Positions 1 through 64,000 of a stretch of DNA of 64,000 nt are shown here, in pieces (the first letter of the stretch is position 1; each line of letters begins with the position of its first letter). The notes under the pieces are model-generated. The model searched no databases and was not told the DNA's origin. It worked only from the letters and a program-made list of their open reading frames with translations. Position numbers and translations under genes: made by a program. Where the stretch lies: the NCBI RefSeq assembly GCF_000019685.1, contig NC_011229.1, positions 558,001 to 622,000 of the forward strand, in the 5' to 3' direction. The DNA is from Borrelia duttonii Ly (GTDB lineage: Bacteria; Spirochaetota; Spirochaetia; Borreliales; Borreliaceae).

Positions 1-2105
1 ACATTGAAGAGAAGATAAAAAAATTGTTTGCATCTTTTAAGAAACCATTAGATGAGCCTGAAAAAGTTGTAATAAATTTAGATACTGTAATTGATAAAAA
101 ATTTGTAAGTATAGATGATGATGAAACCTTATTTCCTAGTATTGAGTTTATTTGTAAAGAAGAGACCAAAGGAGGTATTGTTACTGTTGGGGATCTTAAG
201 AGATATATCGAGAAAAATCTATTAAATAGTCTTTTTATAAATAGATTTTATGAATTAAAGGTTATTGGAACAAATTATTTTAGATCATTTAATAAATTTG
301 GTTCGAATTATAAATCAGATAATAATTATATTTTGATTAAAAATATTTCTTTAACTATCGATCCAGAGCATTTTAAGGAAGCTTTTGAAGGGTTTTTTTA
401 TGAAATTGAGAGAATCAGGAAGTTTGGTTTTACGAAAGGAGAGATTGATAAAATTAAGTCCGAAATGATAACTTCTTATACTGTTGATAAAGAGAATCTT
501 AAGAAACAAAAGTCTTCCATCATTGCAGATCATTTGGTGGGTGTTGCTTCATCGAATTTTCACTTGCTTGATGGTAATGAAGTTTTTGACGTTGCTATTA
601 AATGTTTGAATAATATTAGCCCAGATACAATATCAGCTCTTGCTAGTAGTGAGGCCTTTATAGATAATATGACTGTTATTTATAAGTATTCTAAAAAATT
701 ACATTCTAATTTAACTTTTGAAGAGTTGCAAAAATTTCGTGATATTGCTTTAAATAAAGAAATTAAACCTTATGATGATGTGTCAATTCAGGGCGAATTC
801 TTCAAAAAATCTTTGCAAAGTAAAAATATTGTTGATGAAAAAGAATTTATAAATGAAATTTCATCTTTTACTTTGGAGAATGGCGTTGAAGTTTATTTTA
901 AACATAATGAAAATAAGAAAAATATAGTTGACTTTACTGCAATTTCTTGGGGTGGTTTATTAAGTGAGGATCCTGAATTGATTCCTGTTTTATCTTTGGC
1001 TCCAAGTATAGTTTCTAAATCAGGATATGGGGATTATTCTAAGCTTCAAATTGAAAAATATTTATCAAATAAATTGGTAACATTGATGCCATCGGTTTCT
1101 GAGAGAAGTTCACGTATTAATGGTGGTGCTGAGGCTAAAGATCTTGAAACTTTATTTAAGCTTATATATTTTACATTTAATGAAGCCAAGATAGATGATG
1201 TTGTTTTGCAGACTACTATTGATGATATGAGTGCAACAATTAAGGCTAGGAAAAATAGTTCTAATTATCTTTTTTCTAATGCTATTAAAAAATTTTATAA
1301 TAATGATGATTATCGTTTAAGAGATATTCAAGAATCTGATTTGCAAAATATATCAAAAGATATTCTTTTGGATTTTTATAAAAAGAGATTTACTTATGCA
1401 GACAATTTCAAATTTATTTTTGTGGGAGATATTGACTTAGATACAATAAAAAAATTTTCAAGTAAATATTTAGGTAATTTAAATTCTAAAAAGCTAAATG
1501 AATTTAGAGATTTAGATTATTCTTATAAAAAAAATACGAAAAGAATAGTTGTTGGTAAAAAAGAGGATGCTGCAAGTAGTACTGTATATGTTGCATATCC
1601 TTTCACGTTTAATTATACACCTGAAAAAGTCCTAAATTATAGGGCGTTGGCATCTCTTTTGAGTGAAGGTCTTGTTAAAGCTATTAGAAGAGAACAGTCT
1701 AGTGTTTATGGAATAGATGCGTCTTTTGATCACTATTTTAGAAAGCATTCTGATTCAGATGGTTTTATTGTTGTGTCTTTTACAGTTGAGCCTAAGGCTT
1801 TAGATAGTGTTTTAAAATCTGTTAATGAATATATTTTGGAGAGACAAAAAATAGATTTTGTAGATACTGATTTTGATTATATTAAGAAAAATATTATTAA
1901 AAATAATAATATTGCTTCTGAGTCCAATGGTTATTGGAGTTCAGTGATATTAAATTCGGTTTTGTGGCATGATTCTATTATAGATACTTTTAGTAATAAA
2001 TTTGTTGATGATAATTTAAATAAAGATACAATAAATATGTTATTTAAGAAGATCGATTTTAAGCAAGGAACAGAGATTGTATTAATTCCAAGTAATGATA
2101 ATTAA
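1..2105 (+). CDS. M16 family (pitrilysin-like) zinc metallopeptidase, C-terminal part, 5' truncated by the window
   Basis: The frame is open from the first base of the window, so the start and the N-terminal catalytic domain with its inverted HxxEH zinc site lie upstream. About 700 residues are visible. They contain M16-type half-domains, including a non-catalytic repeat that opens near 'LENGVEVYFKHNENKK', and the C-terminal Arg/Tyr signature 'RREQSSVYGID' near residue 550, which in this family helps position substrate. Full-length pitrilysin and Zn-peptidases of this class are about 900-1000 aa, consistent with a missing 200-300 residues. A 13-bp terminator-like hairpin follows the stop. From memory it matches BB0536 of B. 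burgdorferi. Whether the enzyme is active cannot be judged from this part. Confidence 0.88.
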   Translation, partial: IEEKIKKLFASFKKPLDEPEKVVINLDTVIDKKFVSIDDDETLFPSIEFICKEETKGGIVTVGDLKRYIEKNLLNSLFINRFYELKVIGTNYFRSFNKFGSNYKSDNNYILIKNISLTIDPEHFKEAFEGFFYEIERIRKFGFTKGEIDKIKSEMITSYTVDKENLKKQKSSIIADHLVGVASSNFHLLDGNEVFDVAIKCLNNISPDTISALASSEAFIDNMTVIYKYSKKLHSNLTFEELQKFRDIALNKEIKPYDDVSIQGEFFKKSLQSKNIVDEKEFINEISSFTLENGVEVYFKHNENKKNIVDFTAISWGGLLSEDPELIPVLSLAPSIVSKSGYGDYSKLQIEKYLSNKLVTLMPSVSERSSRINGGAEAKDLETLFKLIYFTFNEAKIDDVVLQTTIDDMSATIKARKNSSNYLFSNAIKKFYNNDDYRLRDIQESDLQNISKDILLDFYKKRFTYADNFKFIFVGDIDLDTIKKFSSKYLGNLNSKKLNEFRDLDYSYKKNTKRIVVGKKEDAASSTVYVAYPFTFNYTPEKVLNYRALASLLSEGLVKAIRREQSSVYGIDASFDHYFRKHSDSDGFIVVSFTVEPKALDSVLKSVNEYILERQKIDFVDTDFDYIKKNIIKNNNIASESNGYWSSVILNSVLWHDSIIDTFSNKFVDDNLNKDTINMLFKKIDFKQGTEIVLIPSNDN

Positions 2106-2127
2106 TTTTCATTATATTGTTTTGTTT

Positions 2128-3564
2128 TTAATTGCTGTTGTCTTTAAAAAGGATTAATAGTTCTCCCGGTATTAATCCTTTTGTTTGCCATAATAATTTT
2201 TCTAATTTTATGGCCCATTGTTCATATTCTTTAAATTCAGTTTTGGAGAAGTAATTGGTGTTAATTAAATAATTTGCTATATTTTCTTTTGGGAGCGCGG
2301 TTGTATATGCATAAAATTCATTCATTACTAAATAATTAAATGTGACATCATAACCTATGTTATCTAAAAAATTAATCCAAGATTTTTTGTTATTTGGTGA
2401 AATATTTTTATTCCAAAAATTAACAATTTCTTTATTGAAATTATTGTCTGTAAAAAAATACATGTGTAGCATTTCATGCATAAAGATTCTCATTTGGTCT
2501 GTTTTTGACATAATTTCATCTTCGGAGTAAGTTGCAAATGCAATGTTTTTTGATTTGTTTTTAATTTTTATTATGTTATTTTCAATATATGCTAATTTGT
2601 TGGCTATAATTAAGTTTTTTAAAGTTATTTCTTCTTTATTTAATTTAATATTTGATTTTTGTGCTTCATTAAAAAATGTAATTATATCTTGGAGTCTATA
2701 ATCATGACCACCCCATCCTACTTTATTTTCTAGTTCAGTATTTGATAATAATCTTCCTCTAAATTCTTTTTTTTCGAGAAAGAATGCCATTCTTTTTAAC
2801 ATTAAGGCTTGATCGTGCAATGTTTTAAATTTTATTATGTATACATTAGGATTTGCTATGAAATTAAAGAATTCAAAAGAATCTCTTCTGTAATTTTTTT
2901 TTGTATAATTGAAAATAAGTTTTAAGTCAGCATTTATTGGTTTATTGATTTCATAATAATCATTCATATTAATGTATCCAATTTCATTAATTTGAATCAT
3001 ATTGTCGTTTTTGGTAGATTTTATTTCATCATTGTGATTTTCTAGTGATGTGTACTTGATGAGATTTGATAGTACTATTTTTTGTGATTCTTTTTTTGAA
3101 TATAAATTTGTTATTATGGGATTTAATATTGTTTCTTTTGATTTAAAGCCTATTATTGGAAACATGTTTTTATTGAGATTAAAATTGATAGAATATCCAT
3201 CCTTATCAATGAATATTTTAAATTTTTGGAGATCTGTTTTTGTTGTTTGTATACTGGATTTTTGTATTTCAATGTTATTGAAATTGATAGATTTGATATT
3301 ATTTATTTTGATTTCTAATATCATTGTTTGATCTTGATTAATGATTGTTGGGATATTGTATGAGTGACTTTTGTATTGGGTGTTAATTTTTATATTTGCA
3401 TTTTTGTTGCTTTTTAGATTTAATATGAGATGATCTATTTTTTCGTTATGACAGTATACTATTTTTTTATTATTGTTGATTGTTATGCATTTTTTTTGAT
3501 TATTAGTTTCATTGATTGCATAAAGCCTTGTCAAGAAGATTAACATCATTAAAATTCTTTTCAT
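2128..3564 (-). CDS. secreted/periplasmic protein with HExxH metalloprotease-like motif
   Basis: 478 aa, unnamed. It begins with a basic and hydrophobic signal sequence (MKRILMMLIFLTRLYA) that would send it to the periplasm or surface. The middle is Asn/Lys-rich with no domain I recognise. The C-terminal third carries H363-E-M-L-H367 inside 'MRIFMHEMLHMYFF', the zinc-binding HExxH pattern of gluzincin-type peptidases. An acidic residue in 'NEFYAY' at about E416 could be the third ligand. Peptidase activity is inferred from this motif only. No ribosome binding site precedes the ATG, but a TATAAT lies 10 bases upstream, which suggests a leaderless transcript. It probably corresponds to a hypothetical protein near BB0537/BB0538. 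The A-rich coding strand is typical of minus-strand genes here. Confidence 0.7.
   Translation of the reverse strand: MKRILMMLIFLTRLYAINETNNQKKCITINNNKKIVYCHNEKIDHLILNLKSNKNANIKINTQYKSHSYNIPTIINQDQTMILEIKINNIKSINFNNIEIQKSSIQTTKTDLQKFKIFIDKDGYSINFNLNKNMFPIIGFKSKETILNPIITNLYSKKESQKIVLSNLIKYTSLENHNDEIKSTKNDNMIQINEIGYINMNDYYEINKPINADLKLIFNYTKKNYRRDSFEFFNFIANPNVYIIKFKTLHDQALMLKRMAFFLEKKEFRGRLLSNTELENKVGWGGHDYRLQDIITFFNEAQKSNIKLNKEEITLKNLIIANKLAYIENNIIKIKNKSKNIAFATYSEDEIMSKTDQMRIFMHEMLHMYFFTDNNFNKEIVNFWNKNISPNNKKSWINFLDNIGYDVTFNYLVMNEFYAYTTALPKENIANYLINTNYFSKTEFKEYEQWAIKLEKLLWQTKGLIPGELLILFKDNSN
2147..2182. terminator. 13-bp stem terminator-like hairpin between convergent genes
   Basis: Perfect 13-nt inverted arms at 2147-2159 and 2170-2182 flank a 10-nt loop. 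The 3' arm ends in TTTT on the + strand, and the minus strand also shows a T run after the stem. It lies 40 bases after the stop of the M16 gene. It overlaps the last codons of the convergent gene on the minus strand, so for that gene the hairpin sits inside coding sequence. Confidence 0.6.
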
Positions 3565-3574
3565 TACATACTAT

Positions 3575-3580
3575 ATTATA
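3575..3580 (-). promoter_or_regulatory. candidate -10 box (TATAAT) for the HExxH protein gene
   Basis: Minus-strand TATAAT ends 10 bases before the ATG at 3564, which would place the transcription start about 3-4 bases before the start codon. No Shine-Dalgarno sequence is visible. No good -35 box was confirmed. Confidence 0.4.
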
Positions 3581-3622
3581 ATGAAAAGAATGTGATAAAT
3601 GAAAATTTAAGCAAATTTTTTA

Positions 3623-3695
3623 CATCCTCTAGGGGAATCGAACCCCTGTTGCCAGGATGAAAACCTGGAGTCCTAGGCCACTAGACGAAGAGGAC
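3623..3695 (-). tRNA. tRNA-Glu (anticodon TTC)
   Basis: Full cloverleaf on the minus strand. The acceptor stem is GTCCTCT with AGAGGAT (first pair G-U), the anticodon arm is CCAGG-TTTTCAT-CCTGG with TTC at 34-36, and the T arm is AGGGG-TTCGAAT-CCCCT. The discriminator base is G, as usual for tRNA-Glu. CCA is not encoded. It follows tRNA-Lys(TTT) by 7 bases and is surely cotranscribed with it. Confidence 0.97.
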
Positions 3696-3702
3696 AAAAA
3701 AT

Positions 3703-3775
3703 TGAGCTCAGTAGGACTCGAACCTACGACTCTCGCCTTAAAAGGGCGATGCTCTACCAACTGAGCTATGAGCCC
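3703..3775 (-). tRNA. tRNA-Lys (anticodon TTT)
   Basis: Cloverleaf with acceptor GGGCTCA/TGAGCTC (G2-U71 wobble), D arm AGCTCAGTTGGTAGAGC, anticodon arm TCGCC-CTTTTAA-GGCGA with TTT at 34-36, T arm GTAGG-TTCGAGT-CCTAC and discriminator A. It is driven by a perfect consensus promoter 22-50 bases upstream. Confidence 0.97.
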
Positions 3776-3803
3776 GAAAACAAAATCAAGTTTATCAAAA
3801 CTA

Positions 3804-3832
3804 ATTATACCATTTATATTAAATAATGTCAA
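3804..3832 (-). promoter_or_regulatory. consensus sigma-70 promoter for tRNA-Lys(TTT)/tRNA-Glu
   Basis: On the minus strand TTGACA (3832-3827) and TATAAT (3809-3804) are separated by 17 bases, an exact match to the sigma-70 consensus. The predicted start is near 3797, about 20 bases before the tRNA. Confidence 0.85.
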
Positions 3833-3866
3833 CACCTTAGGATGGGCAACACTATCATTATTTTAA

Positions 3867-3940
3867 TGAGCTGCACAGGACTCGAACCTGTGACCAGCGG
3901 GTTAAGAATCCGCTGCTCTTACCACCTGAGCTAGCAGCCC
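3867..3940 (-). tRNA. tRNA-Lys (anticodon CTT)
   Basis: Cloverleaf with acceptor GGGCTGC/GCAGCTC (G2-U71 wobble), D arm AGCTCAGGTGGTAAGAGC, anticodon loop TTCTTAA with CTT at 34-36, T arm ACAGG-TTCGAGT-CCTGT and discriminator A. The lowest pair of the anticodon stem (31-39) is an A-C mismatch. It has its own promoter, separate from the TTT isoacceptor. Confidence 0.95.
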
Positions 3941-3963
3941 GTAGTTTATATGAACTACTAAAT

Positions 3964-3992
3964 AGAATAAATACTTCAAGACATAATGTCAA
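3964..3992 (-). promoter_or_regulatory. candidate sigma-70 promoter for tRNA-Lys(CTT)
   Basis: Minus-strand TTGACA (3992-3987), a 17-base spacer and TATTCT (3969-3964). The -35 box overlaps the final codon and stop of the upstream TPR gene. Confidence 0.7.
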
Positions 3993-4636
3993 GAATTGTG
4001 ATTATTTTTTTCTATCTTTTGTAGTAAATTTTTTGCTTCTAAATGATTAGGATTTAATGTCAACAGTTTTGTTAAAGTTTCTTTTGCTAGAATTTTATTC
4101 TTTGCATTAATTCTTGACTTTGCAAGTTTTAATAGTATATTTTGATTGTTTGGGAAAAATCTTAAAGCGTTTTCATATGCAAAATCAGCTTCATTATATC
4201 TCTCAAGTTTATAAAAAGAATCTGCAGTTAGGATATATACTTTAGCTATTCGAGCTCCATTAGCATCAAGTCCGATATATTTTTGAAAATGTTTGAGAGC
4301 ATTTTTATATTGTCCTTGAAAAAAGTAAGCTTCTCCTAATGCTTGAATTATTCTTGAATCATGTTTTTTTATTTCAAGTCCTTTAATAGATTCTAGTTCA
4401 GCTTTTTTATATTCTCCTGTTGCTATTAAGCTCCATATAAGTATTACTCTTGCATCTAAATTATTTGAATTGTTTTTTATTTCATTTTGAGTATTTATAA
4501 TTGCTTCTTGAAATTTGCCTTGCCTGTAGAGTAAAAGGGAGTCTTCTTTCACTTGTGCTTGTATTTTGATTGTTAGGCACAAAAGTGGCAAGAAAAGGAT
4601 TATTCTTAATTTTGAGTCAAAATGTTTATTTGTCAT
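3989..4636 (-). CDS. exported TPR (tetratricopeptide) repeat protein
   Basis: 215 aa from the ATG at 4636, chosen because GGAG lies 5 bases before it. A longer reading from 4660 has no ribosome site. A hydrophobic signal segment (residues about 10-28, 'IILFLPLLCLTIKIQAQ') would place it in the periplasm or as a secreted scaffold. The rest is a run of TPR helices ('YRQGKFQEAI', 'ALGEAYFFQGQYKNALKHF', 'ADSFYKLERYNEADFAYENA'). TPR units bind other proteins, and the partner is unknown. The start overlaps the end of the bactofilin gene by 11 bases, so the two are translationally coupled and may act together in envelope organisation. Confidence 0.85.
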   Translation of the reverse strand: MTNKHFDSKLRIILFLPLLCLTIKIQAQVKEDSLLLYRQGKFQEAIINTQNEIKNNSNNLDARVILIWSLIATGEYKKAELESIKGLEIKKHDSRIIQALGEAYFFQGQYKNALKHFQKYIGLDANGARIAKVYILTADSFYKLERYNEADFAYENALRFFPNNQNILLKLAKSRINAKNKILAKETLTKLLTLNPNHLEAKNLLQKIEKNNHNS

Positions 4637-4982
4637 TTTTCTCCATTTCACAATTTCCATTAAATGAGGCTCCTGCTTCTATGAATAGTTCTTTTGTTGT
4701 TATGTTGCCAATTAATTTACCAGTTTTATAAATTTTGATTGTCTCTAAAGCCTCTACATTTCCTTTCATTGTACCATGATTGAGAAAATTATTACATTTA
4801 ATTTCTGCTTCTACATGGGCTTTTTCTCTTAGATATATTGAACTTGTAGAATTTATAAATCCTTTGAGTATGCCATCAATGATTATAGGCTTACTACTTT
4901 CTATATATCCTTCAAAGTTAAAATTACTCTTTATGACATTTTGGGTACTGTTTTCTTCAAATTCTAGGGTATCTATGCTCAA
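4626..4982 (-). CDS. bactofilin family (DUF583) cytoskeletal protein
   Basis: 118 aa. Bactofilins polymerise into beta-helical filaments that act in cell shape, polarity or peptidoglycan placement. The central region shows the family pattern of short beta repeats: 'GYIESSKPIIIDGILKGFIN', 'HGTMKGNVEALETIKIYKTG', 'GNITTKELFIEAGASFNG'. The start is TTG at 4982, supported by AGGAG five bases upstream. A long hairpin (4993-5031) abuts that ribosome site. It overlaps the downstream TPR gene by 11 bases. The size is typical of small bactofilins. Confidence 0.88.
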   Translation of the reverse strand: MSIDTLEFEENSTQNVIKSNFNFEGYIESSKPIIIDGILKGFINSTSSIYLREKAHVEAEIKCNNFLNHGTMKGNVEALETIKIYKTGKLIGNITTKELFIEAGASFNGNCEMEKNDK

Positions 4983-4992
4983 TGTTTCTCCT

Positions 4993-5031
4993 AAAAATGA
5001 ATGCTTATTTTTATTTTAAGCATTCATTTTT
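4993..5031. terminator. 15-bp hairpin between BI-1 gene and bactofilin gene
   Basis: Perfect 15-nt arms at 4993-5007 and 5017-5031 flank a 9-nt loop. On the minus strand the stem ends in TTTTT directly before the AGGAG of the bactofilin gene. It reads as a terminator for the BI-1 gene, but its edge touches the next ribosome binding site, so it could also affect translation. Confidence 0.6.
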
Positions 5032-5070
5032 TATTTTACATTTAAATTTTAATTTATTGATTTTTAGATT

Positions 5071-5766
5071 TTAATCTCTTCTTTGTCCCAAAAATCTTAG
5101 TAAGTATAAAAATAAATTTATGAAATCTAAGTAAAGTTTTAAAGAAGCTACTACTGCCATTCTATTTTTGATTTCAGTACCATCTTCTAACATATTATCC
5201 ATTTTAGAAATATTTTGAACATCATAGGCTGTTAAACCTGTAAATAAAATGACACCTAAAATTGAGATTAGAAAATTAAGCCCTGAACTTCTAAAGAACA
5301 TGTTAAGTATAGATGCGATGATGATGCCCCATAATCCCATCATAAAATAGCTACCCATTTTTGTAAGATCTGTACTTGTTGTGTGTCCATAAAATGACAT
5401 TGCAAGGAAAGTTAAAGAAGTAATTCCAAATGTATAAAATATTGAACCTTGAGTATATATCATAAATATAGAAGATAGTGTTACTCCTGTTAAAGCTGAG
5501 TACATGAGAAAAAGGGCTGTTGCTGTTCCACTTGATATTCTATTAATTGCACCACTTATTGCATAAACAAATCCGAATTGTATAAGTATTATGGCTATAT
5601 ATGACATTGGATTTGTGAATATTATGGCTCTAATTATTGCATTTTCAGATGTTGTGTATGCAAATATTGCAGATATTAAAAGCCCAACTGACATTAATCC
5701 AAAAACATGAGCCAAAAATTTATTTTTTATTTTTATTTCTTGTTTATCTTGCGTTAATTCAAGCAT
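5071..5766 (-). CDS. Bax inhibitor-1 (BI-1/YccA/TMBIM) family membrane protein
   Basis: 231 aa with about seven hydrophobic segments and a short cytoplasmic N-terminus. Family signatures include 'HVFGLMSVGLLISAIFAY' near the N-terminus, 'LTGLTAYDVQNISKM'-like sequence ('FTGLTAYDVQNISKMDNM') near residue 180, and the C-terminal 'ASLKLYLDFINLFLYLLRFL'. Bacterial members are inner-membrane proteins proposed to act in calcium/proton leak or membrane proteostasis. The ATG at 5766 follows AGGAGG. It lies 12 bases downstream of fusA on the same strand and is probably cotranscribed with it. From memory it corresponds to BB0539. Confidence 0.9.
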   Translation of the reverse strand: MLELTQDKQEIKIKNKFLAHVFGLMSVGLLISAIFAYTTSENAIIRAIIFTNPMSYIAIILIQFGFVYAISGAINRISSGTATALFLMYSALTGVTLSSIFMIYTQGSIFYTFGITSLTFLAMSFYGHTTSTDLTKMGSYFMMGLWGIIIASILNMFFRSSGLNFLISILGVILFTGLTAYDVQNISKMDNMLEDGTEIKNRMAVVASLKLYLDFINLFLYLLRFLGQRRD

Positions 5767-5778
5767 TATTATTCCTCC

Positions 5779-7860
5779 TTATTTATTGTTTTGTTCGTTA
5801 AATTTTTTACATAGTTCATTAAATGTTGCATTTGGAACTTTACCATATCTTAAAAATTCCATTGAAAATTCAGCTTTTCCTTGTGTAGATGATCTTAAAA
5901 CAGTTGAAAATCCAAACATTTCACTTAGCGGTACTTCGGCTTCGACCTTTGAGAAAGTGCCTTCTTCAGAAGAACCTAAAATTATTCCTCTTCTTTGATT
6001 GAGTAGGCCAAACATATTTCCTTGGAATTCTGTTGGTCCTTCAAGAGTTACTTTCATAATTGGTTCTAGTATTGTAGGTTTTGCCTTATTATAAGCTTCT
6101 CTAAATGCTCCAATTGCTGCTAATTGAAATGCAATATCTGATGAATCAACAATATGGTATTGTCCATCATTAATTGTAATTTTGACTCCAACGATTGGGA
6201 ATCCAATTAAGGTTCCCTTTTCCATAGCCTTTTGAAATCCTTTATCACATGATGGAATATATTCTGTTGGAATTACTCCACCTTTTATAAGATTGACAAA
6301 TTCGTAAGTTTGTTCTTCTGTATCAAGTGGTTCCATAAATCCGGCAACTCTTCCAAATTGACCTGCACCACCTGATTGTTTTTTATGAGTATAATTAAAT
6401 TCTGCTTTTTCTGTAATGGTTTCTCTATATGCTACTTGGGGCATTCCTGTTTCAACTTCGGCTTTAAATTCTCGTTTCATTCTCTCAATATAAACTTCTA
6501 AGTGTAATTCACCCATTCCTTGTATTATTGTTTCTTTTGATTCATTATCTACATAAGTTTTAAATGTAGGATCTTCTTTAGTAAATCGTCCAAGAGCTTT
6601 TGCCATATTGTCAGCTGATTTTTTATCTTTGGGTTTGATTGATAGAGATATTACTGGTTCTGGGATATACATTGATGTCATTGAGTAATTAATAGAAGGG
6701 TCACAGAATGTATCTCCTGATGCGCATTCTATTCCAAATAAAGCTACAATATCGCCACTGCTTCCAAATTCAATGTCTTCAGTATTATTGGCATGCATTC
6801 TAATGAGTCTTCCAACTTTAAACTTTTTAGAAGTTCTTGAATTTATTAATTCTTGTCCTTTTTTTAAAACTCCTTGATATATCCTGACATAAGTTAATTG
6901 TCCGTATTGTCCGTCTTCTAGTTTGAAAGCTAATGCTACAGTTGGTAATGTTTCGTCAGTTTTAAGTTTAATTTCTTTTTCATTTGCATTTAAGTCAAGT
7001 GCTATGTTTTGAATATCATGAGGTGAAGGTAAAAATTTATTTACAGCATCAAGTAAAAGTTGTACTCCTTTGTTTTTATATGCAGAACCCATAAATACTG
7101 GACAAAGTTTTAAAGATAAGGTTCCTGTCCTAATTGCGTCGTATATTGTCTCAAGAGCCACATTTTTTCCTTCCATATGTAGTTCCATAAGTTCATCATT
7201 AAAATCAGATAAGGCATCAAGCATTATTTTTCGCTTTTCTTCAGCCTCATTTAACAATTCAGCAGGGATTTCTTTTTCTATAATTTCTGTTCCATCTTTA
7301 CCTTCAAAGTAATAGGCTTTCATAACAACAAGATCAACAACTCCCATGTGTTTATCTTCAAGTCCAATTGGAATTTGCATTAAAACTGAATTTAAGCCAA
7401 GTTTATCTTTAAGTTGATCTTTTACGTTACTAGGATTTGCTCCGGTCTTATCACATTTATTCACAAAAGCAAGTCGTGGTACATTATATCTTTTTAATTG
7501 TCTGTCAACTGTAATTGATTGAGATTGGACACCTGCAACGGAATCAAGAATAAGTATTGCTCCATCTAAAACTCTAAGTGAACGTTCAACTTCAATTGTG
7601 AAATCAACGTGACCCGGAGTATCAATAATATTGATTGGATGATTTTTCCATTCAACATGAGTTGCGGCTGATGCAATTGTGATACCTCGTTCTTTTTCAA
7701 GTTCCATTGAATCCATTGTTGCTCCAACACCATCTTTTCCCTTAACTTCATGAATAGCGTGAATTTTGTTACAATAAAATAGAATACGTTCTGTAAGTGT
7801 GGTTTTCCCTGAGTCGATATGGGCACTAATACCTATGTTGCGCAATTTTTTGTAGTCCAT
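5779..7860 (-). CDS. fusA: translation elongation factor G (spirochaete EF-G1 type)
   Basis: 693 aa, full length. GTPase that moves tRNA and mRNA through the ribosome. G1 motif 'AHIDSGKTT' (residues 13-21), switch I '[11 protein letters not shown]', G3 'DTPGHVD', G4 'NKCD' near 133; the C-terminal EF-G domains IV and V follow ('[11 protein letters not shown]', '[11 protein letters not shown]'). The AHIDSGKTT form (rather than AHIDAGKTT) and NKCD are features of the spirochaete/mitochondrial EF-G1 branch. Borrelia has two EF-Gs, published as split between translocation and ribosome recycling. Its motifs place this gene with the translocase, BB0540 from memory. AGGAGG precedes the ATG by 10 bases. 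Confidence 0.97.
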
Positions 7861-8411
7861 GGAATATTTTCCTCCTGAGCGTGTATTACTTAGAACATTA
7901 ATTGTCTTTAGTATTTTACATGATTTTTTTAGAAAAGTCTATTTTAAACTCTTCAAGTTGCCTTTGACTTGAGAGAGTTTTATTTTAAGATAAGTAAATA
8001 ACTTTAATTGAAGTATAAATTAGGTATGTTTCTATTTTAAATTGATTTTGTTTCACAAAAGTTTTCATATTAACATTTACATATATTATCTAATGTATAA
8101 ACTATGAGAGTGTTAATGTTATTTGTTAAGTTATTACAAGATTTTTGATGTTAAGAATTATTTTGTTTTATTTTTTTGTTAGGTATTATATCTGTTTTAT
8201 ACTTTTATAAAAGTTAGTTTGTAAAGAAAGTTTGTTATATTGAGATTTGCTTGACTAAGTTGTGTTAAACGTATACATTTAATTATAAGGAATATATCAT
8301 TTAGTAAATTTTGATTTTATTGATTAAAAATACTTAACATTATTTAATGAATTTACTCTTTCTTTACTTTATATTTTATACTCCTAAGAATAACTATTGG
8401 AGGATATAAGT
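7861..8411. other. 551-bp AT-rich divergent intergenic region
   Basis: No gene seen. It separates fusA (minus) from the KTSC gene (plus). It holds a bulged hairpin at 7946-7980 (7 + 5 bp around an unpaired G) in the probable fusA leader or promoter. It also holds a candidate plus-strand promoter at 8251-8279 and a weak TAACATT/AATGTTA inverted pair near 8072-8122. The rest is AT-rich without clear structure. Confidence 0.5.
8251..8279 (+). promoter_or_regulatory. candidate sigma-70 promoter upstream of the KTSC gene
   Basis: TTGACT (8251-8256), a 17-base spacer and TACATT (8274-8279). It would give a leader of roughly 125 bases before the start at 8412. Confidence 0.45.
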
Positions 8412-8639
8412 TTGAATACTTTAACAATATCTCATGAATTGAGTAAGATATGTCAGGTTGATTATGATTCTGCTTTGTCTGAACTTTCTGTATTTTTTAA
8501 AGACGGAAGAGCTTATAAGTATTTTAAAATTGAGCCAAGACATTTTAACATAATATCTAAACTTGTACAAGAAAAAAAATCAGTTGGGAAATATTTAACC
8601 GAACATATATTTAACAAGTATGATCAAGAAAGGCTTTAG
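8412..8639 (+). CDS. KTSC domain protein
   Basis: 75 aa from TTG at 8412, chosen because GGAGG (8399-8403) lies at proper distance. An upstream in-frame TTG at 8397 overlaps that site and is unlikely. The protein is essentially one KTSC domain: 'YDSALSELSVFFKDGRAYKY' followed by 'KSVGKYLTEHI'. KTSC domains are named for the Lys-Thr-Ser-Cys sequence of some members and are found alone or fused to RNA- and DNA-related proteins; their function is unsettled. Here the motif reads K-S-V-G. A 13-bp hairpin terminator follows at once, so it is likely a single-gene transcript. Confidence 0.8.
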   Translation: MNTLTISHELSKICQVDYDSALSELSVFFKDGRAYKYFKIEPRHFNIISKLVQEKKSVGKYLTEHIFNKYDQERL

Positions 8640-8663
8640 ATTTTAAGTTTATTTTTTAATTGG

Positions 8664-8696
8664 CTAAGAAGGATTTGTTATGAAAATCCTTCTTAG
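8664..8696 (+). terminator. 13-bp hairpin terminator after the KTSC gene
   Basis: Perfect arms CTAAGAAGGATTT (8664-8676) and its complement (8684-8696) with a 7-nt loop. A T-rich stretch follows about 10 bases later. Confidence 0.65.
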
Positions 8697-8841
8697 TATA
8701 GAAATCTTTTTTTTCAATTATGTTACTTTATAGTTTCTTTAAAGAAGGAAAGGTTGTATTTGCTTTTTTTTGTAATAAAGTTTATCATGTAATTTAAGTT
8801 ATTTGGTGACCTATTACTTATTTATATGGGGGCTGTAAGAG

Positions 8842-9927
8842 ATGAGGAAAAAATTAATTTTTATAACATTATTATTAGTTTCACTTTTTAGTACATCTTA
8901 TGCCAAAGTTATATATTTTTCAGCAGGATTTAGTACACAAATTAGTCTTGAATCACTTTCTTTTTTTGGGAAAAAAACAGGTACAATATTGGATAAATTG
9001 ATGAGTTCTGAATTGTTTCCTATATTGAAAAATATTAGGGTTAATTTGTTTAATCAGATAAAAGAATTTGAAAGTAGTGCACATAAGTTGCATAATTCTT
9101 TTCAAAAAAGTTTATCTCTTTTTGTTCAATTGTATAAAAACAGGAAAAGCGGTACTGGACAGGTAGAAAATATGAATGATTCTGATCTTGATGGACTTGG
9201 ACCGCTTTTAAATAGTACTCATGATTTGAGATCATTTTTAATTGAATTGCGTAAATTACATCTCAACGGTACTTTTAGGAAGTTAGGTGAAAGTGGCTCG
9301 CATTTGAAAGAGCTTATCGTGGATTTAGAAAATACTGCAAAACAGGCTCTTAGTCTTAAGGATTCTCTGTTTGCTCAATTAAATGAATTTGGAGTCTATA
9401 ATCAAGATGACTTGATGAAGATATGGAATGAAATTTCCACTCCTGGAACTAATTTGAATGATGCTTTAAGACAGAAATTGTCACCTTTGTTTAGTAGCGG
9501 ATTTCAAGGTTATTTTCAAGTTGGACTTCCTATTTTTCAAAGTGATTTTTATTATGGTTTCGAACTTGGATTTGGGATGAATCTTGGAAGGCTTATTGTG
9601 CCACATTTAAGACTTTTAGAATCTTCTTATCCTGTTAAGTTGGGAATGGGCATTATGCCAAGATTGTTTGTTAAATATGATATTTACTATTTGGCAGCTA
9701 CTCTGTTTTCAGGTTTTGGTGATAGGTCTTTAGTTGTAGATCCTATTTATGTGGGAAATTTAGCAAGTAAGAATAAGATAACCAATCCTTTTAGTGTTAT
9801 TGAAACGGGTCTGAGATTAAGGTTAGCTTTTCTTAATTTTGAATCATCAGTGTTATTTTCTATTAATGATTTTAAATATAGAGACTTAAGAGTTGGGCTT
9901 GGGTTTGAAATACCAATAATTATTTAG
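8842..9927 (+). CDS. predicted outer-membrane-type protein with helical insert
   Basis: 361 aa, function unknown. It starts at ATG 8842 behind GGGGG with a clear Sec signal peptide (residues 1-21, ending 'STSYAK'). Residues about 40-200 look helical and coiled ('FNQIKEFESSAHKLHNSFQK'). The C-terminal 160 residues alternate hydrophobic and polar positions with many Gly and aromatic residues ('GYFQVGLPIFQSDFYYGFEL', 'LRVGLGFEIPII'), like a beta-barrel or lipocalin-like sheet. The same plan (signal, helical part, Gly/aromatic strands ending VGLGFE) appears in the product at 10673-11305, so the two are probably old paralogs. I do not recognise a named family. Confidence 0.75.
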   Translation: MRKKLIFITLLLVSLFSTSYAKVIYFSAGFSTQISLESLSFFGKKTGTILDKLMSSELFPILKNIRVNLFNQIKEFESSAHKLHNSFQKSLSLFVQLYKNRKSGTGQVENMNDSDLDGLGPLLNSTHDLRSFLIELRKLHLNGTFRKLGESGSHLKELIVDLENTAKQALSLKDSLFAQLNEFGVYNQDDLMKIWNEISTPGTNLNDALRQKLSPLFSSGFQGYFQVGLPIFQSDFYYGFELGFGMNLGRLIVPHLRLLESSYPVKLGMGIMPRLFVKYDIYYLAATLFSGFGDRSLVVDPIYVGNLASKNKITNPFSVIETGLRLRLAFLNFESSVLFSINDFKYRDLRVGLGFEIPIII

Positions 9928-10048
9928 ATAATAGCATCATTGTTTATGGGTATATAGATACGTAAATATTTTTTATTGATGATGTATATCTATAGTTGCT
10001 ATCTATGTTATTAATTTAGCTTTTAAGCTAGTTTTAGGTTTTGCTTTA

Positions 10049-10582
10049 ATGTATAAGGGGTTGTTCTTTTGTCTACTCTATTTTGTTTTGTCTTGTAAAA
10101 CTTTTGATAAAGATTATCAAACTATAGCAGATGAGTATTATAAGCTTGCAAAGTTAAATGAAGAACTTGGTAATAATCAAACATCTGTTGAGCTTTATGA
10201 ACAAGCTATTAAATTTGATTCTAATATAAATGCTGCTTCTGGTTACAATTTTATTTTGGCTTACGTTAATTTAAAGAGATATGAAGAGGCCGAATTAAAG
10301 CTTGGATCTTTATTGGAGAATGATAAAGATAATATTTTGTTAATTAATTTAAAAGCCTATTTATTTTTTAAGAAAGATAATTTGGAAGAGGCTTTAAAAT
10401 TATATTTAAAGACTTTAGAAATAGCGCCTGCTAATCAAGAAGCGTTATTTAATGTTTTTTATATTTATCATTTGAATAAAGACATGGAAAATGCGAAGAA
10501 ATATATCTTAAAATATCAAGAATTTAAATATTCTGTGCCTTCTAATGCTAGTGATATAGTTTCTTCTATTTTAAAGGATTAG
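10049..10582 (+). CDS. TPR-repeat lipoprotein
   Basis: 177 aa. The N-terminus 'MYKGLFFCLLYFVLSC' is a signal peptide ending in a spirochaete-type lipobox (V-L-S-C), so it should be lipidated on Cys16 and held on a membrane surface. The rest is TPR helices ('YYKLAKLNEELGNNQTSVEL', 'YVNLKRYEEAELKLGSLLEN', 'EALKLYLKTLEIAPANQEAL'), which mediate protein contacts. No strong ribosome site precedes the ATG (only a weak TTTAGG about 15 bases upstream), so translation may be weak. It lies between two outer-membrane-like genes and may serve them. It probably corresponds to BB0542 (from memory). Confidence 0.85.
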   Translation: MYKGLFFCLLYFVLSCKTFDKDYQTIADEYYKLAKLNEELGNNQTSVELYEQAIKFDSNINAASGYNFILAYVNLKRYEEAELKLGSLLENDKDNILLINLKAYLFFKKDNLEEALKLYLKTLEIAPANQEALFNVFYIYHLNKDMENAKKYILKYQEFKYSVPSNASDIVSSILKD

Positions 10583-10672
10583 GGTTAGAGATCTTTTTTT
10601 ACTACTTTTGATGTCTATATTCCATGATCTTAATGTGTGAATTCATTTAGATATTTTGGAGGGTTTAATGTC

Positions 10673-11305
10673 ATGAAAATAAAATTTTTGTTTTTAAGTT
10701 TGTGGATATTTGTTACAGTAAATGTTTTGTCAAGTGTTGATTTTGAACTTAACTTAGGTTTTGGGTTTGATTTTCCAGTTAGCACTATTTCAAATTTTTA
10801 TAAAACAGCTTTGGATGTGGGTAGAGAACTTGAAAGCACTATGTCTATTTTAAAGAAAGCTAAGATTATTAGAAATTTTGCAGATATGGTTAATATTTCT
10901 AAATCAGGTTTGACTTATGGAGGATACGTGCAAATGGGAGCAAAATTTGATGATTTTTGTTCACTTGGTTTTGAACTTGGACTTGATTTTAATGTATTTA
11001 GAAGTATTAATAGTAAAGGACGATTGCATAATCTGCTTTCATTTGTTTCAGCTATTGAACCTAAATTTTATACAAGATTAGATTTCTTTATAGGAGCTGT
11101 TACATTTTTTACTGGACCTAGGGTTAATATTGCTACTGCTATCCAAGATTCTATTTTAGCTGAATTTGGAATTTTTGGTTGGGATTTGGGAGCAAGAGCT
11201 ACATGTGCTTTTTTGACAATTGAAGGATATTATTGTTGGAATATTCTGAATAATAAATTTTCTGATTTTAAATTTGGTGTAGGTCTTGAGTTTGGCGTTG
11301 TTTAG
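10673..11305 (+). CDS. predicted outer-membrane-type protein, relative of the 8842-9927 product
   Basis: 210 aa from ATG 10673. GGAGGG nine bases upstream selects this start over an upstream GTG at 10637. There is a signal peptide (residues 1-20) and then 'VDFELNLGFGFDFPVS', a short helical stretch, and Gly/aromatic-rich strands ('GYVQMGAKFDDFCSLGFELG', 'FKFGVGLEFGVV'). It resembles the C-terminal half of the protein at 8842-9927. Outer-membrane location is inferred from the signal peptide and strand pattern, and function is unknown. It probably corresponds to BB0543. Confidence 0.75.
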   Translation: MKIKFLFLSLWIFVTVNVLSSVDFELNLGFGFDFPVSTISNFYKTALDVGRELESTMSILKKAKIIRNFADMVNISKSGLTYGGYVQMGAKFDDFCSLGFELGLDFNVFRSINSKGRLHNLLSFVSAIEPKFYTRLDFFIGAVTFFTGPRVNIATAIQDSILAEFGIFGWDLGARATCAFLTIEGYYCWNILNNKFSDFKFGVGLEFGVV

Positions 11306-11404
11306 GGCATTATATAGTTAATTCTTATTTTTAATAAATATTGATAGAATTTGGGTATTTTTTATTTGTAATGGAGATTGTTATTTTTGAAAATTTTTTT
11401 AAAC

Positions 11405-11434
11405 TTGTATGAATTATTTATATTAATGTACAAT
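11405..11434 (+). promoter_or_regulatory. candidate promoter for prs-xylB
   Basis: TTGTAT (11405-11410), an 18-base spacer and TACAAT (11429-11434), which would give a leader of about 32 bases before the prs start. Confidence 0.45.
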
Positions 11435-11472
11435 AAAGTAAAGATTTTCTGTTTGAATAGGGAGTTTTAACA

Positions 11473-12693
11473 TTGAGCTTGCTTATGAAAAAGTCAATAG
11501 GAATTATTGCATGTCCTGGAGGTCGGGTATTTGCAGAGAAAATAATGGCAGAACTTAATACAATATTTTTAGATGCTGAGAATAAAGTTATTGAACAAAT
11601 TTCGCAAACTTCTAATTGTTCAAAGGAAGATGTTTTGAAATTTGAAGGAATTTTATCTCCTTTTTTAGAGGGACTTGAATTTTCTAATTTAAGGTTTGAT
11701 GAGACTATGGAAATTCCTGTAAATTTTGTTAAATTTGCTAATGGTGAGTTTAAGTCAGAGATTTTAAAAACTATCAGAAATAAAGATATTTTTATTGTAC
11801 AAGATGTTTCTAATACTTATCCAGTTACTGTAAATAATAATGAAGAAGTAGTGATGACAGTTAATGATCATTTGATGAACTTAATGACTACAGTAGACGC
11901 GTGCATGCAGGCTAAGGCCAATTCTGTTAGTGTTATTGTTCCTTCTTATCCTTACTCAAGGCAAGATAAAAAACATTCACGAGAAGGGCTCACAGCAAGT
12001 CTTTTTGGAAGATTTTTGGAAGAATTGAGAGTAAAACATATTTTAACATTGGATATTCATTCAAAGGCTATTGAAAATGTCTTTAGAAAGTCGTATTTTG
12101 AAAATTTGAATGCATCTTATGAAATTTTTGATGCTTTAGCTGAACTTATAGATATTAGAGATTCTAACTTAGTAGTTGTATCTCCTGATACAGGAGCTGT
12201 TAATCGAAATAAGTTTTTTGCATCTAATCTTAAGAGACCCTTGGCTTTGCTTTATAAAGAGAGAGATTACTCAAAGGTAACGCATAATGTTACTGATTCA
12301 AACATTTCTGTTACTAAATTGTTGGGAGATGTTGAGGGTAAAAATGTTTTTATGAGTGATGATATTTTGGCTACTGGTGGTACTTTTATTAAAGCAGTGA
12401 AATTGTTAAAAAGTATGGGAGCTAAAAAGATTATATGTGCAGTAAGTTTACCATTTTTTAATGGAGATGCCATTAGGTATTTTGATAAAGCCTATGAGGA
12501 AGGTTATTTTTATAAGATAATTGGAACAAATGCTGTTTATCATGATGATAAACTTCTTAGTAAACCTTGGTACTATGAAGCTAATGTTGCACATCTTTTT
12601 GCAGGTGCAATTTTTGCAATTCATAATAGAGTTAGTTTGCAAAGAATTCTTGATAGAAGCCATGACATTCAAAATTTGATTTCTAAGAGTTAA
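11473..12693 (+). CDS. prs: ribose-phosphate pyrophosphokinase (PRPP synthetase)
   Basis: 406 aa. Makes PRPP from ribose 5-phosphate and ATP for nucleotide salvage, which is vital in an organism lacking de novo purine synthesis. Start is TTG at 11473, with GGAG eight bases before it; ATG at 11485 is too far from that site. Motifs: 'IVPSYPYSRQDKKHSREG' (the ATP-site flexible region), 'LTLDIHSKAIE', and the PRPP loop 'SDDILATGGTF', where the usual VDDMIDTGGT is altered. It is about 90 residues longer than the usual 315, mostly through an N-terminal extension and insertions, so it belongs to an atypical branch. xylB follows after 4 bases. Confidence 0.93.
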   Translation: MSLLMKKSIGIIACPGGRVFAEKIMAELNTIFLDAENKVIEQISQTSNCSKEDVLKFEGILSPFLEGLEFSNLRFDETMEIPVNFVKFANGEFKSEILKTIRNKDIFIVQDVSNTYPVTVNNNEEVVMTVNDHLMNLMTTVDACMQAKANSVSVIVPSYPYSRQDKKHSREGLTASLFGRFLEELRVKHILTLDIHSKAIENVFRKSYFENLNASYEIFDALAELIDIRDSNLVVVSPDTGAVNRNKFFASNLKRPLALLYKERDYSKVTHNVTDSNISVTKLLGDVEGKNVFMSDDILATGGTFIKAVKLLKSMGAKKIICAVSLPFFNGDAIRYFDKAYEEGYFYKIIGTNAVYHDDKLLSKPWYYEANVAHLFAGAIFAIHNRVSLQRILDRSHDIQNLISKS

Positions 12694-12697
12694 TTTT

Positions 12698-14062
12698 ATG
12701 AATGTACTCAGTATTGATGTTGGTACTAGTACTTTAAAATCTGCTTTAATAAATTCTCATTATGGGATTTTAGGGTGTCTTGATATAAATTATTTTGATT
12801 ATTTTAATGTAAATTTTGAAAATTTTGATTATAAAATATGGATCTTTGCTTTAAAGAAAATAATGTCTCATTTTATGTATAGAAAAATTGATTGTATTTC
12901 TATTAGTGGTATCTCTCCATGTTTAATAGCTCTTGATTCAAATTTAATTCCTTTAGAAGTGTTACATTGGAATTCTTCTAAAGTAGTTAAAAATTATAAA
13001 GGAAAATCAACTTTTTTGCCCTTTGTTCTTAGTACATTTGAAAGAGGAATTTATGATAAAGTTAGATATTTCGTTTCGTGTTTTGAATATTTAATTTATT
13101 TACTTACAGGTAATTTGGTTACAAGCTATCCTAGTTTGTCTTATATTCCTTTTATTTGGAATAATATTGAACTTAAAGAATATAATCTTGATACAAGTAA
13201 ATTCCCTCCTTTTTTAAGAATGGGAGAAATTGTTGGGCAGGTTACTAAGCGTGCTAGTATTGAATTTGGTATTAATAGTGGCATTAATGTAATTAATGCT
13301 GGAATTGATTATTTAAGTGTTCTTATTGGAAGTGGAGCTTTTTTTTCTGGAATAGTATCAAATAGAATGGGTACTAGCGAAGGTTTTAATTTTGTCTCAG
13401 ATACGTATTTATTAGATTTTTCTTTGATATATCCTTATTTCTTAGATAATTTGTTTATTATTGGAAGAATAGTTCCTTCTGGATATTTATTGCAATTACT
13501 TAAAGATAGATTGTTTCAGAAGGAAAAATCATTTGGAGAATTTCTTGAAAAAATTTCTGCAATATATACGCCAAGTAATATTTATTTTTATTTAAATAAA
13601 AAAGAACTTTTTTGTGATTATATTTTAATAGATCCACAAATAAAGAATAATTTAAATGAAGGCATTGTGGGAAAGTTAGATGATCCTTTACAGATAGGAA
13701 TTGCAATTCTTGAGTCTTCTTATTTTTCATTTTATAATAGGATGCTTAATCTTAAGTCTTGTAAAAGAGATATCTTAGATATTTTTGTAAGTGGGACTAA
13801 TTCAGATAATTTATTTTTAAATAAGCTTAAAGCTAATATTATTGGGAAAGATTTAAAAATTTTTGAATTTAAACATTCTGAGATTGCTGGTAATGCAATT
13901 TTGGCATTTTGTTGTTTGAAAGAATTTGATAATTTAGAGGATGCATTTAAAAAACTTGTTAAAATAAAGCGTATTGTGTCCTTTAATGCCAATATGCATG
14001 AGATTTATTTGGAAAAATATCATAATTATGTTTCTAATTTTAATCTATTTGTTAATAGTTAA
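12698..14062 (+). CDS. xylB: FGGY-family carbohydrate kinase (annotated xylulokinase type)
   Basis: 454 aa. FGGY kinases phosphorylate sugars or polyols. N-terminal phosphate motif 'LSIDVGTSTLKSAL' (residues 4-17), the catalytic-Asp region 'NAGIDYLSVLIGSGA' near 205-220, and the C-terminal adenosine region 'FVSGTNSDNLFLNKLKA'. The substrate-site segment normally written W-x-D-x-R reads 'HWNSSKVV' here, so the acceptor may not be xylulose. The symbol follows the usual Borrelia annotation (BB0545, from memory), and the true substrate is uncertain. It shares an operon with prs (4-base gap) and ends convergently, overlapping the SPOR gene by 18 bases. Confidence 0.8.
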   Translation: MNVLSIDVGTSTLKSALINSHYGILGCLDINYFDYFNVNFENFDYKIWIFALKKIMSHFMYRKIDCISISGISPCLIALDSNLIPLEVLHWNSSKVVKNYKGKSTFLPFVLSTFERGIYDKVRYFVSCFEYLIYLLTGNLVTSYPSLSYIPFIWNNIELKEYNLDTSKFPPFLRMGEIVGQVTKRASIEFGINSGINVINAGIDYLSVLIGSGAFFSGIVSNRMGTSEGFNFVSDTYLLDFSLIYPYFLDNLFIIGRIVPSGYLLQLLKDRLFQKEKSFGEFLEKISAIYTPSNIYFYLNKKELFCDYILIDPQIKNNLNEGIVGKLDDPLQIGIAILESSYFSFYNRMLNLKSCKRDILDIFVSGTNSDNLFLNKLKANIIGKDLKIFEFKHSEIAGNAILAFCCLKEFDNLEDAFKKLVKIKRIVSFNANMHEIYLEKYHNYVSNFNLFVNS

Positions 14063-14749
14063 TATGTAAGCATCCTTAAATTCATTTGAATTTGATATTT
14101 TTTTAAGATCAATCTTTGCTTCTGATATAGTTTTATATGGTCCAGATCTGACCCTATAGGTGTCTTTGTCATTTATTGTTGCTGAATATATTTTTGCATT
14201 TATTTTATATTTCATTAGTTCTTGGATATTATTGTCAGCAGTAATTGGATCTGAGAGCGATGCAAATTGTATATAATATTCCTTTTGAGGATCATATTTG
14301 CTTTCAAGTTTATTATAATTTTGTTTTTTTTTGATTTCTTGACTTGCCTTTGCATTAATTTTTTTTGGTTTGAGTGTTTTTGCTTGTGTTTGTGTTTTTT
14401 TTGGTATATTTGGTTTTACAATTTGTGCTTCTTTTTTGTGAATAATTTCTTTATTATTTTTATCCATATTATTATTGAAATTTGTGTCTTCTTTATTGGT
14501 TTTTGTAAGGTCAATTATGATTTCATTTGGTTTGTCAGTTATTGATAGAGTATCTTGATTATTTTCATTTTCTGTAGATTTTTCATTTTTTGTTTCTTGC
14601 AAAATAATATTTTTGCCTGCAATGTCAGAGGCCAAATTTTTATTTGGGAAAAAAATAATTATTCCAAGAAATATAATTGCACAAACAGTTACAATTGAAG
14701 TTAATGCTACTAAGAATCCTTTGTTATTATTGTTATTGAAATCTCTCAT
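14045..14749 (-). CDS. bitopic SPOR-domain protein (FtsN-like layout)
   Basis: 234 aa. A short cytoplasmic N-terminus with an Asn run is followed by one transmembrane helix (residues about 13-36). A low-complexity Lys/Asn/Thr-rich periplasmic linker comes next, then a C-terminal SPOR domain (about 158-234: 'YYIQFASLSDPITADNNIQE', 'YRVRSGPYKTISEAK'). SPOR domains bind denuded glycan strands of peptidoglycan at division sites, so a role in septation or cell-wall growth is likely. The start ATG overlaps the coaE stop (TAATG), so it is translationally coupled. BB0546 from memory. Confidence 0.87.
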   Translation of the reverse strand: MRDFNNNNNKGFLVALTSIVTVCAIIFLGIIIFFPNKNLASDIAGKNIILQETKNEKSTENENNQDTLSITDKPNEIIIDLTKTNKEDTNFNNNMDKNNKEIIHKKEAQIVKPNIPKKTQTQAKTLKPKKINAKASQEIKKKQNYNKLESKYDPQKEYYIQFASLSDPITADNNIQELMKYKINAKIYSATINDKDTYRVRSGPYKTISEAKIDLKKISNSNEFKDAYILTINK

Positions 14750-15345
14750 TATGTTACCTCTCTCATCTTAGCCCTAATTTTTCTTTTTAAATATTCATAA
14801 CTCTTATTGTTAATTATATTTATTATTTTTGAATTTATAATATTTTTATTGAAAAAAATATCTTTTTGCCATTTAAGTATGTTTATAATTAATTTGTCAT
14901 CAATATTGCGATTTAATTTTAGCCTATTTTTTATTATCTCATCATTTGCTTTTATTATAAATATGTGTTTACAAAATTTTGCAAGGTCTAGTTTAAAAAG
15001 TAGTGCGGCATTGATTATAATTTTGTTAGACTTATTTGTTAATATTATTTGTTCTATTTTTTGATGTATGATGGGATGTGTTATTTTTTCTAATATTTGT
15101 AGCTTTTCTTTATCATAAAAGACTATATTGCGAAGTTTTATTCTGTCTATTTCATTTATATTATTTAATATTTTATTGCCAAAAGTTTTAATTATTGTAT
15201 TTTTTTTTTCTTCTAAAATGATATGACCTATTTTATCTGCATTAATTTCATAAAAATCATATTCGTTACTAATGATTTTTGACACAGTGTCTTTTCCGGT
15301 TGATATTCTACCAGTTATTCCAATTATTGATGAATGTCTCCCCAT
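14749..15345 (-). CDS. coaE: dephospho-CoA kinase
   Basis: 198 aa. The last step of CoA synthesis, phosphorylating the 3' hydroxyl of the dephospho-CoA ribose. P-loop 'GITGRISTGKDT' (residues 9-20), 'INADKIGH' (family D-A-D equivalent near residue 35), and the lid-type 'RLKLNRNIDD' near 140. The ATG at 15345 lies inside the 3' end of polA (22-base overlap), and its stop overlaps the SPOR gene start by one base, so this is one compact transcript. The protein is at the short end for the family (about 200). Confidence 0.9.
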   Translation of the reverse strand: MGRHSSIIGITGRISTGKDTVSKIISNEYDFYEINADKIGHIILEEKKNTIIKTFGNKILNNINEIDRIKLRNIVFYDKEKLQILEKITHPIIHQKIEQIILTNKSNKIIINAALLFKLDLAKFCKHIFIIKANDEIIKNRLKLNRNIDDKLIINILKWQKDIFFNKNIINSKIINIINNKSYEYLKRKIRAKMREVT

Positions 15346-18092
15346 GATTTTCCAGTTTCAATATTTGTTTTTAAAGGAATCTTTAAAGGATAAGCATTTT
15401 CCATCATTTCTTTTATTATTATTTGTGCCTTTTCACATTCTTCTTCTGGTGATTCAATTAACATTTCATCGTGTACTTGTAAGAGTATTTTTGATTTTAG
15501 ATTGTTATTTTTAAATTCATTATATACTTTAATCATTGCAATTTTCATTATATCAGATGCACTTCCTTGAATTATACTATTTATTGCCATTCGTTCAGCA
15601 CCTGTTCTTTCTAAATAATTTTGACTATTAATTTCTCTTATGTATCTTCTTCTCTTTAAAAGGGTTTCACTGTATCCATTTTGCTTTACAAAATCTATTT
15701 GATTTTGTATAAAAGTTTTTATTTTAGAATAAAGATTAAAATATGAATCGATAAAATTTTGTGCTTCCTCTCTTTTAATGGATAACTCTTGTGAAAGTCT
15801 AAAAGCTGACATTCTATAAATTATTCCAAAATTAATTGATTTTGCTATTCTTCTCATTGAAGGTGTTATGTTGGCTTCATCTACCTTAAAGAGTTTTGAT
15901 GCTGTTTGTATGTGAATATCTTTTTTATGTGTAAAAGCTTCAATTAGTGATTCGTCTTCTGAGAGATGTGCTAATATTACAAGTTCTATTTGTGAATAAT
16001 CTGCAGATATGAAAATATTGCCTTTAGTAGGTTTGAATGCTGCTCTTATTTTTCTTCCTCTTTCATTTTTGATTGGTATGTTTTGTAGATTGGGTGCAGT
16101 ACTTGAAATTCGTCCCGTTGCTGTTTTTGTTTGTATAAAGTTCGTATGTATTTTGTTTGTTTTTTCGTTTATAAATTCTATTAAATTATCGGTATATGTA
16201 TTTTTTAGTTTTGCAAGTTGTCTGTAGTTTATGAGTTTTTCTATAGATTCATGCTGATCTTTTATTGTCTCTAGCACCTTGATATCTGTTGAATCTTGCT
16301 TAACATTTTTTGGTACTATAATATTTAATTTTTCAAATAAAATCGTATGTAATTGTTTGCTTGAATTTAGATTAAATTCAATGCCTATACTTTGTATTAC
16401 TTCATTCTCAATTGTTTTTAATTCTTGTTCAAGTTCATGGCCATATTGTGTTAAGTAATTGCTGTCAAGGTAAATGCCATTTTCTTCCATTTCTATAATG
16501 ACATTGCTAAATGGCATTTCTATGTTTTTCATTAGGCTTTCAAGATTGTCTTCTTTGAGCTTTTTTCTCAAGATATTAAATAATCTGAAGGTAATGTCAG
16601 CATCTTCAGCAGCATAGTTGGATGCTATTTCAAGTGGTATATCTTTAAGAGTACTATGTTGTGGTACTATTTCTTCGTATTTAATGTTTTTATGCATTAG
16701 ATATTTTGCTGCTAAAAAGTCAAGAGATACTTTTGTGTTTGGATCAATAACATATGCTGCTATCATTGTATCGAAATATGCAGAGATGACATTAAATCCA
16801 TGTCTTTTTAGTACTTTGTAATCAAATTTATAATTTTGACCAATTAATTTTGGTTGTGAGTTAAACAATTCATTAAATTTTTGTATTATGTACTCTTTTC
16901 CAATAGAATTTTTTTCTTTGGTTTCTATGGGAATATAGTAACTTTCAAATTCTTTAAATGAAACTGAAATTCCAATTATATTTGATTCATAAACATTAAT
17001 AGAAGTTGTTTCTGTGTCTATTGCTATATAGCTTGCTTTTTTTAGTTGTTCTATTAGTAAATCCAGTTCTTCTTTTTTTAATATTGTTTTATATTTGACA
17101 TTTTCTTCTTGTATTGTCTTAAGAGTATTTGCATATAATGTTGTTGATTGTAAATCTTTTGTATTTTCTTTATTTGCTTTTGTTTTATTGATATCAAAGA
17201 TTGATTTTTGCATTGTATTTATAATATTTTTTTTCTTTAATAGAGATTTGTAAGATTTAATGAGGGTTGTTGCAGAATATTCTTCAAATAGTAAAATAAT
17301 ATCTTCTTTTAAATTTTCTAGTCTAAATGTTTCAAGTGATGGTAATTCTAGATCTTCTACAAGACTTATAAGTTTATAACTTAAAAAAGCATTTTCTTTT
17401 TCTCGTAGTAAGATTTCTCTGTATTTATTATTTATTAAAGATAAGTTTTCATATATTCCATTTAATGTGTGAAATTCATTTAATAATTTAGAAGCACCTT
17501 TTTGTCCAATTCCTTTAATTCCTGGGATGTTGTCTGAGGGGTCTCCAACAATGGATAAATAGTCTTTGATTTGAGATTTATTTATTCCAAATTTTTTTAT
17601 AACATAATCATTGTTCATTTCTAAAAAGCTACTATTTTCAATTTTAAATATTTTGGTTTGATTTGATATTAATTGTAATAAGTCTTTATCTGGAGAGATA
17701 ATATAAGTCAAGTAATTGTTTTGTTCTGCCTTTTTTGTAAAACTGGCTATAAGATCATCAGCTTCATATCCTTGTAGTTCAAACATTGGGATATTTGCTT
17801 TTATTAATCCTTCTTTTATCCAATGAATTTGTGGAATTAGGTTGTCTGGAGGAGCATCTCTTGTTGCTTTGTAACTTGGGTATTGTTTTTGTCTAAATGT
17901 TTGTGTTTCTGAATCAAAAGTGACAATTAGATTTTCTGGTTTTTTTTCCTTTATGATAAAGAAAAGAGTTTTAAAAAAACCAATAAATGCGCTGACATTT
18001 TCTCCTTTACTATTTGTTAAAGGATTGTTTTTCATAACGTGATAGTTTCTAAAAATTATGTTTAATGCATCTATTAAGTAAATTTCTTTCAT
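15324..18092 (-). CDS. polA: DNA polymerase I
   Basis: 922 aa, full length, with all three domains. The 5' nuclease occupies residues 1-290 ('ALNIIFRNYH', 'FELQGYEADDLIASF', 'GDPSDNIPGIKGIGQKGA'). The 3'-5' proofreading domain keeps its acidic residues ('YIAIDTETTS', 'NYAAEDADITFRLF'). The polymerase domain has motif A 'FISADYSQIELVILAHLSED', motif B 'RRIAKSINFGIIYRMS' and motif C 'LQVHDEMLIE'. It removes RNA primers and fills repair gaps. Its ATG overlaps the preceding gene stop (ATGA). Confidence 0.98.
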   Translation of the reverse strand: MKEIYLIDALNIIFRNYHVMKNNPLTNSKGENVSAFIGFFKTLFFIIKEKKPENLIVTFDSETQTFRQKQYPSYKATRDAPPDNLIPQIHWIKEGLIKANIPMFELQGYEADDLIASFTKKAEQNNYLTYIISPDKDLLQLISNQTKIFKIENSSFLEMNNDYVIKKFGINKSQIKDYLSIVGDPSDNIPGIKGIGQKGASKLLNEFHTLNGIYENLSLINNKYREILLREKENAFLSYKLISLVEDLELPSLETFRLENLKEDIILLFEEYSATTLIKSYKSLLKKKNIINTMQKSIFDINKTKANKENTKDLQSTTLYANTLKTIQEENVKYKTILKKEELDLLIEQLKKASYIAIDTETTSINVYESNIIGISVSFKEFESYYIPIETKEKNSIGKEYIIQKFNELFNSQPKLIGQNYKFDYKVLKRHGFNVISAYFDTMIAAYVIDPNTKVSLDFLAAKYLMHKNIKYEEIVPQHSTLKDIPLEIASNYAAEDADITFRLFNILRKKLKEDNLESLMKNIEMPFSNVIIEMEENGIYLDSNYLTQYGHELEQELKTIENEVIQSIGIEFNLNSSKQLHTILFEKLNIIVPKNVKQDSTDIKVLETIKDQHESIEKLINYRQLAKLKNTYTDNLIEFINEKTNKIHTNFIQTKTATGRISSTAPNLQNIPIKNERGRKIRAAFKPTKGNIFISADYSQIELVILAHLSEDESLIEAFTHKKDIHIQTASKLFKVDEANITPSMRRIAKSINFGIIYRMSAFRLSQELSIKREEAQNFIDSYFNLYSKIKTFIQNQIDFVKQNGYSETLLKRRRYIREINSQNYLERTGAERMAINSIIQGSASDIMKIAMIKVYNEFKNNNLKSKILLQVHDEMLIESPEEECEKAQIIIKEMMENAYPLKIPLKTNIETGKSWGDIHQ

Positions 18093-18493
18093 ATTATAAC
18101 ATCTAATAAAATTGGTTCTTTATGGTTAAATGAACTTTTGAAAAATTGTATTTTTGGTATTGCTTTTTTTTGAGCAAATATTTTTTTTAACATTTTATAT
18201 GTATTTTTATATTGAGTGTATATCATTTCTTTTAATGATAAAGTATCTTTAATTAATTTGTTAATTTCTTCTTGTATTTGTTCTTGTGTTTTTAACCATG
18301 AATTTATGGTTGTATAATAGTTGTTGATTGAATTTACAATTAGATCTTTTTTAGGATTTGTGATTTCTAATATATCTATTATTTCTTGAGTGATTTTTGT
18401 ATTTTCAAATTCTAAGATAGCTTTTAATTTTTTTAGTTCAAGTATTAGATCTTGTAAATATTTTTTTAAGATTACATTTGTATTATCCGACAA
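18089..18493 (-). CDS. small helical protein, possible flagellar chaperone
   Basis: 134 aa, no signal peptide or membrane segment. Almost entirely helical and coiled-coil in character ('QDLILELKKLKAILEFENTK', 'INSWLKTQEQIQEEINKLIK'). It sits directly after fliS, overlapping it by 11 bases, and overlaps polA by 4. Size, helical content and position resemble export chaperones such as FlgN or FliT, but no diagnostic motif is visible, so this is an inference from context. Start is ATG at 18493. Probably BB0549. Confidence 0.75.
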   Translation of the reverse strand: MSDNTNVILKKYLQDLILELKKLKAILEFENTKITQEIIDILEITNPKKDLIVNSINNYYTTINSWLKTQEQIQEEINKLIKDTLSLKEMIYTQYKNTYKMLKKIFAQKKAIPKIQFFKSSFNHKEPILLDVII

Positions 18494-18905
18494 TATTTAT
18501 TCCTAATTTCTTTTTAATGATAATATTATTATCTTTTTTAAGTAATGCTTTCCAAGCTGTGTGAAGATTTTTGAGGTGCTTTAAGACTTCTTGGATATTA
18601 TCTATATTTTTTTCTAATGTAACACTTTCTAATGTTTTATTTAAAAAGGAGTATATTGAGAATAGGTTATTTGAAATATCCCCACCATCTTCAAAATTTA
18701 GTGTAGACATTAATTCTATAATAATATCTTGTGCATGATAAACTTTTTCATCAGCTTTTGTTGTGCTGTTTGGGTCTTTATTTTTATAAAATTCTTTAGC
18801 AACTTCTAAATCTTGTATTGCTTTTTCATATAGCATTACTAATATTGATATTGAACTTGATGTGTTGACTTGTGTTTTTTTGTAAATATCTTCTTTTCTT
18901 AGCAA
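18483..18905 (-). CDS. fliS: flagellin-specific chaperone FliS
   Basis: 140 aa. FliS binds the C-terminal part of flagellin in the cytoplasm and keeps it unfolded for export by the flagellar type III system. The family pattern is clear: N-terminal 'YKKTQVNTSSSISILVMLYEKAIQDL', then 'KVYHAQDIIIELMSTLNFEDGG', 'NNLFSIYSFLNKTLESV' and 'VLKHLKNLHTAWKALL'. Start is TTG at 18905, with GGAG seven bases upstream. It lies 10 bases downstream of cheY1, linking chemotaxis and flagellar genes in one transcript. Confidence 0.93.
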   Translation of the reverse strand: MLRKEDIYKKTQVNTSSSISILVMLYEKAIQDLEVAKEFYKNKDPNSTTKADEKVYHAQDIIIELMSTLNFEDGGDISNNLFSIYSFLNKTLESVTLEKNIDNIQEVLKHLKNLHTAWKALLKKDNNIIIKKKLGINIVG

Positions 18906-18915
18906 GGATTTTCTC

Positions 18916-19296
18916 CTAATTTAATGTTTTTATTTGTTCTGCTATCTGTTCTTCTCTGAAAGGTTTTGTAATATATCCTTTTGCTCCAAGTTGTAGGGCT
19001 TTTGCAATAAGTTCTTGTTTTCCAAGTGCTGTGACCATTAATATGTTTAGTTTGCGTTCAAGCTTTTTGTTAAGTGCATTTATTTTTTCAAGTGCTGTAA
19101 TTCCATCCATGCCCATCATAGTTATATCAAGAGTTATTAGATGAAGTGTTTCTTGTTTTTTAAATTCCTGAATAGCCTGAATACCATCTTCTGCTTCTAA
19201 AAACTCATTGAATCCTAAATTTTTTAGTATTTTAATTAAATTTTTGCGCATAAAAATAGAATCATCAACTATTAAAGCTTTTTTATTTTCTTCCAA
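18916..19296 (-). CDS. cheY1: CheY-type response regulator (CheY1)
   Basis: 126 aa from TTG 19296, chosen because AAGGAG lies eight bases before it; an in-frame ATG at 19326 would add ten residues. Single receiver domain with the acidic pair D11-D12 ('LIVDDSIFMRKNL'), phospho-acceptor D57 ('TLDITMMGMDG'), the Thr switch ('LMVTALGK') and the Lys of 'GYITKPF'. It would be phosphorylated by CheA and act on the motor or compete for phosphate. Borrelia has several CheYs; this matches BB0551. It is first in the cheY1-fliS-polA-coaE run. Confidence 0.92.
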   Translation of the reverse strand: MEENKKALIVDDSIFMRKNLIKILKNLGFNEFLEAEDGIQAIQEFKKQETLHLITLDITMMGMDGITALEKINALNKKLERKLNILMVTALGKQELIAKALQLGAKGYITKPFREEQIAEQIKTLN

Positions 19297-19488
19297 TTTC
19301 CATACTCCTTCACCTAATTTTAACATAATCGGGTATTAAAAATCATTTAATAAAGAAAGATATAATCCATTTTATATTTACTCTAAATTTTAGGATAAAT
19401 AGATTTATTACTCAGTAATCCGTATGGATATTTTATATTTTTTTGTAAAATTATATTGTGGTTTTTGTAATGGGGTTGATGTTAAATT

Positions 19489-21498
19489 ATGGGTAAAGAT
19501 ATAAAAGATGAAATTTTATCTTTAAGGGATGCCATTAAAAAATGGGATAGGGAATATTATGTTGATTCGTCACCTACTGTGGGCGATGTTACCTATGATA
19601 AAGCTCTTTTGCGACTTCAATATTTGGAGAATAGGTATCCTGAATATAAAACTTTAGATTCTCCTACGCTTAAATTTGGAAGTGATCTTTTAAATGATTT
19701 TAAAGAGGTTGAACATTCTTATCCTATATTGAGTTTAGATAAGGCCTATGATGTTAAAGAATTATTATTATGGGTTGAGAAAATGAGTTTAGAAGGTTCT
19801 AATTTGGGATTTGATATGGGAATTTCAGCTGAACCTAAAATAGATGGATGTTCAATTGTTCTTTATTATAAAGATGGAATACTTGAGAAAGCTTTAACCA
19901 GGGGCGATGGTAGATTTGGTAATAATGTGATTGAAAATGTGAGAACAATTAAGAATGTTCCTCTATGCATTGGAGAACGGGTCGAATTGGTATTGAGAGG
20001 TGAAATTTATATTACCAAAAAAGATTTTTTGAAAATAAATCATACATTAGATGATTCTTATATTAATGCTAGAAATTTGACTTCAGGTATATTGAGAAGA
20101 ATAAATAGTAGAGAAGTTGTTAACTTTCCCTTAGATATTTTTGTTTATGATATTTTATATTCCAGTTTGGAATTAAATACTAATCATGATGCTTTTGATA
20201 AGCTTAAACATTTTGGTTTTAAACTTAATCCTTTTTGTAAGTTTTTTTGTGGTAAAAACTTGGGAGAAAATATTATTAATTATGTAAAGGAAATAGAAGA
20301 ACAGAGAGAGCGTTTTGAATATGAGATTGATGGTGTTGTTTTAAAGGTTGATGATTTTCGTTTAAGAGATGTTTTGGGATATACTTCTCATCATCCTAAA
20401 TGGTCAATTGCTTATAAGTTTGAGTCTTTGAGAGCTGTTAGTAAGGTAATTGATATAGTTGTTCAGGTTGGACGTAGTGGTAAAATTACTCCTGTTGCAA
20501 ATATAGAGAAAGTACTTATTGCAGGAGCTTTTATTACCAGTGCAAGTTTACATAATCAGGATTACATAGATTCTATTGGTTTAAATGTTAAAGATGTTGT
20601 TGCAATTTCAAGGCGTGGAGATGTAATTCCTGCCGTTGAATTGGTTGTAGAAAAACTTTCTGTTGGTAATTTTAAAATTCCAAATTATTGTCCTTCATGT
20701 AAAAAGTCTTTAATAAAAGAGGGTGCACATCTTTTTTGTGTTAATATACATTGTCCTTTGAAGATTATGGGACATATAAAGTATTTTTGTAGTAAAAAAT
20801 GTATGAATATTGTGGGACTTTCAGAAAAAACAATTGAATTTCTTTTTAATATGAATTTTATATCTTCAGAAATAGATCTCTATACATTTGATTTTGATAG
20901 GCTTATTGGTCTTAAGGGATTTAATTTTAAAAGGGTAAATAAGTTAAAGCGTTCTATTGAAGAGAGTAAAAATAGACCGTTTAAAAAATTACTTCTTGCT
21001 ATGGGCATTAAGGATCTGGGAATTAATACAATATTATTGTTAATCAACAATAATTTAAATTCATTTGATGCAATTAGTTTGCTTTGTCAAGATAATAAAA
21101 ATGCACTTGTTAAACTTTTAGATATTAAAGGGATAGGAGAAAGAATAGCTTTCAATATTATTAGGGCCTTTAATGATAAGATTATCCTTGATAAATTCAA
21201 CTTTTTTAAGGGATTAGGATTTAAGATGCAAGAAGATAGTATTAATTGTGTTGTAGATTCTTCTTTTTTATTTGGTAAAAAATTTTGTATAACAGGATCT
21301 TTTGATGAGTATCCCAGACATGTTCTTATTGATAAAATTACTAAAAAAGGTGCTATTTTTAACAGTTCAGTTAGTAGATATTTAGATTTTTTACTTGTTG
21401 GGAAAAGTCCTGGATTAAAATTAAAAAAAGCTAATAATTTGGGCATTAAAATTCTTAGTCTTTTTGATATTAAAAATTTGGTCAATTTAGATGATTAA
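19489..21498 (+). CDS. ligA: NAD-dependent DNA ligase LigA
   Basis: 669 aa, standard length. Seals nicks using NAD. N-terminal Ia domain ('YYVDSSPTVGDVTYDKALLR'), adenylated Lys117 in 'EPKIDG', nucleotidyl-transferase motifs 'RGDGRFGNNV' and 'YEIDGVVLKV', OB-fold 'VGRSGKITPVANIEKV', a four-Cys zinc finger ('CPSCKKS' with 'CVNIHC'), helix-hairpin-helix repeats and a C-terminal BRCT domain ('FGKKFCITGSFDEYPR', 'YLDFLLVGKSPGLKLKKA'). It ends only 2 bases from the stop of the convergent repeat protein gene, with no terminator hairpin between them. Confidence 0.98.
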   Translation: MGKDIKDEILSLRDAIKKWDREYYVDSSPTVGDVTYDKALLRLQYLENRYPEYKTLDSPTLKFGSDLLNDFKEVEHSYPILSLDKAYDVKELLLWVEKMSLEGSNLGFDMGISAEPKIDGCSIVLYYKDGILEKALTRGDGRFGNNVIENVRTIKNVPLCIGERVELVLRGEIYITKKDFLKINHTLDDSYINARNLTSGILRRINSREVVNFPLDIFVYDILYSSLELNTNHDAFDKLKHFGFKLNPFCKFFCGKNLGENIINYVKEIEEQRERFEYEIDGVVLKVDDFRLRDVLGYTSHHPKWSIAYKFESLRAVSKVIDIVVQVGRSGKITPVANIEKVLIAGAFITSASLHNQDYIDSIGLNVKDVVAISRRGDVIPAVELVVEKLSVGNFKIPNYCPSCKKSLIKEGAHLFCVNIHCPLKIMGHIKYFCSKKCMNIVGLSEKTIEFLFNMNFISSEIDLYTFDFDRLIGLKGFNFKRVNKLKRSIEESKNRPFKKLLLAMGIKDLGINTILLLINNNLNSFDAISLLCQDNKNALVKLLDIKGIGERIAFNIIRAFNDKIILDKFNFFKGLGFKMQEDSINCVVDSSFLFGKKFCITGSFDEYPRHVLIDKITKKGAIFNSSVSRYLDFLLVGKSPGLKLKKANNLGIKILSLFDIKNLVNLDD

Positions 21499-21500
21499 AC

Positions 21501-23786
21501 TTATTTTATTATTCTTACGTTTCTAAATTCCGATGCTAAGTTTTTGTATAGAGTATTTATATCATTTGTGTATTCTACTTTTATTAAATTGCGAAAAAAT
21601 TTTTCTTTATGTTTTAGTGATGGATTAATAAAGTGAGTTTTGACATTATATTTTGGGATTAATTTGTAAATTTCTTTTGCCCTATGTAGATTTTTTGTTG
21701 GTTCTATTTCAATATAATATCCATTGGATTTTTTAAAATCAAATTCATTACTTTGGACTTTAAAATTATAATTATTTAAATGTGTATCTGGATATATCTT
21801 AAATTCAGCGTTTTTTATTATGGCATTTTTATTTGTTGTTTGTATATCTTGTGGATAGGAGCCTTGTGTTATTTGTTGTGATTTTCTGTTTTTGTGTTTT
21901 GTTGAATCTTTTTTTACATATTTTGTTAAACCTTCTTTAAGTTTTAGAATGTCATTTTCATTATTTGTCAATCTTTTATCTAATATATTGATTTGATCTT
22001 GTTTTTGTTGAATTATATTTTTATTTTCTTTGTATAATTCTTCGTTTTCTTCAATCTTATTTTTTAGTGAATTTATTATTTTTTCTATTGAAAGTAAGTT
22101 ATTTTCAATATTTTTGAAGCCATTGTCATGGTCATTTTTGAATTTTGTTAATTCTTGGTGGAATGCTAATAGGATTTCTCCATTATTATTAATTTTATTA
22201 TCAAGGTCACCTAATATTTGAGTGTGATTATTAAGGGAATCTTTATTATTATTAATTTTATTATCAAGGTCACCTAATATTTGAGTGTGATTATTAAGAG
22301 AATCTTTATTATTATTAATTTTATTATCAAGGTCACCTAATATTTGAGTGTGATTATTAAGGGAATCTTTATTATTATTAATTTTATTATCAAGGTCACC
22401 TAATATTTGAGTGTGATTATTAAGAGAATCTTTATTATTATTAATTTTATTATCAAGGTCACCTAATATTTGAGTGTGATTATTAAGGGAATCTTTATTA
22501 TTATTAATTTTATTATCAAGGTCACCTAATATTTGAGTGTGATTATTAAGGGAATCTTTATTATTATTAATTTTATTATCAAGGTCACCTAATATTTGAG
22601 TGTGATTATTAAGAGAATCTTTATTATTATTAATTTTATTATCAAGGTCACCTAATATTTGAGTATGATTATTAAGGGAATCTTTGTTGTTATTAATTTT
22701 ACTATCAAGGTCACCTAATATTTGAGTATGATTATTAAGAGAATCTTTGTTGTTATTAATTTTACTATCAAGGTTACCTAATATTTGAGTGTGATTATTA
22801 AGAGAATCTTTGTTATTATTAATTTTATTATCAAGGTTACCTAATATTTGAGTGTGATTATTAAGGGAATCTTTATTGTTATTAATTTTACTATCAAGGT
22901 TACCTAATATTTGAGTGTGATTATTAAGAGAATCTTTGTTATTATTAATTTTATTATCAAGGTTACCTAATATTTGAGTGTGATTATTAAGAGAATCTTT
23001 GTTATTATTAATTTTATTATCAAGTTCATTTAGTATAGTATTTTCTGAGTTGGAATATTCTTTTTCTTGAATATATGTATCGTATGTATTTTCTGTGGGT
23101 GGGTAATTGTAACTTTCATTTGGTATATATTCTTTTTGATTGTCTTCATATCTTTGTTCATTGTAATCATTATAATCATTGTTTTTTGCTTGATAAGAGT
23201 CTTGATAAGGATCATTTAGTAAATTTTCTTTTGTATTAATTAAATATTTTATTCTTTCAATTTCTTCTTTTAAACTTTTAATTAGCATTGCATATTCTTC
23301 ATTCTTTCTTTTGATTGATTCTATATTTGTATCATTTAAAAGATTTTCTATGTTTGTTATTTTTTTTTCATAGTTTTTAATTCTAAATTTTAAGTTGTCT
23401 ATATTTTGTATGAACCAATCATCATCCATATTATTTTGTTCGAAATCGGAATCTTTTGTAAAGATGTTATTTCTTATTTGTCTGTTATTTGCTATTTGGA
23501 TTTGTGATGAATCTTTAAAACTAAGTTTATTAAGTTGTTTTTTTAATGTGTGTATATCATTTTCTTTTGAAACTTTATTTTGTTTGAAATAAATGGTTTT
23601 TTTTTCATTATTTTGATTGTTAAAATCTTCATTTAGATCTTCTCTAGGAATATAAATTGTTGAATAGTTGAACATGTAATCTTTGGTTGTGTATTGTTTT
23701 TGTTCTCCAAAAAGTAATGTACACGAGATCAACATAAAAATTTTATGGATCATGGAAGCTATTTTTTTATATTTACCCATAAACAT
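21501..23786 (-). CDS. exported coiled-coil repeat protein with SPOR-like C-terminus
   Basis: 761 aa from ATG 23786; a second ATG at 23780 is equally possible, with GAGG just upstream of both. An N-terminal hydrophobic segment ('IHKIFMLISCTLLFG') is a signal peptide; 'LISC' could even be a lipobox. Residues about 60-240 are Asn/Gln-rich and helical. Then come 13 perfect-length copies of a 21-residue unit (LDNKINNNKDSLNNHTQILG plus N or D) and further coiled coil. The last 75 residues ('GYYIEIEPTKNLHRAKEIYK' to 'FRNVRIIK') resemble a divergent SPOR domain. I infer a long rod anchored to peptidoglycan. BB0553 from memory; function unknown. Confidence 0.82.
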   Translation of the reverse strand: MFMGKYKKIASMIHKIFMLISCTLLFGEQKQYTTKDYMFNYSTIYIPREDLNEDFNNQNNEKKTIYFKQNKVSKENDIHTLKKQLNKLSFKDSSQIQIANNRQIRNNIFTKDSDFEQNNMDDDWFIQNIDNLKFRIKNYEKKITNIENLLNDTNIESIKRKNEEYAMLIKSLKEEIERIKYLINTKENLLNDPYQDSYQAKNNDYNDYNEQRYEDNQKEYIPNESYNYPPTENTYDTYIQEKEYSNSENTILNELDNKINNNKDSLNNHTQILGNLDNKINNNKDSLNNHTQILGNLDSKINNNKDSLNNHTQILGNLDNKINNNKDSLNNHTQILGNLDSKINNNKDSLNNHTQILGDLDSKINNNKDSLNNHTQILGDLDNKINNNKDSLNNHTQILGDLDNKINNNKDSLNNHTQILGDLDNKINNNKDSLNNHTQILGDLDNKINNNKDSLNNHTQILGDLDNKINNNKDSLNNHTQILGDLDNKINNNKDSLNNHTQILGDLDNKINNNKDSLNNHTQILGDLDNKINNNGEILLAFHQELTKFKNDHDNGFKNIENNLLSIEKIINSLKNKIEENEELYKENKNIIQQKQDQINILDKRLTNNENDILKLKEGLTKYVKKDSTKHKNRKSQQITQGSYPQDIQTTNKNAIIKNAEFKIYPDTHLNNYNFKVQSNEFDFKKSNGYYIEIEPTKNLHRAKEIYKLIPKYNVKTHFINPSLKHKEKFFRNLIKVEYTNDINTLYKNLASEFRNVRIIK
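22182..23024 (-). repeat. in-frame 63-bp tandem repeat, 13 copies plus a 24-bp partial copy
   Basis: Thirteen units of exactly 63 bases fill 22206-23024, and the first 24 bases of a fourteenth follow at 22182-22205. Each unit codes for 21 residues, i.e. three heptads. Copies differ at a few bases only: GDLD versus GNLD, LDNK versus LDSK, and silent changes such as GGG/GAG before AATC. Units at the 3' (low-coordinate) side are the most alike, pointing to recent expansion there. Confidence 0.97.
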
Positions 23787-24005
23787 TAAACCTCATGAAT
23801 ATTATTTGATATTCATTTTAATTTTGATATTATCATAGTTTTTAAAATTGATCAAAAGAAAATAAGATTATTTATGTAATAATTATGAATTATTATTGTG
23901 ATTATTGTAGTTTAAATTACAATTTAGTATTTAGTACATATTGATTTATATGTTGAATAACATAATTTAATTATCAAGTTATATTTTGATTTACAATAGT
24001 AATTT

Positions 24006-24035
24006 TATTGGTATTGTGCCATAATGATACCAATA
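24006..24035. promoter_or_regulatory. 9-bp inverted repeat upstream of the XDH-like genes
   Basis: TATTGGTAT (24006-24014) and its exact complement (24027-24035) with a 12-base gap, 45 bases before the ATG at 24081. It could be an operator or an RNA hairpin in the leader. It is not followed by a T run. Confidence 0.35.
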
Positions 24036-24080
24036 GAAGAGAAATTATGAATTTTAACTTCTTGTTTTACTTAATTTTTT

Positions 24081-25949
24081 ATGAAATTAGAAAATATGGA
24101 TGAAGTTTGGGCTTTGCCAGTTTGTTGTAATATTAAAAATTCGATTATTGAAGATTTTAAGGTGTCAGATGAATACAAAAATCAAGTGTTTAATATAAGT
24201 TATAAAGATAATATTATCTTAAAATTTATTGATATCATTGATTCTCATGAATTTAATTTAAAACTTTTTGATAATCACATAGATTTTGAAGGGCAAGTAC
24301 CTTTAGTTTTATATTCTGATAACCTAGATACTTTATTAGAAGCAGAATCGAATGTTATTTTTGAATTAAGACCTATTGAACAAAATGATATTTGTTGTAG
24401 TTTGAACCTTCAAGAATCAGATGAATTTAAAATTTATACTTCGCATTATGAATTTTCTGATCATTTAAATTATTGTAGTGACTTTATTTTAGTTAAGGTA
24501 TTCTTTAGTGATGATAATTTAATAATTGATGCTGATCTTGATAATATTGCATTAGTTAAGCAGATTATTAGTGATAACTTTTGTATTTCTAAAGATAAGA
24601 TTATTATTAATTCTATTAATAATAATTGTGTTAATATTTTATTTCCCATTGTCTTTAATGCTGTTGTGCAAGGTATAGTGATTTCTAAAAAACTTGGTCT
24701 TAAGGTTAATGTTATTTACTATAAAAGGCATTTTTTAATAGCAGAGTCTTTAAATTTAAAATTTTCTGTTGTAAATTACTTGTCAATTGAAAATAGGCTT
24801 AATAAGATTATGTTGGAGCTTAAAATTAATAGACCCTTGAACTTTTTATATAAATTTTATTTTAATTATCTTAATAAGATTTTTAGTAATTTATTTTTTG
24901 ATGTATTAGTACATATTAATCTTATATCTATTAATAGTAATTCTATTTTTTTTTGTGATAATTATTTTTTATTTGGAATTTCTGCTTATAGTTTTATTTA
25001 TTCGAATTTTTATAATCTTGCGGTTAGTTTATCACTTGAACCCCTCAATTATTTGCTTGGTTATGTGAAGAGTGAATATAATATTTTTTTTAAGCTTTTT
25101 AAGGAGATGGATTTAAAAAATTCTATTATGCGCAAATCGTCTTCTATAAGTTTAAATAATGAATATAATGTCTTAGATGTTAAGAGAAAAGGCGTAGGAT
25201 TTGCCTTTTTAAATTTAGATTCTAATATAGATTTTGCTTTATTAGATATTGGTAATTTAACTATTTCTATGAATTTGTATAAAGATAAATTGGATGTATT
25301 TATTCCTTATAAAATTATAGATATTAATCTGGTGAATTATTTGAAGAATGTTTTAGCTAAAGCTTTTAATTTGTCTTATAATTGTGTCAATTTTCTTGTT
25401 GCTGATTCTTTCAAAGATGATATTAAATTTTCTTGTTCCTTATTAAAGGAGTCTTATTTTATTGAGAGCGCAGTTTTAACTATGAAAGAAGAGCTTTCTG
25501 TTGTAATTGATGATGAGGGGAGAAAAGAATATCCAATTATAGTTAGTAGAAATTTTGTTGTAGATATAGATGCAAAGTTTTATGTTGCTTGTTCTCTTGA
25601 GGTTGATGTAATAATACATTCTTTTCATATTATATTTAGTAATGTTAATTTTTTTATTGAAAATGGTAAATTTGATAAGCTTAGGGTAAATAGCAAACGT
25701 GCATTTTCAATTTTCGGTTTGGCAGTTGATTACGTTTTTGGGAATATTACTTATGATGTTATTGATTCTGTAGGACTGGAATTTATTGAAGATGGTGAAT
25801 TTATTTTTTCTTTTAGGGTATTATTTATTGCATCTGTTTCTGCAATAAGATCATCATTAATTCAAGCTTTTGATTTTGATATATGTAAAACACCTATTGA
25901 TCTTAAAAGTATTTTAGATGATTGGAGTGTGAGAATTGATACTAATTAG
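24081..25949 (+). CDS. degenerate molybdopterin-subunit homologue of the xanthine dehydrogenase family
   Basis: 622 aa; functional XDH/CO-dehydrogenase large subunits have about 750. The order of conserved segments is recognisable: 'EGQVPLVLYSDNLDTLLEAE' (about 70-89) fits the family region before the veyEpLp stretch; 'LIIDADLDNIALVKQIISDN' and 'IVISKKLGLKVNVIYYKRHF' fit the segments around the GGGFGGK loop; and the C-terminal 'ASVSAIRSSLIQAFDFDI...' fits the 'ANAI.DA' end. The cofactor loop itself reads 'SINNNCVNI' (about 178-186) and the C-terminal catalytic-Glu motif is gone, so no molybdenum chemistry is expected. The start is uncertain because no ribosome site is visible. Overlaps the next gene by 14 bases. 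Confidence 0.65.
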   Translation: MKLENMDEVWALPVCCNIKNSIIEDFKVSDEYKNQVFNISYKDNIILKFIDIIDSHEFNLKLFDNHIDFEGQVPLVLYSDNLDTLLEAESNVIFELRPIEQNDICCSLNLQESDEFKIYTSHYEFSDHLNYCSDFILVKVFFSDDNLIIDADLDNIALVKQIISDNFCISKDKIIINSINNNCVNILFPIVFNAVVQGIVISKKLGLKVNVIYYKRHFLIAESLNLKFSVVNYLSIENRLNKIMLELKINRPLNFLYKFYFNYLNKIFSNLFFDVLVHINLISINSNSIFFCDNYFLFGISAYSFIYSNFYNLAVSLSLEPLNYLLGYVKSEYNIFFKLFKEMDLKNSIMRKSSSISLNNEYNVLDVKRKGVGFAFLNLDSNIDFALLDIGNLTISMNLYKDKLDVFIPYKIIDINLVNYLKNVLAKAFNLSYNCVNFLVADSFKDDIKFSCSLLKESYFIESAVLTMKEELSVVIDDEGRKEYPIIVSRNFVVDIDAKFYVACSLEVDVIIHSFHIIFSNVNFFIENGKFDKLRVNSKRAFSIFGLAVDYVFGNITYDVIDSVGLEFIEDGEFIFSFRVLFIASVSAIRSSLIQAFDFDICKTPIDLKSILDDWSVRIDTN

Positions 25950-26397
25950 CTTTAATTTGAATGGAGAAAATCTTTCAAAGAGTATTGGACTTTCTTTGAG
26001 TACTAAAGAGCTTTTAATTAGTGTTTTTTATTCAGGGGAGAGAAATCTGATTGAAAGAATGAATAAAAGATTTTCATTAGTTCTTTTGGATTTAAGACCG
26101 GTATATTCATCTTTAGTGCCGGCTTTTATGTTAAATGGGCGTAGTATTATTACTGTTGAGGGGTTGGAGAACACAACCTTTTATAATACATTAACTAAAG
26201 TTTTGTTGGAGAGTGATTTTGGATTTTGTGACAGTTGTTTTTCATCCAATGTATTATTATTTTATTATCTTTTAAAACGTAAGGTTATAATTAGGACTGA
26301 TATTTTAGGATATTATAGTACATTAAAGTGTCATTGTCTTGATGTTAATACCTTTTTAGACCTTTATTTACGGTTGGAAGAATTAGAGAAAAAATGA
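25936..26397 (+). CDS. degenerate iron-sulfur-subunit homologue of the xanthine dehydrogenase family
   Basis: 153 aa, the normal length of XDH small subunits. Residues 4-12 ('ISFNLNGEN') match the N-terminal strand, and 'VLLDLRPVYSSLVPAFMLNG' (49-68) plus 'SIITVEGL' (70-77) match the family almost word for word. The plant-type [2Fe-2S] site (GxCGxC and SCLVPA) has lost every Cys: the loop reads 'ERMNKRFSL' and the last Cys is Ser59. The second site keeps C98, C132 and C134, lacks the first Cys (F95), and gains C101. Start is TTG 25936, with GGAG eight bases upstream; translation is coupled to the preceding gene. Confidence 0.75.
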   Translation: MILISFNLNGENLSKSIGLSLSTKELLISVFYSGERNLIERMNKRFSLVLLDLRPVYSSLVPAFMLNGRSIITVEGLENTTFYNTLTKVLLESDFGFCDSCFSSNVLLFYYLLKRKVIIRTDILGYYSTLKCHCLDVNTFLDLYLRLEELEKK

Positions 26398-27254
26398 GTA
26401 GTGTGAAGGTGTATTACCCTGAAAATTTTAATGCACTTGTTAGTTTATTTCAGGAAAGTTCAAAAAATTATATAATTTATAATGAAATTGATTTTCATAA
26501 AAATTCTGAAATTTTTATGAAAAATGACTCTGATAGCTTTTTTATAATAAATAATTTTGAAAAGTTTAATAAGATTTTTCTTAGAAGTAATTTTTTGGAA
26601 ATAGGTCCATGTGTTACTTATGATGCTATTTTGCAATTTGGAGAGAAAAATATTCCACGTTTATTTTATGAATTTATTTCAATGTTAAACGATAGAATAT
26701 GTCTAAATAGCATTAATATTGCTAATGGGTTTTATTATAAAAACACAATTTTTGATTTATATCCTTTATTGTTAAGTCTTGATGCTCAAATTGAATTTAA
26801 GAATATTTTGACTAAAAAAAATTATACTTATAATGCTTATAGCATTAATAGGGATGATTATATACAAAACCGTCATGTTTTATTTTTAAGCAAATTAAAA
26901 TTTCCAATTACAAATTTGTGGAATAAGAGTTTTTGTAGTAGGATATTTGATTATACTTTTTCATTTAATTTTTTAGACGAGATGAATATTATTTTTATTT
27001 GTGTTTTGTTGAATGTTAAAAGGAATATTATAAGTGATTTTCTGATGAAAATATTTTATAATGACAAGGTTATTACTTTAAGGGATTTTCAAGTTTTACT
27101 TTTAAACAAAACTTTACCTTTATCTTTAGTTGAGATTGAAGATTCTCTTAGAATGTTAGATAAAAGTATTCGTGATGTTAAAAATTTTAGTTTGGAAGAG
27201 AGAAGTTTGAAACTTATAAAAAATTTTTATTTTGATATATTGTTTAATTTTTAG
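26394..27254 (+). CDS. degenerate FAD-subunit homologue of the xanthine dehydrogenase family
   Basis: 286 aa, the normal length of XDH/CoxM FAD subunits. Matching segments: 'YYPENFNALVSLFQE' (7-21), 'FLEIGPCVTYDAILQF' (67-82), 'IPRLFYEFISM', 'FDLYPLLLSLDAQIEF' (120-135) and a C-terminal 'IRDVKNFSLEERSLKLIKNF' equivalent to DVRGS-x-YR. The two flavin-diphosphate loops are lost: AGGTD is 'IIYNEID' (27-33) and TIGGN is 'SINIANG' (106-112). So the fold is kept and FAD binding is doubtful. ATG overlaps the previous stop (ATGA). It is last in the three-gene unit, before the pts promoter. Confidence 0.72.
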   Translation: MSSVKVYYPENFNALVSLFQESSKNYIIYNEIDFHKNSEIFMKNDSDSFFIINNFEKFNKIFLRSNFLEIGPCVTYDAILQFGEKNIPRLFYEFISMLNDRICLNSINIANGFYYKNTIFDLYPLLLSLDAQIEFKNILTKKNYTYNAYSINRDDYIQNRHVLFLSKLKFPITNLWNKSFCSRIFDYTFSFNFLDEMNIIFICVLLNVKRNIISDFLMKIFYNDKVITLRDFQVLLLNKTLPLSLVEIEDSLRMLDKSIRDVKNFSLEERSLKLIKNFYFDILFNF

Positions 27255-27350
27255 TCTTAAAAAATTATCATTATTAAAAATTGTTGGTTTTTGGAGTTAG
27301 TTTTAATAGAAAGGCAATAGAATTTAATTTATCAATTTGTTTTTATGCAT

Positions 27351-27356
27351 TATAAT
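27351..27356 (+). promoter_or_regulatory. candidate -10 box for ptsH-ptsI-crr
   Basis: TATAAT in the 159-base gap after the XDH-like genes, 58 bases before the ptsH ATG. The matching -35 region (TTTATC) is weak. Confidence 0.45.
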
Positions 27357-27413
27357 ATTTATTTGTTAGTAATTTAATCAAAAAATAATTATTCAAATAA
27401 GGGGCTTAAGCTT

Positions 27414-27674
27414 ATGGTTAAAAAAGAGGCTACAATTAAGGCTGTTAATGGTTTACATGTGAGACCAGCATCAACATTTGTCAAAAAGGCTAAGGAATAT
27501 GCTAGTGATATAACTATTGAAGCTGATGGAAAATCTGTTAGCGGCAAAAGTTTGTTTAGATTGCAAACTTTAGAGTTATCTTCTGGTAAGAAGCTTATGG
27601 TTTGTGCTGAGGGTGATGATGAGGAGAGAGCTGTTAATGAACTTGTTGAACTTATTGAATCTTTTAAAGAATAA
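27414..27674 (+). CDS. ptsH: phosphocarrier protein HPr
   Basis: 86 aa. Accepts phosphate from enzyme I on His15 ('AVNGLHVRPASTFVKKA') and passes it to sugar-specific EIIA proteins of the phosphotransferase system. The Ser46 region reads 'VSGKSLFRLQTLELSSG'; no HPr kinase gene is in the window. AAGGGG precedes the ATG. First gene of ptsH-ptsI-crr. Because Borrelia lives on glycolysis of imported sugars, this operon is central to its energy supply. BB0557 from memory. Confidence 0.96.
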   Translation: MVKKEATIKAVNGLHVRPASTFVKKAKEYASDITIEADGKSVSGKSLFRLQTLELSSGKKLMVCAEGDDEERAVNELVELIESFKE

Positions 27675-27689
27675 GTGTGGAAGGTTAAT

Positions 27690-29411
27690 ATGACTTTATC
27701 GGGGAAAAGAATATCTAAAGGGATAGGTATTGGAGAAGCACTTTTTATCAAGAAAGATTTTGATAAATTAATTGATAAATCAAAAATTACTTCTTCACAA
27801 GTTGATGGTGAGATAAAAAAATTTAATGATGCTAAGTTAAAGGCTATATCTGTTTTAAGAGATCTTACAAGAAAGGTTGTATCTCAACTTGGAGCTGATA
27901 AGGAAGGCATTTTTGAAGGACAGATGTTAATTATTGAAGATGATGAGCTTTCTGAGTCTGTTATAAATTTTATTAAGAATGAAAATTGTGGCGCTGCTTA
28001 TGCTGTTTATCTGTCTTTTAAAGAATTGATAGCAAGTGTAGAAGAATATGCAGATGTTTATTTAAAAGAGAGAGCTTCTGATTTTAAAGACATTAGAAAT
28101 AGACTTATTGCAAATATTTTAGATAAGGTAGTTGATCTTGCTGAGGTTAAGAGAGATGTGGTGTTAATTACTGAAGAATTAACACCTTCTGATACAATGC
28201 AGGTTGATTTAAGTTATGTTAAGGGTTTTATCACCACGGTTGGTGGTGAAACTTCTCATGCTGCTATTTTAGCAAGAACAATGGGACTTCCGGCTCTTGT
28301 GATGTCACCTTTAGATATTGATAAAATTAAAGAAGGTGAGCAGTTGATAATTGATGGACTCTCTTCAATAATTATTAGTAGTCCTTCATCTAGTGAACTT
28401 GATAAATATTCTCATAAGATACTAAAATATAATGAGCATGAGAAAGAGCTTTTTGAATTAAAGAATCAAGATGCAGTAACAAAAGATGGTATTAAAATAT
28501 TTTTAAAGGCTAATATTGGAACTCCAACAGATATTTTTTATGTTAATAAATATGGACTTGATGGCATAGGGCTTTTTAGGACAGAATTTTTGTATATGGA
28601 GTCTTTAAAGCCTCCTACAGAAGATGAACAGTTTGAAGCTTATAAAAAAGTTGTTGAGAATATTGAAAAAAAAGGCGTTGTTACTATTCGTACTCTTGAT
28701 ATTGGAGGAGATAAAGAAATTCCATATTTTAATTTTCCAAAAGAAGAGAATCCTTTTCTAGGATATCGTGCTCTTAGAATGTATATGGATTATGAAAGTT
28801 TGATTCAAAGTCAATTTAATGCAATTTTTAGAGCTAGTCATTATGGCAAAATAAGGATTATGGTTCCTATGCTTGCTAGGTATGAGGAACTTGAGATAAT
28901 TAATTATTTTGTAGATAAAGCCAAGGAAAATTTAAAATCTAGGAACTTGCCTTTTGATGAAAATTTGGAAGTTGGATGTATGATAGAAGTTCCTTCTGCT
29001 GCTTTATTAGCAGCTGAACTTGCTGATAAGTTGGATTTCTTTAGTATTGGTACTAATGATTTAACTCAGTATACTTTGGCTGTGGATAGGGGTAATCAGA
29101 AAATATCAAATTTGTATGATAAATATAATCCTGCTGTTTTAAAATTGATTAAGAATGTTTTTGATGCTGGTCATAGTGCTGGTATTGATGTTTCTGTTTG
29201 TGGTGAACTTGGAGGAGATGAAGCTGGAGCTTTAATTCTCATTGGACTTGGATTTAAATCTCTGAGTATGGTTCCTAGTGCTTCGCTTAGGATTAAGTAT
29301 TTGCTTAGAAAATATACTATGTCTGATTTGAATGAGTTGGCAATTAAAGTTTTAAATAGCAAATCAGAATCAGAGACTTTAAAATTTTTAGATAAATATA
29401 TAGGAGATTAA
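27690..29411 (+). CDS. ptsI: PTS enzyme I (phosphoenolpyruvate-protein phosphotransferase)
   Basis: 573 aa from ATG 27690, chosen because GGAAGG lies just before it; the in-frame GTG at 27675 directly after the ptsH stop is unlikely. It takes phosphate from PEP onto His190 in 'GGETSHAAILARTMGLP'. The PEP-binding barrel shows 'GIGLFRTEFLYM', 'TLDIGGDKEIPY', 'GCMIEVPSAALLA' and the C-terminal 'FSIGTNDLTQYTLAVDRGN'. It serves all PTS sugars. Sixteen bases after ptsH, four bases before crr. Confidence 0.97.
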   Translation: MTLSGKRISKGIGIGEALFIKKDFDKLIDKSKITSSQVDGEIKKFNDAKLKAISVLRDLTRKVVSQLGADKEGIFEGQMLIIEDDELSESVINFIKNENCGAAYAVYLSFKELIASVEEYADVYLKERASDFKDIRNRLIANILDKVVDLAEVKRDVVLITEELTPSDTMQVDLSYVKGFITTVGGETSHAAILARTMGLPALVMSPLDIDKIKEGEQLIIDGLSSIIISSPSSSELDKYSHKILKYNEHEKELFELKNQDAVTKDGIKIFLKANIGTPTDIFYVNKYGLDGIGLFRTEFLYMESLKPPTEDEQFEAYKKVVENIEKKGVVTIRTLDIGGDKEIPYFNFPKEENPFLGYRALRMYMDYESLIQSQFNAIFRASHYGKIRIMVPMLARYEELEIINYFVDKAKENLKSRNLPFDENLEVGCMIEVPSAALLAAELADKLDFFSIGTNDLTQYTLAVDRGNQKISNLYDKYNPAVLKLIKNVFDAGHSAGIDVSVCGELGGDEAGALILIGLGFKSLSMVPSASLRIKYLLRKYTMSDLNELAIKVLNSKSESETLKFLDKYIGD

Positions 29412-29414
29412 CTT

Positions 29415-29984
29415 ATGGGATTTTTAGGGTTTTTTAAAAAGGTGGCTACTTTAGATTTGATAGCACCTGTTAGTGGCAAGGTTGTTTCAATTGATAAGGT
29501 GCCAGATGAAGCTTTTGCTGAGAAAATAGTTGGTGATGGAATTGCAATTATGCCTACTGGAAATGAACTTGTTGCGCCTTGTGATGGGAATATTGGTAAG
29601 ATTTTTAAGACTAATCATGCATTTAGTCTTGAAACCAAAGAGGGAATTGAAATTTTTGTGCATTTTGGTATTAATACTCTTAATTTAAATGGTAAGGGAT
29701 TTACAAGAGTTGCTGAGGAAGGTATGAGTGTTAAGCAGGGTGATGTTATTATTAGACTTGATCTTGAGTATCTAAAAGCCCATGCAGAGTCAATAGTTAC
29801 TCCTGTTGTTATTGCAAATTCTGATGAAGTTTCAAGCATTGAGTATGTGTTTGGCAAGCTTGATGATGATTCTGAATATGTTGTGTCTTCTACTACTACT
29901 TTAACTGAAGATATTGAGACTAAAATATTACAAGCTAGTCCTGTTGAAGCGGGTAAAGATATAGTTCTTAGAGTTAAAAAGTAA
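29415..29984 (+). CDS. crr: glucose-type PTS enzyme IIA (Crr)
   Basis: 189 aa, a soluble stand-alone EIIA. H83 ('IFVHFGINTLNLNGKGF') is the phosphorylated His, and H68 ('NHAFSLETKEG') is its partner, with the 15-residue spacing seen in E. coli Crr. Other signatures are 'APVSGKVVSIDKVPDEAFAE' and 'GDGIAIMPTG'. It hands phosphate to EIICB proteins encoded elsewhere (glucose/maltose type). Whether it also has a regulatory role is unknown. AGGAG precedes the ATG; the stop codon is inside a 38-base palindrome. Confidence 0.95.
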   Translation: MGFLGFFKKVATLDLIAPVSGKVVSIDKVPDEAFAEKIVGDGIAIMPTGNELVAPCDGNIGKIFKTNHAFSLETKEGIEIFVHFGINTLNLNGKGFTRVAEEGMSVKQGDVIIRLDLEYLKAHAESIVTPVVIANSDEVSSIEYVFGKLDDDSEYVVSSTTTLTEDIETKILQASPVEAGKDIVLRVKK

Positions 29985-30016
29985 GTTCGCATACTCATGA
30001 GTATGCGAACTTACTT
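29979..30016. terminator. bidirectional terminator, 19-bp perfect palindrome between crr and htpG
   Basis: Two 19-base arms (29979-29997 and 29998-30016) are exact complements with no spacer, so the RNA would form a long stem with a tight loop. The crr stop codon lies inside the first arm, and htpG ends five bases beyond. T-rich sequence follows on both strands, fitting a shared terminator for the convergent genes. Confidence 0.85.
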
Positions 30017-30020
30017 TTAT

Positions 30021-31868
30021 TTATATATTTTTTTCTAACATTTCATTTATTATGTTTATAAATTGATTTGGGTTTTTGCTTGGCAGTCCTGAAGTTATTA
30101 TTGCTTCTTCAAGAAGAATGATGCTTATTTTTTCTAAGGTTGTATCATCTAAATTTTTTAAATTTTGAATAATTTTGTTGTTTGGATTAAGTTCAAGAAT
30201 GGGTTTTGTTTCTTTAACTTCTTGTCCCATTGATAGCATGATTTTTTGCATTTGATAAGTAGGATCAGTGCTGTCAATTATTATTGCTGATGGTTCTTGT
30301 ACGAGGGTTGCTGATAATGAAACATCTTTAACATGATCTTTTAATATTTCTTTTATTTTAGACAGTATGTCTTGAAATTCTTCTTCTATTTTTTTGAAAT
30401 TTTCATCTTTTAATTCATCACTTGTTTCATTTTTATTTATTGCTTTTAATTTAATGCCCTCATATTCTGTTATGAAATTTAAAATAGCTTCGTCAATCTC
30501 ATCATCCATAATGAGAGTTTCATATCCTCTATCTTTATAAGCATTTACAATAGGGTTGATTTTAAGAATATTTTCTTTGCCTCCAGTGATGTAATATATG
30601 CTTTTTTGTTCTGCAGGCATTCTATCTTTATATTCTTTTAGTGATACAAATCCATTTACATTAGAAGATTTGAATCTAATTAGAGATATTAGCTTATTTC
30701 TATTATCAAAATCGGAATAAACCCCTTCTTTTAAGCATCTTCCAAATTCTTTAGAAAATTCATTGAATTTAGTGGGGTCGTTTTCACTTAATTTTTCAAG
30801 TTCGCTAAGTATTTTTTTTACAGAAGATGCCTTTATTTTGGCTAATGTTTTATTTTTTTGTAAAATTTCTCTACTTACATTTAGGGGTAAATCTTGGCAA
30901 TCTATTATTCCTTTTATAAATCTTAGGTAATTTGGAAGTAAGCTGTCAGCAGAATCTGAAATAAAAATTCTATTTATAAATAATTTTACCCCAGGTTTAG
31001 TATTTGGATAATATAGGTCATAGGAAGCTTTACTTGGAACGTAGAAAAGATTTGTGTATTCAATACTTCCCTCGGCTTTTGTATGAATATGAATTAATGG
31101 ATTTTCATAATCAAAAGCTAAATTTTTATAAAATTCATTATATTCTTCATTAGAGATTTCATTTTTATTTTTTGTCCAAATAGCTGTTGTATCATTTAAT
31201 TTATCTTCTTTCTCTTCAAATCCTTCTTGTTTGCCATCCTTCATTATAGGTTCTCTATATTTAATAAAAATAGGATAGCTTATATGATTTGAGTATTTTT
31301 TTATAATTTCTTGAATTTTCCATTTGTTAGCATATTCGGTTCCCTCTTTATTAAGGTGAAGTATTATTTCAGTTCCATTCTCATCTTTATTTGTTTCATT
31401 GATTTCATATCCTGTTTTTCCATCACTAGACCAAATATATGCAATATTATCTAGAGCTTTTTTTGTTATAACTTCAACTTTGTCTGCTACAATAAAAGCA
31501 CTGTAAAAACCAACACCAAATTGTCCAATTAGGCTTGAAGCTTTTTTTTCATCTTTTTTTAAGTTGTTAATAAATTCTTTAGTGCCTGATTTTGCAATTG
31601 TTCCGAGGTGACTAATTAAATCCTCTCTATTCATTCCAATTCCATTATCTTTTATTGTGATGGATTTTTCATCAAAATTTATATCTATTCGAGGATCTAA
31701 TTTTATGTCTTTAAATTTTTCATCTGTGATGTTTAAAAATTTAAGTTTATCAATGGCATCAGAAGCATTTGATATTAATTCTCTTAAAAATATTTCTTTA
31801 TGTGAGTAAAGAGAATGTATGATTAAATAAAGTAAATCATTGACTTCTGTATCAAATTGTTTTTTCAT
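30021..31868 (-). CDS. htpG: Hsp90-family chaperone HtpG
   Basis: 615 aa. ATP-dependent cytoplasmic chaperone. N-terminal GHKL ATPase motifs 'ELISNASDAIDKL' (with the catalytic Glu), 'IKDNGIGMNREDLI', 'GTIAKSGTKEF' and 'GQFGVGFYSAFIVADKV'. The middle domain has 'GVKLFINRIFISDSADSLLP' and 'DLPLNVSREILQ', and a C-terminal dimerisation region ends the protein. It lacks the acidic linker and MEEVD tail of eukaryotic Hsp90, as expected. AGGAG lies before the ATG. Divergent from gnd across a 114-base gap. Confidence 0.97.
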   Translation of the reverse strand: MKKQFDTEVNDLLYLIIHSLYSHKEIFLRELISNASDAIDKLKFLNITDEKFKDIKLDPRIDINFDEKSITIKDNGIGMNREDLISHLGTIAKSGTKEFINNLKKDEKKASSLIGQFGVGFYSAFIVADKVEVITKKALDNIAYIWSSDGKTGYEINETNKDENGTEIILHLNKEGTEYANKWKIQEIIKKYSNHISYPIFIKYREPIMKDGKQEGFEEKEDKLNDTTAIWTKNKNEISNEEYNEFYKNLAFDYENPLIHIHTKAEGSIEYTNLFYVPSKASYDLYYPNTKPGVKLFINRIFISDSADSLLPNYLRFIKGIIDCQDLPLNVSREILQKNKTLAKIKASSVKKILSELEKLSENDPTKFNEFSKEFGRCLKEGVYSDFDNRNKLISLIRFKSSNVNGFVSLKEYKDRMPAEQKSIYYITGGKENILKINPIVNAYKDRGYETLIMDDEIDEAILNFITEYEGIKLKAINKNETSDELKDENFKKIEEEFQDILSKIKEILKDHVKDVSLSATLVQEPSAIIIDSTDPTYQMQKIMLSMGQEVKETKPILELNPNNKIIQNLKNLDDTTLEKISIILLEEAIITSGLPSKNPNQFINIINEMLEKNI

Positions 31869-31982
31869 AGAATTCTCCTATCTTGTATTCGTTTAATCTT
31901 TACTTTTTTTATAATATAACATAATCTAAAAATAATGAATAAATAATTTTTCTATGAAAAAAATACGATAGGGGATAATGCA

Positions 31983-33377
31983 ATGGATATTGGTATTTAT
32001 GGATTAGGAGTTATGGGTAGTAATTTGGCATTAAACATTGCCGATAATGGTTTTAATGTTTATGTTTATAATAGGGATAATGAAAAAACAGAAGTTTTTC
32101 TTGCAAATAATTCTCATAAAAAAATTAGTGGTGTAAGCGATATTGAGACTTTTATTAGAAGTTTAAAAAAACCCAGAAAGATTATTTTAATGGTATCAAA
32201 TTCGGCTGTTGATGAAGTTATTGAGCAAATTTTACCTTTTGTTGAAAAATTCGATATTATTATTGATGGTGGTAATTCTTATTATAAAGATACTATAAGA
32301 AGAGAGCAAGAATTATCTTCTAGGGATATTTATTTTGTTGGGCTTGGAATTTCAGGTGGTGAGAGAGGCGCAAGATTTGGAGCTTCTTTTATGTATGGAG
32401 GTAATAAAAAAGCTTATGAATTAATAGAACCTATTTTAAATAAAATAGCTGCTAAGACTAATGAGGGGGATGTTTGTTCTGCTTATTTGGGTAAAGATGG
32501 AGTTGGGCATTATGTAAAGATGGTTCATAATGGAATTGAATATGCCGATATGCAACTTATTGGTGAAGCATATTTTTTTATGAAGAGGGCTTTTAATTTA
32601 GATAATTTGAGAATTGCTGAAGTATTTGATAAGTGGTCAGAAGGTGAACTATCTAGTTATTTGATAGAAATAACATCTAAAATTTTAAAATATAAAGAGA
32701 ATAATGAATATTTAATTGATAAAATTTTAGATGTTGCAAATCAAAAAGGTACTGGAAAGTGGGTATCAATTGAAGCTTTGCATTTAAATGTACCAGCAAA
32801 TTTGATTTTTGAATCTATGTTTGCAAGGTCTTTGTCAATATTAAAACATGAACGAGTAATTGCTAGTGATATCCTTAAAATGGATGTAGACTTTGTTGAA
32901 TTTGATTTGAGTGATTGGATTTTAGATCTCTATTATTCTCTTTTAGTTGCTAAAATATTAGCTTATTCTCAAGGATTTATGATTCTTAAGAATGCATCAG
33001 CCAATTATCTTTGGGATTTGAATTTAGGAAAAATTTCTTTAATTTGGAGAGAAGGTTGTATTATTAAGAGTGTTTTTTTAGATAAAATTAAGTTAGCTTA
33101 CGATAAAAATCCACATCTTATTAATTTGCTTTTTGATGATTATTTTTTAGATATAATAAAGAATCATCATAAATCTTTAAGGCGTATAGTTTCAAAGGCT
33201 AGTGAAATTGGGATACCATTGCCAGCATTTTATGCAAGTCTTTCTTTTCTAGACTCTTATTCTACTAATTATTTGCCAGCAAATTTAATTCAGGCCCAGA
33301 GAGATTTTTTTGGTGCACACAGTTTTGAGAGAATAGATTCAAATAGGGGTGAATTTTTTCATAGTAGTTGGGAATAA
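31983..33377 (+). CDS. gnd: 6-phosphogluconate dehydrogenase, decarboxylating
   Basis: 464 aa. Oxidises 6-phosphogluconate to ribulose 5-phosphate with NADP, giving NADPH and pentose phosphate that can feed prs. Rossmann motif 'IGIYGLGVMGSNLAL' (residues 3-17), NADP-side 'VYNRDNEKT', the catalytic segment 'GVGHYVKMVHNGIEY' (Lys and His-Asn-Gly) near residue 180, and the C-terminal substrate tail 'QRDFFGAHSFERID'. Standard length is about 470. AGGGGA upstream of ATG. It ends 14 bases from the stop of the convergent small envelope protein gene. Confidence 0.97.
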   Translation: MDIGIYGLGVMGSNLALNIADNGFNVYVYNRDNEKTEVFLANNSHKKISGVSDIETFIRSLKKPRKIILMVSNSAVDEVIEQILPFVEKFDIIIDGGNSYYKDTIRREQELSSRDIYFVGLGISGGERGARFGASFMYGGNKKAYELIEPILNKIAAKTNEGDVCSAYLGKDGVGHYVKMVHNGIEYADMQLIGEAYFFMKRAFNLDNLRIAEVFDKWSEGELSSYLIEITSKILKYKENNEYLIDKILDVANQKGTGKWVSIEALHLNVPANLIFESMFARSLSILKHERVIASDILKMDVDFVEFDLSDWILDLYYSLLVAKILAYSQGFMILKNASANYLWDLNLGKISLIWREGCIIKSVFLDKIKLAYDKNPHLINLLFDDYFLDIIKNHHKSLRRIVSKASEIGIPLPAFYASLSFLDSYSTNYLPANLIQAQRDFFGAHSFERIDSNRGEFFHSSWE

Positions 33378-33391
33378 TTTAGGTTATGTAT

Positions 33392-33928
33392 TTAAATATA
33401 ATATTTAATGAACATTCCTCCTATGATATTTATTTTAAATCCTGCGTAAAGATAATGGTATGCGATAGATTGTGGATTTGATACAAATTCTATTGAAGGT
33501 GCCATTTTAAATCCAATTTCTATATTTTCTGTTATATCGTAAAAAATAGCTATTGGAATTCTAAATCCAAAACCCGATTCCATGCTTTTAAAATTTGATT
33601 TGTTGGATGAGATGTGTATATTTCCTCCAATTCCTGTTCCGATAGATAGTTTTTCTATTAATGATATTGTAAATATTAAATCAATGGCCGAGAGTACAAA
33701 GACATTAAAATCATATTTTTTAGATTTGAGTATACTTTGTGGTAGTTTAATCCCATTAGTTCCTCCATAGCCTATTTCAATATCAATAAATGGAAATGAC
33801 ATAATATAATTAAATATTGGATTTCCAATACTTCCACCAAATCCTATTTTTCTATCTAAATATGAACTTTTACCAAATGAATTAATCCACATACTTGATG
33901 TTAGTATTATTATCATTATTTTTTGCAT
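33392..33928 (-). CDS. small exported protein, outer-membrane-like
   Basis: 178 aa, unknown function. Signal peptide in residues 1-19 ('IIILTSSMWINSFGK'). The mature part is made of short Gly/aromatic-rich strands ('GFGGSIGNPIFNYIMSFPFI', 'IEIGFKMAPSIEFV', 'YLYAGFKINIIGG'), like a small beta-barrel or calycin-like fold. GGGGA precedes the ATG. It stands first, with two paralogs (34052 and 34785) upstream on the same strand. It shares the strand style and 'IEIGFKMAP' phrase with them, but similarity is weaker. Corresponds in place to BB0562. Confidence 0.7.
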   Translation of the reverse strand: MQKIMIIILTSSMWINSFGKSSYLDRKIGFGGSIGNPIFNYIMSFPFIDIEIGYGGTNGIKLPQSILKSKKYDFNVFVLSAIDLIFTISLIEKLSIGTGIGGNIHISSNKSNFKSMESGFGFRIPIAIFYDITENIEIGFKMAPSIEFVSNPQSIAYHYLYAGFKINIIGGMFIKYYI

Positions 33929-34051
33929 GATGTCCCCAACAATTCATGTTTTTATCTCATTATATTTTATTTTTAATGATTAATAAATTTTATATACAAA
34001 TCTTCTTAGTTGAATTTTTTGATGATTAATGTTAATGATATTTTGTATTTT

Positions 34052-34570
34052 TTATGCAACCCAAAGTTTTATACCAAGTCCAGCAAATACTTCCCATTTG
34101 TGTTTTGGATAATCATGTCCTATTCCCCATATTTTTATTCCTGGTCCTACTTTTAAAAACAAATCAAAATGTCTTTTAAAAATTGGTAAAATTAAGGATA
34201 GCGAAATTTTAATGCCTATATTTGTTGAATTATATATTTCATGTGTTTTTTTCCATTTAGATATCCACCATAATCCATAAATTCCTATTCCAAGTGATGT
34301 ATTTATGGGTTTAGGTTTATTAAATGAATTTGATGAGAATATATTGAATTCTATAGATGCAAATAATGTATTAAAGTTTTGGAATAGATTTTTGAGTCCA
34401 TTGTAAATTCCAAATTCTATTTCAATGTTTTTTGCTAAATTAAGTTGTATTGCATTTGGAAATGGTCCTAGTATTCCAATTCCAAAATAACCTTTGTTTT
34501 TTGTATATTCATCTTTTGCTGTGCTATTAAAATAATTTATTAATATAAAAATAAAAATTGTTTTTTTCAT
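34052..34570 (-). CDS. small exported protein, paralog of the 34785-35294 product
   Basis: 172 aa. Signal peptide in residues 1-18. 'YFGIGILGPFPNAIQLNL' and 'FGIYNGLKNLFQNFNTLFAS' line up without gaps with 'NFGIGILLPFPIALELNI' and 'LGIYNGANNLFQNWQTLFLA' of the neighbour, and the C-termini ('KWEVFAGLGIKLWVA' versus 'RWEIFAALGIRYWFT') also match. Alternating Gly/aromatic strands suggest a small outer-membrane or periplasmic beta protein; the role is unknown. AGAGGA precedes the ATG. Confidence 0.75.
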   Translation of the reverse strand: MKKTIFIFILINYFNSTAKDEYTKNKGYFGIGILGPFPNAIQLNLAKNIEIEFGIYNGLKNLFQNFNTLFASIEFNIFSSNSFNKPKPINTSLGIGIYGLWWISKWKKTHEIYNSTNIGIKISLSLILPIFKRHFDLFLKVGPGIKIWGIGHDYPKHKWEVFAGLGIKLWVA

Positions 34571-34745
34571 TTGATAATGAATCCTCTCATTTTAAGTGTA
34601 TGCTTAATTTTTGAAAATAACGTAATCAATATTAGTTATTATTTTATATAAAATTTATATTGTCAAATTTTAAATAAGATTGTATTGTAGCAGTTTACTT
34701 ATTTAGTGTAAATTGTATTATCATTGTATTGTATTGATTGTTTTA

Positions 34746-34782
34746 TTTATAAAGAGAAGTAATTGATACTTCTCTTTATAAA
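34746..34782 (-). terminator. 16-bp stem terminator after the 34785-35294 gene
   Basis: Perfect 16-base arms (34746-34761 and 34767-34782) with a 5-base loop begin three bases after the stop codon. The gene pair is therefore probably transcribed as separate units. There is no strong T run on the minus strand, so efficiency is uncertain. Confidence 0.6.
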
Positions 34783-34784
34783 TT

Positions 34785-35294
34785 TTATGTAAACCAATAC
34801 CTAATACCAAGAGCAGCAAATATTTCCCATCTAAATCCAGCTCCTCCATTCCAAATATTAATTCCAAGACCAGGTGCTACTTTTAAAAATACGTCAAATT
34901 TTTTTATAAATATTGCAAGATTTAATATTAGTGGCAATCTGGCTCCTATGCTTATTGGACCACTATTTGTGTGTGTATGATTCCATCTGGAGAACCATAT
35001 TGTTCCATATCCGCCACCACCAATCGAAAAGTTAAGCATTTGATTTAATTCTTTAAAAGTGTGCATATAAAATATGTAGTCTATTGCAAGAAATAAAGTT
35101 TGCCAATTTTGAAAAAGATTGTTTGCTCCATTATAAATTCCTAAGTCTATGTCAAAGTTTTCAATGTTTAATTCTAATGCAATTGGAAATGGTAATAAAA
35201 TTCCTATTCCAAAATTACTTCTTGCTGTTGAATTAGCAAAAGCAGATGTTGACAATAATAACAGTATTAAGATAAATATATTTTTTTGTTTCAT
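34785..35294 (-). CDS. small exported protein, paralog of the 34052-34570 product
   Basis: 169 aa. Signal peptide in residues 1-20 ('ILILLLLSTSAFANS', with an A-N-S type cleavage site). The mature part carries the paralog signatures 'FGIGILLPFPIALEL', 'LGIYNGANNLFQNW' and 'FLKVAPGLGINIW', with Gly/aromatic strands. GGAG lies six bases before the ATG. It is divergent from the cheW2 operon. Possible outer-membrane or periplasmic location; function not known. Position fits BB0564. Confidence 0.75.
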   Translation of the reverse strand: MKQKNIFILILLLLSTSAFANSTARSNFGIGILLPFPIALELNIENFDIDLGIYNGANNLFQNWQTLFLAIDYIFYMHTFKELNQMLNFSIGGGGYGTIWFSRWNHTHTNSGPISIGARLPLILNLAIFIKKFDVFLKVAPGLGINIWNGGAGFRWEIFAALGIRYWFT

Positions 35295-35632
35295 GGGTTC
35301 TCCTTTAATAAAGATTTAATATAGAAATTTAATTCTGTATTGATATAATTCAATTTATTGTAATAAAGAAAATATATTTATTACATTCAGTGTAAATTAT
35401 TACGTGTTGTTATTTTTTTAATTATTGATTGGCATTTATATTTTTGTTTATATTTTGTAGGATAATTATATTAGGGTGTATTTTTGTTATGTGTAATATT
35501 TGAACGTTTGATATTTGTTTAGTATTGAGGTTTTTGATTTATAATTGATACATGACTGGTGTTTTTAGGTACATAAATTTAAATAAAACCTATGGAATTT
35601 ATTTTAGTTAGTTATATTATTAAGAGGCACTT
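35295..35632. other. 338-bp divergent intergenic region before the cheW2 operon
   Basis: No gene seen. A TATAAT at 35540-35545, with TTGTTT 19 bases upstream, is a weak candidate promoter for the chemotaxis operon. A small TTACA/TGTAA inverted pair lies near 35377-35391. Otherwise AT-rich without clear structure. Confidence 0.4.
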
Positions 35633-36166
35633 ATGGAATTAGAGGTAGATATGCAAGATACATTAAATCAGTATCTTCTATTTAGTTTAGATGAACTTTA
35701 TGCAATTGAGATTAAATATGTTGTTGAAGTATTGGAATATACTAAAATCTCAAAGATACCAAGAACTCCTGATTATATGGCAGGGATAATCAACAATAGA
35801 GGAAAGATAGTTCCAATAATTGATATTAGAAAACAATTTGGCATGGAAGAGCGTAAGGTTAGCGATGATGAAGTTAAGAAAAAAGAAATTAATACTTCAA
35901 ATATTATTATATTGACTTTAATATATGAAGGCGATGAGTTGAATCTTGGAATTTTAGTGGATCATGTTAAAGAGGTTCTTGAGTTGAGTTCATCTGATAT
36001 TGATGATGCTCCAAGGATTGGTGCGGGTTTCAATTCAAAATTTATATCTGGTATTGGTAAATGTAATGATAAATTTGTTGTTATTCTTGATGTAAAAAAT
36101 TTGTTTAATATTAAAGAACTAGCTAGATTTAAAAATACTACAATAAATGGTCCTGATGACGAGTAG
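35633..36166 (+). CDS. cheW2: chemotaxis coupling protein CheW (CheW2)
   Basis: 177 aa. CheW links chemoreceptors to CheA in the signalling array. Family features: 'QYLLFSLDELYAIEIKYVVE', 'IPRTPDYMAGIINNRGKIVP' and 'LGILVDHVKEVLEL', ending in 'ISGIGKCNDKFVVILDVKNLF'. AAGAGG precedes the ATG. First gene of a six-gene cluster (cheW2, STAS, cheA1, cheB1, MCP-like, cheY2). From memory this second Borrelia chemotaxis cluster is distinct from the cheA2 cluster that is needed for in vitro chemotaxis. Confidence 0.93.
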   Translation: MELEVDMQDTLNQYLLFSLDELYAIEIKYVVEVLEYTKISKIPRTPDYMAGIINNRGKIVPIIDIRKQFGMEERKVSDDEVKKKEINTSNIIILTLIYEGDELNLGILVDHVKEVLELSSSDIDDAPRIGAGFNSKFISGIGKCNDKFVVILDVKNLFNIKELARFKNTTINGPDDE

Positions 36167-36180
36167 GAGCTTTGAGTGTT

Positions 36181-36492
36181 ATGATTTATAAACCAGAAGG
36201 GGAACTTGTAGTAAATAATATTTTTAAAGTTAAAGAAGATCTGTTAAATATTCTGAAAAATATGAAAGAAAAAGAGACATTGGTGATTAATCTTGCAAAT
36301 GTGGAAAAAATAGATATTACTTTTATACAAATTTTATATGCTTCTAATAAGTATGCCAAAGATAGGAATTTATTTATAAAGATAGAATATCCTTCTGATG
36401 AGGTTTTAAGTTTATTAATATATGGTGGATTTTTAATAGATATTGAGGATATTGATAACTTGGATTTGGGCCTTAGTTTAATTGAATTTTAA
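36181..36492 (+). CDS. STAS-domain protein of the chemotaxis cluster
   Basis: 103 aa from ATG 36181; the upstream TTG at 36172 is only two bases from the AGGAG and is unlikely to be used. A single STAS (anti-sigma-factor-antagonist-like) domain: 'EGELVVNNIFKVKEDLLNIL', 'LVINLANVEKIDITFIQILY'. The position usually holding the phosphorylated Ser/Thr is within 'IDITF'; Thr is a possible phosphate site. STAS proteins in chemotaxis operons are usually small adaptors. It lies between cheW2 (14-base gap) and cheA1 (23-base gap). BB0566 from memory. Confidence 0.85.
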   Translation: MIYKPEGELVVNNIFKVKEDLLNILKNMKEKETLVINLANVEKIDITFIQILYASNKYAKDRNLFIKIEYPSDEVLSLLIYGGFLIDIEDIDNLDLGLSLIEF

Positions 36493-36515
36493 TTTTATGT
36501 GTTTAAGGGCAATTT

Positions 36516-38657
36516 ATGAATAGTAGTGATATGATTGATAAATTTAAGGATTCTTTTAAAGAAGAGTCTATAGAGAATATTTCAGATATTGAACATGCAC
36601 TTCTTAATATTGAATTTGAATCAGGAAAAGAAGTTATCAATTCTATTTTTAGGAATTTTCATACAATAAAGGGTAGTGCAGGGATGTTTGGTTTTAATTT
36701 TACAGCTTCTCTTGTGCATGAAATAGAGACGATTCTTGATCCTATCAAGATGGGTGTTGAAGAATTTAATCAAAGTACTGTTGATGCTACTTTGATGGCG
36801 GTTGATTTTGTTCGTGAACTCATTGAAGGAGATGAAGCTATTGATGAGATTGTATATAAGACTCGTGAAAAAAGTTTAATAGATGCAATTAAGAAGGAAC
36901 TTGGTATTGATATTGGTGTTGTTAAAGATATGGTTTTGGCTACTAATAGTGAAGTTCAAAATTCGTCAATTAATTTGGATTCTCAAGAAGCAGAATTAAA
37001 TTTGTCTTTAAATCAAAATAAATATGAAGATGAGGCTTTGAAGGTTGAGACTAAAGTTTATAGGGTCCTTTTTATTCCTTCAAGGGGAATTTTATTTCAT
37101 GGGCACAAACCAATTAATTTTTTAAAAAAGTTGTTGAATTTGGGAAATGGACAAGTTAAGGCTAGAGTAAAAAATATTCCTGATTTGGAATTGATATCTC
37201 CTGATAATGTTTATGTTGAGTGGGAATTAAAACTGGAGACAGAAGAGAGTAAAAGTACTATTGAGGATGTTTTTACATTTGTGGATGGACAGTCGAAATT
37301 TGTTATTGAGGAAGTTGATGCATCGTATGAGATAACAGATGATTCTTTTTTATTAAATAATGTAACTCAAAATGTTAATGAGATGTTTCCTGAGAAAGAG
37401 CAAAATTTATCACATTCAAAAGAACTATATAATAATAAAATGTCCTTTAAGAGTGGTGAACATAATGTTAATGATGATACTGTCAAGAGTAAAGTCAATA
37501 TTGCTAGTATTAAAGTTGATTCAAAAAAGTTAGATCATTTGGTAAATCTTGTTGGTGAACTTGTGACAATTCACTCTAAGCTTGCTAAAGAGGCTGAGAT
37601 TAGTAATAATAATGTTTTAAATTCAATTTCAGCTGAATTTTCTTTGCTTATTAATGAACTTAGAGATTATACTACAGGACTTAGAACAGTTCCTATTGAG
37701 ATTTTATTTGTAAAGTTTCAAAGAATAGTTAAAGATTTGTCTGTTCAACTTGGTAAGTCAATTCATTATTATTCTCAAGGTGGTGATACTGTTCTTGATA
37801 AGAGTATTATTGAGAGGTTAAATGAGCCTTTGGTACACTTAATTAGAAATTCAATCGATCATGGAATTGAACCTGATGAGGAGAGAGTAAAAGCCGGAAA
37901 GAAGGCCCATGGAATAATTAAACTTTCTGCACAACAATCAGGTGATTCTGTAATTGTTGTTATTGAAGATGATGGTAGGGGACTTGATAAACATAAGATA
38001 ATTAAGCGAGCTATAGAAAAAAACATAATATCTGAGGCTATATCTAGCACTTTATCTGATGTTGATATTTATAATTTAATTTTTGAGCCTGGATTTTCAA
38101 CAGCTGATGTTGTTACAAATATATCGGGTCGTGGTGTTGGAATGGATGTTGTAAAAAAACAGGTAGAATCTCTTAGAGGGAATGTAGTTATTGAGAGCGA
38201 GTTTGGTAAATATACTCGAATAAAATTAATTTTTCCTTTGACTTTGGCAATTATTGAAGGATGGCTTGTTAGGGTTTACGATCAGTATTTTATTGTTCCT
38301 TTGTCTAGTGTTGAATCTTGTCTTGAGGCTGATAAATTGGATTCTAGAGTATACGGACTTGAAAGTGGTGGTAATGTCATGGATTATAGGGGAAGTATGA
38401 TTAGCTTCATAAGGTTGAGGGAATTTTTTGAAATATCTAATGAAAAAAGTAATAGTGAACATGTTGTTGTTGTTAACACAAATAGTGGTAAAATAGGAAT
38501 TGTGGTAGATGAGGTTTTAGGACAACATCAAACCGTTATAAAAACTTTAGGTAAGGTTTATTCTAAAGTAGAAGGGGTCTCGGGAGCTACAATACTAGGA
38601 GATGGCAGCTTGGCATTAGTCATTGATGTTGATAATATAACTAAAATTATAAGGTAG
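36516..38657 (+). CDS. cheA1: chemotaxis sensor histidine kinase CheA (CheA1)
   Basis: 713 aa. P1 Hpt domain with phospho-His49 ('FHTIKGSAGMFGF'). A less conserved P2-like region follows (about 180-300). The P3 dimer helix has 'KLDHLVNLVGELVTIHSKLA', and the P4 ATPase has 'LIRNSIDHGIEPDEER', 'VIEDDGRGLD' and 'ISGRGVGMDVVKKQVESLRG'. The C-terminal P5 CheW-like domain begins near 'LIFPLTLAIIEGWLVRVYDQ'. All kinase motifs look intact. It should phosphorylate CheY2, and perhaps CheB1, encoded downstream. BB0567. Confidence 0.96.
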   Translation: MNSSDMIDKFKDSFKEESIENISDIEHALLNIEFESGKEVINSIFRNFHTIKGSAGMFGFNFTASLVHEIETILDPIKMGVEEFNQSTVDATLMAVDFVRELIEGDEAIDEIVYKTREKSLIDAIKKELGIDIGVVKDMVLATNSEVQNSSINLDSQEAELNLSLNQNKYEDEALKVETKVYRVLFIPSRGILFHGHKPINFLKKLLNLGNGQVKARVKNIPDLELISPDNVYVEWELKLETEESKSTIEDVFTFVDGQSKFVIEEVDASYEITDDSFLLNNVTQNVNEMFPEKEQNLSHSKELYNNKMSFKSGEHNVNDDTVKSKVNIASIKVDSKKLDHLVNLVGELVTIHSKLAKEAEISNNNVLNSISAEFSLLINELRDYTTGLRTVPIEILFVKFQRIVKDLSVQLGKSIHYYSQGGDTVLDKSIIERLNEPLVHLIRNSIDHGIEPDEERVKAGKKAHGIIKLSAQQSGDSVIVVIEDDGRGLDKHKIIKRAIEKNIISEAISSTLSDVDIYNLIFEPGFSTADVVTNISGRGVGMDVVKKQVESLRGNVVIESEFGKYTRIKLIFPLTLAIIEGWLVRVYDQYFIVPLSSVESCLEADKLDSRVYGLESGGNVMDYRGSMISFIRLREFFEISNEKSNSEHVVVVNTNSGKIGIVVDEVLGQHQTVIKTLGKVYSKVEGVSGATILGDGSLALVIDVDNITKIIR

Positions 38658-38718
38658 TATATTCTTAGAGTAAGATATCTTGGTTTTTGTAAAGGTAGGT
38701 TTATATTAAATAATAATA

Positions 38719-39870
38719 ATGAAAATATTGGTAATTGATATTCAAGGTCTTATAAGACAGGTTTTTGTTAGAGCCTTTTCTAAGGATGTAGATGTTGAGA
38801 TATTAAATCCGGGTTCTAATTCTTTAAATCTTATTAATGTTTTTTTGCAAAAATTTCCTGATGTAGTTATTATTGATGAAAATACGGCTAAGTCACATTT
38901 TGGAAATTCACTTAATAATGTTCTTAATAATATTTCACTTCCTGTTGTTTTTATAGCAGAGAATGAAGTTTATCCAAAATTTGGTTTTCTTGATTCTAAA
39001 AAAGATAAGATTAAATTAATAATCAATAAACTTAATTTTAAACTTACAGTTAATTTATTTAGAAGTGATTATTTAGATTTAATTAAATCAGAGATTAAGA
39101 AATTAGTGGATCATAAGTTTGTAGCTTCTTTTGAAAGTAAGAGAATAAAATCTCCTGATTTTTTTGAAAAGATTGAAAGTAAAGAGTCTGAAAGAGATAT
39201 TACTAACATAACTAAAAGTTATAAAGTTGCAGATGTTATTAATGTTTCTCCTAAAAATGGTCCAGATGTTATTCTGAAGTATCAAGGTGTAATTAATAAA
39301 AATAAGACAGGAAAAGTTATTTTTGTTGGGGCTTCAACTGGTGGTACTGAGGCTTTAAGAGTTTTTTTAAAATTATTCAAAAAAGATTCTCCTCCAATTG
39401 TAATTGTTCAACATATGCCTGGGGGTTTTACAACATCTTTTGCAAAAAGTTTAAATAATGAATTTGAAGTTGATATAAAAGAAGCTGAAGATGGAGATAT
39501 TTTAAGACCTGGTCTTGTAATAATTGCAAATGGTCATTATCATTTAATTGTGAAATATGCTAATGGAAATTATTTTACTCATCTAATTGATGGTCCTCCA
39601 GTTAGCAGACATAAACCTTCTGTTAATGTATTATTTCGTTCTGCTGCTATGTATGCAGGAGAGAATGCCATTGGAGTTATGCTTACGGGAATGGGGGATG
39701 ATGGTGCTAGTTGTATGCTTGAAATGAAAAATAATGGTGCATATAACATTGCACAAGATCAATTGACTTCTGTAGTATTTGGTATGCCTATGGAGGCAAT
39801 CAAGATAGGTGCTGTGGATAAGGTCCTTCCTTTAAATAAAATATCTGAGTGTATTTTAAGGAGATCTTAA
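38719..39870 (+). CDS. cheB1: CheB-type chemoreceptor methylesterase with degenerate receiver (CheB1)
   Basis: 383 aa. The C-terminal methylesterase domain (about 195-383) is intact: Ser in 'VGASTGGTEAL', His in 'VQHMPGGFT', Asp in 'MLTGMGDDGASCML'. It removes methyl groups from receptor glutamates. The N-terminal receiver (1-120) is worn: 'KILVIDIQGL' replaces the usual D-D pair by D-I, the switch Thr is Ala ('VVFIAENEV'), and there is no clear Lys-Pro, though an Asp remains in 'VVIIDENT'. Regulation by phosphorylation is doubtful. Its stop overlaps the next ATG by one base. Confidence 0.92.
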   Translation: MKILVIDIQGLIRQVFVRAFSKDVDVEILNPGSNSLNLINVFLQKFPDVVIIDENTAKSHFGNSLNNVLNNISLPVVFIAENEVYPKFGFLDSKKDKIKLIINKLNFKLTVNLFRSDYLDLIKSEIKKLVDHKFVASFESKRIKSPDFFEKIESKESERDITNITKSYKVADVINVSPKNGPDVILKYQGVINKNKTGKVIFVGASTGGTEALRVFLKLFKKDSPPIVIVQHMPGGFTTSFAKSLNNEFEVDIKEAEDGDILRPGLVIIANGHYHLIVKYANGNYFTHLIDGPPVSRHKPSVNVLFRSAAMYAGENAIGVMLTGMGDDGASCMLEMKNNGAYNIAQDQLTSVVFGMPMEAIKIGAVDKVLPLNKISECILRRS

Positions 39871-41642
39871 TGGAAAATAATGATAAATTTTTGGATATTG
39901 ATTCGTACATTGGTAATGTATTAACAGAACTTGAGACTTTTGATAATCGTTCAAGGCAAGTTTATGCAAGCTTAAGTAAATCGATTCCTAGGTTAATAGA
40001 AAAGCTTTCTAAAGATATTAAAGATTTGTCTTTTAATATTGGGTTTATTTCTAATCTTGATGTTGATAATGACTATTCTTTAAATAACTTTATATCTAAA
40101 GTAATAAGAGTACTTAATGATTTTGTATCTTATTTTAATTCTTCAACTGAGATTCTTGAATCTCAATTTAGTATAATACGGGATAAGGTTAAGGATATAG
40201 AAATTCTTGAAGATGTAATTGAAAAAATGAAAAAAAGTTCTATCGATATGGAGATAATGTCGATTAATACACTAACTGTTGCCATGAGAGCTGGGAGAGC
40301 TGGAGGTGCTTTTTCTTATATTACAAATGAGATTAAAACTTTAACTCAATCTATGATTAAACAAGCAGATCAGCTAACTAGTAAGGGTAGAGATATTAAG
40401 GTTGGACTTGATCGGGCTAAAGAACAGGTACTTGAAAATAATACGGCTGAGAATAAAATTCTTGAAGAATTTAAAGAGGATTTGATAAAAAATATCGATG
40501 AATTTGCAGGAAGTATTGGAGAAGTTATTGCATTTTATGATAATGTATTAAAAATACTTAATGAATTTAAATTTAAATTTGTAAATGCTGTATCTTATCT
40601 ACAATTTCAAGATAGACTTACTCAGTCTTTACATCATTTAAATGTTATGTATTCTAGCATTGATGTTTTTAAATTTAGGGATATAAGTGAAATTCAAAAA
40701 TTAAAAGTTTTATCTGTTTTTACAGATTCGTCTAAAATGATAATTAGGGATGTTATTTCTAAATTAGATGAGAATTGTATGGCTTTTGAAGAGTTTATTG
40801 ATACATCTATTTCTTCTATTCAAGTTATTAATGATTTAAAATCAGATAATTCTTCATATGTTGATATTTCAAAGTCTGTTGAATCTTGTTCTATTATCTT
40901 ATTAAATTTACTTAGGAGAATAGATGATGTTGAGAAAAATAATTCTAATTTTTTAAATCTTTATTATGAACAAATTAAACTTGTTAAATCTTTAGAATTA
41001 ATGTTTTCAAATATTTCAGCTATTTCTTCTAGATTTCAAAATATCAATATAGCATCTAAAATAGAGGTTGTAAAGAGAATTGAACTTGAAGATATGGAAG
41101 GCAATATTTCTGAAATGTCCAAAATTATTAATAATATTGATTTAAATATTACTAAAGGACGGGAATTTTTATCTCAAATAATATTTTTTTTTGAAAAAGT
41201 TGTAAAAGATTGTGACAATCGCTTTTATATTGAAAAAAATTATTTTAATAAGTTTAAGAAATTGTTTATAGAGATAAAGAGTAATATTTTTGAAATAAAA
41301 AGGCTAGCTATTGATCATGTATTATCTTATGAAATGTTTCCCGTTAATTTTTTGGAAATATTTGAAGAGGTAAAATTAGATATTCATAGTATAAAAGCTT
41401 TACGAGAGGATCTTATAAATATTGAAAAGATTTTAATTGACATAGAAAATGATATTAATAGTAATCTTGATTCAGAGTTATTAAAACACGATCTTAAGTG
41501 TATTGAAGTGGAGGATAAAGAGTTTATTCGCAGAATTGCTAATAGATTTACTTTGTTTGTTCATAAGAAGTATTTATTATCGCTTATTGAAGATGAAAAG
41601 GATGTTCATTCATTTGATGAGGGTAGTGTAATTTTATTCTAA
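39870..41642 (+). CDS. soluble methyl-accepting-chemotaxis-like helical protein
   Basis: 590 aa from ATG 39870 (AAGGAG just upstream; TAATG overlap with cheB1). No transmembrane segment or signal peptide; almost all helix. Residues about 115-180 resemble the cytoplasmic tip of chemoreceptors: 'MSINTLTVAMRAGRAGGAFS' corresponds to '[20 protein letters not shown]', and 'YITNEIKTLTQSMIKQADQL' to the following VA.EIR.LA stretch. The tip is divergent, so it may not bind CheA and CheW normally. Its position between cheB1 and cheY2 says it works in this pathway. BB0569 from memory. Confidence 0.75.
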   Translation: MENNDKFLDIDSYIGNVLTELETFDNRSRQVYASLSKSIPRLIEKLSKDIKDLSFNIGFISNLDVDNDYSLNNFISKVIRVLNDFVSYFNSSTEILESQFSIIRDKVKDIEILEDVIEKMKKSSIDMEIMSINTLTVAMRAGRAGGAFSYITNEIKTLTQSMIKQADQLTSKGRDIKVGLDRAKEQVLENNTAENKILEEFKEDLIKNIDEFAGSIGEVIAFYDNVLKILNEFKFKFVNAVSYLQFQDRLTQSLHHLNVMYSSIDVFKFRDISEIQKLKVLSVFTDSSKMIIRDVISKLDENCMAFEEFIDTSISSIQVINDLKSDNSSYVDISKSVESCSIILLNLLRRIDDVEKNNSNFLNLYYEQIKLVKSLELMFSNISAISSRFQNINIASKIEVVKRIELEDMEGNISEMSKIINNIDLNITKGREFLSQIIFFFEKVVKDCDNRFYIEKNYFNKFKKLFIEIKSNIFEIKRLAIDHVLSYEMFPVNFLEIFEEVKLDIHSIKALREDLINIEKILIDIENDINSNLDSELLKHDLKCIEVEDKEFIRRIANRFTLFVHKKYLLSLIEDEKDVHSFDEGSVILF

Positions 41643-41678
41643 CTTTTGTATACTTTTATATGGGTTTAGGAGCGTTTC

Positions 41679-42053
41679 ATGCAAAAAAGGATTTTGGTTA
41701 TAGATGACAATAGAGCTATTAGGCAAAGTGTTGCTTATATTTTGGAGCAGAATGGTTTTGCGGTTGCTGAGGCTCAAGATGGTCTTGAGGGTGTATCTAA
41801 ATTTAAGGAAGCTGTGGGACAGAGTGATAAAGATTTTGATCTAGTAATTACAGATATCAATATGCCTAATTTAGATGGAATAGGAGTGATAAAGGAGATA
41901 AGAGGGCTTGGAAGTTTTGTTCCAATACTTGTTTTAACTACTGAATCTGAACAATCGAAAGTTGATGAAGGTCGTAAAGCTGGCGCTACTGGTTGGCTTG
42001 TTAAACCTTTCAATCCCGATACTCTTATGCAAACAATATCAAAAATATTTTAA
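41679..42053 (+). CDS. cheY2: CheY-type response regulator (CheY2)
   Basis: 124 aa, single receiver domain, complete: acidic pair D9-D10 ('ILVIDDNRAIRQS'), phospho-acceptor D59 ('VITDINMPNLDG'), Thr in 'ILVLTTESEQ' and Lys in 'GWLVKPFNPD'. There is no output domain, so it must act by binding a target. In B. burgdorferi the equivalent BB0570 has been reported to matter for infection rather than swimming (from memory). Last gene of the cheW2 cluster; the following PepV-like gene starts 35 bases later on the same strand. Confidence 0.95.
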   Translation: MQKRILVIDDNRAIRQSVAYILEQNGFAVAEAQDGLEGVSKFKEAVGQSDKDFDLVITDINMPNLDGIGVIKEIRGLGSFVPILVLTTESEQSKVDEGRKAGATGWLVKPFNPDTLMQTISKIF

Positions 42054-42087
42054 TTTTTATTTTTAGATTATCGTAAGGTTTAGTCTT

Positions 42088-43431
42088 ATGAGTTTTAAGC
42101 TAGATAAACAGTTTTATTTTCATTTAGGAGAATTAATTAAATTTAATAGTGTTAATGCTCCTGCATTAAAAAGTAAGCCTTTTGGAGAACAAATTGATTT
42201 ATGTCTAGATAAAGTATTAGAAATTGCTCGAGATATTGGTTTTAAAGTTTATAAAGATCCAGATGGATATTATGGTTTTGCTGAAATGGGTCAGGGCGAT
42301 GAACTTATGGGTATTTTAACTCATATTGATATTGTTGATGTTGGCAGCATATCCAAATGGCATTCAAATCCTTTTGAACTTGGTTTTCGAGATGGAAGAG
42401 TTTATGCTAGGGGTATTTTAGATGATAAGGGACCTTTAATGGCTGTTCTTTATGCTTTTAAAATGTTGCTATTAGAGAAAATTTGTTTTAAGAAGAGATT
42501 TAGAGTGATTTTTGGCACAGATGAAGAGACTGAATGGCGTTGTATTGAGCAGTATAAGATTAAAGAAGAGATTCCTGATTTTTCTTTTACTCCTGATGGT
42601 GATTTTCCTATTGTTAATGCTGAGAAGGGGTTATTGCAATTTGATGTTATTAGTGATGAAAAATTTTTTATGAATCTTGAGCTTGGCATAGGGTATAATG
42701 TTATTCCTGATGAATGTTCTTTTGAGCTTGGTGATGCTAATAAAGATGATTTTAGAATCTTACTTGATAATTTTGATGGTAAAATTAGATATAAGTTTTT
42801 TGAAAACAATGTTTTAATTCATGGCATTTCTGCTCATGCCTCTTTACCTGAACTTGGTGTTAATGTTGCTCCTTATGCATTAGATATTATTAAATCTTTA
42901 GGAATAAGAAGTAATTTTATTGCTTTTTTTGAAGACAGGATTGGTTTTACTATCAATGGAGAGAAATTGTTTGGGAAGGTTTTGGAAGATTTGCAATCTG
43001 GAAAACTTACTCTTTGTTTAACAAAAATTAAATTGTCTAAAACATCTAATCAAATTTTGTCTTTTGATATGAGGTATCCTATAAGTTATAAAAGGGAAGA
43101 TTTGGTAAGTTTAATAAAGAAAACTTTAGATTTATATTCTCTAAATTATAGTGAAGTTTCTTTTCTTGATCCTCTTTATGTTGATTCTAATTTAAAATTT
43201 ATTTCATCTTTAATGGAAGTTTATCAGAATTTTACAGGTGAGAGTGATGTTAATCCTATTTCTATTGGTGGTGCAACTTATTCAAGAGCTTTGAAAAATT
43301 GTGTTGCTTTTGGACCATTATTTAAAGGTTCAGATAATACAGCCCATCAGGTTAATGAGTATATTAATGAAAATGAACTTATGGATCTTATTTTGATTTA
43401 TAAGAATGCTGTTGAAAAACTTAATACTTAA
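42088..43431 (+). CDS. pepV: M20-family zinc dipeptidase, PepV type
   Basis: 447 aa. Cytoplasmic dipeptidase that splits dipeptides from imported peptides, useful in an organism that depends on host amino acids. Zinc-site segments in order: 'LTHIDIVDVG' (His, Asp), 'YARGILDDKGPL' (bridging Asp), 'FGTDEETEWRCIEQY' (catalytic Glu pair), 'FSFTPDGDFPIVNAEKG' (Asp), and 'NTAHQVNEYI' (final His) near the C-terminus. The 'TPDGDFPIVNAEKG' phrase is specific to PepV rather than DapE or ArgE. It is followed by tRNA-Leu on the opposite strand. Confidence 0.88.
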   Translation: MSFKLDKQFYFHLGELIKFNSVNAPALKSKPFGEQIDLCLDKVLEIARDIGFKVYKDPDGYYGFAEMGQGDELMGILTHIDIVDVGSISKWHSNPFELGFRDGRVYARGILDDKGPLMAVLYAFKMLLLEKICFKKRFRVIFGTDEETEWRCIEQYKIKEEIPDFSFTPDGDFPIVNAEKGLLQFDVISDEKFFMNLELGIGYNVIPDECSFELGDANKDDFRILLDNFDGKIRYKFFENNVLIHGISAHASLPELGVNVAPYALDIIKSLGIRSNFIAFFEDRIGFTINGEKLFGKVLEDLQSGKLTLCLTKIKLSKTSNQILSFDMRYPISYKREDLVSLIKKTLDLYSLNYSEVSFLDPLYVDSNLKFISSLMEVYQNFTGESDVNPISIGGATYSRALKNCVAFGPLFKGSDNTAHQVNEYINENELMDLILIYKNAVEKLNT

Positions 43432-43437
43432 AAATAG

Positions 43438-43521
43438 TACCGGTAGTCGGAGTCGAACCGACACGAGATTGCTCTCATCAGATTTTGAGTCTGACGCGTC
43501 TACCAATTCCGCCATACCGGC
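43438..43521 (-). tRNA. tRNA-Leu (anticodon CAA)
   Basis: 84 nt class II tRNA. Acceptor GCCGGTA/TACCGGT (first pair G-U), D arm GGCGGAATTGGTAGACGC, anticodon arm TCAGA-CTCAAAA-TCTGA with CAA at 34-36, a long variable arm (GAGAGCAATCTC), T arm GTCGG-TTCGACT-CCGAC and discriminator A. It lies nine bases downstream of pyrH on the same strand and may be cotranscribed with it. Confidence 0.97.
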
Positions 43522-43529
43522 AATAGATT

Positions 43530-44219
43530 TTATTTTACTACAATAGTTCCTAAAAAATCATCATTTTTATCAAAAACTTTTTGTAAATTTGTAAGATCAG
43601 TGCCATTAAGTATATAAGCTTTAATTCCAAGTTTTAATGCTAGTTCTGTTGCTATTGGATCAAATGGTAAATGTGAACCAGGTTCCCAATCTTTTCCTAC
43701 GATATTTTGTAATTTATTCCAAGTGATGTTTTTAAATCCTTTTGCATCATTATATTTTTTTGGATCTTTATCATATATTTGATCAATATTGGTTAAATTA
43801 ATTATTTCGTTTGAATTGAACTTTTCGGCAAATTTTACGGTAATATAATCTGTTGAAAATCCTGATTTCCATCCTGATGCAACTAATATTTGTCCTTTAA
43901 ATTGAAAATCTTCAGTTGGATTGCTTACAATATCGTTAATGCAAAATGGTTGCATTGCTTTGCTTATAAGAGTTGCATTTAGTTTAGTTGCCATTATTCC
44001 AATTTCATCGAGTTCATGATTTTTAAATTTAGGATTAATTTGCTTATAAGCATCTTGATATTCTCTTGCTGTTTTTCCGCCTCCTGTAATTAAAATAACT
44101 TTTCTATTGTGTTCTTTTTTTATCCATTGAAAAATAAGATTTTTTAAATTTTTAATGTATGTTGTATTAATGTGATTAGGATTGATTATCCCTCCCCCAA
44201 GACTAATTATCTTTATCAT
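43530..44219 (-). CDS. pyrH: UMP kinase (PyrH), archaeal-like branch
   Basis: 229 aa. Phosphorylates UMP to UDP in pyrimidine salvage, supplying UTP to pyrG further along. Amino-acid-kinase fold: 'IISLGGGIINP' (4-14), 'ILITGGGKTAREYQ', 'TNIDQIYDKDPKKYNDAKGF' and 'LPFDPIATELALKLGIK'. The first motif S-L-G-G-G with no LKLSGEAL, the GGGKTAREY phrase and the short length are typical of archaeal-type UMP kinases rather than the common bacterial form. From memory it is BB0571, older name smbA. Confidence 0.9.
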   Translation of the reverse strand: MIKIISLGGGIINPNHINTTYIKNLKNLIFQWIKKEHNRKVILITGGGKTAREYQDAYKQINPKFKNHELDEIGIMATKLNATLISKAMQPFCINDIVSNPTEDFQFKGQILVASGWKSGFSTDYITVKFAEKFNSNEIINLTNIDQIYDKDPKKYNDAKGFKNITWNKLQNIVGKDWEPGSHLPFDPIATELALKLGIKAYILNGTDLTNLQKVFDKNDDFLGTIVVK

Positions 44220-44435
44220 CTAAACTCCTTATTTGAGTCGGTTATTTTTTTATTTAAATTTGTATTATATAGTATATTTATATTCAGGTTGTTGGAAAAT
44301 ATGATTTAAAATCATATTACCTTATTAACTATACTATATTGTGCAATGTTTCCTTATATCTTATAGTTAAGAATATTTATTATATTGAATTGTTTACAGG
44401 TTTTGCTTAGGTAGGTATTTAGTTAGGAGGATTTT

Positions 44436-45500
44436 ATGTATAAGTACAAGGTTTCTGTGATTATTTGTTTTTTTAATGCTGAGAGTACCCTTGAAACGAT
44501 GTTGAAGAACGCTGTTAATCAGACATTGCGAGATAAAGAAATTATATTGGTAAATGATGGTTCTTATGATCAAAGCTTAAAGGTAGCTCAAAAATTTGCG
44601 GAGAAATATGATTTTATCAAAATTATTAATCAGAAAAATATGGGAATATCCGTTGCTAGGAATAATGGTTTTGATAAATCTGAGGGAGAATATATAGTCT
44701 ATTGGGATAGTGATGATTTTGTTGAGAATACTATGCTTGAGGTACTATATAATAGGGCAAAAGCTGATAATTCAGATATTGTTTGTTCTCAGTTTTATAT
44801 TTATTTTCTTGCAAGAAAGATTAAAAGAAAATCAGTTCTTCCTTTTCCTAATTATCCAATAACCGGTGAAGAGGCTTTTAAGAATTTATTATTGACTGTT
44901 TTTTCTAGTTTTTATAAAAAAAATTTTGTTGTAGGTACAGTGTGGGATAAATTGATTAGAAGAGATTTGATTGTAAGTAATAATGTTAAATTTAATGATG
45001 TAATACTAGAGGATATAGTTTTTATGCTACATGCTTTTTTAAAAGCAAAGAAAGTTTCTTTTGTAAATAATTATTTTTATACTAATTTTCAAAGGATGGG
45101 AAGTGCGAGTTCATCAATTAGTGTTATTAGTAAGGTAAATATGTCTCTTAAAGTTGTAGAAAATCTTTTAAAAGAAGAAGGGTTGTTTGAAAAATATTTT
45201 GAATATTATAAAAAATTTTATTTGCAACTTTATTATTATATTTCTTTTAAGCAAGTTTATGTTATAAATTGGCATATTAAGGATAAACTTGTATATAAAG
45301 CTCATAAAGCAAAACTCATTTTTGTTCTTAATGAAGTTAAAAATTCAAAGGAATTTCAAAATTATTATGGAAGTCTTAAAAATTCCAGATTTAGTGAGTT
45401 ACAAACTTTGCCAAAAATGATGTTAAAAATTTGGAATCTGAGTTCTGTATTGTATGTTAATTTTTCCATATTTATGTATAAGGCTTTCTTGAAAAATTAG
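44436..45500 (+). CDS. family 2 glycosyltransferase
   Basis: 354 aa. The N-terminal GT-A domain has the GT2 hallmarks: 'VSVIICFFNAESTLETMLKN' (8-27), 'IILVNDGSYDQSLKVAQKFA', 'NMGISVARNNGFDKSEGEYI' and the metal/nucleotide-sugar motif D-S-D in 'VYWDSDDFV' near residue 90. The C-terminal part is basic and aromatic and may touch the membrane. It would transfer a sugar from a nucleotide-sugar to a lipid or surface glycan; donor and acceptor are unknown. AGGAGG precedes the ATG. BB0572 from memory. 61 bases before the ABC transporter pair. Confidence 0.88.
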   Translation: MYKYKVSVIICFFNAESTLETMLKNAVNQTLRDKEIILVNDGSYDQSLKVAQKFAEKYDFIKIINQKNMGISVARNNGFDKSEGEYIVYWDSDDFVENTMLEVLYNRAKADNSDIVCSQFYIYFLARKIKRKSVLPFPNYPITGEEAFKNLLLTVFSSFYKKNFVVGTVWDKLIRRDLIVSNNVKFNDVILEDIVFMLHAFLKAKKVSFVNNYFYTNFQRMGSASSSISVISKVNMSLKVVENLLKEEGLFEKYFEYYKKFYLQLYYYISFKQVYVINWHIKDKLVYKAHKAKLIFVLNEVKNSKEFQNYYGSLKNSRFSELQTLPKMMLKIWNLSSVLYVNFSIFMYKAFLKN

Positions 45501-45561
45501 TATTTTAATTCTTGTATTTATTTTTATACTATTTTATAATGGGGCTGAAGGAGAATTTTGG

Positions 45562-46383
45562 TTGAAAATAGAATTGCTAGATATTGCATTTTCGTATTAT
45601 AAAACTAATGTTTATTTTAATGTAAATTTATCTGTTGAAAAGCCTCAAAATTATTTGGTTCTTGGTAAAAATGGAGTAGGAAAAACCACTTTGCTTAGGC
45701 TTATTAGTGGACTTTTAAATCCATCTGAAGGAGAGATATTATTTAATTCTTTAAAGACTTTTCCAAGAAATCCTTTAAATCTAGTAAATTTATTTTTTGT
45801 TCCGGAAGAGTTTTCTTTGCCTGATATTTCTTTAAATGATTATTATAAATCTTTGTGTAAATTTTATCCAAATTTTAAGGAAGAAGATTTTAAGGAATAT
45901 TTATTAAGATTTGAATTAGATATTAATCTTAAGTTATCATCTGCGTCATACGGACAGAAGAAAAAAAGTATTATTGCTTTCTCTATTGCTACAGGCGTTC
46001 CTGTTTTGATATTTGATGAGCCTACAAATGGGCTTGATATTGCGTCAAAAAATGTTTTTAGAGATATTTTGAGTAATTTAAGAAATACGATGGTTTTTAT
46101 TACAGGACATAATGTTAGAGATTTATCAGATATTGTAGAGCATTTGATCATTATTGGTAATAATAATGTTCTCTTTTCAGATTCAGTGTCTCATATTAAA
46201 AATAATTATAAAGTTAAGATTGTAGATAAATTAGATGGAGAAGAACTTTATTATGAAAAAGTAAAAGATGGATTTAAATCACTTTATTATGAAAGTGATA
46301 CTTTTGATAATAATAATTTTGATATTGAATTTTTCTTTTTATATGTTGTTAATGATGGTTTAAAGGATTTTTCGAATGTTTAG
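45562..46383 (+). CDS. ABC transporter ATP-binding protein
   Basis: 273 aa from TTG 45562, with GGAG eight bases before. Walker A 'LGKNGVGKTTLLRLI' (about 31-45), signature region 'SSASYGQKKKSIIAF' (a variant of LSGGQ), Walker B 'VLIFDEPTNGLD' and H-loop 'FITGHNVRDL'. The first half matches exporter-type ATPases of the CcmA/NatA class. It pairs with the membrane protein that overlaps its 3' end by 8 bases. Substrate unknown; it may export a lipid, drug or peptide. Probably BB0573. Confidence 0.9.
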   Translation: MKIELLDIAFSYYKTNVYFNVNLSVEKPQNYLVLGKNGVGKTTLLRLISGLLNPSEGEILFNSLKTFPRNPLNLVNLFFVPEEFSLPDISLNDYYKSLCKFYPNFKEEDFKEYLLRFELDINLKLSSASYGQKKKSIIAFSIATGVPVLIFDEPTNGLDIASKNVFRDILSNLRNTMVFITGHNVRDLSDIVEHLIIIGNNNVLFSDSVSHIKNNYKVKIVDKLDGEELYYEKVKDGFKSLYYESDTFDNNNFDIEFFFLYVVNDGLKDFSNV

Positions 46384-47257
46384 TTTAAAGAGATTTTTTT
46401 TATTATTTAATATAGATTTTGTTTATCATAAGAAATTTTATTTTTACTTTGTTATGTCAATTTTTTTGATTTTTCCTTTAATTCATGTTTTATTCAAAAG
46501 TTATTTGGATTTAAATTTGGTTGAACTTTTGGTTGTTGATGATTCGTTATCCAATACAGTATTTTTTTTGATTTTATTTTGTATGATGTATTTCGTTTCA
46601 ATATATAATATGTTTAGTTATTTTAAGTCGATTCATGATCCACTTAAAAATGTGTTTTATTTGTCTTTACCTGTTTCTACTTTAGAGAAATATTTGTTTG
46701 TTTTGTCTAAATTTTTATTTCTATTTCCTTTGTTTGTAGTCATTTGTTGTTATATGGGTGTAAATATAACTGTGTTATTAGATAAAAAGCTTTTTTGGGG
46801 CAATCAAGCAAAGAGTCTGTCTTTTAATGTGTTTTTTATGTTTGTTTGCAATACTTATCTTATTTATTTTGTTGGATTTTCTGTGTTATTGTTATTTAGA
46901 ATTGTATTTAAGAGATTTTCTTTTTTTAAATCAGTTATTATTATAAGTTTATGTTATGCAGCATTGGTTGTCTTATTTGATTTTATGGTATTTTTTGTTA
47001 ATAACTACTTATTTGAACTTAAAAATAATTTTGATAAGTGGGGAGAGTATTATTTCATTAAGTATATTAGTATGTCTTTTGCATTATGTAGTTGTTTTTA
47101 TTCATATTTTCTGCTTAGAAATGTGGGCAATTTAAGTACTAAAAAAATTAATTCTAATATTTTAGTGGGTTTGATGTCTTTTTTCGTTATATTTGTCTTT
47201 TGCTTTGTGACATTTTTACTTCTTTATGTAATTTATGCGCATATACTTCATGCTTAA
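46376..47257 (+). CDS. ABC transporter membrane subunit
   Basis: 293 aa with about six strongly hydrophobic stretches ('FYFYFVMSIFLIFPLIHVLF', 'FFLILFCMMYFVSIYNMFSY', 'FLFLFPLFVVICCYMGV', and others) separated by short basic loops, fitting an integral inner-membrane permease. Rich in Phe and Leu like other plus-strand genes here. No sequence motif defines the substrate. ATG 46376 lies inside the end of the ATPase gene, so the two are coupled and surely form one transporter. Confidence 0.8.
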   Translation: MFSLKRFFLLFNIDFVYHKKFYFYFVMSIFLIFPLIHVLFKSYLDLNLVELLVVDDSLSNTVFFLILFCMMYFVSIYNMFSYFKSIHDPLKNVFYLSLPVSTLEKYLFVLSKFLFLFPLFVVICCYMGVNITVLLDKKLFWGNQAKSLSFNVFFMFVCNTYLIYFVGFSVLLLFRIVFKRFSFFKSVIIISLCYAALVVLFDFMVFFVNNYLFELKNNFDKWGEYYFIKYISMSFALCSCFYSYFLLRNVGNLSTKKINSNILVGLMSFFVIFVFCFVTFLLLYVIYAHILHA

Positions 47258-47532
47258 CAATGGGTCATGATTGATTTTTGAATTAATTAAATGTTAATTT
47301 CTATAATTAATATTTTTGTTTAAAGTTTTAACTTAAAGGTAATCTTTTGTCTGTATATAAATATTACATAAAACATTTATTTTGTATAGAGATGAGTAAA
47401 ATATTATTTTTAATTTGTATAAGTCTTTTTATAGTAGTGAATTGTCTCAAGAATTTATGACATTTTAAAATGTAGTTAAAGGCTTTGTGGGCCTTTGTAT
47501 TGCGTATTGAGTTTATTTGGAGGGTGTTAATA

Positions 47533-49140
47533 ATGGATAATCTAAAGATTTTAGTAATAACAGGTGGTGTAATTTCTGGAATAGGTAAAGGGGTTACTTC
47601 TGCAAGTATTGCAAGATTGTTTAAGGATAATTTGAAAATAACACCAATTAAATGTGATGGTTATTTAAATACTGATCCTGGGACTATTAATCCTGTTGAA
47701 CATGGAGAAGTTTTTGTTCTTGATGATGGTGGAGAAGTTGATATGGATTTTGGTCATTATGAGAGATTTTTAAACCAAAATTCTAAATCTACTTGGAATA
47801 TTACAATGGGAAAAATATATAAAAGTATTCTTGAAAATGAGAGGCGTGGAAAGTATTTAGGTAGAACTGTACAGCTTATTCCTCATGTTACTAATGAAAT
47901 TAAAGAGACAATTTTAAATATTGCTAGAGAAGAGCATAGTGAACTTTTAGTTATTGAAATTGGTGGTACTGTGGGAGATATGGAGAATATCTTGTTTATT
48001 GAGACAATGAGACAGATAAGATATGACATTGGAATTGATAATATTGCTTTTGTTCATTTAACTTATATTCCAAATCCTGCTGGAATAAATGAACAAAAAT
48101 CTAAACCTACTCAACAGAGTGTTAAGACCTTAAATAAAGCTGGAATTTTTCCTGATTTAATTATTGCAAGAAGTTCTCAACTCTTAACAAGGCAAATAAG
48201 AGATAAGATAGCAATGTTTTGTAATGTTGATGCCTCTTGCATTGTTGATAATATTGATGTTGCAACTATTTATGAAATACCTATATCTTTTTATAAACAA
48301 GGATTGCATAAAATTTTAGGTTCAAAACTGAAAATTAATGTTACACCTAAGGTGGATGGTCTTGAAAAGTTAGTAAATGTAATAAAGAAAAATCTTCTCT
48401 CGCCTCAAAAGGTTGTAAATATTGCTATTTGTGGTAAATATACTGAACTTGGTGATTCTTATGCATCAATATTTGAGTCTTTAACTCATGTTTCTGCCAA
48501 TTTGGATATCTTAGTTAAGACAACTGTCATTGACGGTATTAATTTTGATGAGAAAATGATGGAAGGTGTAGATGGCATAGTTGTGCCTGGGGGATTTGGA
48601 AGCCGAGGGTATGAAGGTAAGATTCGTGCAATTAAATATGCTCGTGAGAATAATATTCCTTTTCTTGGTATTTGTCTTGGAATGCAACTTGCAGTTATTG
48701 AGTTTGCGCGTAATGTTTGTGGGATATTTGATGCTGATACTGAAGAAGTTTTATCTGAAGATAATGCTGTGTTGAATTCTATAAATCCTGTTATTCATTT
48801 GTTATCTGAACAAAAAGAACTTGAGAATAAGGGTGCTACAATGCGACTTGGAGGATATCCCGTTTTACTTAAAAAAGATACTCTTGCTTTTAAACTTTAT
48901 GGACATGATATGATTATTGAGAGATTTAGGCATAGATATGAAGTTAATAATGATTATCTTGATTTGTTCAGCAAGTATGGTCTTGTTGTTTCTGGGTTTT
49001 CTGAAGATTTTCAAATAGTAAAAATAATAGAGATACCTAAAAATAAATTTTTTGTGGCTTGTCAGTTTCATCCTGAGCTTATTACTAGATTGGAAAGTCC
49101 GTCTAAACTTTTTGTAGGATTAGTAAAAGCATGTCTTTAA
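47533..49140 (+). CDS. pyrG: CTP synthase
   Basis: 535 aa from ATG 47533, with GGAGG ten bases upstream; a longer reading from 47485 lacks a ribosome site. Converts UTP to CTP using glutamine. N-terminal synthase domain: '[20 protein letters not shown]', '[20 protein letters not shown]', '[14 protein letters not shown]' and '[11 protein letters not shown]'. C-terminal glutamine amidotransferase: '[14 protein letters not shown]', the nucleophile Cys in '[15 protein letters not shown]' and '[13 protein letters not shown]'. All key residues are present. Confidence 0.98.
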
Positions 49141-49220
49141 TTTTGAAAATTTGATTTTATTTTATAAATTCAACATGTTTTGTAGGTGATTTTTTATGAT
49201 ATTTGGTTAGGAGGTATAAG

Positions 49221-49808
49221 ATGAATGAAAGTGATGTTAAGAGAGCAATCTCTATGAAGAGATTGGTTAAATATTTTTTTGATGAACTTAAGTATAGAAT
49301 GAAAATACCTTGTTTGAGACATAATAATCAATATATGAGTAAAAAATATATATTGCTTAATCTTTTAAGGAAAATAGCAAACCTTCCGTTTTACGATCAA
49401 TATGAGATTGAGGAACAATTTTTTCTTGATATTTTAGGAAAAGGTGTGTTAGCAGATGCGGTACTTATTAAAAGATTGGATTATGAAAAATGTGTTATTA
49501 TTGGTATTATTGAGGCAAAAGCAGATCATGTTGATCTTGAGTATGAACTTAGTAGATTTTTGATTCAAGGTGATAAGGTTAATGTTCTTTTTTGGCAACC
49601 CAAAAGGATGCTCTTAAAACAAAATGAAGAATTAATTATATTAGATGCAGATGACATTTTTAAATTAGATAACGATTTTTATTTGCCATTAGTAAAAGAG
49701 AGACTTGAAGATTTTATTAATGTTTTTGTGAAATTTTTTTCTTATGAGGATATATTATTTGAATATAATAAAATAACAGGTAAGTATTCTTTCATTAGGA
49801 GTAAGTAA
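49221..49808 (+). CDS. orphan protein with PD-(D/E)XK nuclease-like core
   Basis: 196 aa from ATG 49221 (AGGAGG just upstream). Not a family I can name. Residues 70-105 read 'LGKGVLADAVLIKR' then 'VIIGIIEAKADHVD': D79 followed 19 residues later by E98-A-K100, the D-x(n)-E-x-K layout of PD-(D/E)XK nucleases. The 'ADAVL...IIEAKA' wording is much like the N-terminal nuclease domain of type I restriction HsdR subunits. An upstream Glu pair ('EIEEQFF', about 60) would fit the first helix. No methylase or partner gene is nearby. Nuclease activity is inferred. Probably BB0576. Confidence 0.7.
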   Translation: MNESDVKRAISMKRLVKYFFDELKYRMKIPCLRHNNQYMSKKYILLNLLRKIANLPFYDQYEIEEQFFLDILGKGVLADAVLIKRLDYEKCVIIGIIEAKADHVDLEYELSRFLIQGDKVNVLFWQPKRMLLKQNEELIILDADDIFKLDNDFYLPLVKERLEDFINVFVKFFSYEDILFEYNKITGKYSFIRSK

Positions 49809-49880
49809 AATAATAATTTATAGATATTTATCCTTTATTTATGATATTATAAATAATTATTAGATTATATTTGTTTTATA

Positions 49881-49910
49881 TTGTTAGAAAATTCTTTTTT
49901 ATGGTAAAAT
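49881..49910 (+). promoter_or_regulatory. candidate promoter giving a leaderless chemoreceptor transcript
   Basis: TTGTTA (49881-49886), an 18-base spacer and TAAAAT (49905-49910). The -10 box ends 6 bases before the ATG at 49917, so transcription could start on or next to the A of ATG. No Shine-Dalgarno is present. Confidence 0.45.
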
Positions 49911-49916
49911 TTTTCC

Positions 49917-51092
49917 ATGTATAAATTTCCATTTTTTTGTAAAAAAAAGTCTTCTACATCTGATGTTAAAGACAATTCTTTCAATGATGTTGACAATATT
50001 GATGATATTAGTACATGTGAGAATGAAAGTTCTTTAAAAGAAATTGTGAGGGGTTTTTATCACACTAAGTCTTCTATTAGTAATGTATTAGTTAATATTG
50101 AATTTTTATATAAAAATTTATTTTCTGGTTTTGTAAATGTTGAGAAGGTTTGCGTATCACTTATCAGTAAGGTAAATGATGGTCGAATTAAAGTAAATGC
50201 TATTTTTGAAGATATTGAAAAAAATAATAAAGAAAAATTGCAAAAAGTTACTGATATTATTATGGATGTTCAAAAAAGTTTAGAAACTATTAATAGTTTT
50301 TTAGGTGCAACTAATATGATTTCTCTTAATGCTAAACTTGAAGCTGCAAGAGCAAAAGAGTATGGAAAAGGATTTTCTGTTGTTGCTGATGAGATTAAAA
50401 GACTATCAGATCAGGCAAAGGGCGTTATGAACATGATTTCCGTTAAGGAAATTGAGCAGGTGTCTACAGATTTGATTTCTGAGAATATTAAGGAATTGCA
50501 ATTAGGTATTGATAATCTTTTTTTAAATATGATAGAAGAGCTTACTTCGCTTGAAGAATCATTTAAATATTGTATTGGTCAACAAGGTGAATTTTCAACT
50601 TTAATTAATGAGCTTGAAAATATTGAAGCTAGTGTTTCTTATTTGTCAAGAAATTGTGATTCTTTATCTGTTTCTAAAGCTTTTGTATATTCTAATGATG
50701 ATTTTTTAAAGGAATTGGAATTTATTATTTCAGAACATATGTCTTGGATAAGTGTTGTAAAAGCAATTGTTGATAATCAAAAAAGTATGGCAATCCAAAG
50801 TGATCCTATGAAACATGGTTTTGGGTTATTTTATCAAGGTTTTGCTCCAAAAGAGCTTGAAATTAGAGAAGTTTGGGAGAATATTTATTCTGATTATTTA
50901 AATATTCATAAACTTGTTGTTGAGATAATCAAAATTTTTTCACAAGGTAATTTTAACAATGCTGATTTGAAGAATGCAAGGGATTTTTTCATGCGGGCTG
51001 AAAATTTATCGAATGAAATAATTAGTAGACTTGAATCTGTTAAAAACATGGTAGTTGAATGTGAAAATCAGAGCATTAATGTTTTTTGCTAA
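49917..51092 (+). CDS. mcp1: soluble chemoreceptor (MCP) with a CZB-like C-terminal domain
   Basis: 391 aa, no membrane segment. Residues about 120-165 are a chemoreceptor signalling tip ('ATNMISLNAKLEAARAKEYG', 'GKGFSVVADEIKRLSDQAKG'), so it should bind CheA and CheW in the cytoplasm. Residues about 265-360 follow the chemoreceptor zinc-binding (CZB) layout: H274 ('SEHMSW'), then 'KHGFGLFYQG' where the Cys of C-x-L-G-x-W is H300, then 'SDYLNIHKL' where the two His are Y327 and H331. Spacing of 27 and 31 residues from H300 matches known CZB sites. Two of four ligands are therefore changed. BB0578 (mcp-1) from memory. Confidence 0.85.
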   Translation: MYKFPFFCKKKSSTSDVKDNSFNDVDNIDDISTCENESSLKEIVRGFYHTKSSISNVLVNIEFLYKNLFSGFVNVEKVCVSLISKVNDGRIKVNAIFEDIEKNNKEKLQKVTDIIMDVQKSLETINSFLGATNMISLNAKLEAARAKEYGKGFSVVADEIKRLSDQAKGVMNMISVKEIEQVSTDLISENIKELQLGIDNLFLNMIEELTSLEESFKYCIGQQGEFSTLINELENIEASVSYLSRNCDSLSVSKAFVYSNDDFLKELEFIISEHMSWISVVKAIVDNQKSMAIQSDPMKHGFGLFYQGFAPKELEIREVWENIYSDYLNIHKLVVEIIKIFSQGNFNNADLKNARDFFMRAENLSNEIISRLESVKNMVVECENQSINVFC

Positions 51093-51215
51093 TTTAAAGT
51101 TGTTGTTTGTGTTATTCTAGTTTATAAGTAGTTTAAAGATTTTTCATTTAATTATTTTACTTTAGTTTAAGGTATTTGCTATTAAAAGGTCGAGTTTTAT
51201 TTTGGTAAGATAAGT

Positions 51216-54200
51216 ATGAATTTAAAAGCTAAGTTTGTTCATTTGCATGTGCATTCAGATTTTTCACTCTTAGATGGAGCTGCTAAGATTGTAGATATTG
51301 TGTCAAAGGCTAAAGAGTACAATATGTCTCATATTGCGTTGACTGATCATGGCAATCTTTTTGGTGCTATTAAGTTTTATAGAGAGGCAAAAAAAGCAGG
51401 TATTAAGCCCATAGTTGGCATTGAAGCCTATATGTCAAATACTTTAAAACATATAAAGAAGAATGATGAATTTGGAAAACCGTATTATCATTTAATTCTT
51501 CTTGCAAAGAATGAGCAAGGATATAAGAATTTATTGAAACTTACAAGTGTTTCTTATCTTGAGGGATTTTATTATAGGCCTAGGATGGATAGAGATGATC
51601 TTGCAAAGTATTCAGAAGGGCTTATTTGTATGTCTGCATGTATTGGAGGCATTATTCCTCAGTTGATTCTTTCAAATAGATTTGATGATGCAAAGAATGA
51701 GATTCTTTGGTTTAAAAATACTTTTGGAGATGATTTTTATCTTGAATTGCAACGTCATGGAATTAAACAACAAGATATAGTTAATGAAAAATTAATAGCT
51801 TATTCTAAAGAACTTGATGTTCAGTTGAGTGTGTCTAATGATTCTCATTATGTCAATAAAGAGGATGCTACGGCTCAAGATATTATTGTTTGTATTGGTA
51901 CTGGTGCTAAGAGAAGCGATTCTGGCAGATTTAAAATGGAAACGGATGAATTTTATCTTAAGTCTCCAGAAGAGATGTGTGAGCTTTTTAAAGATTTACC
52001 AGAAGCTTTGGCAAATACGCTAAAGATTGCTGAGAAATGTAATGATTTTGAAATTAAATTTCCAGGTCCTATTTTTCCTGAATATCATATACCCGAGGAA
52101 TTTGATACTCAGGGTCAATATTTAGAACATTTAACACTTGAAGGTTTAAAATTTAGATATGCAAACATAACCGATAATATTAAGGAGCGTGCTTTTTATG
52201 AGCTTTCCACAATTATTAATATGGGATTTGAGGCATATTTTTTAATTGTGTGGGATTTTATTAAGTTTGCTCATGATAATGATATTCCTGTTGGTCCTGG
52301 TCGTGGTTCTGGAGCGGGTTCTATTGTTGCATATGCTTTACGTATTACTGATGTTGATCCTTTAAAATATAATTTGCTCTTTGAGAGATTTTTAAATCCT
52401 GAACGTGTTTCTATGCCTGATTTTGATATTGATTTTTGCTTTGAAGGTAGAGATGAGGTTATAAAGTATGTTACAAAAAAGTATGGAGAAGATAAGGTTG
52501 CACAGATAATTACTTTTGGAACTCTAAAACCCAAGGCTGTATTTAAGGATGTGGGTAGGGTTTTAGATATTCCTTTTGTTCAATCTAATGAGATTACTAA
52601 ACTTATTCCCGATGGTCCAAAAGTTTCCTTGAGAGAAGTTTTGAAAGATAAGGCATTGAAAGAATATTTAAATAAGGGGCCTGTTTATAATGAGTTAATG
52701 GAAGCAGCTCTTGTTCTTGAAGGCATGAATAGACATGCATCAACACATGCAGCAGGTATTGTGATTGCTAGAACTTCTTTAACAGATTATGTTCCTCTTT
52801 ATAAGGATTATAAGCAAGATACAGTCTCTACACAGTATACTATGGATTTATTAGAGGATTGTGGTCTTGTAAAGATGGATTTTCTTGGACTTAAGACATT
52901 AACTTTAATAAAAAATGCAGAGAAACTTATTAAAATTACTGATCCTGATTTTAGTATTGCTACTATTTCTGATAGTGATGCTAAGACGTTTAAAATGCTT
53001 TCTGAAGGGCGTAGTACTTCTGTTTTTCAGTTTGAATCTGAAGGTATGCAACAAATTTTGAAAGATTCAAAACCCGATAATATTGAAGATTTAATTGCTT
53101 TAAATGCACTTTATCGTCCAGGCCCTATGCAATTTATACCACAATTTGTTGCTGCTAAGACGGGGGCTAAGCGCATTAAATATCCTCATCCAGATTTAAC
53201 AGAGGTTTTAAAACCAACTTATGGTGTTATTGTTTATCAAGAACAAGTTATGGAAGTTGCAAAAATTATTGGTGGATTTTCTCTTGGAAAAGCAGATATT
53301 TTAAGACGGGCAATGGGAAAAAAGAAAGAAGATGAAATGAATAGGATGAAAGTTGACTTTATAAAAGGTGCTCTTGAGAAAGGTTATGATGAAACTCTTG
53401 CAAGTGATATATTTGAACTTTTGAAGCCTTTTGCTGGTTATGGTTTTAATAAATCACATGCAGCTGCTTATTCTTTAATAGCTTATCAAACAGCATATCT
53501 TAAAGCTAATTATCCTGCAAGTTTTATGGCTGCTAACTTGACAAATGAAATTAATAATACTGAAAAGTTGTCTTACTATATTGAAGAAACAAAATCGATG
53601 GGAATTAATGTTTTAAGACCTGATATAAATCAATCTTTTAAAGATTTTCGTGTCGTTGGTTCTGATATTTCTTATGGTCTTAATGGAATTAAAAATATTG
53701 GTGAACTAATGGTTGATCTTATACTGAATGAGAGGCAAGAGAATGGAGAATATAAATCTTTTGAAGATTTTATTAAAAGGGTAGATGAAAAAGTTATAAA
53801 TAAAAAATTTCTTGAGGCTTCAATAAAGTCTGGTCTTTTTGATAGTCTTGGACAAAATAGAAGAACACTTATTGAAAATCTTGATAAATTAATAGCTTTT
53901 GTATTAGAAAATAAGAATGCAAAAAAACAGGGACAAAATAGTTTATTTGCTTCTCAAAATATTCTGGAAGAGACTTTTAATTATAATTTATTTGAGGAAT
54001 ATTCTTATCTTGAGCTTTTAGGGTTTGAAAAGGAGCTTTTAGGGTTTTATGTGTCTGGACATCCTCTTGATCCTTATAAATCAGAATTGGAATTTTTTAC
54101 AAACTTTAATGTTGTAAAAGATCTTGCATCTAGGAGAAATACTGTTGTTAAATTTGCAGGTAGTTTAAACTTCATAAGAGTTGTTCATCTGAAGAAAAAT

Positions 54201-54650
54201 AATGCTAGGATGGCTTTTGGAATTGTTGAAAATTTTGAAGGTTCAATCGAAATTGTGGTTTTTCCTGAGAGTTATGATCGATATAAACATTTGTTAATTG
54301 AAGATGATGTAATTGGTGTTATAGGGAAGCTTACATTTAGTAGAGATAAATTTTCCATAATAGTTGAAAAAATTCTAACTATAAAAGAAATTTCAATTAA
54401 TAAAATTAATAATCTTCATATTAAATTTACTAATAATGGATTAAATGATTCTAATCTTCTGACTTCTTTAAAAAATAAAATCTTCGATCTTGAGGATGAT
54501 ACGGGATTTTCATATGTTTATCTTTATTTAAAAAATAATGGTAGAGATTTAAAACTTAAAATGGATTTAATTCTAAATTTTAAACCTGATGAGTTTAAAA
54601 TTAATGAATTAAGAGACCATAAAATAGTGGAGGATATTTGGTTTGATTAG
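51216..54650 (+). CDS. dnaE: DNA polymerase III alpha subunit
   Basis: 1144 aa, replicative polymerase of the DnaE1 type. The N-terminal PHP domain has 'LHVHSDFSLLDGAAKI' and 'IALTDHGNLFGAIKFY'. The polymerase catalytic Asp triad is around 'GPGRGSGAGSIVAYAL' and 'MPDFDIDFCFEGRDEVI'. It then has 'LYRPGPMQFIPQF', 'VIVYQEQVMEVAKIIGGFSL' and 'PFAGYGFNKSHAAAYSLIAY', followed by a helix-hairpin-helix and an OB-fold ('VKFAGSLNFIRVVHLKKNNA'). No proofreading domain is fused, as usual in DnaE. The ribosome site before ATG 51216 is weak (GGTAAGA). The YggT gene follows after 11 bases. Confidence 0.98.
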   Translation: MNLKAKFVHLHVHSDFSLLDGAAKIVDIVSKAKEYNMSHIALTDHGNLFGAIKFYREAKKAGIKPIVGIEAYMSNTLKHIKKNDEFGKPYYHLILLAKNEQGYKNLLKLTSVSYLEGFYYRPRMDRDDLAKYSEGLICMSACIGGIIPQLILSNRFDDAKNEILWFKNTFGDDFYLELQRHGIKQQDIVNEKLIAYSKELDVQLSVSNDSHYVNKEDATAQDIIVCIGTGAKRSDSGRFKMETDEFYLKSPEEMCELFKDLPEALANTLKIAEKCNDFEIKFPGPIFPEYHIPEEFDTQGQYLEHLTLEGLKFRYANITDNIKERAFYELSTIINMGFEAYFLIVWDFIKFAHDNDIPVGPGRGSGAGSIVAYALRITDVDPLKYNLLFERFLNPERVSMPDFDIDFCFEGRDEVIKYVTKKYGEDKVAQIITFGTLKPKAVFKDVGRVLDIPFVQSNEITKLIPDGPKVSLREVLKDKALKEYLNKGPVYNELMEAALVLEGMNRHASTHAAGIVIARTSLTDYVPLYKDYKQDTVSTQYTMDLLEDCGLVKMDFLGLKTLTLIKNAEKLIKITDPDFSIATISDSDAKTFKMLSEGRSTSVFQFESEGMQQILKDSKPDNIEDLIALNALYRPGPMQFIPQFVAAKTGAKRIKYPHPDLTEVLKPTYGVIVYQEQVMEVAKIIGGFSLGKADILRRAMGKKKEDEMNRMKVDFIKGALEKGYDETLASDIFELLKPFAGYGFNKSHAAAYSLIAYQTAYLKANYPASFMAANLTNEINNTEKLSYYIEETKSMGINVLRPDINQSFKDFRVVGSDISYGLNGIKNIGELMVDLILNERQENGEYKSFEDFIKRVDEKVINKKFLEASIKSGLFDSLGQNRRTLIENLDKLIAFVLENKNAKKQGQNSLFASQNILEETFNYNLFEEYSYLELLGFEKELLGFYVSGHPLDPYKSELEFFTNFNVVKDLASRRNTVVKFAGSLNFIRVVHLKKNNARMAFGIVENFEGSIEIVVFPESYDRYKHLLIEDDVIGVIGKLTFSRDKFSIIVEKILTIKEISINKINNLHIKFTNNGLNDSNLLTSLKNKIFDLEDDTGFSYVYLYLKNNGRDLKLKMDLILNFKPDEFKINELRDHKIVEDIWFD

Positions 54651-54661
54651 GAGGATTAGTT

Positions 54662-55234
54662 GTGATAACAGAGACTTTAATTGTATTTTTGAACATTTAT
54701 AGAATTTTAATTTTAATTAGAATTCTTCTTAGTTGGTTGGTATCCTCAGGAATTAGTTCTAATGCATTTTTTAAATTTATATATAATGTAACAGAGCCAT
54801 TTTTATCTGTTTTTAGAAGCATTAGATTTTTTAGATTTGGTATTTATGATTTCTCACCAATTGCGGCTTTAATTACTATTACGATAACCGAGAGAATGTT
54901 ATCTTATGGTAATTATAAGCTTTCTACGTTTATAGTATTATTTATTATGGAAGCTTGGGGAATACTTAGAAGTATTTTTTTTGCTCTTATTTTTTTCTTT
55001 GTTTTAAGAGTGGTATTTCTGTTTTTACATTTATTTGATGGTACTGATTTTATGAAAAGTGTTGATTTTTTGTTAGTGCCGTTATCTTTTAAGATAAAAA
55101 ATATAGTTACAGATAAGCATATGTCTTATGCCGTTAGTTTAATTGTAGCAGCATCATTATTGTTAGCATTTATAATTATTTTTGAGCAAGCTATAATGGC
55201 TATTAATATTTTAAGCTTTTATTTGCCTTTTTAG
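54662..55234 (+). CDS. YggT-family integral membrane protein
   Basis: 190 aa, start GTG 54662 behind AGGAGG. Two tandem YggT units, each with two hydrophobic helices and a connecting loop. The first has 'IYRILILIRILLSWLVS' and 'GIYDFSPIAALITI', the family R-x(n)-G-x-x-D-x-S-P pattern. The second is more divergent ('LRVVFLFLHLFDGTD', 'PLSFKIKNIVTDKHMSYAVS'). YggT proteins (YlmG in Gram-positives) sit in the inner membrane and are linked to division or osmotic stress. Operon with dnaE and recG (9-base gap). BB0580 from memory. Confidence 0.85.
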   Translation: MITETLIVFLNIYRILILIRILLSWLVSSGISSNAFFKFIYNVTEPFLSVFRSIRFFRFGIYDFSPIAALITITITERMLSYGNYKLSTFIVLFIMEAWGILRSIFFALIFFFVLRVVFLFLHLFDGTDFMKSVDFLLVPLSFKIKNIVTDKHMSYAVSLIVAASLLLAFIIIFEQAIMAINILSFYLPF

Positions 55235-55243
55235 GGATTTTTT

Positions 55244-57307
55244 GTGTTTTTGCATGAATTTCAGTATGGCTTACAAGGCATTAATGGTCTTGGCAGTAGG
55301 GGAATTGATAGATTAAATAATATTAGAATTACAAATGTTAAAGAGCTAATAGAATATTATCCAAAAAAATATGAAGATCGTAAAAATATGGCAGCATTTC
55401 CAGATCCATTACAAGTTAGAATTTGTGAACTTATGACGATTTTTACTGTTATAGAACATAGAGATTTTGGAAATACTTTTAAGAGAAATTTAAAGATTAT
55501 AGGTAGGAGTGAAAATAGTGAGTTATTTGAAATTCTTTTGTTTAATAGGAGTTTTTTAGAGCGAATTTTTAAGATAGGTCAAAAGTTTTATATTTATGCT
55601 AGGTTTAGTTATAACGATTATACTAAGATGTGGAGTTGTTCTAATTTTGATAGTGAGATATTTAGTTATAATCCTGTAAAATTTAAAAAAATTATGCCTG
55701 TTTATTCTCTTAGTGAGGGACTTAGTTCTAAAAAAATATCTTCTTATGTGAAAGGTGCTCTTGCGTATTTTGTAAAATTTGGACAATCAGATATTCCTAA
55801 ATTTTTGATAAATAAATATTCATTATTGTCTTTGCATGAAGCTTTAAATGAGATTCATTTTCCAAGTTCTCTTGAAATGCTTAGGAGAGCAAAAAAAACT
55901 TTAGTTTATAGAGAGATTTTTTTACTTCAATTTTTTTCAAGGGGTAAGAGTTATAGGGTTTTCTTAAGAGCAGAAAAAAATTTATCTAATGATTTGTTAA
56001 AACAAATTATTTCAAAACTTTCATTTGAACTTACAAGGGATCAAAAAATTGCAATTACTGAAATAATTAATGATCTTAAAAATAACAAACCAATGAATAG
56101 ACTCTTACAGGGTGATGTTGGAAGTGGTAAAACCCTTGTTGCTTTTCTATCTAGTATTCCTTTAATTGAAGCTGGATATCAAGTTGCATTTATGGTGCCT
56201 ACTGATCTATTAGCACGTCAACATTATAATAGTTTGACAAATATATTAAAAGATTTTGATATTTCTGTGGTTCTTTTGACTGGAAGTTTGAAAAAAAAAG
56301 ATAGAGATGAGGTTTTAGAAAAGATTCAAAGTGGAATTTGTAGTTTGGTAATTGGGACTCATGCTATTTTTTCTCAAGGGACAAAGTTTAAAAATTTGGC
56401 TTATGTCATTATTGATGAACAGCATAAGTTTGGAGTTGAACAAAGAGAAGAGCTTAGAAATAAAGGTGAAGAAGTTGATGTTCTTTTAATGTCAGCAACG
56501 CCTATTCCTAGAAGCTTAGCTTTAACCCTTTTTGGAGATCTTGAAGTGTCTTTAATTAAAAGGGGTCCTGAGGGTAGACTACCTGTTACTACATATTTGG
56601 CAAAACATGGCAATGAGGAAAAGGTATATGAATTTTTAAAAAATGAACTTGGAAAAGGACATCAGGTTTATTTTGTATATCCTTTAATATCATCTTCAGA
56701 AAAGTTTAATCTAAAGGATGCTACTAGTATGTGTTTAAATCTTCAAAATATTTTTGTTGAATATTCTGTTGCTATGATTCATTCTAAGCTTGAATCTTAT
56801 GTGAAGGAAGAAATTATGCATAATTTTTATTTAAAGAAAATTGATATCCTGGTTGCAACGAGTGTTATTGAAGTTGGTATTGATTGTCCCAATGCAACTT
56901 GTATGGTGGTAGAACATGCAGAACGTTTTGGACTCTCTACATTACATCAAATTAGAGGACGTGTTGGTAGGAGTAATTTAAAGTCTTTTTTCTTTTTGCT
57001 TTATAAGGAACCTTTAACGGAAGCAGGTAAATTTAGACTTAAAACTATAAAGGAAAATACAGATGGATTTAAAATAGCAGAGGAAGATCTTAAATTAAGA
57101 GGGCCTGGAAATTTATTTGGTCTTGAACAGAGTGGCTATTTCAATCTTAGGATATCTGATTTTGTTGAGCATAAAGAAATTATAGGTTTAATGAGAGCAG
57201 AACTTGATATATTTTGTTCAAATAGAGATTTTTATGATAAATCAGATGTTAAGTTGCTAGATAGCCTTTTAGTATCATATTTAAGTTCAGTTTCTAAGGG
57301 TAGTTAA
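55244..57307 (+). CDS. recG: ATP-dependent DNA helicase RecG
   Basis: 687 aa, start GTG 55244 with AGGG upstream. RecG reverses stalled forks and branch-migrates Holliday junctions. An N-terminal wedge/OB region ('IKELIEYYPKKYEDRKN' style) is followed by helicase motifs: Walker A 'LLQGDVGSGKTLVAFLSS', Walker B 'YVIIDEQHKFGVEQREEL' (D-E-Q-H), motif III 'LLMSATPIPRSLALTLFGDL', and C-terminal 'VGIDCPNATCMVVEHAERFG', 'LHQIRGRVGRS' and 'DLKLRGPGNLFGLEQSGY' typical of RecG. Standard length is about 690. It ends 2 bases from the convergent VanY-type gene. Confidence 0.96.
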   Translation: MFLHEFQYGLQGINGLGSRGIDRLNNIRITNVKELIEYYPKKYEDRKNMAAFPDPLQVRICELMTIFTVIEHRDFGNTFKRNLKIIGRSENSELFEILLFNRSFLERIFKIGQKFYIYARFSYNDYTKMWSCSNFDSEIFSYNPVKFKKIMPVYSLSEGLSSKKISSYVKGALAYFVKFGQSDIPKFLINKYSLLSLHEALNEIHFPSSLEMLRRAKKTLVYREIFLLQFFSRGKSYRVFLRAEKNLSNDLLKQIISKLSFELTRDQKIAITEIINDLKNNKPMNRLLQGDVGSGKTLVAFLSSIPLIEAGYQVAFMVPTDLLARQHYNSLTNILKDFDISVVLLTGSLKKKDRDEVLEKIQSGICSLVIGTHAIFSQGTKFKNLAYVIIDEQHKFGVEQREELRNKGEEVDVLLMSATPIPRSLALTLFGDLEVSLIKRGPEGRLPVTTYLAKHGNEEKVYEFLKNELGKGHQVYFVYPLISSSEKFNLKDATSMCLNLQNIFVEYSVAMIHSKLESYVKEEIMHNFYLKKIDILVATSVIEVGIDCPNATCMVVEHAERFGLSTLHQIRGRVGRSNLKSFFFLLYKEPLTEAGKFRLKTIKENTDGFKIAEEDLKLRGPGNLFGLEQSGYFNLRISDFVEHKEIIGLMRAELDIFCSNRDFYDKSDVKLLDSLLVSYLSSVSKGS

Positions 57308-57309
57308 TA

Positions 57310-58152
57310 TTAATTTTTATATTTTTGAATTAACTTTAAGAGTTCTTTTTTGTTATTATTCCAAAATTCAAGAAATTTATATTGTAAATTATTAAAATAT
57401 TTTTTTTGTAGGGCACATGCTTGTTTTCCAATGTACATGTAATGCCAAGGTTCTGCTTTATAACCAGTTTCTTTTTCATGTTTTTTTGGATATGATAATG
57501 AGAATCCATATTTTGATGAGTTTTCATAAAGCCATTTTCCTTCTTTTGTATTTAATAGGTTATCATCTGTATTGATAAAATCTATTGTTGTTCCTAATTG
57601 GTGTTGTGAGTGATTAGAAATTGCTGATTGTATCTGTGCTGACTTTATGCCATATGTTTTTACATTATATTTGAATAAAAAATTTTGGTATTCTTTTGTT
57701 CTATATGCTGATATTATTTTTATTTGTAAACCATTTTTTTTGCCTGCATTTATAAGATCAATTAAGTCATTTATTAATATTTTTCTTAATTTGAGGTTTT
57801 CTTTGCCAATGTTTTTAAGTTCTTTGAAATTTTTTAAATAAACCAAGTCAGTTGGGTTATATCCTTTAGGAATAGGGATTTTTTTATTTACAAGTATTAG
57901 TAAATTGTTTTTTTCCGCTTCAAGTAATGGTTTTAGTTCTTGAATAAATGAGATAGGTTGTTCTTTTATTTGTTTTTGATGAACTTGATCTAGAGTTTTT
58001 ATGATATTAAGTAAAGTTTGAAAATCTTGTTTTGATATTGTATTTGCTTCTAAAGAAGGGTTATTAATTAAATTACTAACTAAAAAAATTAGTGAAAAAA
58101 TATTAAAAGATATCATTAATATATAATTATATTGCATTATCCAGTTTAACAT
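57310..58152 (-). CDS. VanY-type D-alanyl-D-alanine carboxypeptidase
   Basis: 280 aa. The N-terminus has a hydrophobic helix (about 10-30), a signal anchor or signal peptide, placing it in the periplasm. The M15B/VanY zinc domain fills the C-terminal half: 'ISAYRTKEYQNFLFKYNVK', 'SNHSQHQLGTTIDF' (the S-x-H-x-x-G-x-x-x-D zinc site) and 'AEPWHYMYIGK' (E-x-W-H, final His). It trims the terminal D-Ala of peptidoglycan stem peptides. The start is uncertain: ATGs at 58152 and five codons later, neither with a good ribosome site. BB0582 from memory. Confidence 0.87.
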   Translation of the reverse strand: MLNWIMQYNYILMISFNIFSLIFLVSNLINNPSLEANTISKQDFQTLLNIIKTLDQVHQKQIKEQPISFIQELKPLLEAEKNNLLILVNKKIPIPKGYNPTDLVYLKNFKELKNIGKENLKLRKILINDLIDLINAGKKNGLQIKIISAYRTKEYQNFLFKYNVKTYGIKSAQIQSAISNHSQHQLGTTIDFINTDDNLLNTKEGKWLYENSSKYGFSLSYPKKHEKETGYKAEPWHYMYIGKQACALQKKYFNNLQYKFLEFWNNNKKELLKLIQKYKN

Positions 58153-58592
58153 ATAGTTATATTATGTTGAGCTTTTGTTATTGATGAATAACGTATTAGT
58201 TTTAGTTTTTAATTTTGTTTTTATAAATGCTAAATTAAGTAAGATTTGGTGTTATTGTATAAAAATTGTAATTAATATAATTATTGTGAAATTTACTGTA
58301 AATGATACAAAGATATGTTAAAATGCCAGAAACATTTTTGTTAGTTGTTGTTTTAGGGTATTTAAAAGATAATTGGCTAAAGGGAATTCATTATAAGAAG
58401 CAGCTTTAATTTTAAAAATATATTATAATAGCAATTAAGGATATTATATGAGTAATATGAATTTAAAATTCATGTTGATCTTATTTAATAAAGGTATTTT
58501 TGTTATTTTTTTATAGTATATTTTTTAAGTTGGTTTTGTTTGTTTTTCCTAACAATTTGAAAATTTGCTTTTTTTATATTTAGGAGGAGGTT
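58153..58592. other. 440-bp divergent intergenic region with a possible small ORF
   Basis: Lies between the VanY-type gene and the MATE gene. It holds the 22-codon reading frame at 58448-58516, which contains an AT-rich 8-bp palindrome (ATGAATTT/AAATTCAT). AGGAGG lies just before the MATE start. No tRNA or strong terminator was recognised. Confidence 0.45.
58448..58516 (+). CDS. possible 22-aa hydrophobic small ORF
   Basis: ATG AGT AAT ... TAG with AAGGA about 6 bases before the ATG. The product MSNMNLKFMLILFNKGIFVIFL would be one hydrophobic helix. It could be a real membrane microprotein or chance in AT-rich DNA. Nothing beyond the ribosome site supports it. Confidence 0.2.
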   Translation: MSNMNLKFMLILFNKGIFVIFL

Positions 58593-59936
58593 ATGCATTC
58601 ATTAAGCAAATCCAAGAAAAGCAGTGTTTATCGAGATGTTTTTAATATTGCAATTCCAACAGTCATTGAATTCTTTTTGTTTAATATTGTTGCATTTACA
58701 GATAATATTATGGTGTCTTACCTTGGTGATTATCCTGTTGTTGGTGTTTCTCTTGCAAATAAATTGTTTGAGTTATTTAGTACTATTGCATTTGCTGTAA
58801 TGGGAGCTTATAATATATTGGCTACAAGGCAATATTCGCAAGGTGATATTGATAGTTTTAAAAATACATTTTTTATTAGTATTGCAATACTTTTATTTTT
58901 TTCTTTTTTATTTATATTAGTTTCATTATTTTATTCATATTTTTTACTTGGATTGTTATCTGATGATTTAATAGCCGTATCTTATGGTGTATCTTATCTG
59001 AATATTGCTGTTTATTCTTTTATATTTGCCGTTGTTAAGGGAATTATTGCGAATTCTCTAAAAGTTGTTAAGGTTACTAAAATTCAGATTGTTACTTCTG
59101 TTATTTCAGTTATTGTAAATATAGTTTTTAATTATATGTTTATTTTTGTTTTGAATATGGGAGTAATTGGTGCTGCTATTGCAACTACATTGGTTCGTTT
59201 ACTTGAGCTTATTTTTTATCTTTTTTATACTGTTTTTAATGTAAATTCACATTTTTATCTTAAGTTTGAAAACTTAAAAATCAATCCTGTAATATTTTCT
59301 GAGTTAATTAAAGTTTTTGTTCCAATCTTTTTAAATGATTTTATTTGGTATATAGGATATTTTGTTTTAAGTGCGATCTTTTCAAGAATTGATACTGCTA
59401 AATATGCAGCTTATAGCATAACTTTTTCTACTTATTTTATTGGATTTAATATAGTTCATGCTTTTTGTTTTGCTGTTAATATTGTGATGGGACATGAAAT
59501 GAATAATGATAAGGATGAAATAATGTCTGTTGCAATATATTTGGGTAAAATAGGTCTTGCTTTGGCCGCCTTAACTTCTATTATAATGTTTACTTTATCA
59601 TTTATAGCTCCTTATGTTTTTTATAAATTAGAGTATGCTAGCCTTACGGGGGTTATGTTAAGATATTATTCCATTTCAGCTTTTTTTACATCACTTGCAT
59701 TTCAATATTTATTTGGGTTTTTCCGTGCAGGTGCATCTCCAAATTTTGGGGCTGTTATGGAGGGTGCTGTAACTTTAATTTATACAATTCCCATTGCATA
59801 TTTTTTAGCAAATTATACTCAAACTCCTTTTGAACTTGTTGTATTTATTCCAACTCTTGAAGATGTCATTAAATTTGGCATTTCTTTACCTTATTTTTAT
59901 AGTACTAAATGGATTAAGTCTATTAGAACAGGTTAA
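58593..59936 (+). CDS. MATE-family multidrug/metabolite exporter
   Basis: 447 aa with about 12 transmembrane helices. Family signatures: 'IAIPTVIEFFLFNIVAFTDN' (19-38, first helix with the P-x(n)-D layout), 'YLGDYPVVGVSLANKLFELF', and in the second half 'FVPIFLNDFIWYIGYFVLSA'. MATE proteins export cationic drugs or metabolites by sodium or proton antiport; the substrate here is unknown. AGGAGG lies just before the ATG. Plus strand, 24 bases before murD. Probably BB0584 or its neighbour (from memory). Confidence 0.9.
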   Translation: MHSLSKSKKSSVYRDVFNIAIPTVIEFFLFNIVAFTDNIMVSYLGDYPVVGVSLANKLFELFSTIAFAVMGAYNILATRQYSQGDIDSFKNTFFISIAILLFFSFLFILVSLFYSYFLLGLLSDDLIAVSYGVSYLNIAVYSFIFAVVKGIIANSLKVVKVTKIQIVTSVISVIVNIVFNYMFIFVLNMGVIGAAIATTLVRLLELIFYLFYTVFNVNSHFYLKFENLKINPVIFSELIKVFVPIFLNDFIWYIGYFVLSAIFSRIDTAKYAAYSITFSTYFIGFNIVHAFCFAVNIVMGHEMNNDKDEIMSVAIYLGKIGLALAALTSIIMFTLSFIAPYVFYKLEYASLTGVMLRYYSISAFFTSLAFQYLFGFFRAGASPNFGAVMEGAVTLIYTIPIAYFLANYTQTPFELVVFIPTLEDVIKFGISLPYFYSTKWIKSIRTG

Positions 59937-59945
59937 TTATTTTGT

Positions 59946-59951
59946 TATAAT
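59946..59951 (+). promoter_or_regulatory. candidate -10 box for a near-leaderless murD transcript
   Basis: TATAAT ends nine bases before the murD GTG. The gap after the MATE stop is only 24 bases and contains no Shine-Dalgarno. The -35 position (TTAGAA) is poor. Confidence 0.35.
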
Positions 59952-59960
59952 ATTTGTGTT

Positions 59961-61316
59961 GTGTGTCTAAATGAGATTAAAGGTAAAAATTTTTTAATTA
60001 TGGGTTTAGGGCTTCATGGAGGAGGTCTAGCTGTTGCAAAGTTTTTGTTAAAACATGGTGGTAATTTAGTAATTACGGATTTAAGAAATGAAATTGAGTT
60101 AAGTCCAAGTATTAATTCTTTAAAACAGTTTAAAAATAAAATTCGATACGTTTTAGGATATCATAATGAGGATGATTTTAAGAGAGCAGATGTTGTAATT
60201 AAAAATCCTGGTGTAAGCTTTGATAATCAGTATTTAAAGCTTGCAAAAAGAATTGAGAGTGAGATTAGTTTGTTTTTAATGTTTAATCGAAATCCAATTA
60301 TTGCTATTACTGGAACTAAGGGAAAATCAACCCTAGCATCTCTTTTGTATAGAGTTTTAGTTGCTAGTTATCCTAATGTTAAGCTTGGAGGTAATATTGG
60401 AATATCTCCTTTAAATTTTTTGGACGAACTTGATGGAATATCGCCAATTATTTTGGAACTATCTTCTTGGCAATTGCATGATATTAAGAGTTTATCTCCT
60501 ATGATTAGCATTATTACAAATGTTTATTGTGATCATCAAAATTATTATTCAAATTTTGATGATTATATAGAAGATAAGGCAAAAATCTTTATAAATCAAA
60601 ATTCTGGAATTTTAATTGTGCAAGATCAAGCTTATTGTAATTACTTTTCTAGATTTAAACATAATCTTAAGATTGTTTTATTTTCAGAAATTATGCCCGT
60701 AGATTTTAAAGAAGATATCTTTTATTTTAAAGATGGAAAAGTATATTTGAATGATGGAGAGATAGGTGTTCTTAATGAATCGAAAATTGTGTTGTTAATT
60801 TCTAAAATGATTACTGTTTTTGTTGCAAATTATTTGCATTTAAATTTGAATATTTCTTCTGAGATTGTGTCTATTTTTGATGGTATTGAACATAGGTTAG
60901 AATTTGTAAAAGAATTTAATGGCGTTAAGTATTATAATGATACGGCATCAACAATTCCTGATTCTACGGTTTTTTCTATTAAGAGTTTAAAGGTCCATGG
61001 AGAATCAATCCATTTGATTACTGGCGGAACTGATAAAGAATTGAATTTTGAAATTTTTGATGATATTTTAAGTTTTGTAAAAACTTGGATTTTGCTACAG
61101 GGAAGTGCTACCGTAAAAATTATTGAATTTTTAAAATCAAGAAATGTTAATTATTTTATTTTTTCATCTTTAAAAGAATGTGTTTGTTATGCTAAAGAAG
61201 TAGCTATGATAAATGATATAGTTTTATTTTCTCCAGCTAGTGCCTCTTTTGAACTTTTTCATAATGAGTTTGATCGAGGAATTTGTTTTAAAAATTTAGT
61301 GAATAGTATGACCTAA
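59961..61316 (+). CDS. murD: UDP-N-acetylmuramoylalanine-D-glutamate ligase
   Basis: 451 aa, start GTG 59961. Adds D-Glu to UDP-MurNAc-L-Ala in the cytoplasm for peptidoglycan. N-terminal Rossmann-like 'FLIMGLGLHGGGLAVAKFLL' (10-29), the ATP loop 'AITGTKGKSTLASLLYR' near 115-131, 'ILELSSWQL' (substrate site), 'NVYCDHQNYYSNFDDYIEDK' and 'FDGIEHRLEFVKEFNGVKYYNDTA...'. All Mur-ligase motifs are kept. A start at the internal ATG near 60000 would cut the first strand, so GTG is preferred despite the lack of a ribosome site. It overlaps the convergent FemAB gene by 4 bases. Confidence 0.96.
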   Translation: MCLNEIKGKNFLIMGLGLHGGGLAVAKFLLKHGGNLVITDLRNEIELSPSINSLKQFKNKIRYVLGYHNEDDFKRADVVIKNPGVSFDNQYLKLAKRIESEISLFLMFNRNPIIAITGTKGKSTLASLLYRVLVASYPNVKLGGNIGISPLNFLDELDGISPIILELSSWQLHDIKSLSPMISIITNVYCDHQNYYSNFDDYIEDKAKIFINQNSGILIVQDQAYCNYFSRFKHNLKIVLFSEIMPVDFKEDIFYFKDGKVYLNDGEIGVLNESKIVLLISKMITVFVANYLHLNLNISSEIVSIFDGIEHRLEFVKEFNGVKYYNDTASTIPDSTVFSIKSLKVHGESIHLITGGTDKELNFEIFDDILSFVKTWILLQGSATVKIIEFLKSRNVNYFIFSSLKECVCYAKEVAMINDIVLFSPASASFELFHNEFDRGICFKNLVNSMT

Positions 61317-62362
61317 ATTCTTTTTTTTATGACTTTGTAATAAATATATCTTAATATTTCAACAATATTATAAATATTATATAAAAATTTTTTGTATACA
61401 AAATCATAACATCCAATTCTATGAATAATTGTTCCTCCAAATCCGGTTTTAAATTGAAATAGTCCAAATAAAGGGTGTTTTGTATCAGCAGTTGGAGGAA
61501 TTCCTAAAAAGTCATATTCTGTTATTGAGAGTTTTTTAAGCATTTGTATTGTTTCGAATTGTACCGCATAATTTGGCATTAAATGTCTATTTGTATTACT
61601 TGATGCACCATATAGGTATGTGGCTTTGTCTTTATATATACCAACAATAATGCCGGATATTAATTTTTCGTTGTGTAATGCAATTATAAGTTTTATTGTT
61701 GAATGTTTATCTTCTTTAAAGGCTTTTATTAGGTGTTTTATGTAATCTTTTGAATGAATGGCAAATTTGTCTCTTTGAGCTGTTTCTTTATAAAGTTCAT
61801 AAAATTCATCAAAATATTTAAAATCATCATCTATTATCACTTTAATATTTTTTTTGTTGCTAAGATTTATATTGTATCTTGTTTTCTTTTTCATTTTAGC
61901 TTTAATATTATCTATTGAATCGTTTAAATTTAGTATTGTTGTATTTGATGGTTGTATATCATCAAATGATTTTTTGAGATTTTTAAATTTAACTTTTAGT
62001 GGAATATATTTGTCTTTACTACTTCTTGAAGTATAGAACATTAAATCATATCGTACGAATATGGTGTTTTTATGTAAGTATTGTCTTATATTTTCACTAA
62101 ATTTTTTTATTTGATTGTTAATTTTATCTATATTAATATCTTCAATTCTTTTATTTGAAAATTCTGGATGAGCAACATAACTTAAATAAAAATTTCCAAA
62201 AAGCCTTCTTTGCATTACAAGGATTTTGTTAAATTGATTATTGTTTAATGCTATGGCTTTCCATGCACTTTGTTTGCTGAAATTTTGTTTTACAACTGCC
62301 CATAACTTGCTTTGAAGATAATTTTCATTTAAGTTTTCTATTTCTATTTTTTGTGTATCCAT
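61313..62362 (-). CDS. FemAB-family aminoacyltransferase
   Basis: 349 aa. FemA/FemX proteins use aminoacyl-tRNA to add amino acids to the lipid-II stem peptide. Two GNAT-like halves are visible. 'QSKLWAVVKQNFSKQSAW' near the N-terminus, 'VRYDLMFYTSRS', then 'KKKTRYNINLSNKKNIKV' and 'FYELYKETAQRDKFAIHSKD' typical of Fem proteins. 'LYGASSNTNRHLMPNYAVQF' and 'YDFLGIPPTAD...LFQFKTGFGG' close the second domain. Borrelia peptidoglycan carries Orn at position 3 with a Gly attached, so a Gly-adding role is a fair inference. It lies 21 bases downstream of metG on the same strand. BB0586 (femA) from memory. Confidence 0.88.
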   Translation of the reverse strand: MDTQKIEIENLNENYLQSKLWAVVKQNFSKQSAWKAIALNNNQFNKILVMQRRLFGNFYLSYVAHPEFSNKRIEDINIDKINNQIKKFSENIRQYLHKNTIFVRYDLMFYTSRSSKDKYIPLKVKFKNLKKSFDDIQPSNTTILNLNDSIDNIKAKMKKKTRYNINLSNKKNIKVIIDDDFKYFDEFYELYKETAQRDKFAIHSKDYIKHLIKAFKEDKHSTIKLIIALHNEKLISGIIVGIYKDKATYLYGASSNTNRHLMPNYAVQFETIQMLKKLSITEYDFLGIPPTADTKHPLFGLFQFKTGFGGTIIHRIGCYDFVYKKFLYNIYNIVEILRYIYYKVIKKRI

Positions 62363-62383
62363 TGTTTTTATTTAGTTAGGGTT

Positions 62384-64000
62384 TTAATATATCTTACCAT
62401 TGGGAATTTCTTTTGAGAGTACTTTTTCTTTAGAATGTTCTAATATTAAGTTAATGCCATTTATTTTCAGTTCTCCATTTTCTGCCACAATTTGGGCTTG
62501 GAGAAATTTATCTATGTTAATTTTTGTTGGTGATTTTAATTCTTTTCCAGTGTCGCTTTCAAGTATCACTCTTTCTCCAGGGATGGGATTATCTTTAAAA
62601 TCTTCTACAATTATTATTTTAAAATTTTTATTTTCATCTTCAGTTGCAATTAACATTCCCTCAGATCTGATTCCTCTAAATTTTGCAGGTTTTAAATTGT
62701 CAACTATTATTATGTGTTTTCCAATTAGTTCTTCTTCTGTGTAGTGATCTGCAATGCTACTTACAATTTGTTTTCCTTCAGGAGTTCCATCGTCAAGTTT
62801 TAAGATGAATAATTTTTCTGCATCTGGATTTCTGTCTATTGTTTTGATTTTTACTGTTTTTAAGCATATTTGTTCGCTAAATAAATTTATTGAATTTTTA
62901 TTTTGTTCATCTTGCATGTTTGTTCTCCCCGAATATTTTAATTTTAAACTATCAATTAGTTGTTTTTCTATTTTTGTAAATAATACTTCTGTAGATTGTA
63001 TTGTTGTTAATCCTAAATTTGTTCCTAAAAATTTATTGGATATTTCATAACTTTTACCAAAAAAACTTCTTATTCTATCGCTTGTATGTGGCATGAATGG
63101 TGAGATTAATATGGAGAGATCTCTTATTAAGTATATCAGGTTTAAGAGTAATTCTTTTGTTGTTTGGGGCGTACTATTTTTTGTTTTCCATGGTTCTTTG
63201 TCTTGAAATATTTTGTTACCTATTCTTGAGATATCAAGAATTTCTTTTAAAGCTGCTTTTAATTCTATTTGTTTGAAAAAATTTATTGTTCTCTCATATT
63301 TAATATTTACTATTTGCCAAAAATTTTCATTTAGTTCTATTTTGTCAATTTTATCTCCAAAGAATTTTTTATAAAATGTTAATACTCTATTAATAAGGTT
63401 TGAAAAATTTCCTATGAGTTCGCTATTGATTCTTTCCATAAAGTCATCCCACATAAATTGAAAATCAGCTTTTTCAGGTCTGTTGTAATATATATAAAAT
63501 CTCCAAACATCAGAAGGTATTCCAGTGGTAATAACATCGTTTCCAAATATTCCAGTTCCTGCAGATTTTGAAAATTTTAAGTTTTCATAATTTAGATATT
63601 CGCTTGAAGCTAGTTTATTTAACATTGTCCAATTTTCTTGACTTCCAAGTTCTATAGAAGGAAACATAATAGTATGAAATAAGATATTGTCTTTTCCGAT
63701 AAATTGTATTAAATTTGTATCTTCATTATTTTTCCACCAAGATTCCCAATCTTTGATTATTTCTTTTGTAATTGATATATATCCAATTGGGGCATCAAAC
63801 CATACATAAAATACTTTATTTTCATATTCTTTTTTAGGGACAGGTATTCCCCATTTTAAATCTCTTGTTATTGTTCGTTCCTTAAGTCCATCTCTTAAAA
63901 ATGCATTTGTTATTTTAATGGCATTGGTGTTCCAATTTGTGTTTTGGTCAATTTGTTGTATCCAATGTTCCAATTCATTTTTTATCTTTGGTAGATCAAT
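62384..64000 (-). CDS. metG: methionyl-tRNA synthetase, C-terminal part, cut by the window end
   Basis: The frame is open to base 64000 ('[20 protein letters not shown]'), so the HIGH motif and N-terminal catalytic half lie beyond. Visible parts are '[20 protein letters not shown]', the KMSKS-like loop '[18 protein letters not shown]' and the anticodon-binding helical domain. The C-terminal OB-fold tRNA-binding domain (Arc1p/Trbp111 type: '[20 protein letters not shown]', '[17 protein letters not shown]') closes the protein. It charges tRNA-Met and supplies Met for initiation. About 540 residues seen; full length should be about 700-740. Likely cotranscribed with the FemAB gene. Confidence 0.95.

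Follow-up and report, generated by a model that had tools for sequence, protein, structure and literature searches.

Members of the xanthine oxidase family, among them xanthine dehydrogenase (XDH), CoxMSL, 4-hydroxybenzoyl-CoA reductase and glyceraldehyde oxidoreductase, are built from molybdenum, iron-sulfur and FAD subunits encoded by a single operon. Their canonical large subunit measures about 710-800 aa, and a GxGE-type motif carries the catalytic glutamate in XDH. A second described arrangement, the Pgl/Pse-type pair of CapD and DegT genes, is relevant here because the same two genes lie directly upstream of an XDH-like trio in most Spirochaetia loci; to our knowledge, no such trio occupies the third position in the known PglF-PglE-PglD sets. 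In Borrelia burgdorferi, published transposon screens tie BB0554, BB0555 and BB0556, a putative XDH, to peroxide resistance and tick survival, with mutants depleted (PMC5333916; PMC6516651), bb0554 and bb0555 being among the genes needed in larval ticks (PMC6516651). The trio is named xdhACB in a review that cites Phelan et al. 2023 (PMC10566445). These transposon phenotypes may be indirect. The likeness of BB0554-BB0556 to XDH is already known, and was reportedly published by Phelan et al. 2023. The very same genes are analysed here in Borrelia duttonii Ly. The trio found across Spirochaetia shares with the xanthine oxidase family the single-operon subunit set, the domains MoCoBD_1, MoCoBD_2, Fer2_2 and FAD_binding_5, and the cluster I cysteines. 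Unlike that family, the Spirochaetia operons studied lack the molybdopterin motifs, and most carriers lack synthesis of the molybdenum cofactor (Moco); the Borreliaceae trio also lacks cluster II and the FAD loops.

The window, a stretch of 64,000 nucleotides of the relapsing-fever agent B. duttonii Ly, carries on its plus strand the genes for a large, molybdenum-subunit-like protein (L, 24081-25949, 622 aa), a small, iron-sulfur-subunit-like protein starting at a TTG codon (S, 25936-26397, 153 aa) and a FAD-subunit-like protein (F, 26394-27254, 286 aa). The three consecutive frames at 24081-27254 overlap by 14 bases (L/S) and 4 bases (S/F), as first described, and gene order together with published descriptions identifies them as orthologues of BB0554, BB0555 and BB0556, respectively. 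The order at the locus is ligA, a repeat protein gene, L, S, F, ptsH, ptsI and crr. The last three genes (27414-29984, plus strand) start 130-179 bases downstream of F and are conserved neighbours in Borreliaceae whose link to the complex is only putative. We found no Rfam families or terminators in the region, and a promoter search of it yielded matches no better than chance.

Single sequences of S and F matched NCBIfam models for glyceraldehyde dehydrogenase gamma (E=7.7e-5) and XdhA (E=1.2e-4), respectively, and 34 of the 35 FAD-subunit members matched FAD_binding_5. L, searched as single sequences and as a profile, had no convincing match in Pfam, NCBIfam or PDB, and its assignment came solely from profile-profile comparison with Spirochaetia relatives, to which the Borrelia L profile aligned end to end over 566 columns (probability 96.9%, E=1.5e-10). 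The same comparison gave E=5.6e-18 for S and E=5.7e-20 for F, and all controls (reversed profiles, column-shuffled profiles and crossed subunits) stayed below 1% probability. The relatives are themselves clear XDH members: one of them, A4, matched bovine XDH with an E-value of about 1e-65, and MoCoBD_1, MoCoBD_2 and Ald_Xan_dh_C were found in 20/20. Foldseek agreed, XDH-family proteins filling the top 25 for the S model and XDH with aldehyde oxidases/oxidoreductases making up the whole top 50 for the L model; because the AlphaFold model of L is poor (mean pLDDT 50), we take the latter matches as support only. By homology, L, S and F match the Mo, Fe-S and FAD subunits of XDH-family enzymes, as the original prediction had proposed, and the presence of all three homologues within one operon relates them to the xanthine oxidase family, on a strongly diverged branch of the tree (about 3 substitutions per site). 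The near-normal lengths also claimed for them hold for S and F, but L is shorter than its canonical counterparts.

The molybdopterin motifs GGxFG, RGFG and GQG occurred in 0/12 Borrelia L sequences, in 0/20 L sequences of the Spirochaetia operon and in 0/20 further treponeme loci, an independent set kept out of profile building, while all three motifs were present in 18/18 canonical spirochaete XDH large subunits that served as positive control. The region of the B. duttonii gene aligned with the GGxFGG loop (24603-24650, plus strand) reads IINSINNNCVNILFPI; it contains no motif, and its conservation is not above the gene average. No MoaA or MoeA was detected in the sampled Borreliaceae, and at the level of the class only 3 Spirochaetia genomes had MoaA/MoeA, with a weak MoaA match in 2 of these 3. 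In Treponemataceae, MoeA was present in 4/118 genomes compared to 114/118 for S, which was found in 87/87 near-complete genomes, and the complex therefore does not track the molybdenum cofactor. The replacement of the molybdopterin loop was anticipated correctly, and the absence of MoaA and MoeA from the sampled Borreliaceae supports the view that Borrelia does not use molybdenum cofactor. Molybdenum loss, however, is common to Borreliaceae, Treponema and other Spirochaetia, and not an event of Borrelia as had been supposed.

Both FAD phosphate loops, AGGT and TIGGN, are replaced in Borreliaceae, again in agreement with the original prediction. In B. duttonii, IYNEIDFHKNS stands at the position of the first loop (26475-26507, plus strand; AGGT in relatives) and NSINIANGFYYKNT at that of the second (26706-26747, plus strand; ATIGGN in relatives), which is kept as ATIGGN or close variants in 20/20 independent treponemes. 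The second-loop position is highly conserved within Borreliaceae (95% mean conservation compared to a mean of 83%). We considered whether the replaced loops have become new ligand sites under special conservation and rejected this idea for the pair, as it held for the second loop and not for the first, with a joint p of about 0.06.

In the small subunit, plant-type [2Fe-2S] cluster II cysteines are gone in all Borreliaceae sequences (0/4 in 35/35), so that their claimed replacement stands; the predicted ligands of the helical-type [2Fe-2S] cluster I (C-x2-C ... C-x-C), on the other hand, are complete (4/4 in 35/35). They correspond to Cys98-x2-Cys101 (26227-26238, plus strand) and Cys132-x-Cys134 (26329-26337, plus strand), both invariant in 35/35, and S contains no further cysteine in 30 of the 35 sequences. 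These residues had been overlooked, and the description of the complex as stripped of its cofactor sites was too strong. Outside Borreliaceae, cluster I is complete in 20/20 independent treponemes and in 19/20 loci of the first Spirochaetia set (39/40 in all), some treponemes having CC where others have CxC. The exception, L108, carries the operon even though almost all of its cysteines have gone, which indicates that cluster I is not needed everywhere. Borreliaceae, L108 and a Treponema genome of 1.14 Mb are wholly without cluster II, and five others have lost part of it. The 1.14-Mb genome groups with relatives whose cluster II is intact (100% support), and the losses of cluster II are therefore independent and happened more than once. 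Molybdenum went first, in all; cluster II went repeatedly, FAD in Borreliaceae and cluster I last. Cluster I is the part that selection holds and, judging from its ligands, would be a true [2Fe-2S] cluster in Borrelia.

When the S profile was run against 198 genomes of the phylum, homologues appeared in other Spirochaetia, with E-values down to 1.7e-12. The L-S-F order was found at 20 Spirochaetia loci (all three genes being detected in 19) and at 20/20 independent Treponemataceae loci. In the first set, a CapD-like dehydratase (Polysacc_synt_2) lies upstream at 18/20 loci, and a DegT/DnrJ/StrS aminotransferase gene directly precedes L at 18/20, mostly overlapping it or a few bases away; DegT likewise precedes L at 18/20 loci of the independent treponeme set. 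This arrangement is absent from Borreliaceae, in which the sole DegT-profile matches were to the SufS gene beside a SufU-like gene. The neighbours in the relatives suggest that the ancestral context was nucleotide-sugar synthesis, and that Borrelia kept the complex without it. Borreliaceae thus share with the proposed Mo-free XDH-like complex of spirochaetes the L-S-F order, the missing molybdopterin motifs and the cluster I cysteines, but have no CapD and DegT genes directly upstream.

We favour an explanation to which, taken as a whole, we give a probability of roughly 0.55. The trio would encode a heterotrimer descended from a molybdenum hydroxylase of the XDH family, and the loss of molybdopterin would predate the split between Borreliaceae and Treponemataceae. 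In its ancestral form, which most Treponema would still have, the Mo-free complex would carry two [2Fe-2S] clusters and FAD, and would have been encoded directly behind a CapD-type dehydratase and DegT. Borreliaceae would then have lost the sugar partners, cluster II and the FAD loops, and the fold, the trio of genes as a unit and cluster I would have stayed. The present role would be that of a single-cluster redox module (a one-electron carrier, an oxidant-sensitive sensor or a scaffold) needed under peroxide stress. We infer continued assembly of the subunits and a function that lies in the redox state of cluster I. The non-redox job foreseen earlier does not follow naturally, because cluster I strictly retains all four of its cysteines where the residues for the other cofactors have disappeared. 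Of the more specific roles put forward with it, we found no evidence for binding of purines, nor for regulation of the PTS genes, and the non-Borrelia relatives examined have nucleotide-sugar genes as neighbours instead.

In the leading rival, which we nevertheless regard as unlikely, zinc or some other redox-inactive metal sits at the four cysteines and serves only to hold S together, and the complex is a scaffold, either structural or for a ligand, that plays no part in redox chemistry, in keeping with the original prediction. According to a widespread description, B. burgdorferi does not require iron, and the cysteines could accordingly hold zinc or nothing. No SufB/D-type (SUFBD) core was found in any of the 36 Borreliaceae genomes (0/36), and in one genome the HemW-like protein no longer has the CxxxCxxC motif, both suggesting that Fe-S use is shrinking; a scaffold would also fit the disappearance of the FAD, Mo and cluster II sites. 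Against zinc, SufS persists in Borreliaceae together with a SufU-like protein whose three cysteines and CGD motif are intact, which makes cluster supply plausible, and the residues and spacing are exactly those of cluster I ligands and are kept in treponemes that have FAD and often cluster II.

A catalytic oxidoreductase in which a different cofactor fills the former molybdenum pocket, its substrate being perhaps a nucleotide-sugar in Treponema and a derived one in Borrelia, seems improbable to us. In relatives, the trio is tightly linked to the genes for CapD and DegT, which speaks for such an enzyme, as do the FAD loop kept in treponemes and the two clusters kept in most of them, meaning that the electron path is still there, and the C-terminal GxGE-type motif kept in about half of the Spirochaetia relatives. 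Borreliaceae, however, have neither the FAD loops nor the sugar partners, and the positions of the former pterin loop show no special conservation. PMP/Fe-S sugar deoxygenases need an external reductase, but the DegT enzymes of the Spirochaetia loci retain the PLP lysine (SFYATK) and therefore look like aminotransferases; we rejected E1/E3-type sugar deoxygenation for this reason, and the same lysine tells against a sugar deoxygenase that would depend on an Fe-S reductase.

We give very little credence to a true xanthine dehydrogenase, as the name xdhACB implies. The fold family and the subunit set are those of XDH, and the published annotation says the same (PMC10566445). At the level of sequence, the lack of molybdopterin motifs and FAD loops in the trio, and of Moco synthesis in the sampled Borreliaceae, contradicts this, and the residues argue against XDH catalysis.

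L occupies the same place as a single open frame in 36/36 Borreliaceae genomes, and the order L-S-F-ptsH-ptsI-crr is equally constant (36/36), so that the frames are intact in other Borrelia, as the proposal of a repurposed complex had required. An apparent TGA inside L of one genome (G001) was rejected, being only a later start codon, and our script recovered the 14-base L/S overlap in 35/36 genomes, having mis-set the L start in the 36th. Median pairwise dN/dS, computed with our own Nei-Gojobori script on pairs with dS of 0.05-1, was 0.28 for L, 0.18 for S and 0.12 for F, similar to 0.23 for ligA and 0.15 for ptsI, and crr gave 0.09. Such low values indicate purifying selection and not decay, in line with the proposal of a repurposed complex, for which dN/dS had been named as a check. 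The Borreliaceae trio is a preserved, altered machine. Slow decay of a dead operon, which the extreme divergence and the many lost motifs might evoke, has next to no chance of being right and is refuted for Borreliaceae by 36/36 intact and syntenic loci, dN/dS far below 1 and the mutant phenotypes.

The single-cluster redox module that we favour for Borreliaceae can be set in a wider picture, which we offer tentatively and consider possible though somewhat doubtful. Spirochaetia would possess, as part of their core, a Mo-free, XDH-derived Fe-S (flavo)protein complex that originated in nucleotide-sugar synthesis as its redox partner, and Borreliaceae would have reduced it to a single-cluster redox sensor or carrier, among the last Fe-S proteins of bacteria held to need almost no iron. 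Leaving Phelan et al. 2023 aside, novelty may lie in the cofactor pattern and in the Mo-free operon shared across spirochaetes, and likewise in the residues that speak against XDH, the ancient Mo-free state, the CapD/DegT context and the retention of cluster I.

A molybdenum family without molybdenum, near-universal in a bacterial family, would be a second life of a large complex without its defining cofactor, and the loss series across Spirochaetia amounts to a natural experiment. The sugar-gene neighbours give the Treponema complex a candidate pathway. In Borrelia, the name xanthine dehydrogenase is challenged, and a virulence-linked Lyme locus raises a testable question, whether S carries iron, which bears on how iron-free Borrelia really is.

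Invariant or nearly invariant cysteines in Borreliaceae are found outside the small (Fe-S-like) subunit gene S as well, few in the large (Mo-like) subunit L and few in the FAD-subunit-like F. In L, Cys15 and Cys504 are present in 35 of 35 Borreliaceae and Cys16 in 34 (codons at 24123-24128 for Cys15 and Cys16 and at 25590-25592 for Cys504, + strand), while F retains Cys73 and Cys203 in 35/35.

The intergenic gap between F and ptsH (27255-27413) corresponds in position to the BB0556/BB0557 site of B. burgdorferi, where ncRNA0083 was found to be altered in a BadR experiment (PMC6117026). Adjoining the operon, a repeat-protein gene (21501-23786, − strand) contains 13.4 copies, 96% alike, of a 63-base (21-residue) unit at 22182-23028. 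Its orthologues are syntenic in the Borreliaceae comparison yet far more divergent, so both the copy number and the sequence of the repeat seem to vary between them.

Within the same class, a Treponema-family genome (G054) codes for an additional XDH Mo subunit scoring as canonical (C1:2143736-2146208, E = 3.4e-68) together with its small subunit; despite this, a search of that genome for the molybdenum cofactor synthesis genes MoaA and MoeA found neither. In another Spirochaetia relative (G162, L108:4823-5299), seven of the eight Fe-S cysteines are gone and the L-S-F operon and its CapD-DegT neighbours are retained; the complex may function there without any cluster.

The SUFBD core was not found in any of the 36 Borreliaceae genomes, and adjacent SufS and SufU-like genes are retained (L121 and L123, at about 80-92 kb on the chromosomes), which would make up either a pared-down system for Fe-S supply or a pair that transfers sulfur. 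A radical-SAM/HemW-like protein of one Borreliaceae genome (L155, G033) lacks the CxxxCxxC cluster motif (SLYINMSFCYKDFSIF) and seems to be a second protein whose Fe-S cluster has been dropped.
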